Below are positions 1 through 43,825 of a stretch of 43,825 nt of DNA, in pieces. The DNA comes from Chlamydiota bacterium (GTDB lineage: Bacteria > Auribacterota > Tritonobacteria > UBA1439), in contig JAAYCL010000005.1 in assembly GCA_012729785.1 (NCBI GenBank), forward strand, positions 1-43,825, in the 5' to 3' direction. Both the position numbers and the translations under genes were made by a program. Below the pieces are notes generated by a model that was not told the origin of the DNA, made no database searches, and saw only the letters and a program-made list of their open reading frames with translations. Within the stretch, counting starts at the first letter, position 1. The number at the start of each line of letters is the position of its first letter.

Positions 1-21
1 CTAGTACAGGCCCCCCGCGGG

Positions 22-51
22 TGTCAAGGCAGGCGGGCGGCGGCGTATACT
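22..51 (+). promoter_or_regulatory. Predicted sigma70-type promoter
   Basis: A TGTCAA -35-like box (22-27) is followed after 18 bases by TATACT (46-51). Transcription would begin near 58 and run into a leader with a strong ribosome site (GGAAGGAGG) just before an ATG at 94. What it drives is unclear; the first confident gene downstream is the DUF1232 protein at 338. Confidence 0.45.
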
Positions 52-93
52 GTTTGATGCAAATTTGGCGTAACGGTCCCTGTGGAAGGAGGC

Positions 94-337
94 ATGAGGA
101 GGGCGAGACAGGGGGCAAAGAAAAAGGTATCCTCTCCGATTCAATCGACCAAGAAAGAAAAGAGAGGATACCGTGCCACGCACAAGACACAGTGTGGTGG
201 ATTTCCGCCCCTGAGAAGCAAGATATTGGCGTTATGGGCGCGGCGCGGCCCGGAGGGGACGGCCCGGTCTATGCCGCGTTTTCATGAGGCCTCCGGGGGC
301 TATAGGACCTGTGCTATGATTCCCGGCGGGAGGCGCA
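94..337 (+). other. Leader region with an 11-bp inverted repeat; possible small basic ORF
   Basis: This stretch has no recognisable gene. A perfect 11-base inverted repeat (126-136 and 162-172, GGTATCCTCTC and its complement, 25-base loop) could form a hairpin in the transcript. An ATG at 94 with a very good Shine-Dalgarno opens a Lys/Arg-rich frame, but that frame simply runs on through the DUF1232 gene in another phase, so a distinct small protein is doubtful. A weak TATGAT box sits at 315-320, just ahead of the next gene. Confidence 0.3.
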
Positions 338-652
338 ATGGGTGGGACGCTCAAGAAGGCGCTGCGGACGATCGCCGCGGATCTGATCCGCGAGGCCGTT
401 TTCTACCGGATCCTGCTCGCGCACCCGCGCACGCCGTGGACGGCGAAGGCGCTCGTGGGCGCCGCGCTGGCGTACGCCTTCTCCCCGGTCGACCTCATCC
501 CCGACGTCATACCCGTCATCGGATACCTCGACGACCTGCTCGTCGTCCCTGTGCTGGTCTGGGCGGCTATGCGGCTCGTTCCCCGGGAGGTCGTGGAGGA
601 GTGCCGGCGGAAGGCCGCGGCGGCGCGCGCGGGGGATCGCGCGGATCCGTGA
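338..652 (+). CDS. YkvA/DUF1232 family small membrane protein
   Basis: The protein has 104 residues. Residues 38-70 carry the DUF1232 (YkvA) signature, SPVDLIPDVIPVIGYLDD, followed by a hydrophobic stretch (about 67-80) that probably sits in the inner membrane. The C-terminus is short, basic and Ala-rich. A GGGAGG ribosome site lies 6 bases before the ATG. The family is widespread but its function is not established; no catalytic residues are known. It is separated by about 100 bases, with its own TATAAT box, from the PtsN-like operon, so it is probably an independent transcript. The family call is firm; any role would be a guess. Confidence 0.85.
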   Translation: MGGTLKKALRTIAADLIREAVFYRILLAHPRTPWTAKALVGAALAYAFSPVDLIPDVIPVIGYLDDLLVVPVLVWAAMRLVPREVVEECRRKAAAARAGDRADP

Positions 653-713
653 GCGCCGTGCGGGCGCCTGGACGCCCCCCCGGTTCCCGCTTCCCTCGCC
701 CGGGGCTGTCGGC

Positions 714-719
714 TATAAT
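714..719 (+). promoter_or_regulatory. Consensus -10 box (TATAAT) before the ptsN-like operon
   Basis: A perfect TATAAT lies 38 bases upstream of the ATG of the EIIA-like gene. A TTCCCT at 691-696 is a possible weak -35 at 17-base spacing. This is the best candidate start for the EIIA/kinase/receiver/lipoprotein operon. Confidence 0.5.
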
Positions 720-756
720 GAGGACGGCAGGAAAGGCGGCGCGCACCGGAGGGGAG

Positions 757-1242
757 ATGGAACTGCACCAGTGCATCGTTCCCGCCGACATGCTGCTCGA
801 TATGAAGGCCCGGGACCGGTGGGAGGCGCTCCGCGAACTCCTGGACAGGGTCTTCCCCGACCGCGGCCCCGTCCACGCCTCGGTGTTGAGCGCCCTCTAC
901 GATGCGGAGCGGGCGCGCTGCAGCGCGATCGGGCGGTCGGTCATCATCGCGCACGCGGTGACCGACAAGATGCGGGGCTTGCGGGTCGTCTTCGGGAGAA
1001 GCTCCCGCCCGATACCGTGGGACGCCCCCGACGGTTCCACCGTGAGCATCCTCTGGCTCTTCGCCCACTCGCCTGCGGAGCACGACGACTACCTCGAGCT
1101 GCTCTCCCAGACAGTGCGCCTCTGCAGGTGCGACTTGCACAGAACCGGCCTCCTCCGCGCCCGCAGCACGGCGGAGGTGTTCGAGGTGCTCTCGAAAGCG
1201 GATTGTGCGCGCCCAGAGGGCAAAGACGCGTGCGACCGCTGA
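757..1242 (+). CDS. ptsN: PTS EIIA type-2 domain protein (PtsN/EIIA-Ntr-like)
   Basis: This 161-residue protein looks like a single PTS EIIA domain of the mannitol/fructose class, which accepts phosphate from HPr on a histidine. His66, in the segment VIIAHAVTDKM, matches the phospho-accepting His of the family, although the Pro that normally precedes it is Ala. The helix-rich second half ends in EVFEVLSKAD, as in PtsN. GGAGG precedes the ATG at good spacing; the same frame is open upstream, but that part overlaps the DUF1232 gene and is not credible. It is the first gene of an operon with a histidine kinase (17 bases downstream) and a receiver protein. EI, HPr and HprK are encoded at 28.2-31.2 kb and no EIIB or EIIC is present, so a regulatory role is more likely than sugar uptake. 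Confidence 0.75.
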   Translation: MELHQCIVPADMLLDMKARDRWEALRELLDRVFPDRGPVHASVLSALYDAERARCSAIGRSVIIAHAVTDKMRGLRVVFGRSSRPIPWDAPDGSTVSILWLFAHSPAEHDDYLELLSQTVRLCRCDLHRTGLLRARSTAEVFEVLSKADCARPEGKDACDR

Positions 1243-1259
1243 CGACCCCCCGCACCGCC

Positions 1260-3284
1260 GTGAAACCCGAAACAAGAGACGCGATCTCCGCGAACGGTTC
1301 CCGCCGGCGCGTTACCACAAGCCGCAAAGGGGGTCGTGTACCTGCCGCGCGCGCATCGCACCCCGGTCGGGGAAAAGGCCCCGCCGACGGCAGGAAGGGG
1401 CGGACTGCCGAAAGCGCCGTGCCGCGACGCGCGCGGGCCGCCGGAAAGGCGGGGGACGCTCACCATGCGGTCGTCCGCGAGCGGGCGCAGCTCCTCTCCA
1501 TCTTCGACGGCATCGACGAGGTGGTCTACATCAGCGATCCCCGCACGCACGAGATCCTCTACCTCAACGGGGCCGCGCGGGCGGTCTTCGGAGACGCCGT
1601 CGGGAAGAAGTGCTACCGGGCCTTCCAGCGCCGCCGCACGCCCTGCCCGTTCTGCACCAACCGGATCATCTTCCACAAACGGCCCGGGGAACCGCACATC
1701 TGGGAGTTCCAGAACCTGCGGAACCGGCGCTGGTACCGCTGCATCGACAAGGCGATCCCCTGGCCGGACGGGAGGCTCGTGCGCTATGAGATGGCGCTCG
1801 ACGTCACCGATATGAAACAGGCCGAGGAGGCGCTGCGGTCCTCCGAGAAGAGATACCGCGCCACCATCGATTCCCTCGCCGAGGCGATCCACATGGTCGG
1901 TCCGGACCTGCGGATCATCCTCGCCAACAGGGCGTTCACGGTTTGGGCCGCCCGGATGGGGCTGCGGGGCGGGCTGGTCGGCAGGACGGTGCGCACGGCA
2001 TTCCCGTTCCTCCCCGCCACCGTGGAGGAGGAGTACCGGAATGTCTTCCGCACGGGGAGGATGCTGCGCACCGAGGAGCGGTGCCTGATCCACGGGCGGG
2101 AGACGATCACCGAGACGCGCAAGATCCCGGTGCTCGAGGAGGGGAAGACGGTTCACGTCATCACCGCCATCAGCAACATCACCGCCAGGCGGAAGGCCGA
2201 GGAGGCGATCCGGCGCTCCGAGAAGAAATACCGATCTCTGATGGAGGGGGCGAACGACGCGATCTTCCTCGCCGATGAGAATGGTATGCTGCTTGAGGTA
2301 AACCGGCGGGCGATCGAGCTCGTCGGCCGCTCGAGACGGGAGCTTCTCGGCACGCACATCACCCGGCTTCACCCGCCGGAGGAGCGTGACCGCATCGTGG
2401 CGGCGTTCCGGGAGATCGCGGAACGCGGCGCCGGCTCCGCCGGCGACGTGACGATCCTTTGCGGAAACGGCAAGACCGTCCCGGTGGAGATCTCGGTGAG
2501 CGCGATACGGCACGGCGGCGCGACGCTGATGCACGCGATCATGCGGGACGTCTCGGAGCGCAAAAGGATCGAGGCGATGAGGGACCTCCTGCTCCGGGAC
2601 GTCACCCACGAGCTCAAGACCCCGATCGCCATGATGAAGATGGCGCACGCGATGGCAAACGAGGCGCTCGCCGCGCGCGACCTCGAGGGGGTGCGGAGGG
2701 CGGAGGGGATCGCCGCGCGGAATCTCGCGTTCCTCGCGCGGGACGTCGGCAACATCCTCGGGATGTGCTGGCTGCGCGGAGGGACGCTGATATTGAAGCC
2801 GGCGCCCCTCTCGCTCGGGGGGATCGCCGGGGAGATCGCGGAGGAGATGCGGGACCGGCTGCGCCTGGGGGGCGTCGGCCTGGAGGTGCGCATCAAGCGG
2901 GGGGCGGACCGGATCACGGCGGAACGGAGGATGATCAGGACGCTCCTCTACAACCTCGTGGACAACGCCCTCAAGTTCACCCGGCGCGGCAAGGTTACGA
3001 TCGGCGCATCGCGAACGGGCGGATGGGTGACGCTCACCGTCAGGGACACGGGCATCGGCATCGCCTCGGCCGCGCGGGAGGAGGTCTTCACACCGTTTTA
3101 CAAGAAGAACCCCGCGATGCAGGGCACCGGCCTCGGGCTCCCGATCTGCCGGGAGATCGCGAAGCTGCACGGGGGGACGGTGCGGATCTCTTCGAACGGG
3201 CGGAGGAAGGGGACCACCGTCGCGGTGCGGCTCGCCGTGCGTCCCGCCGCGTCGCGGCGGGCGGGAAAGGGAGGGGTGCGGTGA
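1260..3284 (+). CDS. PAS-domain sensor histidine kinase (soluble)
   Basis: The protein has about 674 residues if the GTG at 1260 is used. That start is uncertain, since residues 1-70 are basic low-complexity sequence. Three PAS domains follow: about 75-185, 196-312 and 322-436. The first holds the KCYRAF...PCPFC cysteine cluster seen in many PAS kinases. HisKA is at 440-505 with phospho-acceptor His450 (VTHELKTPIA). The ATPase domain has an N box (YNLVDNALKF), a G1 box (DTGIGI) and a G2 box (GTGLGL). No membrane segment is visible, so it probably senses a cytoplasmic signal. Its stop overlaps the start of the receiver gene (GTGA), which makes that protein its likely partner. The EIIA-like protein encoded just upstream could modulate it; that is inference. 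Confidence 0.9.
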   Translation: MKPETRDAISANGSRRRVTTSRKGGRVPAARASHPGRGKGPADGRKGRTAESAVPRRARAAGKAGDAHHAVVRERAQLLSIFDGIDEVVYISDPRTHEILYLNGAARAVFGDAVGKKCYRAFQRRRTPCPFCTNRIIFHKRPGEPHIWEFQNLRNRRWYRCIDKAIPWPDGRLVRYEMALDVTDMKQAEEALRSSEKRYRATIDSLAEAIHMVGPDLRIILANRAFTVWAARMGLRGGLVGRTVRTAFPFLPATVEEEYRNVFRTGRMLRTEERCLIHGRETITETRKIPVLEEGKTVHVITAISNITARRKAEEAIRRSEKKYRSLMEGANDAIFLADENGMLLEVNRRAIELVGRSRRELLGTHITRLHPPEERDRIVAAFREIAERGAGSAGDVTILCGNGKTVPVEISVSAIRHGGATLMHAIMRDVSERKRIEAMRDLLLRDVTHELKTPIAMMKMAHAMANEALAARDLEGVRRAEGIAARNLAFLARDVGNILGMCWLRGGTLILKPAPLSLGGIAGEIAEEMRDRLRLGGVGLEVRIKRGADRITAERRMIRTLLYNLVDNALKFTRRGKVTIGASRTGGWVTLTVRDTGIGIASAAREEVFTPFYKKNPAMQGTGLGLPICREIAKLHGGTVRISSNGRRKGTTVAVRLAVRPAASRRAGKGGVR

Positions 3285-3649
3285 AGCGCGTGCTGATCAT
3301 CGACGACGACCCCGACATGCAGGCCCTCTATCGGTATTGGCTGAAGGGGACGCGCTATCGTCTCGACTTCGCGGGGGATGCGGCCCGCGCCCTCCGGATG
3401 CTGAAGGGGGAGCCCGCGGATCTGGTCATCACCGATGTGGTCATGGGGGGGATGGACGGGGAGACGTTCGTCCAGCGGCTGCGGGAGGAGGGGGCTGAGG
3501 TGCCGGTGCTCGTGGTCTCGGTACTCCCTCCGGACGCGCTTCCCCGCGCGTGTCGCGCGAAGCAGGTCCATTTCCTGCAGAAGCCGGTCACCGGCGAGAC
3601 GCTCAGGGCGACGATGGAGAGAACGATGAAGAAGGGGAGGGAGCGATGA
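3281..3649 (+). CDS. Single-domain response regulator (receiver only)
   Basis: A 122-residue CheY-like receiver with no output domain. The acidic pocket is Asp8-Asp10, the phospho-acceptor is Asp52 (VITDVVMGG), the switch Ser is Ser80 and the conserved Lys is Lys101 (FLQKPV). It starts with GTG inside the stop of the histidine kinase gene, and its own stop overlaps the next ATG, so translation is coupled on both sides. With no DNA-binding domain it must act through protein contacts, either as a phosphorelay intermediate or as an effector. The kinase upstream is the obvious phosphodonor. Confidence 0.92.
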   Translation: MKRVLIIDDDPDMQALYRYWLKGTRYRLDFAGDAARALRMLKGEPADLVITDVVMGGMDGETFVQRLREEGAEVPVLVVSVLPPDALPRACRAKQVHFLQKPVTGETLRATMERTMKKGRER

Positions 3650-4062
3650 GGACGTTCCGCATCTCGTGCGCGCTGCTCCTTGCCGCGTGCGGTATGGCGC
3701 GCGCGGGGGACGCGGAGGAGACGAAGGCCCGGGAGGCGCTGCAGGCGCAGGTCGCGGCCTACCTCGCGACCACCCGCGCCGACCTGGCTTCGAACGCGAG
3801 GTACCCGAAGCTCAAGGTCGAACTCATCTCGGCGGAGATGGAGCCCAGCGAGTCGCTCGTCACGCCGTTCACCGCGGAGGTGCGGTACGTGCTCGAGTAC
3901 GACGACACCTGGCACAAGGAAACGCGCCTCGTCCACCCGTTCGTGATGACCGCCAAGTGGTTCTCGGGCCGCTGGGACATCGACCCGCACGGCCACCGGG
4001 CGCGGAAGAACCTCACCGATCTCCATCCCGAGAAGTCGAAGATCCTGTTCCCGAACATCTGA
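3646..4062 (+). CDS. Small exported protein, probable lipoprotein, unknown function
   Basis: The protein has 138 residues. The N-terminus MRTFRISCALLLAACG is a signal sequence with a possible lipobox (LAAC, Cys15); cleavage after ARA at about 20 by signal peptidase I is the alternative. The mature part is a mixed alpha/beta domain with aromatic-rich strands (VRYVLEYDDTWHKETRLVHP) and ends in KILFPNI. No family was recognised. The ATGA overlap with the receiver gene puts it last in the EIIA/kinase/receiver operon, so it may be an envelope partner of that signalling system. Confidence 0.75.
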   Translation: MRTFRISCALLLAACGMARAGDAEETKAREALQAQVAAYLATTRADLASNARYPKLKVELISAEMEPSESLVTPFTAEVRYVLEYDDTWHKETRLVHPFVMTAKWFSGRWDIDPHGHRARKNLTDLHPEKSKILFPNI

Positions 4063-4120
4063 CCGCGTGGCGGGGCTGGACGCGCCGCGGGGGAGGGCCG
4101 CGCCGGCGCCCATTTAGCGC

Positions 4121-4150
4121 TTGCCTTCGCCGTTCCCGCGGCGCTACCAT
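4121..4150 (+). promoter_or_regulatory. Predicted promoter of comM
   Basis: TTGCCT (4121-4126), an 18-base spacer and TACCAT (4145-4150), with the ATG 19 bases further on. This gives a very short leader carrying only the ribosome site. Confidence 0.5.
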
Positions 4151-4168
4151 ACGCCGGAGGAGGACGCG

Positions 4169-5701
4169 ATGCTCGCCAGGGTCTGCTCCGGGGCCGTCCA
4201 CGGGGTCGAGGCGTACCCGATCGAGGCCGAGGTCGATGTCTCGGGCGGCCTTCCGGCGGTGGTCATCGTCGGCCTCCCCGACGCGGCGGTGAAGGAGTCC
4301 CGTGACCGGGTCAGGACCGCCGTCCAGAACTCCGGCTTCCTCTTCCCCGAGGGGCGGCTCACCGTAAATCTGGCCCCCGCCGACGTCAAGAAGGAGGGGC
4401 CCAGTTTCGACCTCCCCATCGCGGTCGGGATGCTCGCCGCCGACGGCCAGCTGCGCAGCGAGCGCCTCGCCGATCTCCTCATCCTCGGCGAACTCGCGCT
4501 CGACGGTAGCGTCCGGCCGGTGCGGGGGGTGCTGCCGATCGCCCTCGCCGCCCGGCGCGCGGGGAAGCGGGGGATCGTCGTCCCCGCCGACAATGTCGCC
4601 GAGGCGGCGGTCGTCGAGGGGCTCGATGTCTACCCGGTCGGCACGCTCCTCTCGCTCGTGAAGTTCATCTGCGGCGAGGAGGCGATCGCGCCCGTCAGGC
4701 TCGACCTCGCCGAGATCTTCCGCGGCGCGCGCGGCTACCCGGTGGACTTCTCGGACGTGAAGGGGCAGGCGCACGCCAAGCGCGCCCTCGAGGTCGCCGC
4801 CGCCGGGGGGCACAACATCATCATGATCGGCCCCCCCGGCTCCGGGAAGACGATGCTCGCCCGGCGGCTCCCGACGATCATCCCCGAGATGACGCTCGAC
4901 GAGGCGCTCGAGACGACGAAGATCCACTCGATCGCCGGGCTCCTCGGCCCCGGCACCGCGCTCGTCGCGACGCGCCCCTTCAGGAATCCCCACCACTCGA
5001 TCTCCGACGCGGGGCTCATCGGCGGCGGCGCGCATCCGCGCCCCGGCGAGGTGAGCCTTGCGCACAACGGCACCCTCTTCCTCGACGAGCTCCCCGAGTT
5101 CAGGAGGAACGTGCTCGAGCTCCTCCGCCAACCGATCGAGGACGGCCGCGTGAACATCTCTCGCGCCCTCGGCACCGTCACCTATCCGTCCCGCTTCGTC
5201 CTCGCCGCCGCGATGAACCCATGCCCGTGCGGGTATTTCACCGATCCGCGTCGTGCGTGCCGGTGCTCGGCCACGCAGATCCAGCAGTACATGTCGCGCG
5301 TATCGGGGCCTCTGCTGGACCGGATCGACCTGCACGTGGAGGTGCCGGCGGTGAGGTACCGGGAGCTGTCGGGGGAGGGAGGGGGGGAGGGATCGGAGGC
5401 GATGCGTGGTCGCGTGGAGGCGGCGCGGCGGCGGCAGCTGGCGCGTCTCCGGGATGACGGGATCCACTGCAACGCCGAGATGGGGCACCGGCAGATACGG
5501 CGTCACTGCGTTCCGGATGCGGAGGGACAGGAGCTCCTGAGGAAGGCGATCACGGAGCTGGGGCTCTCGGCACGGGCCTACGACCGGGCGCTCAAGGTCT
5601 CCCGCACCATCGCGGACCTGGAGGGCGCGGAGGCCATCGCCCCCGACCACGTCTCCGAAGCGATCCAGTACCGCGTGCTGGACCGCCAGCTCTGGATGTG
5701 A
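4169..5701 (+). CDS. comM: ComM/YifB family AAA+ Mg-chelatase-like ATPase
   Basis: This 510-residue protein matches the ComM/YifB family in length and domain order. An N-terminal S5/Lon-protease-like fold (1-165) comes first. The Mg-chelatase AAA+ core follows, with Walker A GPPGSGKT at 221-228 and Walker [10 protein letters not shown] at about 303-311. A C-terminal Mg-chelatase-associated domain holds the cysteine set [17 protein letters not shown]. Homologues act as hexameric helicases that promote branch migration when incoming single-stranded DNA is integrated during natural transformation. The ATG at 4169 has GGAGGAGG upstream; an extension to 4121 would overlap its promoter. The next gene is a ComEA-like HhH protein with its own promoter, so two competence-type genes are adjacent. 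Confidence 0.93.
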
Positions 5702-5963
5702 CAGTCCGCGCGCGGGATGTGGCGCACCGCCGGCCGCGCGTGCGTGCGACACGGTTCCCTCCGCCGCGGGACCGGCGCCTGCACTGCGCCCCGTAGGATC
5801 CGCGGACCCCGGGGAGCGCGGATCGACAGTATCCTGCGCAGGAAGCGGTAACGAAGCGCGGCAGATGAGGCGGAACGTGCGGGGGGGAGGAGCGATGCCC
5901 GGCGCCGCCGCCGCGCGGTCAAGCCAAAGGACATCCCGCATTCCCACCCCCGCCCCCGTTTCC

Positions 5964-5992
5964 GTGACAGCGCCGCATTTTGCGTGTATACT
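5964..5992 (+). promoter_or_regulatory. Strong predicted promoter of the HhH/zinc-ribbon gene
   Basis: GTGACA (5964-5969), a 17-base spacer and TATACT (5987-5992), then GGGAGG and an ATG at 6010. Nothing else was found in the 308 bases between comM and this gene. Confidence 0.6.
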
Positions 5993-6009
5993 GTCCCCGG
6001 GAGGGGTCA

Positions 6010-6444
6010 ATGAGACCGGCGAGGATCTTGTGCGCAGCGGCGGCGGTTCTGCTCTGCACCGCCCATTCCGCCTTCTGTCTCGTCGACATCAATACCGCCA
6101 CGGCGGTCGAGCTCGAGACCCTTCCGGGCATAGGACCCGTGCTGGCCCGACGGATCATCGAGAGCAGGCCCTACGAGACCATCGAGGAGCTCACCCGCGT
6201 GAAGGGCATCGGCTCGAAGTCGTTCGCGCGATTGAAGAACCAGATCACCGTGGGCGCCCTCTTCCCCGCCGGGAATCAGCCGTCTGCCACGGAGGAGAAG
6301 GGGGGCGGGGCTTCGGTCCCGACCTACCGCGTCGACACCTACATGGAGCTCACCTGCTACCGCTGCAAAAACAAGTTCAAGGTCTCGGGCGAACTGAAGA
6401 CCGGCTGGTGCCCCTACTGCGGGACGCGGCTGGCGGTGCGCTAG
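6010..6444 (+). CDS. Exported ComEA-like helix-hairpin-helix protein with C-terminal zinc ribbon
   Basis: The protein has 144 residues. A signal peptide (1-23, cleavage near AFC or SAF) is followed by a double helix-hairpin-helix of ComEA type (about 25-75). Its hairpins are LETLPGIGPVLARRI and LTRVKGIGSKSFARL, which bind the DNA backbone. After a linker, residues 107-140 form a two-knuckle zinc ribbon (CYRCKNKF...CPYCGTRL). ComEA binds incoming DNA in the periplasm, and the position after comM fits DNA uptake. The added zinc ribbon is not part of ordinary ComEA. HhH assignment is firm; a competence role is inferred. Confidence 0.85.
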   Translation: MRPARILCAAAAVLLCTAHSAFCLVDINTATAVELETLPGIGPVLARRIIESRPYETIEELTRVKGIGSKSFARLKNQITVGALFPAGNQPSATEEKGGGASVPTYRVDTYMELTCYRCKNKFKVSGELKTGWCPYCGTRLAVR

Positions 6445-6508
6445 ACGGGTCGCTGGGACGGAATTCGGCCGGTTTCCACCGGCGTTTCGCGGCACTGGAG
6501 GAGAGAGG

Positions 6509-6892
6509 ATGAGAGATCGTTCATGCGTCTTTCTCGCGTGCGCCGCGTTCTGCGCGGGTGCGGCGTTCGGTCAGACGGAAGAACACGCGTCCCCCTCCGC
6601 GGTTTCCCCCGGGACGCAGGTGACCCCCGCGCCGCCGAGGGTCGTGCCGTTCGGCACCGCCCATCTCGAGTACCGCGAGGCGCTCCGCAGGGATCTTGTC
6701 GCGGCGATGGAGGAGAAGGCGGCCGCCATCCGCGAGGGGAGGACGGCGGCACTCGGCGACATCGACGCCCGTATCCAGGAACTCCGGCGGCGGCAAGAGG
6801 AGCTGCAGGAGAAGATGGCGCTCGGCCGGGTGCCGGACACGCCGTCGACCCCTCCGCCTCATTCCCGCGCCGCTTCGTCCACCAATCCCTGA
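6509..6892 (+). CDS. Small exported coiled-coil protein, unknown
   Basis: The protein has 127 residues. It has a signal peptide (1-21, cleavage after AFG), a Pro/Ser/Thr-rich linker (22-48), and then a charged helical segment (about 52-105) that looks like a coiled coil (IDARIQELRRRQEELQEKM). The tail is Pro/Ser-rich. A GGAGGAGAGAGG ribosome site precedes the ATG. No family was recognised. It lies 65 bases after the HhH gene with no obvious promoter between them, so co-transcription is possible. Confidence 0.65.
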   Translation: MRDRSCVFLACAAFCAGAAFGQTEEHASPSAVSPGTQVTPAPPRVVPFGTAHLEYREALRRDLVAAMEEKAAAIREGRTAALGDIDARIQELRRRQEELQEKMALGRVPDTPSTPPPHSRAASSTNP

Positions 6893-6980
6893 GGAGGCGC
6901 GCCCTCCCGCACCGCGGTTGACCGGCGCGGGCCCCCGCACCCGCGGGGGAACCGGGGCGCGACAACGCCGCGTCGGGGGG

Positions 6981-7009
6981 TTGACGCGGCGGCGGGGTTT
7001 CGATATCAT
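6981..7009 (+). promoter_or_regulatory. Strong predicted promoter for the 81-residue protein
   Basis: TTGACG (6981-6986), a 17-base spacer and TATCAT (7004-7009). Both boxes are close to consensus, and the start codon at 7067 leaves a leader of about 50 bases. Confidence 0.6.
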
Positions 7010-7066
7010 CAAACCCTGGCCGCGGCTGCCGCCGACGGGCTGCGTGACATTCGATCGGAGAGTGCC

Positions 7067-7312
7067 ATGGCGCTGACCGAGCAGCAGAGAGACATCCTCA
7101 AGCTGATGCGGAGCACCGCCGAGAGCTACCAGACGCTGAGCATCGGCAGCGCGCACGGCCTCCAGCGCCTCGCGCGGGACTATTTCAAGACCGAGATCGA
7201 TATCGAGCCGACCATCAAGGCGGTCTGGAGCCGCCGCGGCGACAAGATCTACGAGGAGCTCAAGCGGCTGCAGGCCATCATCGACGAGATGGAGAAGAGG
7301 GCGGGCGCGTAA
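7067..7312 (+). CDS. Small cytoplasmic protein, unknown
   Basis: An 81-residue, mostly helical, charged protein beginning MALTEQQRDILKLMR. There is no signal peptide, membrane segment or known motif. It has its own near-consensus promoter and ends just before a convergent membrane glycosyltransferase gene. The composition, with a balance of Asp, Glu, Lys and Arg and an amphipathic C-terminal helix ending MEKRAGA, fits a real folded small protein. No function can be assigned. Confidence 0.65.
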   Translation: MALTEQQRDILKLMRSTAESYQTLSIGSAHGLQRLARDYFKTEIDIEPTIKAVWSRRGDKIYEELKRLQAIIDEMEKRAGA

Positions 7313-7352
7313 TGGCCCGCCCGCGGCCGGAGGGAGACCGCCCCCCCGGGGT

Positions 7353-8909
7353 TCACCGCGGGCCGTTGCCGGGACCGGGCCGCGCGTAGAGCGTCAGGTC
7401 GATGCCGCGGAGCGGAAACTTCTCTTTCGCCAGAAAACGCGCGTTGAGGAACGCCGCGATCTCCTGATCGCCGTGCCCGCGCGTCCCACCCCCGATGAGC
7501 GCCCAGATCCGCCGTCTCCCCCGCGCGTACCGCTCGAGCTGCTCCGCGAGGTCGTACCGTCCGCACTCCGCCAGCCCCACCTGCCGAAGGCCCCCGCGGT
7601 AGTAGTAGTTGAGCGGGATCATGTGCCCCGGGATGTTGACGAGGATCAGGTCCCCCCGTTCCTCCCGCGCGGAGATGATCGCCGCCGCGCCGCGGAAATC
7701 CTCCTTGGCGTGGTCCGAGGCGAGCGCGCCGGGATAGAAATGGTACGGGGCCGCCGCGAGCGAGAAGAGACATATCGCGGCGGCGAGGGCGGCGCGGACC
7801 CATTTGCGCCTGAACGTGGCAATCGCCCCCGCCGCGAGGAGGAGCAGGCCCGCCGACTCCCAGAGGTGATAGCGCGGCTTCATGTACCAGAGCGTCCAGC
7901 GCGCCGCGCCGAGCGCGAAAACCGCGGCGAGGGGGACGGCGGCGAGGAGGAGGGGGAACGCCGCCGCGCGCCGCGCCCCGGCGCGCCAGAGGCGTCCCGT
8001 CCCGCACGCCAGCAGGGCGGCCATCCCGATCCACACCGCCCGCTTCACCGGCACGGTGATGAATACGCGGCTGTGCATCGGGCCGAACAGGAGGGAGTCG
8101 AGGACGTAGCGCAGCCCGCGGAGGGAGGCGCGCAGGAACTCCGGAACGCCCGCCGGGCCGGGGCGGGAGTAGCTACTCGATACCATGAGCTGCATCCTGA
8201 AGCCCACGGCGAGCCAGGGCAGGTAGAGGATCCCGACCGCCGCCATCGAACAGAGCCACGGCCAAACGCCGCGGCGCCGGGCGGCGGCGAAGATGCCGTG
8301 GGCGACGAGCGCGAGACAGGCGAAGTAGAAGGTGTAGCAGAGGAGAAGGGCGGAGAGGGCGTAGGCGGCCCACGGCCCGAAACGCCTCCCCTCGTCGAGC
8401 GCCCGGAGGAAGAGCCAGGAGGAGAGGAGGACGAGGAGGTTCGCGGCGCTGTACGCCCGTGCCTCCTGCGAGAAGAAGATCGCCGCGGGCGACACCGCCA
8501 ACAACAGGGCGGCGAGGAGGGCGGTGTCTTTGCGCCTGAAGATCCGAAGCCCCGCGAGATAGACGGCGGGCACCGCGAGGACTCCCGCCGCCGCGGAGAG
8601 GGCTCTGCAGGCGAACTCCCCGCCGCCGAACAGCCGGATCCAGAGGGCCAGCGCCGCGTAGTACGCGGGCGGCGTCCCCTCGTTGCGCAGGCACGCCTCC
8701 ACGACCCGGCGCAACGTCGGGCGCGGATTGACGAAGCGGCGGTGCGTCGCGTCCACGAGGGAGGCGGACATGAAACGCATGTCCACGCCGCGGGCGGCGT
8801 AGACGGAGAACGCCTCGTCCCCCCAGAAACTCTGGTGGGTGAGGCCGCACAGGCGCAGCGCCGCGGCGAGCGCCGTGACGAGGATCAGGAGCGTGGTGGT
8901 CCTTTTCAT
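7353..8909 (-). CDS. GT39/ArnT-like membrane glycosyltransferase
   Basis: This 518-residue integral membrane protein has about 10-12 hydrophobic segments. The first loop carries SFWGDEAFSVY (about 26-37), the acidic motif of GT-C enzymes of the PMT/ArnT type, which transfer sugars from polyprenyl-phosphate donors on the periplasmic side. A soluble C-terminal part (about 420-518) has a REERGDLILVN motif typical of the GT39-like candidate-phylum proteins. The ATG at 8909 is chosen because the upstream extension is Arg/Glu-rich and overlaps the divergent gene. It is divergent from another membrane glycosyltransferase. The DPM1-like enzyme at 12.5 kb could supply its lipid-linked donor. Confidence 0.8.
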   Translation of the reverse strand: MKRTTTLLILVTALAAALRLCGLTHQSFWGDEAFSVYAARGVDMRFMSASLVDATHRRFVNPRPTLRRVVEACLRNEGTPPAYYAALALWIRLFGGGEFACRALSAAAGVLAVPAVYLAGLRIFRRKDTALLAALLLAVSPAAIFFSQEARAYSAANLLVLLSSWLFLRALDEGRRFGPWAAYALSALLLCYTFYFACLALVAHGIFAAARRRGVWPWLCSMAAVGILYLPWLAVGFRMQLMVSSSYSRPGPAGVPEFLRASLRGLRYVLDSLLFGPMHSRVFITVPVKRAVWIGMAALLACGTGRLWRAGARRAAAFPLLLAAVPLAAVFALGAARWTLWYMKPRYHLWESAGLLLLAAGAIATFRRKWVRAALAAAICLFSLAAAPYHFYPGALASDHAKEDFRGAAAIISAREERGDLILVNIPGHMIPLNYYYRGGLRQVGLAECGRYDLAEQLERYARGRRRIWALIGGGTRGHGDQEIAAFLNARFLAKEKFPLRGIDLTLYARPGPGNGPR

Positions 8910-9041
8910 GTCTGCAGGGTATGGTACCAGCGCCGTGTCGCGGAGACAAGGATCGTGTCGGCGTGGGGCGCAGGCACAGAAAGCGTGGGGTGTGGGGAGT
9001 GGGGGGTATCTTGTCCATGCCGTCCATGTGATCCACGGAGA

Positions 9042-9071
9042 CTGCACGAGGCCGCCGGTACGTGGTAGAAT
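9042..9071 (+). promoter_or_regulatory. Predicted promoter of the second GT-C gene
   Basis: CTGCAC (9042-9047), an 18-base spacer and TAGAAT (9066-9071), 22 bases before the ATG at 9093. The rest of the 183-base divergent spacer holds G-rich and GTCCATG direct repeats with no clear role. Confidence 0.4.
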
Positions 9072-9092
9072 GCCCGCATCAGGAGGGAGGGG

Positions 9093-10892
9093 ATGAGACA
9101 TGCCAGGCGCAGCGCCCTCGTCACGGCGGCGCTCGCGGTCCTCGTCGTCGCGTACGCCCTCGCCTGCGCGGGCCTCTGGCGCGCGCGGGGGGAGTGGATC
9201 CTGCGCGAGGATTGCGAGATCGACTTCGCGCACGACTATGCGTTCGACGCCCTCCGGATCGGGGAAGGGGTGCCGCCGGGCGACGAGTACCGCGGCCCGC
9301 TCTACCCGGCGCTCCTCGCCTTCCTCCACTCCCGGGGGGCGGGCTTAGTCCGGGCGGGGGCATGGATTACGGTCGGCTCCTCCCTCCTCGCCCTCGTGCT
9401 GACGTTCCTCATCTGCCGCCGGGCGACCGGGAGCGGTATTTTTGCCCTTGCCGCCGCGTCGGCGCTGGCGCTCTTCCCGCCGTTCCTGAAATGCTCCCTC
9501 CTCCTCGGCACGGACATGCTCTTCGCGGCGCTCCTCCTTTCATCGGTCTGCCTCATCCTCCCCCCGGGGGGGACGGCGCGGGCGGGGGCTGCCGGATTCT
9601 GCATGGGAATCGCCCTCGCCGTGCGCTGGAACGCACTCGGCGTCGCGCCGGTGACCGCGCTCCTCGTCCTCCTCCCCCTGTCCGGGGACCCGCCCCGCGC
9701 GCGCCTCGGGCGGTGCCTCGCGTTTCTGGCGGGGTTCGCGCTGGGGAGCGCCCCGGCGTGCCTGGTCAACGTGGGGCGCGGGCGCGGCCTCGTCGAGAAC
9801 TCCAATTTCCGGAACATCGGTTGGACGTTCTACGGGGCGGAGCTCGGCCTCGACTACCACGCATACTTCGACGCCCTCCCGTTCAAGATGATGGGCGATC
9901 TCCTGCGCTTCAGGGGCGTCCCGTTCTTCCTCGGGAGGTGGGCGGTCTTCTTCGCGCGGTACATCGCGCGATACCTCGCGGAACTCATGCCGCCGCTCGG
10001 CATCCTCGCGGCGTGCTCCGTGGCGGGGGCGTTTATACGGAGGTTCCCCGGCCGTTTCCTCCCGCCGTTCATCGTCTGCTGCCTCTTCATCCAGAGCCTC
10101 GGCATGTACGGCGAGCGGTACATCCTCGCGCTCTTCGCGCTCGGGTTATGTGCAGCCGCCGCGACGGCCGCCGCCCTCGTTGCGCACGCGCGGGGAGCGC
10201 GGGCTCGCGCCACGGTTTCCGTCGCGACGGCGTCCGCATTCGCGGTCGCCTGCCTCCTCTACGCCGCCGCCGACGCGCCGATGCTCCGGGGGCTCTGCGC
10301 GGACCGGCACCGGCTCGGCGCGTATTCCCCCCCCTCGGTGCGGGCTTCGCGCGGGGCATCGCCGGCGGAGCTCGGGGGTTTCGAGACGCTCGCGTCGTTC
10401 GCCCCCGCGGATATCGCGCGCGACTGGCGCCCGAACCGCATGGCGAGGATTCTGTACGCGGCCCCGGGGGCGGTGCGGATACGGTGCGCGCCGCGCGATC
10501 CGATGCTGACGGGCCCGGAGATTCGCCTCGCCGGCGGCGAGATCTGGTTCATGGCGCGGATGCGGGCGATCGGGAACGAGCCGAGGACCGTGCGCGAGAG
10601 GGTGCGGGATGCGGTCGGTTTCGGCGACTGGGTCAAGATGAAGGTCTTCTGGGCGACGGAGCGGGAGCCGCAATTCGACGAGGCGCGGAGCAGCGTCTTC
10701 TTCATCCTCCCGTCGGAGGAGGAGCAGGTCCACGTCGTCAGGATCCTCGGCGACGGCTCATTTCCCGGCGGGCTCGTCCGGGTCAGGCTCGACCCCGGGG
10801 AGGAGCGACGACAGTACGAGATCGCGGAGATCGCCCTCCTGCGCAGGCGCTCCGGCGGGCAGGCCCTCCTGCGCGAGCGCTCCGGCGGGTGA
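9093..10892 (+). CDS. GT-C-type polytopic membrane protein, probable glycosyltransferase
   Basis: The protein has 599 residues. An N-terminal membrane anchor (8-27) is followed by a periplasmic loop with acidic residues (CEIDFAHDYAFDALRIGEG). At least eight more hydrophobic helices extend to about residue 395, and a soluble C-terminal domain runs from about 420 to 599. This is the GT-C layout. GPLYPALLAF after the first loop resembles the EtsR/PMT-like region. The donor and acceptor are unknown. GGAGGGAGGGG precedes the ATG at 9093. The last codons fall in a 30-base tandem repeat that crosses the stop. Confidence 0.65.
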   Translation: MRHARRSALVTAALAVLVVAYALACAGLWRARGEWILREDCEIDFAHDYAFDALRIGEGVPPGDEYRGPLYPALLAFLHSRGAGLVRAGAWITVGSSLLALVLTFLICRRATGSGIFALAAASALALFPPFLKCSLLLGTDMLFAALLLSSVCLILPPGGTARAGAAGFCMGIALAVRWNALGVAPVTALLVLLPLSGDPPRARLGRCLAFLAGFALGSAPACLVNVGRGRGLVENSNFRNIGWTFYGAELGLDYHAYFDALPFKMMGDLLRFRGVPFFLGRWAVFFARYIARYLAELMPPLGILAACSVAGAFIRRFPGRFLPPFIVCCLFIQSLGMYGERYILALFALGLCAAAATAAALVAHARGARARATVSVATASAFAVACLLYAAADAPMLRGLCADRHRLGAYSPPSVRASRGASPAELGGFETLASFAPADIARDWRPNRMARILYAAPGAVRIRCAPRDPMLTGPEIRLAGGEIWFMARMRAIGNEPRTVRERVRDAVGFGDWVKMKVFWATEREPQFDEARSSVFFILPSEEEQVHVVRILGDGSFPGGLVRVRLDPGEERRQYEIAEIALLRRRSGGQALLRERSGG

Positions 10893-10922
10893 AACCTCCT
10901 GCGCGGGAGGCGCGCCGGGCAG
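10834..10922 (+). repeat. 30-bp tandem repeat across the stop codon (3 degenerate copies)
   Basis: Copies lie at 10834-10863, 10864-10893 and 10894-10922. They share CTCCTGCGC and CTCCGGCGGG-type cores, and copy 3 is the most diverged. The first two encode repeated LLRxRSGG at the protein C-terminus, and the stop TGA sits in copy 2. Repeat expansion has probably lengthened the tail. Confidence 0.75.
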
Positions 10923-11076
10923 TGTCCATGGTGTGCCGCCTCCGGAATCCCCCCGCGGTATGCTAACAGGGGGCCCCGCGGCCGACAAGGGGGAACGACG
11001 GCACGCCGCGGGGGAGGAGGCGAATCTTCTGGCCAGCCGCCGGGATCCCGGCTACACTGAAACCAGGGAGGTGCCC

Positions 11077-12408
11077 ATGAAACTGCGCGCGGTCGTATGC
11101 GGCCTCTCTGTCGCCGCGTCGCTCGGGACGGCGGCCCCGTCCGGCGCGGGGGTTTCGCTCGGGATCTTCCTCACGACCCTCCCCAAGGAGAGCATCGAAG
11201 CGCTGTTCGGCGCCACCCGACGGCACGCGATCCTGCAGTACGTCCTGGAGTGGTACAACTCGGCGGCGGCGGCGCACACGGCGGCGATGCAGGCGCGCGC
11301 CGAGGCCGGCGCCGTGCCGATGTGCGTCTGGGGGACGGGAGGCCACGATAAGGGGTACGGTTTCGACAGCATCATCAGCGGGACGCACGATGCGTATATC
11401 CGGGACGTCGCGGGCTCCGTGAGTGCATTCAACAAGCCGGTCATCATCGCGTTCTGCCCGGAGTTCAATCACCGGTCGAGTCCCTACTACTACCTGAACG
11501 ATCCGAGCCGGAGCACGGCGAAATACGCCGAGATGTGGCGCCACGTCCACGGCATCTTCAGGGAGGCCGGCGCGACGAACGCGCAGTGGGCGTTCTGCCC
11601 CAACTACCAGGGCGATCCGGTCACCGACGCAAACCTGTACTACCATTACTACCCGGGCGATGCGTACGTGGACTGGGTCGGGGCGCTCGGCTTCGACACC
11701 GACTGGGCTTCCGGCGGCTCCGCGGGCCTTTCGTTCCACGACATCTTCGGCCGCATCCTCGGGGACCAGGCGTCCCGATACCCGAACAAGCCGCAGCTCG
11801 TGATGTGGTTCGGCACGGCGGGCGACACGGCGCGGAAGGAGGCGTGGATCGGGGCGAGTTACGGGGCCATGGGCCTCTATCCCAACCTCCGGGCGGTGGT
11901 CTGGTACAACAAGACGGACACGGCGGGGTTCGACTACCGGGTGTGGGACACCTCCGGCGTTCAGGCGTCGGTGACGGCCGCCTACAGGGAGGCGATCTCC
12001 GCCCCCCTCTTCCTCGACACGCTCCCCCCGTACGACGACCTCGTTCCCGCCGACGGGGGCGGCGGGGCGCTCGACCTCACGCCGATTCCCGCGACGGTAC
12101 GGCGCGGGGCGCAGATCGCCCTCCACTACGCCTTCAGCGGCATCCTGCAGCGGGTGGACGCCTATCTCGGGGTTGAGATGACGGATGGCACCCTCCTGGT
12201 CATGGACTCCCGCCAGGTGTTCCAGCCGAGGATCATCCCGGTCGCATCGAACCTTGACGCGAGCGGGAACCCGTCCGGGGCGCTCTCCTTCACCGTGCCC
12301 GAAACGATTCCGACGGGCGTCTACACGTTCAAGGCGGTCTGGGTTCCGGCGGGAGCGCCCGTGACCGAAGCCGGCGTGATCGACAGGCCCGTGACGGTTG
12401 TCGAATGA
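11077..12408 (+). CDS. Secreted GH26-like protein with degenerate nucleophile site
   Basis: The protein has 443 residues: a signal peptide (1-24), a GH26-like (beta-mannanase-type) TIM barrel (about 28-325) and a C-terminal beta domain (about 340-443). Glu129 in IAFCPEFNHR fits the acid/base Glu, and the following YAEMWRHVHGIF...WAFCPN block is typical of GH26. At the nucleophile strand the sequence is LVMWFGTAG, with Trp244 where GH26 enzymes have Glu. The second family member at 13308 has FEFGS at this place. It may therefore bind glycan without hydrolysing it. AGGGAGG precedes the ATG, and a TACACT -10 lies at 11053-11058. Family call by eye. Confidence 0.7.
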   Translation: MKLRAVVCGLSVAASLGTAAPSGAGVSLGIFLTTLPKESIEALFGATRRHAILQYVLEWYNSAAAAHTAAMQARAEAGAVPMCVWGTGGHDKGYGFDSIISGTHDAYIRDVAGSVSAFNKPVIIAFCPEFNHRSSPYYYLNDPSRSTAKYAEMWRHVHGIFREAGATNAQWAFCPNYQGDPVTDANLYYHYYPGDAYVDWVGALGFDTDWASGGSAGLSFHDIFGRILGDQASRYPNKPQLVMWFGTAGDTARKEAWIGASYGAMGLYPNLRAVVWYNKTDTAGFDYRVWDTSGVQASVTAAYREAISAPLFLDTLPPYDDLVPADGGGGALDLTPIPATVRRGAQIALHYAFSGILQRVDAYLGVEMTDGTLLVMDSRQVFQPRIIPVASNLDASGNPSGALSFTVPETIPTGVYTFKAVWVPAGAPVTEAGVIDRPVTVVE

Positions 12409-12457
12409 GCCGGCACGCCGCGCCGCATTTCCGGGGGCGTTGCGGAAAGGTCGAGGA

Positions 12458-12487
12458 TTGCGTCTCGGCCGATTTTCGGTGTACACT
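12458..12487 (+). promoter_or_regulatory. Predicted promoter of the DPM1-like gene
   Basis: TTGCGT (12458-12463), an 18-base spacer and TACACT (12482-12487), 33 bases before the ATG at 12521. Confidence 0.5.
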
Positions 12488-12520
12488 ATTCACCCCGTAC
12501 CCACCCGGCGCCGCTCGGGC

Positions 12521-13225
12521 ATGAACAAAACGATTGTCCTCATCGGGACCTACAACGAGCAAGAGAACCTCGCCGCGCTCGTCGGGGAGATCCTCGCGCT
12601 CAACGCGGGCCTCGATATCCTCGTCATCGACGACAACTCCCCCGACGGCACCGGCCGCCTCGCCGACGAGCTCGCCGCGGCGCACCCGGAGGTCACCGTG
12701 CTGCATCGCCCCGGCAAGATGGGCCTCGGGACGGCGTACGTAGCGGGATTCCGGCGCGCCCTGGAGCATGGCTACGACCGAATCGTGACGATGGACGCCG
12801 ACTTTTCGCACGAGCCGGGCCGCCTGCCGGGGTTCCTGGCCGCGTTCGCGACGCACGACGTCGTCGTGGGCACGCGGTACATGAAAGGCGGCGGAGTGGT
12901 GAACTGGCCCCCGCATCGCCTCATCCTGAGCCGGGGCGGGAGCATCTACACCCGCCTCGTCACCGGGATGCCGCTCCGCGACGCCACCGGCGGCTTCAAC
13001 GCCTACCGCCGGGAGGTGCTCGAAACGATCAATCTCGATTCGATCCGTTCAGAGGGGTACGCGTTCCAGATCGAGATGAAGTTCCGCGCATGGAAGAGGG
13101 GCTTCCGCATCGCCGAGATGCCGATCGTCTTCGCGGATCGCACGCGCGGGAAGTCGAAGATGAGCAGGCGGATATTCCTCGAGGCGATCTTCACCGTCTG
13201 GAAGATGCGCTTCTCCTCCCGCTGA
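12521..13225 (+). CDS. Polyprenol-phosphate mannose/glucose synthase (DPM1-like GT2)
   Basis: This 234-residue GT-A fold protein lacks the C-terminal membrane domain found in longer DPM1 homologues. TYNEQENL (10-17), VIDDNSPDGT (35-44) and the catalytic MDADFSHEP (91-99) are diagnostic. ATGGFNAYRR and the C-terminal RTRGKSKMSRRIFLEA also match the family. It transfers a hexose from a nucleotide sugar to polyprenyl phosphate at the cytoplasmic face, giving the donor used by GT-C enzymes; two such membrane enzymes are encoded at 7.4-10.9 kb. It has its own promoter and no strong Shine-Dalgarno. Sugar identity (Man or Glc) cannot be read from the sequence. Confidence 0.9.
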   Translation: MNKTIVLIGTYNEQENLAALVGEILALNAGLDILVIDDNSPDGTGRLADELAAAHPEVTVLHRPGKMGLGTAYVAGFRRALEHGYDRIVTMDADFSHEPGRLPGFLAAFATHDVVVGTRYMKGGGVVNWPPHRLILSRGGSIYTRLVTGMPLRDATGGFNAYRREVLETINLDSIRSEGYAFQIEMKFRAWKRGFRIAEMPIVFADRTRGKSKMSRRIFLEAIFTVWKMRFSSR

Positions 13226-13249
13226 GCGCCCTCCCGTCACGCGGAGCGG

Positions 13250-13279
13250 TTGGACAGCGTACCGCCCGCATGCTACATT
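13250..13279 (+). promoter_or_regulatory. Predicted promoter of the second GH26-like gene
   Basis: TTGGAC (13250-13255), an 18-base spacer and TACATT (13274-13279), 28 bases upstream of the ATG at 13308. Confidence 0.45.
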
Positions 13280-13307
13280 GAAGTGGTATGCGGCGAAAGG
13301 GGGGCGG

Positions 13308-14915
13308 ATGAAGACAATGGCGAACGCAACGGCATGGTGCGGCGCCCTGCTCATGGCGGCGTGCGGGGCTGCGCGGGCGGCCGATCCGGGGATCATGCTC
13401 GGGGTGTACCTTTCGAGCCAGCAGTACGAAGATGCCCTCCAAGGGTTCGACGAGGCGGCCGGGAAGACGCACACGCACGTGATGTACTTCGTCCCGTTCG
13501 AGGGCTACCCAAACCTCGCGCAGTTTCTCAATACGCTCGGGAAGATGAAAAAGGTGCCGGTCATCTGCTGGCAGTCGGGAGACGACGGAAAGCCGGACAG
13601 GAGCTACTCCAACCAGAGCTTCATCGACGGGGAGCATGACGAGGACATCGAGAAGATGGCCGGGGTGGTGAAAAAGTTCCTGGACGACCACCGCTCCCTC
13701 CCCGTCTACATCCGCTGGGCGCACGAGGCCAACATACGATCCGCCCCCGCCTGGCCGGGGCACCCATGGAACAACAGGAGCGCCGCGCAGTATATCGGCA
13801 TGTTCCAGCACGTCCACGACACGTTCTTCAAGAAGCTCGACGCCGGATCTGCGCGGGCGCGAGTCGTCTGGGTCTGGTCGCCCAACTACGAGAACGCGGC
13901 CGAGGGGCACGACAGCTACAGCGACTGGAAGAACCTGTATCCCGGGGACCGGTACGTGGATATGACCGGCCTGAGCGGCCTGAACTACGGGGATCACCCG
14001 ACGGCGGGGCCCGGCTTCCCGGTCACGGTGCAGTGGCTCTATCTGCCGATACTGCGCGACATGATGGCGGGGGAGTACGGTGCCCGCGCCGGGGCGGCCG
14101 TCTCGCCCGCGGAGCTCGCGCAGGCGACCCGCGGAAAGCCGCAGGGGATATTCGAGTTCGGGAGCGTGGAGACGCGGCGCCGGGGCGGCGCGCGGGGGGT
14201 GATGCCGACGGCGTACTCCGACATACCGAAGGAGGACTGGATACGGCACGGCTACGACGCCATCGCGAACGCGGAGGAGTTCGGGTTCGTCCGGCTCGTG
14301 ATGATCTACAACGATATCGCGACGAGCGGCGGCTACCGGTGCGACTTCAGGGTGTGGAACAAGGAGTCTGCCAAGCCCAACAGCCCCGTCCCCGCGAGCG
14401 TCACGCAGGCGTACAAGGAGGCGATCGAGGATCCGCGCTTCACCGACGACATTCTCACGCTCGAGGATATGCTCCCCGGCGGCTACCATCGGGCGGAATC
14501 TCTCCCCGTCCCCGCCGCGTATCCGCAGCACGAGTTCTGGCTGAGCCCGCCGCCCGGCGGGACGGTGTACCGCAACGAGACGCTGACCGCCGCCTTTTTC
14601 CTCCATCCCGCCGCGCACGGACCCGCGATGGCGGACGCCTACGTCGCGGCCCGCATCCCCGGGGGGGGATTCTACGCGTTCGTCCCCCCCGCCGGGTGGG
14701 TCAGATTCGACCCCGCCGGGGGGCAGCGGCCGCCGGCGGTCGCGCGCGGCGTACACGTCATACGCGAGGTGCGGGCGATCGCGTTTATCCAGCCGATGGG
14801 GGCGGGCCTTCCCGCGGGCGACTACCGCATCTACTCGATCCTCGTCCCGCCCGGCGCCGATCCGCTCCGGCTCGGGCCGGACCTCAAAGAGGCCCGTTTC
14901 ACGCTCGCCGGCTGA
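13308..14915 (+). CDS. Secreted GH26-like glycoside hydrolase
   Basis: The protein has 535 residues. It has a signal peptide (1-25) with possible lipobox MAAC, a GH26-like barrel (about 28-400) and a C-terminal beta-rich domain (about 410-535). YIRWAHEANI places the acid/base at Glu140, VVWVWSPN is the usual following strand, and GIFEFGSVE places the nucleophile at Glu283. Both catalytic Glu are present, unlike its paralogue at 11077. GH26 enzymes cut beta-mannans and related glucans; the true substrate is unknown. The weak G-rich ribosome site suggests modest expression. The two paralogues flank the DPM1-like gene, which hints at a shared envelope or extracellular glycan. Confidence 0.78.
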   Translation: MKTMANATAWCGALLMAACGAARAADPGIMLGVYLSSQQYEDALQGFDEAAGKTHTHVMYFVPFEGYPNLAQFLNTLGKMKKVPVICWQSGDDGKPDRSYSNQSFIDGEHDEDIEKMAGVVKKFLDDHRSLPVYIRWAHEANIRSAPAWPGHPWNNRSAAQYIGMFQHVHDTFFKKLDAGSARARVVWVWSPNYENAAEGHDSYSDWKNLYPGDRYVDMTGLSGLNYGDHPTAGPGFPVTVQWLYLPILRDMMAGEYGARAGAAVSPAELAQATRGKPQGIFEFGSVETRRRGGARGVMPTAYSDIPKEDWIRHGYDAIANAEEFGFVRLVMIYNDIATSGGYRCDFRVWNKESAKPNSPVPASVTQAYKEAIEDPRFTDDILTLEDMLPGGYHRAESLPVPAAYPQHEFWLSPPPGGTVYRNETLTAAFFLHPAAHGPAMADAYVAARIPGGGFYAFVPPAGWVRFDPAGGQRPPAVARGVHVIREVRAIAFIQPMGAGLPAGDYRIYSILVPPGADPLRLGPDLKEARFTLAG

Positions 14916-14963
14916 GCCGTTGCGCGCACGGACCCGCGGGGGCGGCGCGCGGAGGAGAAGGGG

Positions 14964-15188
14964 ATGAAGAGAGGGGCGATCGCGCTCATCGCCGCCGCCT
15001 GCGTTGTCGCCGGCGCCTCGTGCGTGCGGGTGACGACGGAGCGCGGGGCGGCGCCCGTTGGTCCCGCGCCGAAACCCGGAGAGAAGGGGAAGGTGCGCGT
15101 CCGGGCCTGGAACCCGTTCGACGAGATTCTCGACGTCGTCACCTTCCCGGTCAAGGCGGCGGGGAAGGGGCTCGGGAAGATATTCTGA
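14964..15188 (+). CDS. Small probable lipoprotein, unknown
   Basis: A 74-residue protein. Residues 1-19 form a signal sequence ending VAGASC, an imperfect lipobox with Gly at -3. The mature part is Pro/Lys-rich and then has an amphipathic segment (NPFDEILDVVTFPVKAAGKG). A GGAGGAGAAGGGG ribosome site precedes the ATG. No family was recognised. It follows the GH26-like gene by 48 bases and may share its transcript. Confidence 0.6.
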   Translation: MKRGAIALIAAACVVAGASCVRVTTERGAAPVGPAPKPGEKGKVRVRAWNPFDEILDVVTFPVKAAGKGLGKIF

Positions 15189-15263
15189 TGCCGCGCGCGG
15201 GGGCACACCCGTTCGATCGGTAGTTTCCCGCCTGTATCCCTGTCCTTCGGCGCCCCGCTCTGG

Positions 15264-15269
15264 TATACT
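15264..15269 (+). promoter_or_regulatory. -10 box (TATACT) before the ATP-grasp gene
   Basis: TATACT lies 47 bases upstream of the GTG at 15316. No convincing -35 was found, so only the -10 is reported. Confidence 0.35.
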
Positions 15270-15315
15270 GCTCGCGGAACGCGACACACACCACGGAGGA
15301 GAGGGGCGCAGATAC

Positions 15316-16338
15316 GTGAAGAAGCTGAAGATAACCGTCCTCTACGACCGCACCCCGGATCAGTCCGACGAGAAGGAGTACCAGATCGCCATGTCCGGGG
15401 AGGGGGACGAGGCCAGCCACCACCTCGTCGAGTACCTCGGCAAGCTCGGCCACGAGATGCGCCTCTACGGGGTCTACGACGACGTGAAGGGGCTCATCGC
15501 CGAGCTCGAGCAGCACCCGCACGACATCGTCTTCAACCTGTGCGAGTCGTTCCGCCGGGATTCCGCGATGGAGTTCAGCGTCCCCGCGCTCCTCGACATG
15601 CTGAACGTGCCCTACACCGGCTCGGGCCCTTCGGCGCTGTTGCTCGCGCAGAACAAGGGGCTCACCAAGAAGCTCCTCGCCTTCCACGGCATCTGGTCGG
15701 CCGACTTCGCCGTCTACCCGCGCGGGCAGTTCGACATTCGGCCCTCGAAGCTCCGCTTCCCGCTCATCGTCAAGCCGCTCACCGAGGACGCCTCCATCGG
15801 CATCGCCGAGAGCTCCGTGGTGAAGAACGACGAGGCGCTCGCGAGCCGGATCGCCTACGTGCACGAGAAGATCGGGTGCGGGGCGCTCGTCGAGGAGTAC
15901 ATCGAGGGGCGGGAGCTGTTCGTCGGCGTGCTCGGCAACGAGAAGCCGGTCGTGCTCCCGCCGGTCGAGCTCGACTTCAGCAAGTCCACGAACGACAAGC
16001 TGCGGGTCTACTCGTTCAAGGCGAAGTTCGACTCCGGCTACCGGGACAAGTGGGGGATCCAGTCGGTATTCTCGAAGGATTTGAAAAAGGAGACGCTCGC
16101 GACCATCGAGGGGATCTGCACGACCGCCTACCAAGCGCTCGGGCTGCGCGACTACGGGCGGCTGGATCTGATGCTCGCCCCCGACGGGGCGCTCTACGTG
16201 ATCGAGGTGAATCCGAACCCGAACATCGCCGAGAACGAGGACCTCCCCAACGCCGCGGAGCAGATCGGCCTCGCCTACACCGACTTCGCCGAGAAGATCA
16301 TCCGCCTCGCCCTCGACAGGTACAGAGCCAAGCTGTGA
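15316..16338 (+). CDS. D-alanine-D-alanine ligase-like ATP-grasp protein
   Basis: The protein has 340 residues. The N-terminal subdomain (1-105) carries DIVFNLCESF and a Ddl-like GSGPSALLLAQNKGLTK. The ATP-grasp core follows, with PLIVKPLTEDASIGI, LVEEYIEGRELFVGVL and the metal-binding end VIEVNPNPNIAENEDL. The family joins a carboxylate to an amine with ATP. Ordinary Ddl sits near mur genes; this one is alone, and it belongs to the divergent group with long acidic inserts, so the substrate may be a different amino acid or peptide. GTG at 15316 is chosen as the first plausible start after the -10 box; a GGAGGAGAGGGG lies somewhat far upstream. Confidence 0.8.
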   Translation: MKKLKITVLYDRTPDQSDEKEYQIAMSGEGDEASHHLVEYLGKLGHEMRLYGVYDDVKGLIAELEQHPHDIVFNLCESFRRDSAMEFSVPALLDMLNVPYTGSGPSALLLAQNKGLTKKLLAFHGIWSADFAVYPRGQFDIRPSKLRFPLIVKPLTEDASIGIAESSVVKNDEALASRIAYVHEKIGCGALVEEYIEGRELFVGVLGNEKPVVLPPVELDFSKSTNDKLRVYSFKAKFDSGYRDKWGIQSVFSKDLKKETLATIEGICTTAYQALGLRDYGRLDLMLAPDGALYVIEVNPNPNIAENEDLPNAAEQIGLAYTDFAEKIIRLALDRYRAKL

Positions 16339-16357
16339 CCGGCGCGCGCCGCGCGCC

Positions 16358-17569
16358 TCAAGGCGCCGCTCCCGCGCCCCTCTCCCTCAGCCAGATCGCC
16401 CTCTGCAGCTGCACCGCCGCCTCCGCGTGCCGGTTGTAGCCGCCCTGGCGCGACAGGGCGTCGGCGAGCAGGGTGCGCGCGTCGGGGTCGTTCGGCATGA
16501 GCCGCGCCGCAGCCCGCGCCTGCGCCTCCGCGGCGGCGTAGTCCCCCGCCTGGAAGAGCAGCCGGGCCAGGAGGAGGCGGGCCGGCCCGAGATCCCGCCG
16601 CGCTTCCACGAGATCCGCAAGCAGGGCGCGCGCCTGGTTCTCCCTCCCCGCCCGCGCGAGACAGTCGGCGAGGCGGTAGCGCGCCTCGGCGCTTATCGGC
16701 CGCATCGCGAGCGCGCGGCGGAGCGTCCCCTCCGCGGCGGCGAAATCCCCCCGCGCGGTCTTCAGGATCCCCGATTCGAGGAGCGCCTCGAAGAACGACG
16801 GCTGGATCCGCGCGGCCCTGTCGAACGCCGCCTCTGCGAGCGAGGGGCGGTCGAGCGACGCCCAGAGCAGCCCCTCCCGGTAGGCGGGGGAGGCGAAGGA
16901 CGGGTCGAGGTTCGTCGCCTCGGTGAAGAGCTGGAGGGCCGCGTACGGCTTCCGGCGGAGCGCCGCGGCGCGGCCGAGCAGGAAGCGGACGTCCGCGTTC
17001 CGGGGATGGGCGTCGGCGGGCAGCGCGCGCGCGGCGCGTTCCGGATCCGCCGCACGGAGCAGTCTCAACCCCCGCGAGAATACGGGGAGCAGGGCCGGCG
17101 GCATCGGCGGGGGGGTGCGGGCGGGGGCGGGGGCGATCTTGCCGGCGGCCCACTCGGCGAGCGCCGGGATGCAGCCGTCCTCCGCGATGTCCGCGCCGAA
17201 CGCCTCCGGGCGGGAACCGTCCGCTCCCGCGAGGTAGAAGAAGACCGTCGAGGCGCCCGGGGCGCCGGAGGGCGCGGCGCGCCCGAGCAGGATCCGGTCG
17301 GCCCCGGCCTCGACTCGAAGGCGCGCCGCTTCGTTGAACTCCGGCATCCCCTCCGTATCGTAGAGACGCGCGACGACATCCTGGGGGGGGGCGTCCGGGA
17401 GGATGGCCTGGCAGCCGGAAACGTTGTTGAGGACGCGGGCGACGAGATAGGGGAGGCCGAGGGAGAGGGTGTCGCGTTCCGCGCGGAAATCGGCGACGAG
17501 CACGGTATCCGCGCCGGCGCCGCCGTGCGCGCAGAGCGTAACGAAAATGAAGACCGCGAATCTCTTCAT
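16358..17569 (-). CDS. Exported TPR-repeat protein
   Basis: The protein has 403 residues. A signal peptide (1-20, AGA cleavage) is followed by an alpha/beta domain (about 21-165; TVLVADFRAERD...) that resembles the periplasmic part of TolB/FlgO-type nucleotide-like folds. At least six tetratricopeptide repeats then run to about 395 (for example RFLLGRAAALRRKPYAALQLF and YRLADCLARAGRENQARALL). TPR arrays are protein-binding scaffolds, so an envelope assembly role is plausible. It is convergent with the ATP-grasp gene (19 bases apart). A TATACT box lies on the minus strand 23 bases upstream of the start. Confidence 0.75.
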   Translation of the reverse strand: MKRFAVFIFVTLCAHGGAGADTVLVADFRAERDTLSLGLPYLVARVLNNVSGCQAILPDAPPQDVVARLYDTEGMPEFNEAARLRVEAGADRILLGRAAPSGAPGASTVFFYLAGADGSRPEAFGADIAEDGCIPALAEWAAGKIAPAPARTPPPMPPALLPVFSRGLRLLRAADPERAARALPADAHPRNADVRFLLGRAAALRRKPYAALQLFTEATNLDPSFASPAYREGLLWASLDRPSLAEAAFDRAARIQPSFFEALLESGILKTARGDFAAAEGTLRRALAMRPISAEARYRLADCLARAGRENQARALLADLVEARRDLGPARLLLARLLFQAGDYAAAEAQARAAARLMPNDPDARTLLADALSRQGGYNRHAEAAVQLQRAIWLRERGAGAAP

Positions 17570-17591
17570 CGGCGGCGCGCCCCCCTCGGGT

Positions 17592-17597
17592 AGTATA
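17592..17597 (-). promoter_or_regulatory. -10 box (TATACT, minus strand) of the TPR gene
   Basis: TATACT on the minus strand, 22 bases before the ATG. No clear -35 was found. Confidence 0.35.
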
Positions 17598-17604
17598 CCG
17601 CACG

Positions 17605-17628
17605 GGGATCCGCACGGATCCCGTTTTT
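17605..17628 (+). terminator. Possible intrinsic terminator (plus strand)
   Basis: A perfect 7-bp stem (GGGATCC/GGATCCC, loop GCAC) is followed by G and five T. It faces the plus strand in the spacer between the TPR start and the tRNA. It would stop read-through from the left (antisense to the TPR gene) before the tRNA promoter. Confidence 0.45.
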
Positions 17629-17655
17629 CGCGGCGCGGCGGGCCGCCCTTTCCGA

Positions 17656-17685
17656 TTGAACCGGAAAGGTCCGTTCGTGTATCAT
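17656..17685 (+). promoter_or_regulatory. Predicted promoter of tRNA-Gly
   Basis: TTGAAC (17656-17661), an 18-base spacer and TATCAT (17680-17685), about 40 bases before the tRNA 5' end. Confidence 0.55.
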
Positions 17686-17724
17686 CGTGTATCCTCTCGG
17701 CGGGTGGGAACGCAGGCGGCCCGG

Positions 17725-17798
17725 GCGGGCGTAGCTCAATGGTAGAGCCCCAGCCTTCCAAGCTGGTCACGTGGGTTCGATTCCCATCGCCCGCTCCA
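17725..17798 (+). tRNA. tRNA-Gly, anticodon TCC
   Basis: A complete 74-base cloverleaf with an encoded CCA end. The acceptor stem is GCGGGCG/CGCCCGC (7 perfect pairs). The D arm is GCTC/GAGC with loop AATGGTA. The anticodon stem CCAGC/GCTGG encloses loop CTTCCAA, so the anticodon is TCC, reading GGA and GGG codons. The T arm is GTGGG/CCCAT with loop TTCGATT. The discriminator base is T. It has its own promoter. No integrase or repeated 3' end is seen next to it, so it does not look like an occupied attachment site. Confidence 0.97.
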
Positions 17799-17855
17799 CC
17801 GACCACGATCCCCGCGCCTGCAAGCCGCTGCACACGGCGAAGGACCGGTGCCTCG

Positions 17856-19319
17856 ATGCGCCTCGGGCTCGTCTTCAACCCGTTTTCCTACAAGCTGCAC
17901 GAGGAGAACCTCAGGGTCGTCCAGCGGTTCTTCGGCCTCTTCCCCCCGCTGAGTCTCGCCTGGGTCGCGAGCATCGCCGAGAAGGCCGGGCACGAGGTCG
18001 TCATCGTCGACGCCCGCACGCTCCGCCTCTCGAAGGAGGAGGTCCTCGCCCGCCTGAAGGAGTTTTCCCCGGACATCATCGGCTTCATGATGACGACGTA
18101 CATGTTCAGGGAGACGCTCGAGTGGATACGCTTCCTCAAGGCGGGCCTCAAGGTCCCCGTGGTCGTCGGCGGCTACAACCTCCGCGTCTACCCGCGCGAG
18201 TCGGTCGCCCCGGAGGAGATTGACTTCGGCGTGGTCGAGCACGCCTACCATACCATCCCCGCGCTCCTCTCCGAGCTTTCGGGGGGGAGGCGCTTCGGGG
18301 ACGTCCCCGGCCTCGTCTACAAGGAGAACGGCCGCCTGATCGTCACCCCGCACGATCTTCCGATCGACTTCGACCTGTTCCCCGCCCCCGCGCGTCACCT
18401 CCTCCCCAACGACCGGTACGCCGAGTTCCTGACCGAGCGGAGGAACTTCACCGTGATGGTCACGTCGCTCGGCTGTCCCCGGCGGTGCCTCTTCTGCGAG
18501 GCGGGGGGGACGCGCTACGCCCCGCGGACCCCCGCCACGGTGGTCGAGGAGATGGAGGAGTGCTACCTCCGGCACGGGGTCAGGGAGATCGACATCTTCG
18601 ACTACGAGTTCCCCTGCCTCCGCTCGCGGGCGCTCGAGATCTGCGGGCGGCTGAAGGAGAAGCGGTTCGACCTCGAGTGGGCGTGCCGCGCCCGCGTCGA
18701 CTCGGTGGACGAGACGCTCCTGCGCGAGATGCGGGATGCCGGGTGCCGCCGAATCTACTACGGGCTCGAATCCGGCTCGCAGGAGATACTGGACCGGATC
18801 CACAAGGGGATCACGCTCGCGCAGATCGAGGATACGGTCAGGATGACGCGCGAGATGGGGATACGGCCGCTCGGCTTCTTCCTGATCGGGGCGCCGGGTG
18901 AGACGCGGGAGACGATCCGGCAGACGCTCCGCTTCGCGAAGCGCCTCAACCTCGACTACGTGCAGTTCTCCAAGATGCTCGCCAAGCCGCTCACGCCGCT
19001 CTGGAAACGGCTCGTGGAGGAGACCGGGTACGATTACTGGCGCGAGTACATCCTCGGCCTCGCCGAGGAACGGGTCCTGCCGCGCCCGTGGACCTCCCTC
19101 ACGAACGAGGAGATCGACCGGCTCGCCCGGAAGGCGTACCTGCGCTACCACGCGCGTCCCGGCTTCCTGCTGCGCTCGACGCTGAAGGTCAGGTCATGGA
19201 GCGAGTTCAAGCGGAAGGCGCGGGCGCTGCTCGAGATGCGGTTCAGCCAGGAAAAGATCTCCGCGCCGGCGCCCGCCTTCGCGGTCTACGACGACGACGC
19301 GGCGGCGCTGCCGCACTGA
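17856..19319 (+). CDS. B12-binding-domain radical SAM protein
   Basis: The protein has 487 residues. Residues 1-145 form a Rossmann-like B12-binding-type domain without the DxHxxG motif (PPLSLAWVASIAEKAGHEVVIVD). Residues 195-400 are the radical SAM barrel with the cluster motif CPRRCLFC (Cys207, Cys211, Cys214), and GLESGSQEILDRIHKGI is the usual later block. A C-terminal helical region (about 400-487) resembles the BchE/hopanoid-methylase group. These enzymes methylate or rearrange lipids, pigments or natural products; the substrate cannot be told. The ATG at 17856 lies 58 bases after the tRNA, so transcription could continue from it. A histidine kinase gene follows after 40 bases. Confidence 0.87.
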   Translation: MRLGLVFNPFSYKLHEENLRVVQRFFGLFPPLSLAWVASIAEKAGHEVVIVDARTLRLSKEEVLARLKEFSPDIIGFMMTTYMFRETLEWIRFLKAGLKVPVVVGGYNLRVYPRESVAPEEIDFGVVEHAYHTIPALLSELSGGRRFGDVPGLVYKENGRLIVTPHDLPIDFDLFPAPARHLLPNDRYAEFLTERRNFTVMVTSLGCPRRCLFCEAGGTRYAPRTPATVVEEMEECYLRHGVREIDIFDYEFPCLRSRALEICGRLKEKRFDLEWACRARVDSVDETLLREMRDAGCRRIYYGLESGSQEILDRIHKGITLAQIEDTVRMTREMGIRPLGFFLIGAPGETRETIRQTLRFAKRLNLDYVQFSKMLAKPLTPLWKRLVEETGYDYWREYILGLAEERVLPRPWTSLTNEEIDRLARKAYLRYHARPGFLLRSTLKVRSWSEFKRKARALLEMRFSQEKISAPAPAFAVYDDDAAALPH

Positions 19320-19359
19320 CGGCCACGCGCCCGTCTCCGGGCGGGGTGTTGTTGAACGG

Positions 19360-21324
19360 ATGAAGACCGACAGACTGCTCAAGGCCATCTCGGACTCCGC
19401 GGCCCCCCTGTTCCGCGACAGGAACCTCGACCGCGCCTGCCACGGCCTCATCCGCCGCCTCGGCGAGGCGGCGGGCGTGAGCCGGGTCTACTACTTCGAA
19501 AACGGCCGCGGTCCGCGCGGGGGGCTTTTTACCAGCCAGCGCCTTGAATGGGTCGCGCCCGGGATCTCCAGGCAGATCGACAACCCCCGGATGCTGCACC
19601 TTCCGCTCTCCCGCATCAGGTTCCTCGCGGACCGGATGCGCCGGGGGCCGTACCACGGCCTCGTGTGCCGTATGCCCCCCTCCATCCGGGCGATTTTGGG
19701 CGCGCAGAAGATCCTCTCCCTCGCCCTCGTGCCGGTCCGGGTCGAGTCGGAGTGGCACGGCTTCCTCGGCTTCGACGACTGCATGGCGCCGCGCCGCTGG
19801 TCGAAGAGCGAGCTGGGGATCCTCCAGGCCGCCGCCGGGATCCTCGGCGGGGCGATCGAGCGAAGGAGGATCGAGGAGCGGCTGCGCAGCGTCCTCGAGT
19901 GCGGGATCGACTCGCTCGACGCAGGGATCTTCATCCTGAATCCGGAATGCCGCGTGATCTGGATGAATCGCGCCATGGAGCGGTTCTTCGGCGTGGGCCG
20001 CGAGCGGGTGCTCGGCGGCGACTATCGGCGATTCGTGCGCCGCGGCCTCCGCGGCGTCGTGGCGAACCCGGCGCAGTTCAGGCGCTGCGTGGCGCAGGGC
20101 CGCGGCGGGGGCGGGCGCGTTCAAACGTTCCGCTGCGAGGTGCTCCCCGGCGCCGGCCGGCAGCCGCGGGTGCTCCAGTACCGCTGCATCCCGATCAGGC
20201 GCGGGGCGCTCGCCGGCGGCAGGATCGAGCAGTACACGGACGTCACCGCCGTCGAGCGCGCGCACGCGGCCCTGAAGGGCTCGGAGGAGAAGTACCGGGA
20301 TCTCGTGGAGCGGATGAACGAGGGGGTGTGCCACTCCGACGAGCGCAGGGTCATCCGGTACGCCAACCGGTGCTTTTACCGGATGTTCGGCTACGCTTCG
20401 GGCGAACTGATCGGACGGACCGAGGAGAGTTTCCTGGACGCCGGGGGGATGCGGATCTACCGGCGCGAGCAGCGGCGGCGAAGGCGGGGAGAGGCGACAC
20501 GCTACGAGGTGCGGATCCGCGCCCGGAGCGGGGAGATGGTGCCGGTCCTCGTCTCCGCGGTCCCCGCGGTGGACAAGGGCGGGCGCTTCCGGGGCTCGTA
20601 CGCGGTCTTCACCGACCTGCGCGCACAGAAGCGGCTCGAGGTGCTGAAGGAGGAAATACTCCGCGACGCCTCGCACGAACTCAAGGCCCCCGCCGCCAAG
20701 ATCAGGATGGGGCTGGACCTCGTGAAGCGGTGCCGCCCGGAGCCGCTGAACGACGAGGAGCGGCTGGGGATCTCGATGATCGAGAGCGGGGTGGCGCGCA
20801 TACGGAAGAACGTCGACTCGCTCATCGATTTCTCGGCCTTCGATTCGGGCGTCGTCGTTCTTTCCCGCGCCGCGGTGGACCTCGGGTCCCTCCTCGCAAA
20901 CCTCGCGGCCGAGTTCAGCGCCGTGGCGGCCCGGAAGGGCCTCGCCCTCGTCGTCGAGCCCTACGCGCCGGGGCTGCGGCTCTCGGGGGACCGCGACCGC
21001 CTCTACCACCTGTTCCGGAACCTGCTGGAGAACGCGGTCAACTGCTCGCAGGCGGGTTCCATACGGATCCTCGCGCGGCATTCGGGCCGGGAGGTCGTGG
21101 TCTCCGTCGCGGACGAGGGGCGCGGGATCGAGTCGGGATACCTCGAGAGGATCTTCGACCGGCACTTCCAGCGCTACCCGAGCGAGGCGGGGACCGGCAT
21201 CGGGCTCACCCTCTGCCGGAAGATCGCGCAGCTCCACGGCGGGAGGATCTGGGCCGAGTCGGGCGGGCGAGGGAAGGGGATGACGGTGCACGTCGCCCTG
21301 CCTGTCCGGGCCTCGCGGCGCTGA
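19360..21324 (+). CDS. Sensor histidine kinase with GAF and two PAS domains
   Basis: This 654-residue protein has no membrane segment. It has a GAF-like domain at about 10-165, PAS 1 at about 178-300, PAS 2 at about 308-425, HisKA at 430-495 with His439 (ASHELKAPAAK), and an ATPase domain with FRNLLENAVN, DEGRGIE and GTGIGLTLC. No receiver or output gene is adjacent, so it is an orphan kinase here. Phosphorylation of the receiver at 3281 would be possible but there is no evidence for it. A weak ribosome site (AACGG) precedes the ATG. Its last 119 bases overlap the 3' end of the opposite-strand radical SAM gene. Confidence 0.9.
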   Translation: MKTDRLLKAISDSAAPLFRDRNLDRACHGLIRRLGEAAGVSRVYYFENGRGPRGGLFTSQRLEWVAPGISRQIDNPRMLHLPLSRIRFLADRMRRGPYHGLVCRMPPSIRAILGAQKILSLALVPVRVESEWHGFLGFDDCMAPRRWSKSELGILQAAAGILGGAIERRRIEERLRSVLECGIDSLDAGIFILNPECRVIWMNRAMERFFGVGRERVLGGDYRRFVRRGLRGVVANPAQFRRCVAQGRGGGGRVQTFRCEVLPGAGRQPRVLQYRCIPIRRGALAGGRIEQYTDVTAVERAHAALKGSEEKYRDLVERMNEGVCHSDERRVIRYANRCFYRMFGYASGELIGRTEESFLDAGGMRIYRREQRRRRRGEATRYEVRIRARSGEMVPVLVSAVPAVDKGGRFRGSYAVFTDLRAQKRLEVLKEEILRDASHELKAPAAKIRMGLDLVKRCRPEPLNDEERLGISMIESGVARIRKNVDSLIDFSAFDSGVVVLSRAAVDLGSLLANLAAEFSAVAARKGLALVVEPYAPGLRLSGDRDRLYHLFRNLLENAVNCSQAGSIRILARHSGREVVVSVADEGRGIESGYLERIFDRHFQRYPSEAGTGIGLTLCRKIAQLHGGRIWAESGGRGKGMTVHVALPVRASRR

Positions 21325-22306
21325 GGGGGGGGGCGGGCCGGGGAGACGGCGCGCCCGAGCGGGCGGGCGCCGCCCGGTAGTAGCGCCTCCCGTCGAACGA
21401 TGTCTCCTCGACCGCTCCGGCCGCGGCGAGCCGCGCGAGGGGCCCGGGCAGCTCCTCGACCCGCACCCCGAGCCCCTTCGCTAGATCGCGCATCGTGGCC
21501 GGCCGCCGCGCCAGATACGCGAGGATCGCCCGCCTGATCCCCCCCCGACGCCGCGCCCCGCCGGCCCCGCGGAAACCGGCGACGATCTCCACGGGGATAT
21601 CCCCGAGCGCCTTGGCAAGGACGAGGCGCGCGGCGCGCAACCCCCCGGCGTCGAGCGGCTTCGCGTTCACGCGGGCGGGCGGGCGGACGGCGGTGTTGAG
21701 CTGGACTCGCTCGGGCCGTATCCGCGCGGCCAGGGCGGCGATCCTCGCCAGTTCCCGCGGCGAATCGTTCACCCCCTTCAGGAGGACCACCTCGAGCCAG
21801 AGACGGCCCGGGAAACGCCGCCTGAAACGGGCGATCCCCTCCGCCACGCGGGAGAGGCGAAGAGAGGGGTGGGGCCGGTTGATTTGTCTGAAGACGCGGG
21901 CGGAGCCGGCGTCGAGGCTGGGGACGACCAGGTCGGCGTCGCGCAGGGCGCGCCGGACGCGCGGGTCGGAGAGGAGGGTGCCGCTGGTGAGCACCGCCAC
22001 GGGGATGCGGGTCATCCGCTTCACCGCGCGGATCATCCCGCCGAGCCCCGAATGCAGCGTCGGTTCCCCGCAGCCGGAGAAGGTGATCCAGTCCACCCTG
22101 CCGCCCTTCCGCAACGCCGCGCCGACCTGCCTGACGACCTCGGCGGCGGGGACGTAGGCGCGCCGCCTTTTCGTCAGTCGCCGCGTCCGCCCGGCCTCGC
22201 AGTAGATGCAGTCGAGCGTGCAGGTCTTGGGGGGGATGACGTCCACGCCGAGCGAGATGCCGAGCCGGCGGGAGGGGACCGGACCGAAGACGAAGTTCCG
22301 GCGCAC
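21206..22306 (-). CDS. COG0731-type radical SAM protein with C-terminal winged helix
   Basis: The protein has 366 residues. The start VRRNFVFGPVPSRRLGISLG, then the cluster CTLDCIYC (Cys29, Cys33, Cys36), is characteristic of the COG0731 family of Fe-S oxidoreductases. Residues about 235-300 form a winged-helix domain (RRAILAYLARRPATMRDLAKGL). The tail after about 305 is a Pro/Ala/Arg-rich low-complexity stretch lying over the kinase gene on the other strand. GTG at 22306 has AAGGAG six bases upstream, which is better than the upstream TTG at 22387. It may be co-transcribed with the zinc-site protein upstream (77-base gap). The reaction is unknown. Confidence 0.85.
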   Translation of the reverse strand: MRRNFVFGPVPSRRLGISLGVDVIPPKTCTLDCIYCEAGRTRRLTKRRRAYVPAAEVVRQVGAALRKGGRVDWITFSGCGEPTLHSGLGGMIRAVKRMTRIPVAVLTSGTLLSDPRVRRALRDADLVVPSLDAGSARVFRQINRPHPSLRLSRVAEGIARFRRRFPGRLWLEVVLLKGVNDSPRELARIAALAARIRPERVQLNTAVRPPARVNAKPLDAGGLRAARLVLAKALGDIPVEIVAGFRGAGGARRRGGIRRAILAYLARRPATMRDLAKGLGVRVEELPGPLARLAAAGAVEETSFDGRRYYRAAPARSGAPSPRPAPPLSAARPGQAGRRAPSSPSLARPTRPRSSRRGAARSSGRG

Positions 22307-22383
22307 CTCGTTCTCCTTGTCGCGGGCGGGCGCCGCGGGGACGCCGGAGGGGATCCGGCCGCGCCGGGGCTTTCGCGCGGCGT

Positions 22384-23352
22384 TCAAGGGTTGCAGATCC
22401 GGCAGGGCTTCTTGCGGGCGGCGATCGCCTCTTCACGCGTCTTGTAGGTTACCAGGGAGGCCGGATCGATCCCCTTGGCCCAGGGGCAGTCGGAGCGGTG
22501 GAAGGTCTTGCCCCTATCGCCCGCGCAGTAGTTTCCATCCGTCCGCTTTTGCGGCGCCGGCGCGGCGGCCGGGGGCGCCGATGCGGTCACCGGGGCGGTC
22601 ATACGCTCGCCCGGCGCCTGGACTGCCCCGGAAGTCTCGTTTGGCCTGCAGAGTTTGCAGGGGGCGTACCCGAGGGTCCCGGCCTCGGCGTAGGTCTGGA
22701 AATAGACCTTGTTCTTCTCCGCGGTGTCCTTCGTCCAGCGGCAGTCCGCGCGATGCGCCTTCATGCTCGCGGGGATGCCGAAGAACGGACCGGTGGAACG
22801 TTTTTCCCCTCCGGTTCGCGAGACCGTCGCCGCGCGAAGCGCGGCCAGCTCGTCTGCATCGGGCTTGCACGTCTTGCAGCCGACAAAACCGCCGGCCTCC
22901 GCCTCCTCGACGGAGGCGAGCGGGACCCTGGACTCCTCGGAGAGCTTCACCGCATAGCGACAGTCCAGCCGGTGGTACTTCTTCGTCTTCTTGTGGCCGA
23001 CGTACTGTGCGGCCGCCTTGGGTTTCTCCTCCGCCGCCTTGGCGGTCTGGCGGTCACGCGCGGGGGAGCCGGTGAGCGCGGAGAGGGCCTTCTCGCACTC
23101 CTTGGCGGCCTCGGAGACATCGGCGGGATTCCAGTCGGGGTGGAGGAGCTTGATGCCCTTCAGGGTGGTGCGCGCCTGCTCGTACTTCTGGCGGGCCTCG
23201 AGCGTTGATCTCTCGGCTGCGATCCTGGCCTGGAGGGCGCCGACCATCAGGGCCTTGGCGTCCTCGAAGGCGGCCGAGGGGTCCTCCTGGGCGCGGACGC
23301 ACGCGGCGTACGCCAGGAACACCGCCGCACGCAGGGCAACGGACCGCCTCAT
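22384..23352 (-). CDS. Exported protein with three His/Cys zinc-site (Ada-like) repeats
   Basis: The protein has 322 residues. A signal peptide (1-21, VRA cleavage) is followed by a helical segment (25-95) and then three copies of a compact motif of the form HRxDC...(27-31 residues)...CKxC(K/R/N)P, at 118-164, 192-237 and 276-322. Examples are KKYHRLDCRYA...GCKTCKP and KTFHRSDCPWA...PCRICNP. Each copy has one His and three Cys, placed as in Ada-type methylphosphotriester zinc domains, so it should bind three metal ions. Linkers are Ala/Pro-rich. The function of exported tandem copies is unknown. It is the first gene of a likely two-gene unit with the radical SAM gene. Confidence 0.75.
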   Translation of the reverse strand: MRRSVALRAAVFLAYAACVRAQEDPSAAFEDAKALMVGALQARIAAERSTLEARQKYEQARTTLKGIKLLHPDWNPADVSEAAKECEKALSALTGSPARDRQTAKAAEEKPKAAAQYVGHKKTKKYHRLDCRYAVKLSEESRVPLASVEEAEAGGFVGCKTCKPDADELAALRAATVSRTGGEKRSTGPFFGIPASMKAHRADCRWTKDTAEKNKVYFQTYAEAGTLGYAPCKLCRPNETSGAVQAPGERMTAPVTASAPPAAAPAPQKRTDGNYCAGDRGKTFHRSDCPWAKGIDPASLVTYKTREEAIAARKKPCRICNP

Positions 23353-23560
23353 CGCCGAATCCCCCTCCCGAACCCGAAGCGCCTGTACGCCGCCACGCTG
23401 TAATCTAGCACGAAAAAGAGGCGCATCCAAGTCAAAATCGGGCGCGGCGGGGATCGGTGTGACGCACCCTGCGCCGCGGCATCGGGGCGCGACGGCGGCG
23501 GGGCCGAGGCAGAAAGGGACCCGTTCCCCGACGCCTCCCGCGGCGGCCGTCGCCCGCCGC

Positions 23561-24628
23561 TTACGCGAACTCGCTGTCCAGTTCGCCTCCCCCCTCGTCC
23601 CGCATCGCCTGCTGCGCGAGCGCCTCCGACTCCTTCTCGCCCGGTTGCCTGCGCCCGAAGAGCAGGCCGAGCAGAAGGTAGGCGGCGACCGGGATGACGA
23701 GCGTGAGGGTGAAGTATTTCAGCGGCGAGGCCTCGATGAAATGGCCGACCCTTCGCACAGGGTCCGCCCAGGTGAAACGGTTGAGGTTGAAGATCGTCAC
23801 GACGAGGCAGGCGTAGTTGAAGATGAGGTTGCTGTCGGGGTTGTTGGCCTTCCACCAGCGGAGGCCCGCGGTCCGCTTTTTCCAGAACGGCCAGAAGAAG
23901 GAGGCGCCCATATACCCGGTGAGATCGCAGACGAGGTGGGCCCAGTAGGCGGCGAGGGCGACGAGGCCGTAGTACCAGCCGATATGCCAGCCCGCCGCCA
24001 GCGAGGCGAGCAGGGCCGCGGCGCACGCCGCGACGAAGCCGATGAAGAAGCTGTGCGTCCAGGTCCGGTGGAACGGGATGAACTCCACGAGCACCGAGTC
24101 GCCGGTCTTCCGGAAGCCGAGCTGGGGGCCGCTCATGATGTCCACGACCGTCGGACGGCCGTGCGTCTCGGTGAGCGGGACGCGCAGGCGGTAGCGCCCG
24201 ACCCGGTGTTCCGCCGGCTCCGTGCCGAGGAACGGGATCTGGGAGGTGGTGACGATCGGGTTGATCACGACGACCACCTCGCTTTTCGCCGCGTCGAAAC
24301 CGAGCACGTACTGGCGCCAGAGGTCGGCCCCGAGGCGGACGGTGTGGCACTTGACCTTCACCATCCGGTTCTCGTCCCACGCCTGCTCGATCGCCCGGCC
24401 GATGTCGGCGGCGATCGCGGCGGCGTCGGGCTCGAGCGGATCGGGATCGATCTGGTGGTCGTCGCGGGAGAAGAAGCTGTAGAACTTGAAGTCGAGGGTG
24501 TCGGCCATGATCCCGAAGATCCCGCCCAGGAGCATGATCCACGACTTCTGGTACCCGGCCATCTGCACCGCCCCCCCGAAGAAGGACGATGCGGCGACGC
24601 CGGTCATGAAATGCGTGATCCCCTTCAT
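23561..24628 (-). CDS. YdjM-like membrane protein (metal-dependent hydrolase family)
   Basis: The protein has 355 residues. The start MKGITHFMTGVAAS and the later RTWTHSFFIG and HLVCDLTGYMG supply the scattered His/Asp residues of the YdjM (PF04307) family. These residues lie at the ends of membrane helices. There is an unusually long soluble insert (about 55-170) between the first and later helices, with VVVVINPIVTTSQIPFLGTEP. About seven hydrophobic segments are visible. YdjM-type proteins are membrane-embedded and some are linked to LexA control, but no biochemical role is settled. It is last in a minus-strand set with the TctA-like and OB-fold genes. Confidence 0.75.
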   Translation of the reverse strand: MKGITHFMTGVAASSFFGGAVQMAGYQKSWIMLLGGIFGIMADTLDFKFYSFFSRDDHQIDPDPLEPDAAAIAADIGRAIEQAWDENRMVKVKCHTVRLGADLWRQYVLGFDAAKSEVVVVINPIVTTSQIPFLGTEPAEHRVGRYRLRVPLTETHGRPTVVDIMSGPQLGFRKTGDSVLVEFIPFHRTWTHSFFIGFVAACAAALLASLAAGWHIGWYYGLVALAAYWAHLVCDLTGYMGASFFWPFWKKRTAGLRWWKANNPDSNLIFNYACLVVTIFNLNRFTWADPVRRVGHFIEASPLKYFTLTLVIPVAAYLLLGLLFGRRQPGEKESEALAQQAMRDEGGGELDSEFA

Positions 24629-24770
24629 CCGCTCACGACCCCATTGCCGCCGTGAACCGGAAACGCCGAGGCTCCGTCCGCGAGGATCCGCGGCGAAATC
24701 GATCCGGCGCTCCGGGCGCATCCGCGGAGCGACCGCCGTCGCGCGGCATCCCCCGCGGCGGAACCGGATG

Positions 24771-26096
24771 TCACACCAGTCCCATCAGCCGCGCCACCGC
24801 CGGTCCCAGCCCGCCCATGTTCAGCGTGAGGGGGAGGAGGAGCACCCCCATGCAGTTCATCCTCCGGGAGTGGAAGTAGACCGGGATGAGGCCGATGGCG
24901 GTCGCCACCGTCATCAGTGCCAGACCCATCGGCCCCGTGAGCGCCCAGGTGACCGCGATGAGGAGGAAGAACATCGTCACCGAGAGGGCGCGATAGTTGA
25001 CCTTGTTGATGAGGGCGATCATGAGCCTCGAATAGGCCAGGAGCAGGAAGAAGGAGATGCCGCCCGAGAGCATGATGGTGCCCAGGATCCGCCAATACTC
25101 CTCGTACGTGTGCGGGGTGTAGAACGGCCGGAGCATCCAGGCCATCCCGCCCCGCGTGCGGTGCAGGCTCGGGATGAACGCCATCAGGAAGCCGCCGATG
25201 TAGTAGACCGACTTCGAGGCGCCCTGCGAGATGATGAACAGCCGGTCGTCCCGCTGGGCCGTGACGTGCCCCGCGATGAAGCCGCCGATCCCGCCGGTGA
25301 CGACGGGGAGGAAGGCGGCGATCAGGCCGCCCAGGAAGCCCCCGAATCCGCCGCGCGCCCAGAGGTTCGGGGCGATGTCGGCGCTTTGGCAGATGTGCTG
25401 CGGGGGGATCTCGGTCTTGGAGAAGATGTTGCCGATCACCCATGGGACGGCGAAGAGGCCGACGAAGACCGGCATGATGTTCTGGAACGCATACCGGATC
25501 GGCACGAGCGGCTTGTTCAGGATGATGACGCCGAGGATGCCGGAGAGGAGGAAGGTCAGAAGCCCCGCCCCGAGGTTCTTCCAGCCGTCGATGAAACGCC
25601 CCCAGCCGGTTTTCTGCCTGCCGCTCCCCTTGGGCCACTCGCTCATCAGCATGTAGGCGATGATGAGCCCCATGATCCAGAAGGTGTGCGGACGGGTGAT
25701 CCGGTTGAGCGTGGGGAGCGCGCGGAAGAAGAGGGGGGTGGCGAGGAGCATCCCGACGATCCCCGCGAGCGCGCCCAAGCCGGTGAGGGCCGCCGCCTCG
25801 TAGCCGCGGCCCTGCATCATGTACTTCTGTCCCGGGAGCACGACGAAGATGGCGCTCTCGTCGGGGGCGCCGAGGAAGAGGGCGGGGATGGTGTTCAGGA
25901 TCGCCCAGCCGACGACCATCGACATCATGAAGATCGGGACGTACGGCATCGGGATGAGGGTGCTCGTCCCCGCGCCCATCGTCAGGATGATGATGACCCC
26001 GGCGACGTTGTAGATGTGGAGGGCGGGCAGCAGGGAGAGGAGTGAGGAGGCGACCGTCCCCAGGACCGTGTACAGGATCACGAGCCAGGTATTCAT
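24771..26096 (-). CDS. TctA-like multi-pass membrane permease
   Basis: This 441-residue integral membrane protein has about 11-12 helices. The N-terminal LLSLLPALHIYNVAGVII and the central GGFLGGLIAAFLPVVTGGIGG look like the two re-entrant Gly/Pro-rich motifs of the archaeal/TctA-type tripartite tricarboxylate permease family. An AQRDDRLFIISQGASKS block follows the second. No TctB or TctC (binding protein) is nearby, so it would have to work alone or with distant partners; a non-transport role is possible. It starts 4 bases after the OB-fold gene ends, which suggests coupled translation. Confidence 0.6.
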   Translation of the reverse strand: MNTWLVILYTVLGTVASSLLSLLPALHIYNVAGVIIILTMGAGTSTLIPMPYVPIFMMSMVVGWAILNTIPALFLGAPDESAIFVVLPGQKYMMQGRGYEAAALTGLGALAGIVGMLLATPLFFRALPTLNRITRPHTFWIMGLIIAYMLMSEWPKGSGRQKTGWGRFIDGWKNLGAGLLTFLLSGILGVIILNKPLVPIRYAFQNIMPVFVGLFAVPWVIGNIFSKTEIPPQHICQSADIAPNLWARGGFGGFLGGLIAAFLPVVTGGIGGFIAGHVTAQRDDRLFIISQGASKSVYYIGGFLMAFIPSLHRTRGGMAWMLRPFYTPHTYEEYWRILGTIMLSGGISFFLLLAYSRLMIALINKVNYRALSVTMFFLLIAVTWALTGPMGLALMTVATAIGLIPVYFHSRRMNCMGVLLLPLTLNMGGLGPAVARLMGLV

Positions 26097-26100
26097 CGGC

Positions 26101-26967
26101 TTACCGGTTGGGGGTGACCGCGGTCTCCTCGATGCGCCCGGTCGATTTCGGGACCACCTGGAGCGCGCCGCGGTATTCCCCCACGTGCCCCCGCACCTTG
26201 AGGAATCTCCCCTCCTCGATCTGAAGGCCAAGGGCGGTGACGCGGTCGCGAGTCGATTCCCAGAGGACCACGTCGATGGAGCCGGTCGGGTCGGTGAGCT
26301 GGAACTTCAGTCCGTTGGGGATCCTCGAGCGCGTGGTGACCTTGCCGACGATCGTGATCTCCCGCCCCTTGGCGGCATGGGTAACGTCGCCGATTTCCAT
26401 CGCCGCCGCCGGCGTGGCGGCGGCCGCGGCCGCGAGACGGGCGACCCGCACCTTCTCGGGAACATTGACGAGCAGCCGCGCCCGGTCCTCGGTTATCTGG
26501 ACCGTCCCCTCGACCGAGACTCGGTCGCCCGGCCCGGGGACGCGCCCCAGCTCGGTGAGGGCCTTCCCGGTGTCGGCGTACGCCGTGACCCGGATCGTCC
26601 CCGTGCCGTCGTCCAGCACGAAACCGATGCCGCCGTCGTCGTAGGCGCTCGTCCGCACGTTCTCCCCCTCGATCCTGACGTAGGCGAACGAGTTCATCGG
26701 CCCGAGGTCCCCCACCTTGACGAGCGGGGCCTTGATGCCGCGCGCGGCGAGCCAGATGAGGAAGAGTCCCCCGATCGAGACGGCGAGGGCGAAGAAGCGG
26801 AAGAACCGGATGCTCATCCGGAGCTTGTGCTCGCAGCCGCAGTAGGGGCAGCGGGTGTACGCCCCGACGAACTTCCCGCAGCTCGGGCAGAGGGTTTCCG
26901 GGGGGAAGTCGCGAACCGGCGTGCTGGGCGTGCGGCCTCCCGAAGCGTGCGCGTCGGGCCCTGTCAT
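26101..26967 (-). CDS. Zinc-ribbon, single-TM protein with two OB-fold domains
   Basis: The protein has 288 residues. A short N-terminal tail is followed by a zinc ribbon (CPSCGKF...CPYCGCE, about 27-46), one membrane helix (about 55-75) and two OB-fold-like regions (about 85-170 and 190-280). The second has ITIVGKVTTRSRIPNGLKFQL and FLKVRGHVGEYRGALQV, the pattern of nucleic-acid or ligand-binding OB folds such as those in exonuclease VII or DUF5689-like proteins. The OB part would face the periplasm if the zinc ribbon stays inside. It leads the TctA-like/YdjM-like operon. Confidence 0.75.
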   Translation of the reverse strand: MTGPDAHASGGRTPSTPVRDFPPETLCPSCGKFVGAYTRCPYCGCEHKLRMSIRFFRFFALAVSIGGLFLIWLAARGIKAPLVKVGDLGPMNSFAYVRIEGENVRTSAYDDGGIGFVLDDGTGTIRVTAYADTGKALTELGRVPGPGDRVSVEGTVQITEDRARLLVNVPEKVRVARLAAAAAATPAAAMEIGDVTHAAKGREITIVGKVTTRSRIPNGLKFQLTDPTGSIDVVLWESTRDRVTALGLQIEEGRFLKVRGHVGEYRGALQVVPKSTGRIEETAVTPNR

Positions 26968-27045
26968 GGCGTCTGTCCCGGTGGTTGGACGCGGGAGGAT
27001 ACGTGTCCTAATTGATTTTCCGTTATCCGGAACCGAAATGCAATA

Positions 27046-27352
27046 GGAATTATCCCTTGACGTTCCCTGGTTTGTAGATGCGGGGTGAAACGTTTATATG
27101 GATCTGAGAAACCGGGGCTACACTATCCCCAGTCTTGAGAATCGCCTGGCACGCAATGAACGTTCCACCCAACCTGCGTCTCGAAGACTCTTGAAACGCA
27201 GCGTTGTTTCGGTCTTGTGTAACCGCACGCGCTTTGATGCAGAAATGACGGATTCCACTTCTTGAAATTGTGAACCAGCGTCTACCCGACACGGTATGAC
27301 TTCCTACGTCTACAAACTGGGGAATGTCCCGGAATTATCCGGGGAATTATCC
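27046..27352. mobile_element. Small MITE-like element with imperfect terminal inverted repeats and flanking direct repeats
   Basis: The element spans about 27056-27330 (275 bases) and is poorer in GC than the surroundings. Its ends are imperfect inverted repeats: 27057-27080 (TTGACGTTCCCTGGTTTGTA...) against 27307-27330 read on the other strand (GGGACATTCCCCAGTTTGTA...), matching at most of about 22 positions. GGAATTATCC directly flanks both sides (27046-27055 and 27331-27340), as a target duplication would. A further copy of that 10-mer follows at 27343-27352, so a tandem repeat is an alternative. No transposase is encoded. The rest of the 26968-27551 gap holds only a TACAAT box (27477-27482) before the next gene. 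Confidence 0.55.
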
Positions 27353-27551
27353 GGGGCGGAACCGCGGGGACGTCGGATCCGCGGGAGCGCCCTCCGGGCC
27401 CGTCCGTCCGTCTCTCGTGCGCCTCCGGCGTCTTTCGTCTCCCCTCGCGGGGGAGGGGAGGGATCGGATCCTGTGGTACAATGTCCCCCGGCGCGCGGGT
27501 GCGCGTCCGCGCGGTGCGGCGGGGGCCTGGGGCGATCGGGAGGAAGACGCG

Positions 27552-28160
27552 ATGAAGAGGGGAGTGGCGTTCCTGGCGGCGGCGGTATGCGCGCAGGCGG
27601 CGTGCGCGGCGGGACAGCAGGAGGCGCGTGGTGCGGGGCCGCGGCAGGAGCGGCAGGCGATGGTCGCCCTGGTGCCGAAAGGATACCAGATACAGATTCA
27701 GCTCGACGACACCCTCGATTCGCGGACGACGCGGGTGGGGGAGCGCGTCCACGCCCGCCTCCTCGCGCCGATTGATGCGGGCGGGCGCACAATCGTCCCC
27801 GCAGGGACCCGCCTCCTCGGCACGGTGACCGAGGTCAAGAGCCCCACGGCGGGGCTGCTCAAGGCCGGCATCAAGTTCAAGATCGAGGCGATACTCCTCC
27901 GCGAAGGGGCGGTCCCGATCGAGGCCTCCGCGCACCTCGACGTCAACGACCTCGCGATGAAGGGCGGCAAGATGGCGGGCACGATGGCCGCGAAGGAGGT
28001 GGCCAAGAGCTTTATCCCCGTCCTCGGCACGGTCTACCTGATCCAGAACATCGCGAGCGGGGTGCAGTTCATCACGGAGGAGAAGGAGATCACCATCCCC
28101 GCGGGCACGCAGATGAAGCTCTGGTTCGACGCGGAGACGAGGATACCTGCGGGGCGGTGA
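27552..28160 (+). CDS. Exported protein with TrbI/VirB10-like beta domain
   Basis: The protein has 202 residues. A signal peptide (1-19) is followed by a low-complexity linker and then a beta-rich domain beginning LVPKGYQIQIQLDDTLDSRT. It contains RTIVPAGTRLLGTVTEVKSP, a pattern seen in TrbI/VirB10-like and related exported 'IPAGT' beta-barrel domains. The C-terminus has a Gly/Ala-rich possible membrane-associating segment (about 135-170) and a final strand EITIPAGTQMKLWFD. It is a lone gene, convergent with ptsI. A secretion-system role is not supported by neighbours. Confidence 0.6.
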   Translation: MKRGVAFLAAAVCAQAACAAGQQEARGAGPRQERQAMVALVPKGYQIQIQLDDTLDSRTTRVGERVHARLLAPIDAGGRTIVPAGTRLLGTVTEVKSPTAGLLKAGIKFKIEAILLREGAVPIEASAHLDVNDLAMKGGKMAGTMAAKEVAKSFIPVLGTVYLIQNIASGVQFITEEKEITIPAGTQMKLWFDAETRIPAGR

Positions 28161-28236
28161 CGCCGCGCCGCGCCCGGCCCGTCAAACGCCGTGGGCCCGC
28201 CGGGTCCGGGCGAAGCCCGGCAGGAGCCCTGCGCGG

Positions 28237-30021
28237 CTACCGCTCCCCCTTCAACACCACGAGTTCCGGCGCGACCTTGAGGAGCAGGCGCTTGCAGCGC
28301 GCGCGGGTCTCCTCGATGCTCGTGTAGGTGAGCACCTCCTCGGCGAGCGTCCGCGCGTCCGCGAGCTGCACCGAGCGGATGATCTTCTTGATCTCCGGGA
28401 TGGAGACCGCGCTCACGCTGAACTCGTCGAGCCCCATCCCGAGCAGGATCAGGGCGAGCGACGGCTCCCCCGCCATCTCCCCGCACATCCCCACCCAGAT
28501 GTTCTCCCGGTGCCCGGCCGTGATCACCTGGTGGATGAGCCGGAGGATCGCCGGGTGGCGCGGCTCGTAGAGGTAGGCGATCTTCTCGTTGACCCGGTCG
28601 ACGGCGAGTGAGTACTGGATCAGATCGTTCGTCCCTATGCTGAAGAAGTCCACGTGCGTGGCGAGGATGTCGGCGGTGAGGGCGGCGGCGGGGGTCTCGA
28701 TCATCGCACCGACCTCGATCTTCTTGTCGAATTCCTTCCCGCCCTTCCGGAGCTCGCCCGCGCACTCGTCCAGGATCCCCCGCGCGCGCACCAGCTCGTC
28801 GACCCCCGAGATCATCGGGAACATCACCTTCACGTTGCCCCGCGCCGAGGCGCGCAGGATGGCGCGGAGCTGCATCTTGAACAGGTCGGTCCGCTCGAGG
28901 CAGAAGCGGATCGCGCGCCAGCCGAGGAACGGGTTCATCTCCCGAGGCACCTGGAGGTCGGAGAGGAACTTGTCGCCGCCGAGATCGAGGGTCCTGATGA
29001 TGACCGAGTGCGGATACGCCTGCTCCGCGACCGACCGGTACGCCTCGAACTGCTCCTCCTCGCCGGGGATGTCGCGGCGGTTCATGTAGAAGAACTCGGT
29101 GCGGTAGAGCCCGATGCCGTCCGCGCCCTGCGCGAACGCCGCGGGGACGTCCTCCGGCAGCTCGATGTTGGCGGCGAGGGAGACCCGGTAGCCGTCGAGC
29201 GTCTCGGCGGGGAGGTCCTTCAGACTGACGAGGCGCTCCTCGATGACCCGCAGCCTCGTCCTGACGTGGGTGTACTCCCGCAGCGTGGCGCGGGAGGGGG
29301 AGGCGATGACCACGCCCCCGGTCCCGTCCACGATGAGGGTTTCGCCGGCCTTGACCTTGCGGCTGATGTCGCGGAGCCCGACCACCGCCGGCGCCTTCAG
29401 CGATCGGGCGAGGATGGCGGTGTGCGAGGTCAGGGCGCCGATGTCGGTGGCGAAGCTGATCACCTTCTCCTGGTGCATCAGGGCGGTGTCGGAGGGGGAG
29501 AGGTCGTAGGCGACGATGATGACCTCCTCCGTGAGCCGGCCCACGTCCTCGCGCTTGCGGCCCATGAGGTTGTGGAGCACCCGCCGGGTCACGTCGCGGA
29601 TGTCGCTCGCGCGCTCCTTGAGGTAGTCGTCCTCGATCTGGGAGAAGATCTCCTCGTACTTCCGGGAGACCTGCTGGAAGACGTACTCGATGTTGAACCG
29701 ATCGCGCTCGATCGTCTTGATCACGTCCTCGATGAAGGAGCGGTCCTCGATGACGAGGATGTGGGCGTTGAAGATCTTGGCGTGCGCGGCGCCGAGGCGC
29801 TCGGAGACCTTGTCCTGGATCTGGAGGATCTCCTGGCGGGTGCGGATGAGGGCGTCCTCGAAGCGGGCGATCTCGAGGGGGACCTGCGCGGCGTCGATGC
29901 GCCGCTTGATGGCGACGACCTCCTCGGAGTCGAAGATGAACGCCTTGCCGATGGCGACGCCGGGGGAGGCGCCGATCCCGCGAAAGACCCGCTCCTGCAT
30001 CCGCGCCGCGTGGGGGGGCAT
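28237..30021 (-). CDS. ptsI: PTS enzyme I (phosphoenolpyruvate-protein phosphotransferase)
   Basis: This 594-residue protein is a full-length EI. The phospho-histidine domain has GALTSHTAILARS with His200, the HPr-binding helical domain lies between about 35 and 155, and the PEP-binding barrel carries FSIGTNDLIQYSLAVDR and the catalytic Cys in GMCGEMAG. EI takes phosphate from PEP and passes it to HPr. It is the last gene of the hpf-hprK-ptsH-ptsI run, one base after the ptsH stop. An internal Met8 (MQERVF) is an alternative start. With no EIIB/EIIC gene nearby, the likely acceptor beyond HPr is the PtsN-like protein at 757. Confidence 0.97.
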   Translation of the reverse strand: MPPHAARMQERVFRGIGASPGVAIGKAFIFDSEEVVAIKRRIDAAQVPLEIARFEDALIRTRQEILQIQDKVSERLGAAHAKIFNAHILVIEDRSFIEDVIKTIERDRFNIEYVFQQVSRKYEEIFSQIEDDYLKERASDIRDVTRRVLHNLMGRKREDVGRLTEEVIIVAYDLSPSDTALMHQEKVISFATDIGALTSHTAILARSLKAPAVVGLRDISRKVKAGETLIVDGTGGVVIASPSRATLREYTHVRTRLRVIEERLVSLKDLPAETLDGYRVSLAANIELPEDVPAAFAQGADGIGLYRTEFFYMNRRDIPGEEEQFEAYRSVAEQAYPHSVIIRTLDLGGDKFLSDLQVPREMNPFLGWRAIRFCLERTDLFKMQLRAILRASARGNVKVMFPMISGVDELVRARGILDECAGELRKGGKEFDKKIEVGAMIETPAAALTADILATHVDFFSIGTNDLIQYSLAVDRVNEKIAYLYEPRHPAILRLIHQVITAGHRENIWVGMCGEMAGEPSLALILLGMGLDEFSVSAVSIPEIKKIIRSVQLADARTLAEEVLTYTSIEETRARCKRLLLKVAPELVVLKGER

Positions 30022-30022
30022 C

Positions 30023-30301
30023 TCAGTCCTCGCCGAACCTGTTGTTCACCAGCTCCTCGAGGGCGTTCACCGCGTTCTCGGCGTCATGTCCCTCCGCCGT
30101 GACGGTGATCTTGAGACCCTTCCCGGCCGCGAGCATCATGATGCCCATGATGCTCTTGCCGTTGACCCGCTCGCCCCCCCGCTCCACGCTGATCTCCGAG
30201 GCGAACTTGCTGGCCAGCTGCACGAACATCGCCGCCGGTCTCGCGTGGAGGCCGAGCGCGTTGGTGATGGTGAGCTCCCTGCGCACGATCGGTTCCGCCA
30301 T
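30023..30301 (-). CDS. ptsH: PTS phosphocarrier HPr
   Basis: A 92-residue HPr. His19 in NALGLHARPA accepts phosphate from EI, and Ser50 in NGKSIMGIMMLA is the residue phosphorylated by HprK. Both regulatory sites are therefore intact. It lies 13 bases after hprK and one base before ptsI, so the three are translated as a unit. Confidence 0.97.
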   Translation of the reverse strand: MAEPIVRRELTITNALGLHARPAAMFVQLASKFASEISVERGGERVNGKSIMGIMMLAAGKGLKITVTAEGHDAENAVNALEELVNNRFGED

Positions 30302-30314
30302 GGCAGTCTCTCCG

Positions 30315-31247
30315 CTACTCCTTCTTCATGACCTCGATGAGCCCCCGGTCAAGCGCGCGGGCGGCGTGCCTGCCCATTTTCTTCAGGCGCTGGTTGAGCG
30401 CCGCCGCCTCGAGCAGCAGCACAATATCCCTGCCGGGCCGCACCGGGATGATCAGGTGCGGAAGCCGCTGCCCGAGTATCTCGATCTCCTTGTCCTCCAG
30501 CCCGAGGCGCTCGTACTCCTTTCCGCTCTCCCACTCCTCCAGGGTCACCACCAGCTCGACCTCCTGCGCGTCCTTGATGCAGGTCGCCCCGTACAGGTCC
30601 TGTACGTTGATGATCCCGAGCCCTCGGATCTCCATATGGTGCTTCACGATCTCGGCGCCGGCCCCGAACAGCCGCGTGCCGTCGCGGAGCTGGATCTTCA
30701 CGACGTCGTCGGCGATCAGACGGTGGCCTCGCTTGATGAGGCCGAGGGCGCACTCGCTCTTCCCCACGCCGCTCCTGCCGCAGATGAGGATCCCCACCCC
30801 GTAGACCTCGAGCAGGTCGCCCACGATGGTCGTGGAGGGTGAGAACTGGTCCTCGAGGAAGATGGTCGCCTGGTTGATGAGCGCCATCGTGACCATCGGG
30901 CTCCGGAAGAGCGGGACCCGCTCGCGGCACGCCTCCTCGGGGAGCTCGATCGGCGGGAGATAGTTGCGTCCGATGATGACGCAGGGGACGCGCCGGCGGA
31001 GCAGCTCGCGTATCCTCTTGCGGCGCAGGCCGGGTTCCATGCTGTTGAGGTAGTTGATCTCGACCATCCCGAGGACCTGCGGGCGGCGGTTGGCGAAGTA
31101 GTCGAAGTAGCCGGCGAGCGCGAGGCCGGGGCGGTTCAGCTCGGGGACCATGATGCGGCGCTTGAGCCCCTTCTCCCCGGCGACGAGGCGGAGCTTCAGG
31201 GTGTCGCGGGTGCTGTGGTAGAACTCCTCGACCTTGATGCCGCGCAT
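30315..31247 (-). CDS. hprK: HPr kinase/phosphorylase (HprK) lacking the usual active-site His
   Basis: The protein has 310 residues, the normal full length. The N-terminal domain (1-130) is followed by the kinase domain with Walker A GRSGVGKS (157-164), RGHRLIADD (about 173-181), and the signature ELRGLGIINVQDL-type block. It phosphorylates HPr on Ser50 and can reverse this. In well-studied HprK the strand before the P-loop has a conserved His (TxHG); here it reads TTIVGDLLEVYGVG, with Val142 at that place. The reaction may therefore be altered, possibly favouring one direction. Its neighbours hpf and ptsH lie 13 bases away on each side. Confidence 0.9.
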   Translation of the reverse strand: MRGIKVEEFYHSTRDTLKLRLVAGEKGLKRRIMVPELNRPGLALAGYFDYFANRRPQVLGMVEINYLNSMEPGLRRKRIRELLRRRVPCVIIGRNYLPPIELPEEACRERVPLFRSPMVTMALINQATIFLEDQFSPSTTIVGDLLEVYGVGILICGRSGVGKSECALGLIKRGHRLIADDVVKIQLRDGTRLFGAGAEIVKHHMEIRGLGIINVQDLYGATCIKDAQEVELVVTLEEWESGKEYERLGLEDKEIEILGQRLPHLIIPVRPGRDIVLLLEAAALNQRLKKMGRHAARALDRGLIEVMKKE

Positions 31248-31260
31248 CGCGCTCCTCCCC

Positions 31261-32025
31261 CTAGCGCGCCTCGATCAGGCCGTAGTCGCCGCCCTTCTGC
31301 TCGTAGACCACGCACGGGGCTTTCGTTTCGACGTCCATGAAAAGGCGGTAGGTCTCCTCCTCGCCCGCCATCGCCTCCACCGCCTCCTCGGGCGAACACC
31401 AGTTGACCAGGCGGTCCTCCTTCCGGACGATGCGCGGCCGCCGGCCCTCCCCGAGCGCCTCCTCGCGGTAGACCCGCATCCGGAAGACGGCGGGCCGTCC
31501 GGGACCCTGGAGCTTCTGGGGGGTCAGGAGCCCGATCTCCCCCGCGCCGGGGCGGACGAGCAGGTTCACGCGGCCGGTGTCGGCGTTGAGGAAGGCGAAG
31601 AAGAGGTGCCCCTGCACCTTCATCTGGAGGATCGCCTCGTTCGCGGCCACCCGGTTCATCGGGAAGCGGATCGTGATGCCGCCACGCTCCGCCTCCTGGC
31701 GGGGGGCGGCACGGCGGGGAAGACGCCGCGCAGACCTCCCCCTGCGCGTGTAACGCTCCTTGAAGCGGCGGAGCTGGCGCTCGAGTTTCGCGGCGGCGGC
31801 GTCGATCGAGGCGTACATGTCCGACGTCTCGCCGCGGCAGAAGAGCTCCAGGTTCTTGCCGCGCACGGTGATCTCCGCCAGATGCCGGTACTTCTGCACG
31901 TCCAGGATCAGGTGCGCCTCGTTCAGGTGGGGGCGCTCCGTCACGATCCGCTCCAGCTTTTCGCGGGCGTACTGTTTCATCGCCCCGGTGACGCTCACGT
32001 GGCGTCCCGTCACGATCAGTTGCAT
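31261..32025 (-). CDS. hpf: Ribosome hibernation promoting factor with duplicated C-terminal domain
   Basis: The protein has 254 residues; long-form HPF is usually about 180-200. Residues 1-95 are the S30AE ribosome-binding domain (IVTGRHVSVTGAMKQY). A basic linker (90-115) follows. The C-terminal dimerisation domain appears twice: 117-168 (PMNRVAANEAILQMKVQGHLFF...GEIGLL) and 198-253 (NWCSPEEAVEAMAGEEETYRLF...GGDYGLIE). Long HPF dimerises ribosomes into 100S particles through one such domain. The second copy is closer to the standard sequence. It lies between lptB and hprK, where proteobacteria have hpf as well. Confidence 0.92.
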   Translation of the reverse strand: MQLIVTGRHVSVTGAMKQYAREKLERIVTERPHLNEAHLILDVQKYRHLAEITVRGKNLELFCRGETSDMYASIDAAAAKLERQLRRFKERYTRRGRSARRLPRRAAPRQEAERGGITIRFPMNRVAANEAILQMKVQGHLFFAFLNADTGRVNLLVRPGAGEIGLLTPQKLQGPGRPAVFRMRVYREEALGEGRRPRIVRKEDRLVNWCSPEEAVEAMAGEEETYRLFMDVETKAPCVVYEQKGGDYGLIEAR

Positions 32026-32047
32026 GGCACCTCCTCCGAAACGCGGC

Positions 32048-32914
32048 CTACATCTCGAACCGTTCGCCGAGATAGAACTGGCGGGCCTCCTGGTCGTTGA
32101 TGAGGAAATCGGAGGTCCCGTGGGTCAGCACCTTCCCCTCGTAGATAAGGTACGACCGGTCGGTGATGGTCAGGGTCTCGCGCACGCTGTGGTCGGTCAA
32201 CAGTATGCCGAGCCCTTTCTTCTTAAGGTTCGCGATGATCTGCTGGACGTCGAAGACGGCGATCGGGTCCACGCCGGAGAACGGTTCGTCCAGGAGCATG
32301 AAGGAGGGCGAGGTCACGAGGGCCCTGCTGATCTCGAGGCGCCTGCGTTCGCCGCCGGAGAGGGTGAACGCCTTCTGCGTGGCGAGGTGGGCGATGCCCA
32401 GCTCCTCGAGGAGCTCCTCGAGGCGCGCCTTCCGCTGCGCCCGCGAGAGCGGGAGGGTCTCGAGGATGGCCATGATGTTCTGCTCCACCGTCAGTTTCCT
32501 GAAGATCGACGGCTCCTGGGAGAGGTAGCTCATCCCAAGGCGCGCGCGGTGCGCCATCGGCATCGAGGTGATCTCCTGCCCGTTGAACAGGACCGTGCCG
32601 GCGTGGGGGCGGATCAGGCCCACGATCATGTAGAAGGAGGTCGTCTTCCCCGCCCCGTTGGGGCCGAGGAGCCCCACGATCTCGCCGCGGTTGACCGTGA
32701 TGTTCACGCCGTTGACGACCGCGCGGCCGCCGTAGACCTTCACGAGGTCGACGGTCCGCATCAGGGCCGCCTCCTGCGCGCCGTGGGCGGCGAGGGCCTT
32801 CTCCTGCGCCGCCCGCGAGACCGGGAGGGCCCCCGCGGGCTCGGCGGCGGCCCGCCCCTCTTTGGGCGCCGCCTTCTCCCGGGAAGCCGGGTGGTTGCCG
32901 TGTCCGCTGTCCAT
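32048..32914 (-). CDS. lptB: LPS export ABC transporter ATP-binding protein LptB
   Basis: The protein has 288 residues. From residue 52 it is a normal LptB: Walker A GPNGAGKTT, Q-loop SYLSQEPSIFRKLT, signature LSGGERRRLEIS, Walker B FMLLDEPFSGVDP and the switch His in LLTDHSVRETL. It powers LPS extraction from the inner membrane with LptF and LptG, which are not in this window. The first 51 residues are a Gly/Ala/Lys-rich extension. Met52 at 32761 is an alternative start; Met1 has only a weak GGAAAGG site. It sits 23 bases after lptA. Confidence 0.95.
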   Translation of the reverse strand: MDSGHGNHPASREKAAPKEGRAAAEPAGALPVSRAAQEKALAAHGAQEAALMRTVDLVKVYGGRAVVNGVNITVNRGEIVGLLGPNGAGKTTSFYMIVGLIRPHAGTVLFNGQEITSMPMAHRARLGMSYLSQEPSIFRKLTVEQNIMAILETLPLSRAQRKARLEELLEELGIAHLATQKAFTLSGGERRRLEISRALVTSPSFMLLDEPFSGVDPIAVFDVQQIIANLKKKGLGILLTDHSVRETLTITDRSYLIYEGKVLTHGTSDFLINDQEARQFYLGERFEM

Positions 32915-32937
32915 GCTGTCGCCTTTCCGGCCCAGGA

Positions 32938-33480
32938 TCAGTCGCCCGCCCCGCGCGCCCCGGGGAGGCCGCCCAGGGCGTCCGAAACCCCCGAGCCCTG
33001 GTCCGAGTAGAAGATCATCCGGGCCCTCGGCTCGAATATGGTCCGGTCCTGGTCCTTGAAGATCGTGATCTTGTCCGCCGTGTAGGCGTTGGGGCCGTGC
33101 AGTATCTTGGGTTCGCCGGTGAGGAGGATCCTGCCGTCGGCGGCGGTGTAGGAGGCCCTGCGGCTCACCGATTTCCTCCCGTGCGCGTCGATCACAACCT
33201 GCCTTCCGGTCGCGACGATCTCCCTGACCTCGCGGGTGACGTTGTCGAAGGTGACGGTCATCTCGTCGGCCCACATCTCCCCGCTCTTGTCCTTGAGGTG
33301 GACGCTGCCCGCGAAGACGGCGATATTGTTCGCGTAGTCAACATCGAGGCGGTCGGAGGTGACCACCGTGGGCGGGTTCGGCGCCGCGGGCCGGGCGGTC
33401 GGGGCCGCCTCGGCGGCCGGGGCCGCCTGGCCGGGCGCGGCGGCGAGGAGGAGCATCGCGGCGAGGGCGGCGGCGGTCAC
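32938..33480 (-). CDS. lptA: LptA/OstA-like periplasmic LPS transport protein
   Basis: The protein has 180 residues. A signal peptide (1-20) and an Ala/Pro linker are followed by an OstA-type beta-jellyroll (about 40-160). Its markers are VTSDRLDVDYANNIAVFAGSV and YTAADGRILLTGEPKI, the repeated strand pattern of LptA. It bridges the periplasm for LPS transport. GTG at 33480 overlaps the lptC stop (GTGA), so translation is coupled. The order lptC-lptA-lptB is the canonical one. Confidence 0.88.
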   Translation of the reverse strand: MTAAALAAMLLLAAAPGQAAPAAEAAPTARPAAPNPPTVVTSDRLDVDYANNIAVFAGSVHLKDKSGEMWADEMTVTFDNVTREVREIVATGRQVVIDAHGRKSVSRRASYTAADGRILLTGEPKILHGPNAYTADKITIFKDQDRTIFEPRARMIFYSDQGSGVSDALGGLPGARGAGD

Positions 33481-33929
33481 CTGATCGCCCCCTTGCCCCC
33501 GGTGCCGGTGAAGATCACCTTCACGTCCTTCCTGAGCGCGCCCCTCTTGCGCTCGTGGTCCCAGTCCATCCCGGTGCCGGTGGTGACCGAGTTCTCGGTG
33601 GCGATGGTCACGAACTCGTCGGTCTTGAGCCGGCGGGTCTCCTTGTCGAGCACCGCCTTGTCCGTGGTCGCCACGGTGTTCGTGCCGTCGTCGGAGAAGA
33701 AGATGGCCCGGACGTTCTTCAGCTCGATCGTCTCCGGCGAGAGGAACGTCGCGGAGCTCCCCGCCACCTTCCACTCGATCTTGCCGTCCTTGCGGGTCGA
33801 ATTGAAGGTGAACCCGTCCCTGAGTTCGGACCCCGGCTCCTGCGGCGCCGCAGGGGGATCCTCGGCCGCAGCGAGGGTGCAGGGGAGCGCGAGGAAAAGC
33901 AGGCTACGGCCTATATGCACGAAGCGCAT
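33477..33929 (-). CDS. lptC: LptC-like LPS export protein
   Basis: The protein has 150 residues. The N-terminal hydrophobic segment (about 7-22) could be a signal or a membrane anchor. The rest is a beta-jellyroll of LptC/OstA type, with ATFLSPETIELKNVRAIFF and VTIATENSVTTGTGMDWDHE. Sequence identity to textbook LptC is low by eye; the call rests mainly on position between kdsC and lptA and on the jellyroll pattern. It starts 26 bases inside the end of kdsC. Confidence 0.75.
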   Translation of the reverse strand: MRFVHIGRSLLFLALPCTLAAAEDPPAAPQEPGSELRDGFTFNSTRKDGKIEWKVAGSSATFLSPETIELKNVRAIFFSDDGTNTVATTDKAVLDKETRRLKTDEFVTIATENSVTTGTGMDWDHERKRGALRKDVKVIFTGTGGKGAIR

Positions 33930-34434
33930 CCTCCCACCTGCCCTGGGCCTTCAGGATCAGCTCCACCACCTCTCTGAAGGCCCCCTCCCCCCCGTGCGCC
34001 GCGGTGACGAGGCAGGCTGCCTTGCGGAGTTCTCCTGGGGCGCCGGCGACGGCCACGCCGAGCCCCGCCCCCGCGACGAGCGCGAGGTCGGGGAGGTCGT
34101 CCCCGATGCAGCAGAGCTCCTCCGGCGCGAGACCGTACGCCGTGCATAGTATAGCACGTATGCGGCCCTTGTCACCCGCGCGCTGCCAGAGGCGGTCCAC
34201 CCCGAGCTCCCGGCTCCGGCGGGCGAGGGCGGCGGAGGAGCGGCCCGAAACCAGGAAGACCTTGAGCCCCGCCCGGCGCGCGAGGATGATCCCGAGGCCG
34301 TCGCGGGCATGGAACCGCTTCAGTTCCGTCCCCCGCGTTCCGTAGATGATGCCGCCGTCGGTCAGGACCCCGTCCACGTCCGAGACGACGGCGCGGATGC
34401 GGCGGGCGCGTGCCAGGATTTCGGATTGTCTCAT
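33904..34434 (-). CDS. kdsC: KdsC, 3-deoxy-D-manno-octulosonate 8-phosphate phosphatase
   Basis: A 176-residue HAD phosphatase of the C0 (capless) class. The nucleophile motif is VVSDVDGVLTDGGI (Asp19, Asp21). FHARDGLGIILARRAG and VFLVSGRSS follow, and the late acidic motif is CIGDDLPDL. It releases phosphate from Kdo-8-phosphate. It lies between kdsD and lptC, the canonical order, and overlaps lptC by 26 bases. Confidence 0.94.
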   Translation of the reverse strand: MRQSEILARARRIRAVVSDVDGVLTDGGIIYGTRGTELKRFHARDGLGIILARRAGLKVFLVSGRSSAALARRSRELGVDRLWQRAGDKGRIRAILCTAYGLAPEELCCIGDDLPDLALVAGAGLGVAVAGAPGELRKAACLVTAAHGGEGAFREVVELILKAQGRWEDALRAYRP

Positions 34435-34483
34435 CGTACACTACGCCACGGGCGCCGCGGGGAAACGCTCCTGCGCCGATTAG

Positions 34484-35464
34484 TCACCCGATGCCGATCA
34501 GGTCCACCACGTCGAGCATCCCGACCGGCCGCCGCGTGGCGTCCGTCACGGGAAGCTCGTCGAGTTTGCGCCCCTTCGGGTTGTCCCCGCGCATCACGCG
34601 GAGCGCCTCGACCGCGAGGCGCCCGGGGCCGATGGTGATCGGATTCCGGATCATGAAGTCGCGGATGGGGCGCGAGGCGATGTCGCCGCGCGCCTCGAAG
34701 GCCCGGCGGAGGTCGCCGTCGGTGAAGATGCCGGCGAGTTTCCCCGACGAATCCACGACCGTCGCGGCGCCCGCCCGGGCCCTGGTGATGGCGAGGAGCA
34801 CCTCCTTGACCCGCGTCCCCGTCCCGACGATCGGATTGGCCTTTCCCGTCCGCATCACGTCGGCGACCTTCAGCAGCCGGCGCCCCAGCGCGCCCGCGGG
34901 GTGGTAGAGGGCGAACTCCTCGGGCTTCAGGCGCTTCCTGCCGATCAAGGCCACGGCGAGCGCGTCGCCCATGGCGAGCATCGCGGTGGTGCTGGCCGTC
35001 GGGGCGAGGCCGAGGGGGCAGGCCTCGCGCGCCACGCCGACGTCGAGGACGATGTCGCTATGCACGGCGAGCGACGAGCGGGGGGCCCCGGTGAGGGCGA
35101 TGAGCAGCGCGCCGATCTTCTTCACCACCGGCACGAAGCGCAGCATCTCCTCCGTCTCCCCGCTCGACGAGAGGGCGAGGACGACGTCCTCCGCGGTCAC
35201 CATCCCGAGGTCGCCGTGCACCGCCTCCGCCGGGTGCATCGACAGGGAGGGGATGCCGATGCTCGCGAAGGTGGCCTGGATCTTGCGGCCGATGATCCCC
35301 GGCTTCCCCATCCCGCAGACGATCACCCGGCCGCGGCAGGCGTAGATCGCCTCGACCGCCCGGTTGAACGAGGCGGAGAGCCGTGTGCCGAGATCGAGGA
35401 TCGCCGCCGCCTCGATCCTGAAGACGTTTCGTGCGACCCTCAGGTGGCTCTTGTTCCCGCGCAT
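34484..35464 (-). CDS. kdsD: KdsD/KpsF arabinose-5-phosphate isomerase
   Basis: A 326-residue protein with a SIS domain (about 30-170) followed by two CBS domains (about 200-325), the standard KdsD layout. Key segments are SMHPAEAVHGDLGMV, ALSSSGETEEML and the CBS end GIFTDGDLRR. It makes D-arabinose 5-phosphate, the precursor of Kdo. The usual GKSGHIG loop reads GKPGIIG here, a mild departure in the sugar-phosphate loop. It starts 7 bases after kdsA ends. Confidence 0.94.
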   Translation of the reverse strand: MRGNKSHLRVARNVFRIEAAAILDLGTRLSASFNRAVEAIYACRGRVIVCGMGKPGIIGRKIQATFASIGIPSLSMHPAEAVHGDLGMVTAEDVVLALSSSGETEEMLRFVPVVKKIGALLIALTGAPRSSLAVHSDIVLDVGVAREACPLGLAPTASTTAMLAMGDALAVALIGRKRLKPEEFALYHPAGALGRRLLKVADVMRTGKANPIVGTGTRVKEVLLAITRARAGAATVVDSSGKLAGIFTDGDLRRAFEARGDIASRPIRDFMIRNPITIGPGRLAVEALRVMRGDNPKGRKLDELPVTDATRRPVGMLDVVDLIGIG

Positions 35465-35471
35465 GTGCGCC

Positions 35472-36311
35472 TCACCCCCCCGCCGCGATGCGGTGGATCG
35501 CGACGCAGTCGTCGAGCAGCGCCCCCGCCTCGGCGAGCGGGAGCTGGTTCGGCCCGTCGCAGCGCGCGCGGTCCGGGTCCGGGTGTATCTCGAGGAAGAG
35601 CGCGTCGCAGCCGGCGGCGACCGCCGCGCGGGCGAGGACGGGGACGAACTCGCGCTGCCCGCCGGTGCTGCCGCCGAGGCCGCCGGGGAGCTGGACGCTG
35701 TGCGTCGCGTCGAAGACCACCGGCCATCCGAAGCCGCGCATCAAGGGAAGCGCGCGCATGTCGCTCACGAGGTTGTTGTAGCCGAACGAGCTCCCGCGCT
35801 CCGTGAGGAGGATCTGTCGAGCCCCGAACGCCTCGCACTTCTCGACGATGTTCTTCGCGTCCCACGGGGCGAGGAACTGCCCCTTCTTGACGTTGACCGC
35901 CCGCCCCGTGGCGCAGACGGCCCGGAGCAGGTCCGTCTGGCGGCAGAGGAACGCCGGCACCTGGAGGATCTCCGCGACCTCCGCCGCCGCGGCCGCGTGC
36001 CCCGGCTCGTGCACGTCCACGAGCGTCGGGAGTCCCGTCTCCGCCTTGACCGCCGCCACGACCGCGAGGCCCTTCGCGAGGCCCGGGCCGCGGAATGCGT
36101 TCACGGCGGTGCGGTTGGCCTTGTCGTAGGAGGTCTTGAAGACGAGCGGGACGCCGCGGGCGCTGCAGAGCTCCTTCAGGCGGCGCGCCGTCTCGAGGAC
36201 GGTCGCCTCGTCCTCGATGACGCAGGGGCCGGCGATCAACACGAGGGGAAGCCCCCCGCCGATCCGCACCCCGCGCGCCTCGACGATCCGCGTCTTCATC
36301 TCAGACGACAT
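35472..36311 (-). CDS. kdsA: KdsA, Kdo-8-phosphate synthase
   Basis: The protein has 279 residues. [49 protein letters not shown] and [12 protein letters not shown] are all characteristic. The motifs are those of the metal-binding or metal-free KdsA family; the Cys in AGPCVIE is at the position used by metal-dependent forms. It condenses PEP with arabinose 5-phosphate. ATG at 36311 is chosen; Met at 36299 is an alternative. Upstream lies a 264-base gap filled by the CACAGAG repeat element. Confidence 0.96.
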
Positions 36312-36362
36312 TGTACGCCCCCCGCCGCCGCCGGCGCCACAAAGAACATCAAGGAATACACG

Positions 36363-36573
36363 TTGCCACAGAGAGCACAGAGGGCACAGAGAGCAAAGAA
36401 ACACACATGTTTTTCACAAAGAGCAAAAGAGAGAAAGAGGCTGTGTTTTTCTTATTGAAAAGGGATCAGCCTCTCTCTTTGACTCCTTTACTCTTTGTGA
36501 AAACGCCGAAGCAGTATCTCTCTGTGCTCCGTGTACGCCGCCGTGTGCGATTCCTCTGTGATCTCTGTGGCGA
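36363..36573. repeat. CACAGAG-type inverted-repeat element (copy 1)
   Basis: This 211-base AT-richer element fills the gap between kdsB and kdsA. The outer left arm (GCCACAGAGAGCACAGAGGG...) pairs with the right arm (...CTCTGTGATCTCTGTGGC). An inner arm (TTTTTCACAAAGAGCAAAAG...) pairs with ...ACTCTTTGTGAAAA. The whole would fold as one long imperfect hairpin. No protein is encoded. It shares its ends with copy 2 at 37339. Confidence 0.75.
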
Positions 36574-36575
36574 CG

Positions 36576-37313
36576 TTACTGTTTCTCGGCGAAGATCTTC
36601 CGCACACGCTCGAGGTCCTCCGGCGTGTCCACGCTCACCGGATCCCACGGCGTCTCCAGGACGCGCAACCGCTCCCCATGCTCCAGTATGCGCAGCTGCT
36701 CGAGCCGCTCGAGCTTCTCGAGCGGCGTCGGCGGCCAGCTCGTGAAGGAGAGGAGGAACTCCCGGCGGTAGGCGTAGAGGCCGACGTGCTTGAGGGCGGG
36801 GCCGCGGCCGCCCGCCGCCTCCCGAACGTAGGGGATCCGGGAGCGCGAGAAGTAGAGGGCGTCGCCGCGCAGGTCGCGCACCACCTTGACGACGTTCGGG
36901 TCGTCGGCGTCCGCGGAGGAGGCGAGCGAAACCGCCAGGGTGGCCGCGTTCAGCGACGGATCGTCGAGAAGCGCCCCGACCGCCGCGTCGATCGCCTCCC
37001 CGCGGATCAGCGGCTCGTCGCCCTGGATGTTGACGACAATCCCGCAGTCCATCCCCGCCGCCGCCTCGGCGACACGGTCGCTCCCGGACCGGTGCGCCGG
37101 GGAGGTCATCAGCGCCGTTCCGCCGTGCGCCTCGACCGCCTCGAAAACCCGCCGGTCGTCGGTCGCCACCGCGACGTCGTCGAGGCGCCGCGCCCGGCGC
37201 GCGGCGTCGAGCACCGCACAGACGAGGGGGACGCCGCCGATCTCGGCGAGCATCTTGCCGGGGAGCCGGGTGGAGCCGTACCGCGCCGGGATGATGCCGA
37301 TGGCCTTCGTCAT
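36576..37313 (-). CDS. kdsB: KdsB, CMP-Kdo synthetase
   Basis: A 245-residue cytidylyltransferase. IIPARYGSTRLPGKML at the N-terminus, HRSGSDRVAEAA and VVNIQGDEPLI are the nucleotide- and sugar-binding motifs. It activates Kdo with CTP for transfer to lipid A. It is bracketed on both sides by CACAGAG repeat elements (36363-36573 and 37339-37534), which separate it from kdsA and gmhB. These spacers may act as processing or folding signals in the transcript. Confidence 0.96.
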   Translation of the reverse strand: MTKAIGIIPARYGSTRLPGKMLAEIGGVPLVCAVLDAARRARRLDDVAVATDDRRVFEAVEAHGGTALMTSPAHRSGSDRVAEAAAGMDCGIVVNIQGDEPLIRGEAIDAAVGALLDDPSLNAATLAVSLASSADADDPNVVKVVRDLRGDALYFSRSRIPYVREAAGGRGPALKHVGLYAYRREFLLSFTSWPPTPLEKLERLEQLRILEHGERLRVLETPWDPVSVDTPEDLERVRKIFAEKQ

Positions 37314-37338
37314 AGCATTGCCCTTCAGAGGATATGTG

Positions 37339-37534
37339 GTGCCACAGAGGTCACAGAGAGCACAGAGAATACGGTTTCAGCCGCGGATTGCCGCAGATAT
37401 GGAAACAACTTTTCGTGCCACGGATCGACACGGCTGATCGCGGAGTATCTTTGAATTTCACAGTACACCTATCCGTGATGATCCGTGGCAACGCAGCCAG
37501 TTTACTCTGTGATCTCTGTGTCCTCTGTGGCGGC
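37339..37534. repeat. CACAGAG-type inverted-repeat element (copy 2)
   Basis: This element lies between gmhB and kdsB. Outer arms GTGCCACAGAGGTCACAGAG and ...CTCTGTGATCTCTGTGTCC...CTGTGGC pair with each other. Nested inside are TGCCACGGATCGACACGG and ...CCGTGATGATCCGTGGCA, a second inverted pair. The ends resemble copy 1 but the cores differ, so the copies are related only at their arms. Confidence 0.75.
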
Positions 37535-37540
37535 AGAATA

Positions 37541-38095
37541 TCACCGCGCGGGATCCCGCGACAGGATCCAGTCCGCGGCCGCGGCGAGGTCGGCGGCGAC
37601 GTGGTCGGAGAGCCGCTTTGCCCCGAGCTCCGCCTGCGTCTCCTCCCCCGCGCCGGTCAGGACGAGGATCGTGCCGCACCCCGCGTGTATCCCCGTCTCG
37701 ATGTCCGAACGCCGATCCCCGACGAAGTACGAGCGCGCGAGGTCGATATCGTACCGCGCCGCGGCGTCGAGCACCATCCGGGGCGAGGGCTTGCGGCACC
37801 GGCACCGGGCCTCGGGGAGGTGCGGACAGTAGAAGATGCCGTCGAGCGCGACCCCCGCCTCCCGCAGGCCCGCCGCCATCCGGTCGTGCACCCGGCGGAG
37901 GTCCTCCTCGTCGAAGAAGCCGCGCGCGATCCCCGACTGGTTGCTGACGACGAAGACGCGGTAGCCGGCTTCCTTCAGGCGTCTGACCGCGTCGACGGCG
38001 CCCGGGAGGAATCGGAACCTCGCGGCGTCGCCGAGGTAGCCGGGGTCGTGATTGAGCGTGCCGTCCCGGTCGAGGAAGACCGCCGCCTGTTTCAC
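37541..38095 (-). CDS. gmhB: GmhB, D-glycero-D-manno-heptose 1,7-bisphosphate 7-phosphatase
   Basis: A 184-residue HAD phosphatase. VFLDRDGTLNHDPGY carries the nucleophile pair Asp9/Asp11. The structural zinc loop is visible as CPHLPEARCRCRKPSP (Cys-x-His and two Cys), which is diagnostic of GmhB. The late motif is FVGDRRSDIETG. GTG at 38095 overlaps the stop of the heptose kinase gene, so the two are coupled. It removes the 7-phosphate from the product of the kinase next door. Confidence 0.94.
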   Translation of the reverse strand: MKQAAVFLDRDGTLNHDPGYLGDAARFRFLPGAVDAVRRLKEAGYRVFVVSNQSGIARGFFDEEDLRRVHDRMAAGLREAGVALDGIFYCPHLPEARCRCRKPSPRMVLDAAARYDIDLARSYFVGDRRSDIETGIHAGCGTILVLTGAGEETQAELGAKRLSDHVAADLAAAADWILSRDPAR

Positions 38096-39072
38096 GGGTA
38101 CATCGCCTCGAGCAGCTCCCTCCGGGTGGCGACCGCCGTCCCCACCTTGCCCACCACGACGCCCGCGGCGTAGTTGGCGACCGTCGCCGCCTCCTCCATC
38201 GAGGCGCCGCAGGCGAGGGCGAGGGTGAAGGTGCTGATGACGGTGTCGCCGGCGCCGGAGACGTCGTAGACCTCGCGGGCCACGGTCGGGATGCGCGTCG
38301 GCGCGCAGCCGCCCTGAAAGAGGCACATCCCCTGCTCGCCGAGCGTGACGAGCACCCCGCGGCAGCCGAGGCGGTCGAGCAGAACCCCGCCGACCTCCTC
38401 GAGGCCCGCCCGGTCCTCCGCCCCGGCGAGCCAGTACGCCTCGGGGCGGTTGGGGGTCATGACGGTGATCCCGCGGTAGTCGATGCGCCGCCCCATCTTG
38501 GGGTCGACCGCGAGGATCGTGTCGTGCCGCCGGGCGAGGCGGATCAGCTCCTTGACGAGCCGCTGGGTCACCAGCCCCTTGCCGTAGTCCTCGATGATGA
38601 CTGCGTCGAGCCCGTCCATGACCGACCGGACGTAGGAGAGGAGACGCGCGATATCCTTCTCCGTGACCTCCGTCTTGCTCTCGCGGTCGACCCTGACCAC
38701 CTGCTGGCTGTGCGCGACGATGCGCGTCTTCAGGGTGGTGGCGCGGCGGGGGTCGCTGATGATGCCGCCGGGATCGATCTTCCCGCGGGTGAGCCGCTCC
38801 ATCAGCGCCATCCCGATCCGGTCCGCGCCGATGATGCCGCAGACGTGCGCCTTGGCGCCGAGGGCGGAGATGTTGTTGACGACGTTGGCGGATCCGCCGG
38901 GAACGTCGGACTCCGAGGTGACCTCGACCACGGGGACCGGCGCCTCGGGGGAGATGCGCCCCACCGTGCCCCAGACGAACCGGTCGAGCATCAGGTCGCC
39001 CACCACCAGGATCCGGGCGTCCTCGAATCTCCCCAGGAGCCGCTCCAGTTTACGTCTCGAGATCTTCTTCAC
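38092..39072 (-). CDS. hldE: D-glycero-beta-D-manno-heptose-7-phosphate kinase (HldE N-terminal type, RfaE1)
   Basis: This 326-residue PfkB-family kinase corresponds to the first domain of HldE; the adenylyltransferase domain is absent. Motifs are VGDLMLDRFVWGTVGRISPE, GGSANVVNNISALG and the catalytic DVSGAGDTVIS. It phosphorylates heptose 7-phosphate at position 1. The separate adenylyltransferase (RfaE2), GmhA and HldD are not in this window. GTG at 39072 is used; no strong ribosome site is visible. It follows the DHS-like gene by 11 bases. Confidence 0.92.
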   Translation of the reverse strand: MKKISRRKLERLLGRFEDARILVVGDLMLDRFVWGTVGRISPEAPVPVVEVTSESDVPGGSANVVNNISALGAKAHVCGIIGADRIGMALMERLTRGKIDPGGIISDPRRATTLKTRIVAHSQQVVRVDRESKTEVTEKDIARLLSYVRSVMDGLDAVIIEDYGKGLVTQRLVKELIRLARRHDTILAVDPKMGRRIDYRGITVMTPNRPEAYWLAGAEDRAGLEEVGGVLLDRLGCRGVLVTLGEQGMCLFQGGCAPTRIPTVAREVYDVSGAGDTVISTFTLALACGASMEEAATVANYAAGVVVGKVGTAVATRRELLEAMYP

Positions 39073-39083
39073 GCGCGCCCCCG

Positions 39084-40031
39084 TCAGAGTTTTTCGATGA
39101 TTGCCTGCGCGAGGAGCGGGATCATGATCTCGTGGTGGCCGAGCAGGTACTGTCCGGTTCCCCCGGCGGCGACCGGCCGGCGGACCACGTTCTGGAGGGG
39201 GCGGTACTGGAGCAGCATGTCGAAGACCGCGGCGGTGAAGTTCCGCACCGGCCTGCCGGCGCTGCGGGCGACCGTGAGCGCCTTGAGGAACACCTCCGGC
39301 AGCACCACCGCCGAGCCGAGATGGAGCACGACGCCCCCGTTTCCGAGCCGCGCCACCACCTCCGCGAGGAGGCGGAAGTCGTCCATCGTCGTCTTGCCGA
39401 TGATCCTCCCGTCCGCCTGGGGGTGCTGGTGGATGATGTCGGTCCCGATGGCGATATGCACCGTCGCGGGGATGCGGAGGCGCACCGCCTCCGCGAGGAG
39501 GCTCGCCTCGCGGTGCGGGAGGCGGCGCTCGAGGATGTAGCGGCCGAGCGCCCATCCGGCCCCGAGCTCCTCCGCCTCGCCGAGGAGGAGCGCCTCGTTC
39601 ATCATCCGCCCCGTCTCGCGGGCCATCCCGAAGGTGCCGCGCTCGAGACCCGCCTGGACGTTCTCGGAGGTCTTGCCGATGAGGGCGACCTCGAAGTCGT
39701 GGATGCTCGTGGCGCCGTTCATCGCGATGGCGGTGACGGCGCCGCGGCGCATCAGGTCGATCAGGACGGGGCTCAGGCCGCACTTGACCACGTGCCCCCC
39801 CATCATGGCGATCACCGGCTTGCCGCGCCGGCGGGCGGAGACGACCGCGTCCACGACCGCGCGCAGCCCGGTGGCCGCCAGGATCCGCGGGAGGGAGTCG
39901 TAGAAGTCGCGGAACGAGGCCCCCTTCCGGCCGGGCCGCCCGAACATCGCGCGGGTGACCTTGTGCTTCCTCCGGGAGAGGGGGACCGTCTTCACGCGAC
40001 GATGCAGGGGAAACCGCGTTTTTTCAGCCAT
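39084..40031 (-). CDS. Deoxyhypusine-synthase-like conserved protein
   Basis: About 315 residues from the ATG at 40031; a TTG at 40061 would add ten. The pattern KPVIAMMGGHVVKCGLSPV, then GAVTAIAMNGATSIHDFE, then LAEAVRLRIPATVHIAIGTD resembles the NAD-binding deoxyhypusine synthase fold. It lacks the Lys-containing SWGK motif that DHS needs to make hypusine. A DHS reaction is therefore unlikely. It starts the heptose/Kdo cluster, 11 bases ahead of the heptose kinase, so a sugar-nucleotide or LPS-core role is more plausible. Uncharacterised. Confidence 0.6.
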   Translation of the reverse strand: MAEKTRFPLHRRVKTVPLSRRKHKVTRAMFGRPGRKGASFRDFYDSLPRILAATGLRAVVDAVVSARRRGKPVIAMMGGHVVKCGLSPVLIDLMRRGAVTAIAMNGATSIHDFEVALIGKTSENVQAGLERGTFGMARETGRMMNEALLLGEAEELGAGWALGRYILERRLPHREASLLAEAVRLRIPATVHIAIGTDIIHQHPQADGRIIGKTTMDDFRLLAEVVARLGNGGVVLHLGSAVVLPEVFLKALTVARSAGRPVRNFTAAVFDMLLQYRPLQNVVRRPVAAGGTGQYLLGHHEIMIPLLAQAIIEKL

Positions 40032-40253
40032 GGGGGCCTTTGTATGCCGCCGCGAAGGCAACGCCGGGACCGAGGAAAAAACGCCTGAAACCGGTCGCGG
40101 GAAATCGGCGGTTGCGCCCGCGTCGGTGCGCCTCGGCGGCGACCAGTGACGGGAGAAATGCTATCAGCAAAAGTGCCGGAAGTCAATTGCGCCGGGCGCC
40201 GGGTGAGGTACCCATTTCAGAAGAAGATAACTTCCAAAGTGGCGTTCATACTT

Positions 40254-40364
40254 GGTGCAGCCCCTTTGCGCCCGCGCGAAGTGGAGGAACTCCTTCACCT
40301 ACCGGATCAGGTACGGCCGGTGCTTGGGAAGCACCAACTCCTACGCGCGCAAGAAATTGGAGCA
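40254..40364 (-). pseudogene. Remnant of a tyrosine recombinase (integron-integrase-like) N-terminus
   Basis: The minus strand reads CSNFLRA, stop, ELVLPKHRPYLIR, stop, VKEFLHFARAQRGC. This is the SAM-like N-terminal pattern of tyrosine recombinases (PYxxRWVxxFLxFA). Both interruptions are TAG (minus-strand codons at 40341-40343 and 40299-40301) in one frame 42 bases apart. The second stop falls where most relatives have Trp, one base change from TGG. No C-terminal catalytic region follows. It points away from the cassette genes, as intI does. Homology is by eye only. Confidence 0.5.
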
Positions 40365-40403
40365 GCCGTCCAGCACTGACTTCGACTGTTCATCGGTATC
40401 AGT

Positions 40404-40464
40404 CATAACGGAATACCCGTGTTATACACAAATCTCTATAACTACGGCATATCCGTTGTTATGG
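40404..40464 (+). other. Imperfect inverted repeat, attC- or attI-like, before the first cassette gene
   Basis: CATAAC (40404-40409) pairs with GTTATG (40458-40463). Inside, GGAATACCCGTGTTATA (410-426) pairs imperfectly with TATAACTACGGCATATCC (437-454), around a 10-base loop. Outer AAC/GTT boxes, inner arms and an asymmetric GTT spacer fit an att site, but the match to consensus is weaker than in the sites downstream. Confidence 0.35.
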
Positions 40465-40518
40465 TAATCGCCGAATTGCGTGACGCCAAGATCTTCTCTG
40501 GATGGAAGGAGGAAAAGA

Positions 40519-41400
40519 TTGACAGAACATCTGGTCGGCAATATTCTGGACGAGAGAAGCGCGGGGTTCTCTATAAACGGAGATTGTGTAGATAAACAAG
40601 TTCGAGCAAAACAGATGAAATGGTTCAGGCAACGCAGTGAACAGCCATCGAGATTCGATCCACCAGGACCAAGCCCATGGTATCTACGCGGAAGGAAGAT
40701 CGAGACAAGCGCAGGGATTCTCACTTGGGCTGACTTCGGCAATCATCCGGTCTTGGCGGGCGTGTCCCGTCTTCAGACTCGCGAATCCGCCGATGTCATG
40801 TTGCTGGACTTCGGCTGTTACTTCAGCCCGTTGGAGAGCGGTCTGATCCTACTGTGGTACGAACACGCCAGAAATGACGACGATCCAACCACGAATCCGT
40901 TCATCCACTTTGACATCATCGACCCTTCCGGCTTGACGCCCATAGAAGACGCCTCATCAGAAGCCGATCGAATGCGAAAGGGGAAGCAGCACCGAGTGTT
41001 TGCCCCGCCGGCGATAGCGGACTTCACTTGTTTCACCGCCCTTCCCTCTGGTCGACACAATCTCGCAGACTTACCTCCGGCGTTTGCGACGATTGAGGAA
41101 ACACTCGTCCTGGCCGACTACTGCCCGAACGGGAAACCGAGCAACTACTTCGACCAGATGTGTCGGGCAATCTTCGCCTTCGATTTCAGGGGGGGCCGGG
41201 TAGAAGTCATTCCTCAGGACTGGTTCAACGACGGGAAGTATGACTTCGGCTACCAATGGATCACACGTGTGGCGCGAGATCCAGACACGGGGCGCATCTT
41301 GGGGGACGGGATTCGACTCGGATTCTTCCGGCTAGACGAGACCGCGAGACACGTCGATGAGTGGCTCACAAGCGATCCCTTCTATGGACCAAGAGGATAA
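40519..41400 (+). CDS. Cassette gene 1: hypothetical protein
   Basis: The protein has 293 residues using TTG at 40519, which has AGGAGG six bases upstream; a GTG at 40480 has no such site. The sequence is water-soluble with no signal peptide or membrane segment. Segments such as WADFGNHPVLAGVSRLQT, MLLDFGCYFSPLESGL and CPNGKPSNYFDQMCRAIFAFDF suggest a folded alpha/beta protein, but no family was recognised. GC is lower than in the neighbouring LPS genes. It lies between an att-like repeat and a clear attC site, so it is treated as an integron cassette. Function unknown. Confidence 0.8.
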   Translation: MTEHLVGNILDERSAGFSINGDCVDKQVRAKQMKWFRQRSEQPSRFDPPGPSPWYLRGRKIETSAGILTWADFGNHPVLAGVSRLQTRESADVMLLDFGCYFSPLESGLILLWYEHARNDDDPTTNPFIHFDIIDPSGLTPIEDASSEADRMRKGKQHRVFAPPAIADFTCFTALPSGRHNLADLPPAFATIEETLVLADYCPNGKPSNYFDQMCRAIFAFDFRGGRVEVIPQDWFNDGKYDFGYQWITRVARDPDTGRILGDGIRLGFFRLDETARHVDEWLTSDPFYGPRG

Positions 41401-41406
41401 GAAGCT

Positions 41407-41468
41407 CGAACCAGCGCTTTCAGCCTATCGGCGGCCCGGGGCCGCCTCAGGCTGAAGCGTAACGTTCG
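41407..41468 (+). repeat. attC-like recombination site 1
   Basis: A 62-base site directly after the cassette 1 stop. R'' CGAAC (41407-41411) pairs with R' GTTCG (41464-41468). L'' CGCTTTCAGCCT (41415-41426) pairs with L' AGGCTGAAGCG (41449-41459) with one extra T on the L'' side, the extrahelical base seen in attC. Unpaired spacers CAG and TAAC separate the boxes, and a GGCGGCC/GGCCGCC hairpin tops the structure. This is the canonical attC plan. Confidence 0.8.
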
Positions 41469-41472
41469 CTGA

Positions 41473-42585
41473 ATGAAAGGAAACAAAACACAGATGACAC
41501 TCGCTTTACGTATTAGCTTGATGGCTCTCCTAATCACAGGCTTGGAAGCAGTAGCTTTTGGAGAAGAGAAAACGGGAATGGATGCCTTCAGGCTTATGCA
41601 AGAAGGAAAAGCGAAGGAGGCGATACAGATATTTGAGAATTTGTCGGCAAAAGGTGATACCAAAGCCATGGTACAGCTCGGACTCTATTATTATGAAGGA
41701 ACTGGGGTAAAACAAAACTATCCCAAAGCCATGGACTGGTGGTTGAAGGCGTTCACTAATCAGAACGCTGATGCATTTGTAAATCTCGGTGTCATGCACA
41801 GGGATGGTCAAGGCGTTCCAAAGAACAAGAAGATTGCGTATTGCGTTTTCCTGACAACGCACATGTGTGGCTTGGGTTCAGAATCCACCCAGTATCGTTC
41901 TAACAGTTCCCTCCGGCGAATCATGGAGGAACTCTCAAAAGAAGACATTAAAGATTGCCTCTCGAACTATACGCTCGGATACATTACGGCATACATCGAG
42001 GCCAGAGGGCAGATGAAAGGCATTCCGGACGAATACAAGCCCTCTGATGAGAATCCAGCACTCAAAGATACGGGCTGGTGGTTGGACAGTGAGCTTGACG
42101 CCATTTATGGACCGCCCACAGAAGCAGAAAAGAAGAGGCGAGAAGATAGAGACAGGCAGAGGCAGTTAGAAACAGCTTCCCTAAGACATACGTTGGTGTT
42201 TCAGATCAAGTTTCCAGAGAAGTCAGCGAAGCAGTTTCGATCCTATGACTTCATTACTGATCAAGGCATGGGTTCTGGACCCATTCCAGAGAAGAAGCTT
42301 GAGGGGCAAGGTGACTATCTTGTTTATGAAGATGATGCTCTGATTTACGCAAATCAGCATCGGTACGTGACAATTGAGAACGATAAGGATGAGACCATCG
42401 TCTTCAAGATTGATCATCCAGTCAAACCGGCCCCCTCTGATTGGAGCAAGTGGCAGAAAGCGGATTACATCTTAACAGATGGCATGGAGAAATTCACGCT
42501 TCTCCACGGGGGAGAACCAAAGAGCAGGAAAGTCGATGTGCCAGTCAACATGCCGACACTGAGATTCAAAATTATTAAGAAATGA
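41473..42585 (+). CDS. Cassette gene 2: exported Sel1-repeat protein
   Basis: The protein has 370 residues from the first ATG; Met8 at 41494 is the likely true start of the signal peptide and has AAAGGA upstream. Two Sel1-like repeats (about residues 60-130: GDTKAMVQLGLYYYEGTGVKQNYPKAMDWW and ADAFVNLGVMHRDGQGVPKN...) follow the signal sequence. A helical charged linker and a beta-rich C-terminal domain (about 235-370) follow. Sel1 repeats bind protein partners. The start codon lies only five bases after the attC R' box, as is normal for cassettes. Codon use and GC differ strongly from the upstream operon. Confidence 0.85.
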   Translation: MKGNKTQMTLALRISLMALLITGLEAVAFGEEKTGMDAFRLMQEGKAKEAIQIFENLSAKGDTKAMVQLGLYYYEGTGVKQNYPKAMDWWLKAFTNQNADAFVNLGVMHRDGQGVPKNKKIAYCVFLTTHMCGLGSESTQYRSNSSLRRIMEELSKEDIKDCLSNYTLGYITAYIEARGQMKGIPDEYKPSDENPALKDTGWWLDSELDAIYGPPTEAEKKRREDRDRQRQLETASLRHTLVFQIKFPEKSAKQFRSYDFITDQGMGSGPIPEKKLEGQGDYLVYEDDALIYANQHRYVTIENDKDETIVFKIDHPVKPAPSDWSKWQKADYILTDGMEKFTLLHGGEPKSRKVDVPVNMPTLRFKIIKK

Positions 42586-42587
42586 CA

Positions 42588-42644
42588 GCGAACAACCCAC
42601 TGAACGGTACGGCGTACCGCCGCCCGTTAGTGGAAGCGTTGAGC
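42588..42644 (+). repeat. attC-like site 2a
   Basis: It starts three bases after the cassette 2 stop. R'' GCGAAC (42588-42593) and R' GTTGAGC (42638-42644; fits GTTRRRY). L'' CCCACTGAACGG (42596-42607) pairs with L' CCGTTAGTGG (42624-42633), leaving one extra G on the L'' side. A GGTAC/GTACC hairpin lies on top. Confidence 0.75.
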
Positions 42645-42667
42645 CGACGCGTGCGCGTCGGCTCAAC
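42638..42667. repeat. Perfect palindrome joining sites 2a and 2b
   Basis: A 30-base perfect inverted repeat with 14-base arms and a 2-base centre (TG). The left arm begins with R' GTTGAGC of site 2a and the right arm ends with GCTCAAC, the R'' of site 2b. The two att boxes are thus held as mirror images. Confidence 0.85.
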
Positions 42668-42793
42668 GGGCGGCGGCTGTTCCCAGCCGCTGGCCGGTCC
42701 GCGCTGCGCGCGGCCCAACCAGCGGCTGGAGCCTACGGCCCTGCAGCGAGCAAGCTCGCCTCCGGTCCGAGGCTCAGCCGCCGCCCGTTCGGC
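42661..42793 (+). repeat. attC-like site 2b (long)
   Basis: R'' GCTCAAC (42661-42667), L'' GGGCGGCGGCTG (42668-42679), L' CAGCCGCCGCCC (42775-42786), R' GTTCGGC (42787-42793). The arms form a perfect 15-bp stem (42665-42679/42775-42789). The 95-base loop has nested hairpins, including CCAGCCGCTGG/CCAGCGGCTGG. The ribosome site AGGAGG of cassette 3 starts right after R'. Confidence 0.75.
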
Positions 42794-42803
42794 AGGAGGA
42801 AGA

Positions 42804-43190
42804 ATGACAGAACGGAAGATCATTGCGGGGACGACGATGTTCTTCGGCGTGCCCGCCAAGCCGATGCCGGAGATCATGGCGGATGCGATTGGTCAGATTG
42901 TCGCCCAAGTCCCCGGCATCGTCGAAGCGTATCTTCCTCAATGCTATGTCCAAGGCGACGAAGCAGCGAGGCAGGTACTTGTAGTCGGAGTCACTGCCAA
43001 AGACCAGATTCCGGCGATCATGCAACACCTCATGGGCAAGATGGAACTCGTCATGCCGCCCAAGCAGTTCATTGACATCCTTCCGTTTCAGGTCGCCGAC
43101 ATGCCATCGGAAGCAAGAGTCGCGGAGTGCAGGGTATTCGGGGGATCGAAGCCGCCAGAGCGCAAACAACCATGGTGGAAACTCTGGTGA
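42804..43190 (+). CDS. Cassette gene 3: SseB-C-terminal-like small protein
   Basis: The protein has 128 residues. It has no signal peptide. GVPAKPMPEIMADAIGQIVAQ...VEAYLPQCYVQ...RQVLVVGVTAKDQ and MPPKQFIDILPF resemble the SseB C-terminal domain, a small alpha/beta fold of unknown activity often found in mobile and immunity contexts. The tail is basic and Trp-rich (KQPWWKLW). AGGAGG sits just upstream of the ATG, immediately after the attC R' box. Cassette GC is lower than in the upstream clusters. Confidence 0.75.
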   Translation: MTERKIIAGTTMFFGVPAKPMPEIMADAIGQIVAQVPGIVEAYLPQCYVQGDEAARQVLVVGVTAKDQIPAIMQHLMGKMELVMPPKQFIDILPFQVADMPSEARVAECRVFGGSKPPERKQPWWKLW

Positions 43191-43197
43191 AATCAGA

Positions 43198-43254
43198 GCC
43201 GAACCAGCAAATGCTCGGTACGGCTTCGCCGCCCGAGAGTTGCAACGTTGAGGC
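43198..43254 (+). repeat. attC-like site 3a
   Basis: R'' GCCGAAC (43198-43204) and R' GTTGAGGC (43247-43254). L'' around GCAAATGCTCGG (43207-43218) pairs imperfectly with L' CCGAGAGTTGC (43233-43243), with a one-base length difference. A short CGGC/GCCG hairpin tops it. Confidence 0.7.
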
Positions 43255-43279
43255 GACGCGCTAAGCGCGTCGCCTCAAC
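43247..43279. repeat. Perfect palindrome joining sites 3a and 3b
   Basis: A 33-base inverted repeat with 15-base perfect arms (GTTGAGGCGACGCGC and its complement) and a TAA centre. It repeats the design of the 42638-42667 palindrome with a different sequence, so the arms co-vary. Confidence 0.85.
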
Positions 43280-43403
43280 GGGGCTGCGGCTGGCGCCGCT
43301 GGCCGGGGCGCGAGAAGCGCGCGCCCCAACCAGCGGCTCGACCGCACGGCCTGCGGCGGGCAGGCCCGTCTCCGGCCTCCGGTCAGCCGCAGCCCCGTTA
43401 GAT
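43273..43403 (+). repeat. attC-like site 3b (long)
   Basis: R'' CCTCAAC (43273-43279), L'' GGGGCTGCGGCTG (43280-43292), L' CAGCCGCAGCCCC (43384-43396), R' GTTAGAT (43397-43403; exact GTTRRRY). Perfect 16-bp stem (43277-43292/43384-43399). The internal loop shares CCCAACCAGCGGCT with site 2b. Confidence 0.8.
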
Positions 43404-43418
43404 TGCTATCGGATATAA

Positions 43419-43709
43419 ATGAACAGAACAAGCCAATACAAGCTTCTCTATCTCCTCGCAATGATTCTGATCGGTGCACCTGTTGTCTTCTGCATCTTTT
43501 ACTTTCGGCTTTCTTTGCAGGCAGTAATGCTTGTTGCTGTCTTGTTGCTCATTCCTGGAAGACTTCCTGGCTTTTTCTGGCGCGATTTTTCCCGTGGGCG
43601 CAAGCTCTTGAGTACAGGAGATTGGGAAAGCTCCCTGAAGTACTTCGAACGCTTTCTCTCTGAGGTGAAAAGGCGTCCCTGGCTCAAGCATTTTATTTGG
43701 GGCTCATGA
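43419..43709 (+). CDS. Cassette gene 4: membrane protein, probably cut by an insertion sequence
   Basis: The visible product has 96 residues and two membrane helices (about 9-30 and 33-50), then a soluble segment that looks like the start of a TPR (RKLLSTGDWESSLKYFERFL). Relatives as I recall them continue beyond RPWLKHxIW with further TPRs. Here the frame ends at IWGS where an ISL3-like element begins (about 43699), so the gene is probably truncated. No good ribosome site is seen; the start is 15 bases after attC R'. Confidence 0.6.
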   Translation: MNRTSQYKLLYLLAMILIGAPVVFCIFYFRLSLQAVMLVAVLLLIPGRLPGFFWRDFSRGRKLLSTGDWESSLKYFERFLSEVKRRPWLKHFIWGS

Positions 43710-43825
43710 CGGAATTTTGTGAGCCCAGGCCCATGGTTGGAAGCGTCCCATCCATGGGGTACAGGTTTGTATGATCTTGAGTTTCATGTACTCCTCGTCC
43801 CGATAGCCATAGGCACGACGGATCA
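43699..43825. mobile_element. End of an ISL3-like insertion sequence (partial)
   Basis: The element runs off the window end. Its visible end begins around 43699 with GGGGCTCATGACGGAATTTTG, similar to ISL3 termini, and contains a GGGCTCA/TGAGCCC inverted pair (43700-43706/43720-43726). The transposase C-terminus is encoded on the minus strand up to this end. The IS has landed in cassette gene 4. Confidence 0.6.
43704..43825 (-). CDS. ISL3-family transposase C-terminus (partial)
   Basis: About 40 C-terminal residues are visible, beginning IRRAYGYRDEEYMKLKII and ending AWAHKIPS. The RRAYGYRDxxYxxLKI pattern is the C-terminal end of ISL3-family DDE transposases. The catalytic residues and the rest of the gene lie beyond the window. 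Its stop falls inside the terminal repeat of the element. The frame is open to the window edge, so it could belong to an intact copy. Confidence 0.7.
   Translation of the reverse strand, partial: IRRAYGYRDEEYMKLKIIQTCTPWMGRFQPWAWAHKIPS

What the first reader, a model, noticed from the sequence alone, without database searches (positions are those of the whole stretch)
40404..43403. Integron-like cassette array at a strand and GC boundary
After the LPS cluster, three small genes on one strand alternate with foldable sites that have the attC plan: R''/R' with AAC/GTT cores, L''/L' arms with one extra base on the L'' side (seen at 41415-41459 and 42596-42633), unpaired spacers, and a start codon a few bases after each R'. 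GC drops and the genes are unrelated to each other. Seen directly: sites and layout. From knowledge of integrons: this is a cassette array. Inference: it is a decayed sedentary integron in an uncultivated lineage.
Basis: partly seen in the sequence, partly recalled or inferred. Interest (0 to 1): 0.85.

Follow-up and report, generated by a model that had tools for sequence, protein, structure and literature searches.

The report
Fossil integron with a dead integrase
This stretch is an old gene-capturing device (an integron) in an uncultured Auribacterota bacterium that keeps its docking site, promoter and stored gene cassettes but has lost its recombinase, down to a broken 51-codon stump; it is a well-documented case of a known kind.

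Summary
40.25-43.8 kb is a decayed chromosomal integron in a Ca. Auribacterota genome. (1) Window 40254-40406 (-) is the first 51 codons of an integron integrase with two in-frame stops, joined to a leader (40267-40605) 76% identical to the region between an intact intI and its first cassette in a same-family genome; it holds a Pc-like promoter and the attI crossover (40600). (2) An attC covariance model puts its four best hits of the whole contig here, all on the + strand. (3) Cassette starts are complementary to R'' of their own distant attC (0 of 20,000 shuffles). (4) The contig stops in an IS inside a cassette gene; contig C33 carries the other half, and the rejoined array sits between two genes that are neighbours in two other genera. 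No integrase gene passes the cut-off in this 96.6%-complete genome. New member of a known kind.

The parts
39084..40028 (-). left flanking chromosomal gene, GSU2086 family (NF052581)
   Evidence: NCBIfam 8.6e-126; next to acpS in G002 and G004
40254..40406 (-). stump of the integron integrase gene: codons 1-51, two in-frame TAG stops, rest missing
   Evidence: tblastn to the intact IntI of G005, 61% identity, E 1e-12 in a local set, 8e-13 genome-wide
40403..40464 (.). two conserved ATAAC...GTTAT palindromes just upstream of the intI start; likely operator(s) of the integrase promoter
   Evidence: conserved in the leader copies of four genomes; function inferred
40519..40547 (+). Pc-like cassette promoter TTGACA-17-TATTCT
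   Evidence: the TTGACA box is kept in most leader copies
40548..40605 (+). attI region; crossover GTT at 40600
   Evidence: aligned with the boundary before the first cassette of G005
40600..41463 (+). cassette 1; ORF 40615-41400 (261 aa, no known family)
   Evidence: start GTTCGAGC is the complement of its own R''; searches find no family
41405..41470 (+). attC of cassette 1
   Evidence: R2 32.1 bits; fold z -5.3
41464..42637 (+). cassette 2; ORF 41473-42585 (370 aa, Sel1 repeat)
   Evidence: Pfam Sel1 4.7e-12; start/R'' 8-base match
42587..42644 (+). attC of cassette 2
   Evidence: R2 24.3 bits
42638..42786 (+). ORF-less cassette: GTT-hairpin-AAC (42638-42667) plus long attC (42660-42793)
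   Evidence: alignment and compensatory pairs; R2 22.4 bits at 42713-42793; fold z -8.6
42787..43246 (+). cassette 3; ORF 42804-43190 (128 aa, SseB C-terminal domain); weak attC 43198-43253
   Evidence: Pfam SseB_C 7e-7; start/R'' 7-base match; R2 only 7.8 bits
43247..43396 (+). second ORF-less cassette; hairpin 43247-43279, long attC 43272-43403
   Evidence: (16.2 bits at 43324-43403)
43397..43700 (+). 5' part of cassette 4 (ORF from 43419, TPR membrane protein), cut by an IS; target duplication 43693-43700
   Evidence: 3' part and attC lie at C33:122-588; rejoined ORF is open over 197 aa; 10-base start/R'' match across the contigs
43701..43825 (.). end of an insertion sequence (inverted repeat GGCTCATGACG); the contig breaks inside it
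   Evidence: seven near-identical copies in the genome, several at contig ends

Best explanation
It is a decayed chromosomal integron. An integron platform (intI, its divergent promoter, attI and Pc) came to lie between acpS and the GSU2086-family gene, captured at least five ORF cassettes and three ORF-less cassettes by IntI-mediated attI x attC recombination, then lost its integrase: a deletion left 51 codons, which carry two stop codons. The array is therefore fixed, and the Pc at 40519-40547 probably still reads into the first cassettes. An IS later landed in cassette 4. Shown: the stump, the leader homology, the sites, the cassette boundaries, the insertion between genes that are neighbours elsewhere. 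Inferred: Pc activity, past mobility, present immobility, the order of events.
For: Integrase stump and leader homologous to an intact integron in the same family. attC model: the four best hits of the contig are all here on one strand (R1 agrees on the best two); in a heuristic whole-genome scan the best five lie in the C5, C20 and C36 arrays. Cassette-start/own-R'' complementarity, run sum 67 against a shuffled mean of 37 and maximum of 61, 0 of 20,000. Rejoining C5 and C33 across the IS restores an ORF, a 10-base start/R'' match and the acpS/GSU2086 neighbourhood of G002 and G004. intI over the curated cut-off in 13 of 59 genomes searched but not in this one.
Against: One attC (43198-43253) scores near background. 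The last ORF cassette on C33 matches its R'' only at the core. The genome is 96.6% complete, so an intact intI elsewhere could be missing. R2 was trained in part on arrays of the same family (not on the window). C5-C33 adjacency is inferred from sequence, not from reads.
Confidence: 0.95

Rival explanations
1. A functional integron system whose integrase lies on a missing part of the assembly and still serves this array in trans.
For: Genome 96.6% complete; leader, attI and most attC sites look intact; two leader-headed arrays persist in the genome.
Against: No integrase over the cut-off. Nearly complete genomes G003 and G004 of other genera also carry leaders with truncated intI and no integrase over the cut-off.
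Confidence: 0.12
2. A CALIN made by off-target insertion of cassettes at a non-att site by an integrase acting in trans, never with its own platform.
For: No intI over the cut-off in the genome; CALINs of this origin are proposed in the literature (PMC8618304).
Against: The array is headed by attI, a Pc-like promoter and the 5' stump of intI, in the same order and orientation as in an intact integron.
Confidence: 0.02
3. An ordinary operon whose hairpins are terminators or repeats.
For: Genes on one strand with hairpins between them; GC-rich DNA folds easily.
Against: attC model scores, no terminator-like hairpin on the + strand at any of the sites, cassette-start/R'' complementarity, no such genes between acpS and the GSU2086 gene in relatives.
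Confidence: 0.01

Closest known systems
Decayed Xanthomonas integrons at ilvD (PMC12444791)
   Same: chromosomal platform with intI inactivated by stops, frameshifts or deletions; stabilised arrays; further integrase-less arrays elsewhere in the genome
   Different: another phylum; the insertion site is empty in other genera of the family; here a second array also keeps its own attI/Pc leader
CALIN elements (IntegronFinder 2.0, PMC9024848)
   Same: at least two attC sites without an integrase gene
   Different: attI, Pc and an integrase stump are retained, so the origin by loss of intI is visible
ORF-less (gene-less) cassettes of Vibrio and Treponema-type integrons (PMC11014356, PMC6557892)
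   Same: cassettes with an attC and no ORF
   Different: about 150 bp, nearly all attC, with the cassette start and R'' forming a hairpin of about 13-15 pairs; one family recurs in three arrays of two genera; promoter activity untested

Membership tests
integron | tandem attC sites (R''-L''-L'-R', conserved fold) on one strand | tested here: met
integron | cassettes delimited by attC, cassette start complementary to its own R'' | tested here: met
integron | attI and Pc at one end of the array | tested here: met
   homology to the intI-array gap of G005 and TTGACA-17-TATTCT; activity not tested
integron | functional integron integrase gene (intI) | tested here: not met
   only a 51-codon stump with two stops; none over the cut-off in the genome. 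Filed as a decayed integron, not as a complete one
CALIN | at least two attC sites and no integrase gene | tested here: met
ORF-less cassette | attI- or attC-delimited unit with an attC and no ORF | tested here: met
   42638-42786 and 43247-43396; one copy sits directly at attI in the C20 array
ORF-less cassette | promoter activity, as shown for several in Vibrio | not testable with these tools
   needs a reporter assay

The most novel reading that the evidence does not exclude
In this Auribacterota family the attI-Pc leader with a clipped intI start was multiplied to several chromosomal loci and kept as an expression and docking platform, its arrays served in trans by an integrase that is now lost or sits on mobile DNA; the attC-only hairpin cassettes would be a selected, self-spreading cassette family.
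Probability: 0.15. Interest if true: 0.6.

Novelty: new member of a known kind. Interest (0 to 1): 0.4.

Why it matters
It documents integrons, with attC model hits in 27 of 43 genomes scanned, in a phylum for which I found no integron paper in the library, and gives a clean record of decay: stump, attI, Pc, cassettes, empty site in relatives and a later IS, all readable. The leader alignment gives an attI/Pc region outside class 1, where attI sites are poorly described (PMC9024848). The repeated clipped leaders and the attC-only cassettes pose a testable question about how integrase-less arrays are kept.

Tried and rejected
A plain fold scan (AAC...GTT with complementary arms) did not separate known attC sites from the 69%-GC background, so covariance models were used. 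Rfam at gathering thresholds gave only a tRNA. Xer-like recombinases at C33, C38 and C12 were considered as the integrase and rejected: they score far below the TIGR02249 cut-off, and the control genomes also give sub-cut-off matches. The leader was sought in G002 and not found beside its intI; its integron is of another type. Defence functions for the cassettes: no relevant PADLOC match. C42:109.0-111.9 kb looked like a further array but has no attC above background. Cassette 1 has no usable match among solved structures.

Full report
What was checked. The window is the whole of contig C5 of a 45-contig, 2.59-Mb genome assessed as 96.6% complete. A genome of the same family is titled Candidatus Auribacterota bacterium. 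GC falls from 69% to 46-57% in the ORFs after 40 kb.

The sites. A covariance model (R1) was built from ten attC sites taken from class-1 integrons on plasmids. In 50 loci, most of which carry an integron integrase, it found 71 sites, nearly all on the strand and side expected of a cassette array. A second model (R2), trained on those 71 hits (a few come from arrays of this family, none from the window), gives the four best hits of the whole contig at 41405-41470, 42587-42644, 42713-42793 and 43324-43403, all on +, at 32.1 to 16.2 bits, against 12.1 for the next best. R2 gives no hit at E 0.01 in any of the scanned genomes of one whole family of the phylum (f3), which serves as a negative control, and gives hits in 27 of 43 Auribacterota genomes. 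The site at 43198-43253 is weak (7.8 bits).

The platform. Window 40267-40605 is 76% identical over about 340 bases to G005:C368:431-771, which overlaps the start of an intact 429-aa integron integrase and reaches to its first cassette. In the window the first 51 codons of the integrase are recognisable (61% identity), carry two TAG stops, and the rest of the gene is gone. The leader has two ATAAC...GTTAT palindromes next to the intI start, a TTGACA-17-TATTCT promoter reading into the cassettes, and the crossover GTT at 40600. Promoter-like matches are about as frequent in shuffles, so the case for Pc rests on its position and on its conservation among leaders. Between window and G005, identity is 78% in the stump, 78% in the palindromes, 83% in Pc and 64-66% between them, so the leader is not clearly more constrained than the stump. 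No integrase over the curated cut-off exists in this genome; 13 of the 59 genomes in the relatives search have one.

Cassette boundaries. In an integron the first bases of a cassette pair with R'' of its own attC. For nine cassettes in this genome and G003 the matched runs sum to 67 bases, against a mean of 37 and a maximum of 61 in 20,000 reassignments of R''. The R'' ends were taken by hand, at model hits for most of them; one cassette (on C33) matches only at the core.

The right end. The contig stops inside an insertion sequence present in seven near-identical copies, several at contig ends. Contig C33 begins with the other end of an element with the same inverted repeat. Dropping the element and one copy of the 8-base duplication TTATTTGG gives a 197-aa open TPR membrane protein frame, and the cassette start on C5 matches R'' on C33 over 10 bases. 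C33 then holds an attC, one more cassette, an ORF-less cassette and acpS. In G002 and G004 acpS lies directly upstream of the GSU2086-family gene that flanks the array on C5, without an array. The array is thus an insertion of about 5 kb between genes that are neighbours elsewhere.

ORF-less cassettes. Units at 42638-42786 and 43247-43396 consist of a GTT-hairpin-AAC and a long attC. The hairpin is the cassette start facing its own R''. Copies lie on C33, C20 (one directly at attI), C36 and twice in G003. In the alignment 17 of 52 predicted pairs have changes on both sides that keep the pair (seven related sequences, so this is supportive only). Copies within one array look more alike than copies of different arrays, as expected from duplication inside arrays.

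Other loci. A second array in the same genome (C20 into C36, which share an exact 120-base contig overlap) has its own leader with a shorter, frame-broken integrase stump; C23 has a bare leader fragment; G003 and G004 have leaders with about 20-41 recognisable integrase codons or fewer. Within G000 the leaders are only 57-72% alike, so they are not recent copies of each other.

Reading. This matches what is known of Xanthomonas, where the platform is ancestral, intI is repeatedly lost and arrays then stay fixed (PMC12444791). It is a new member of a known kind. The unusual parts are several attI-headed arrays or leaders without integrase in one genome, and the attC-only cassette family; neither needs a new mechanism.

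Noticed in passing
L019 4764-6183 and L018 1-2650 (contigs C20 and C36): second leader-headed, integrase-less array of the same genome; cassettes include an Asp/Glu racemase and a GAF-domain protein.
   Followed up: partly
L087 3640-3730 (C23): isolated leader fragment (palindromes, no cassettes), closer to the G003/G004 leaders than to the window's.
   Followed up: partly
window 40403-40464 and the other leader copies: paired palindromes ATAACAC.GGAA.TTC...GTTAT at the intI start, a well-kept part of the leader; regulator unknown.
   Followed up: no
window 43701-43825: end of a multi-copy IS (seven near-identical copies) that breaks several contigs of this assembly.
   Followed up: partly
L192 4990-5150 and 7880-7950 (C42): eroded relatives of the ORF-less cassette without recognisable attC, possibly an older dead array.
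   Followed up: partly
G012 (many contigs): 55 attC model hits and two integrase genes over the cut-off: probably a large chromosomal integron in this phylum.
   Followed up: no
L085 6000-9500 (G004 C47): leader-headed array of another genus; by eye its further genes read like a DNA methylase and a restriction nuclease (not searched).
   Followed up: no
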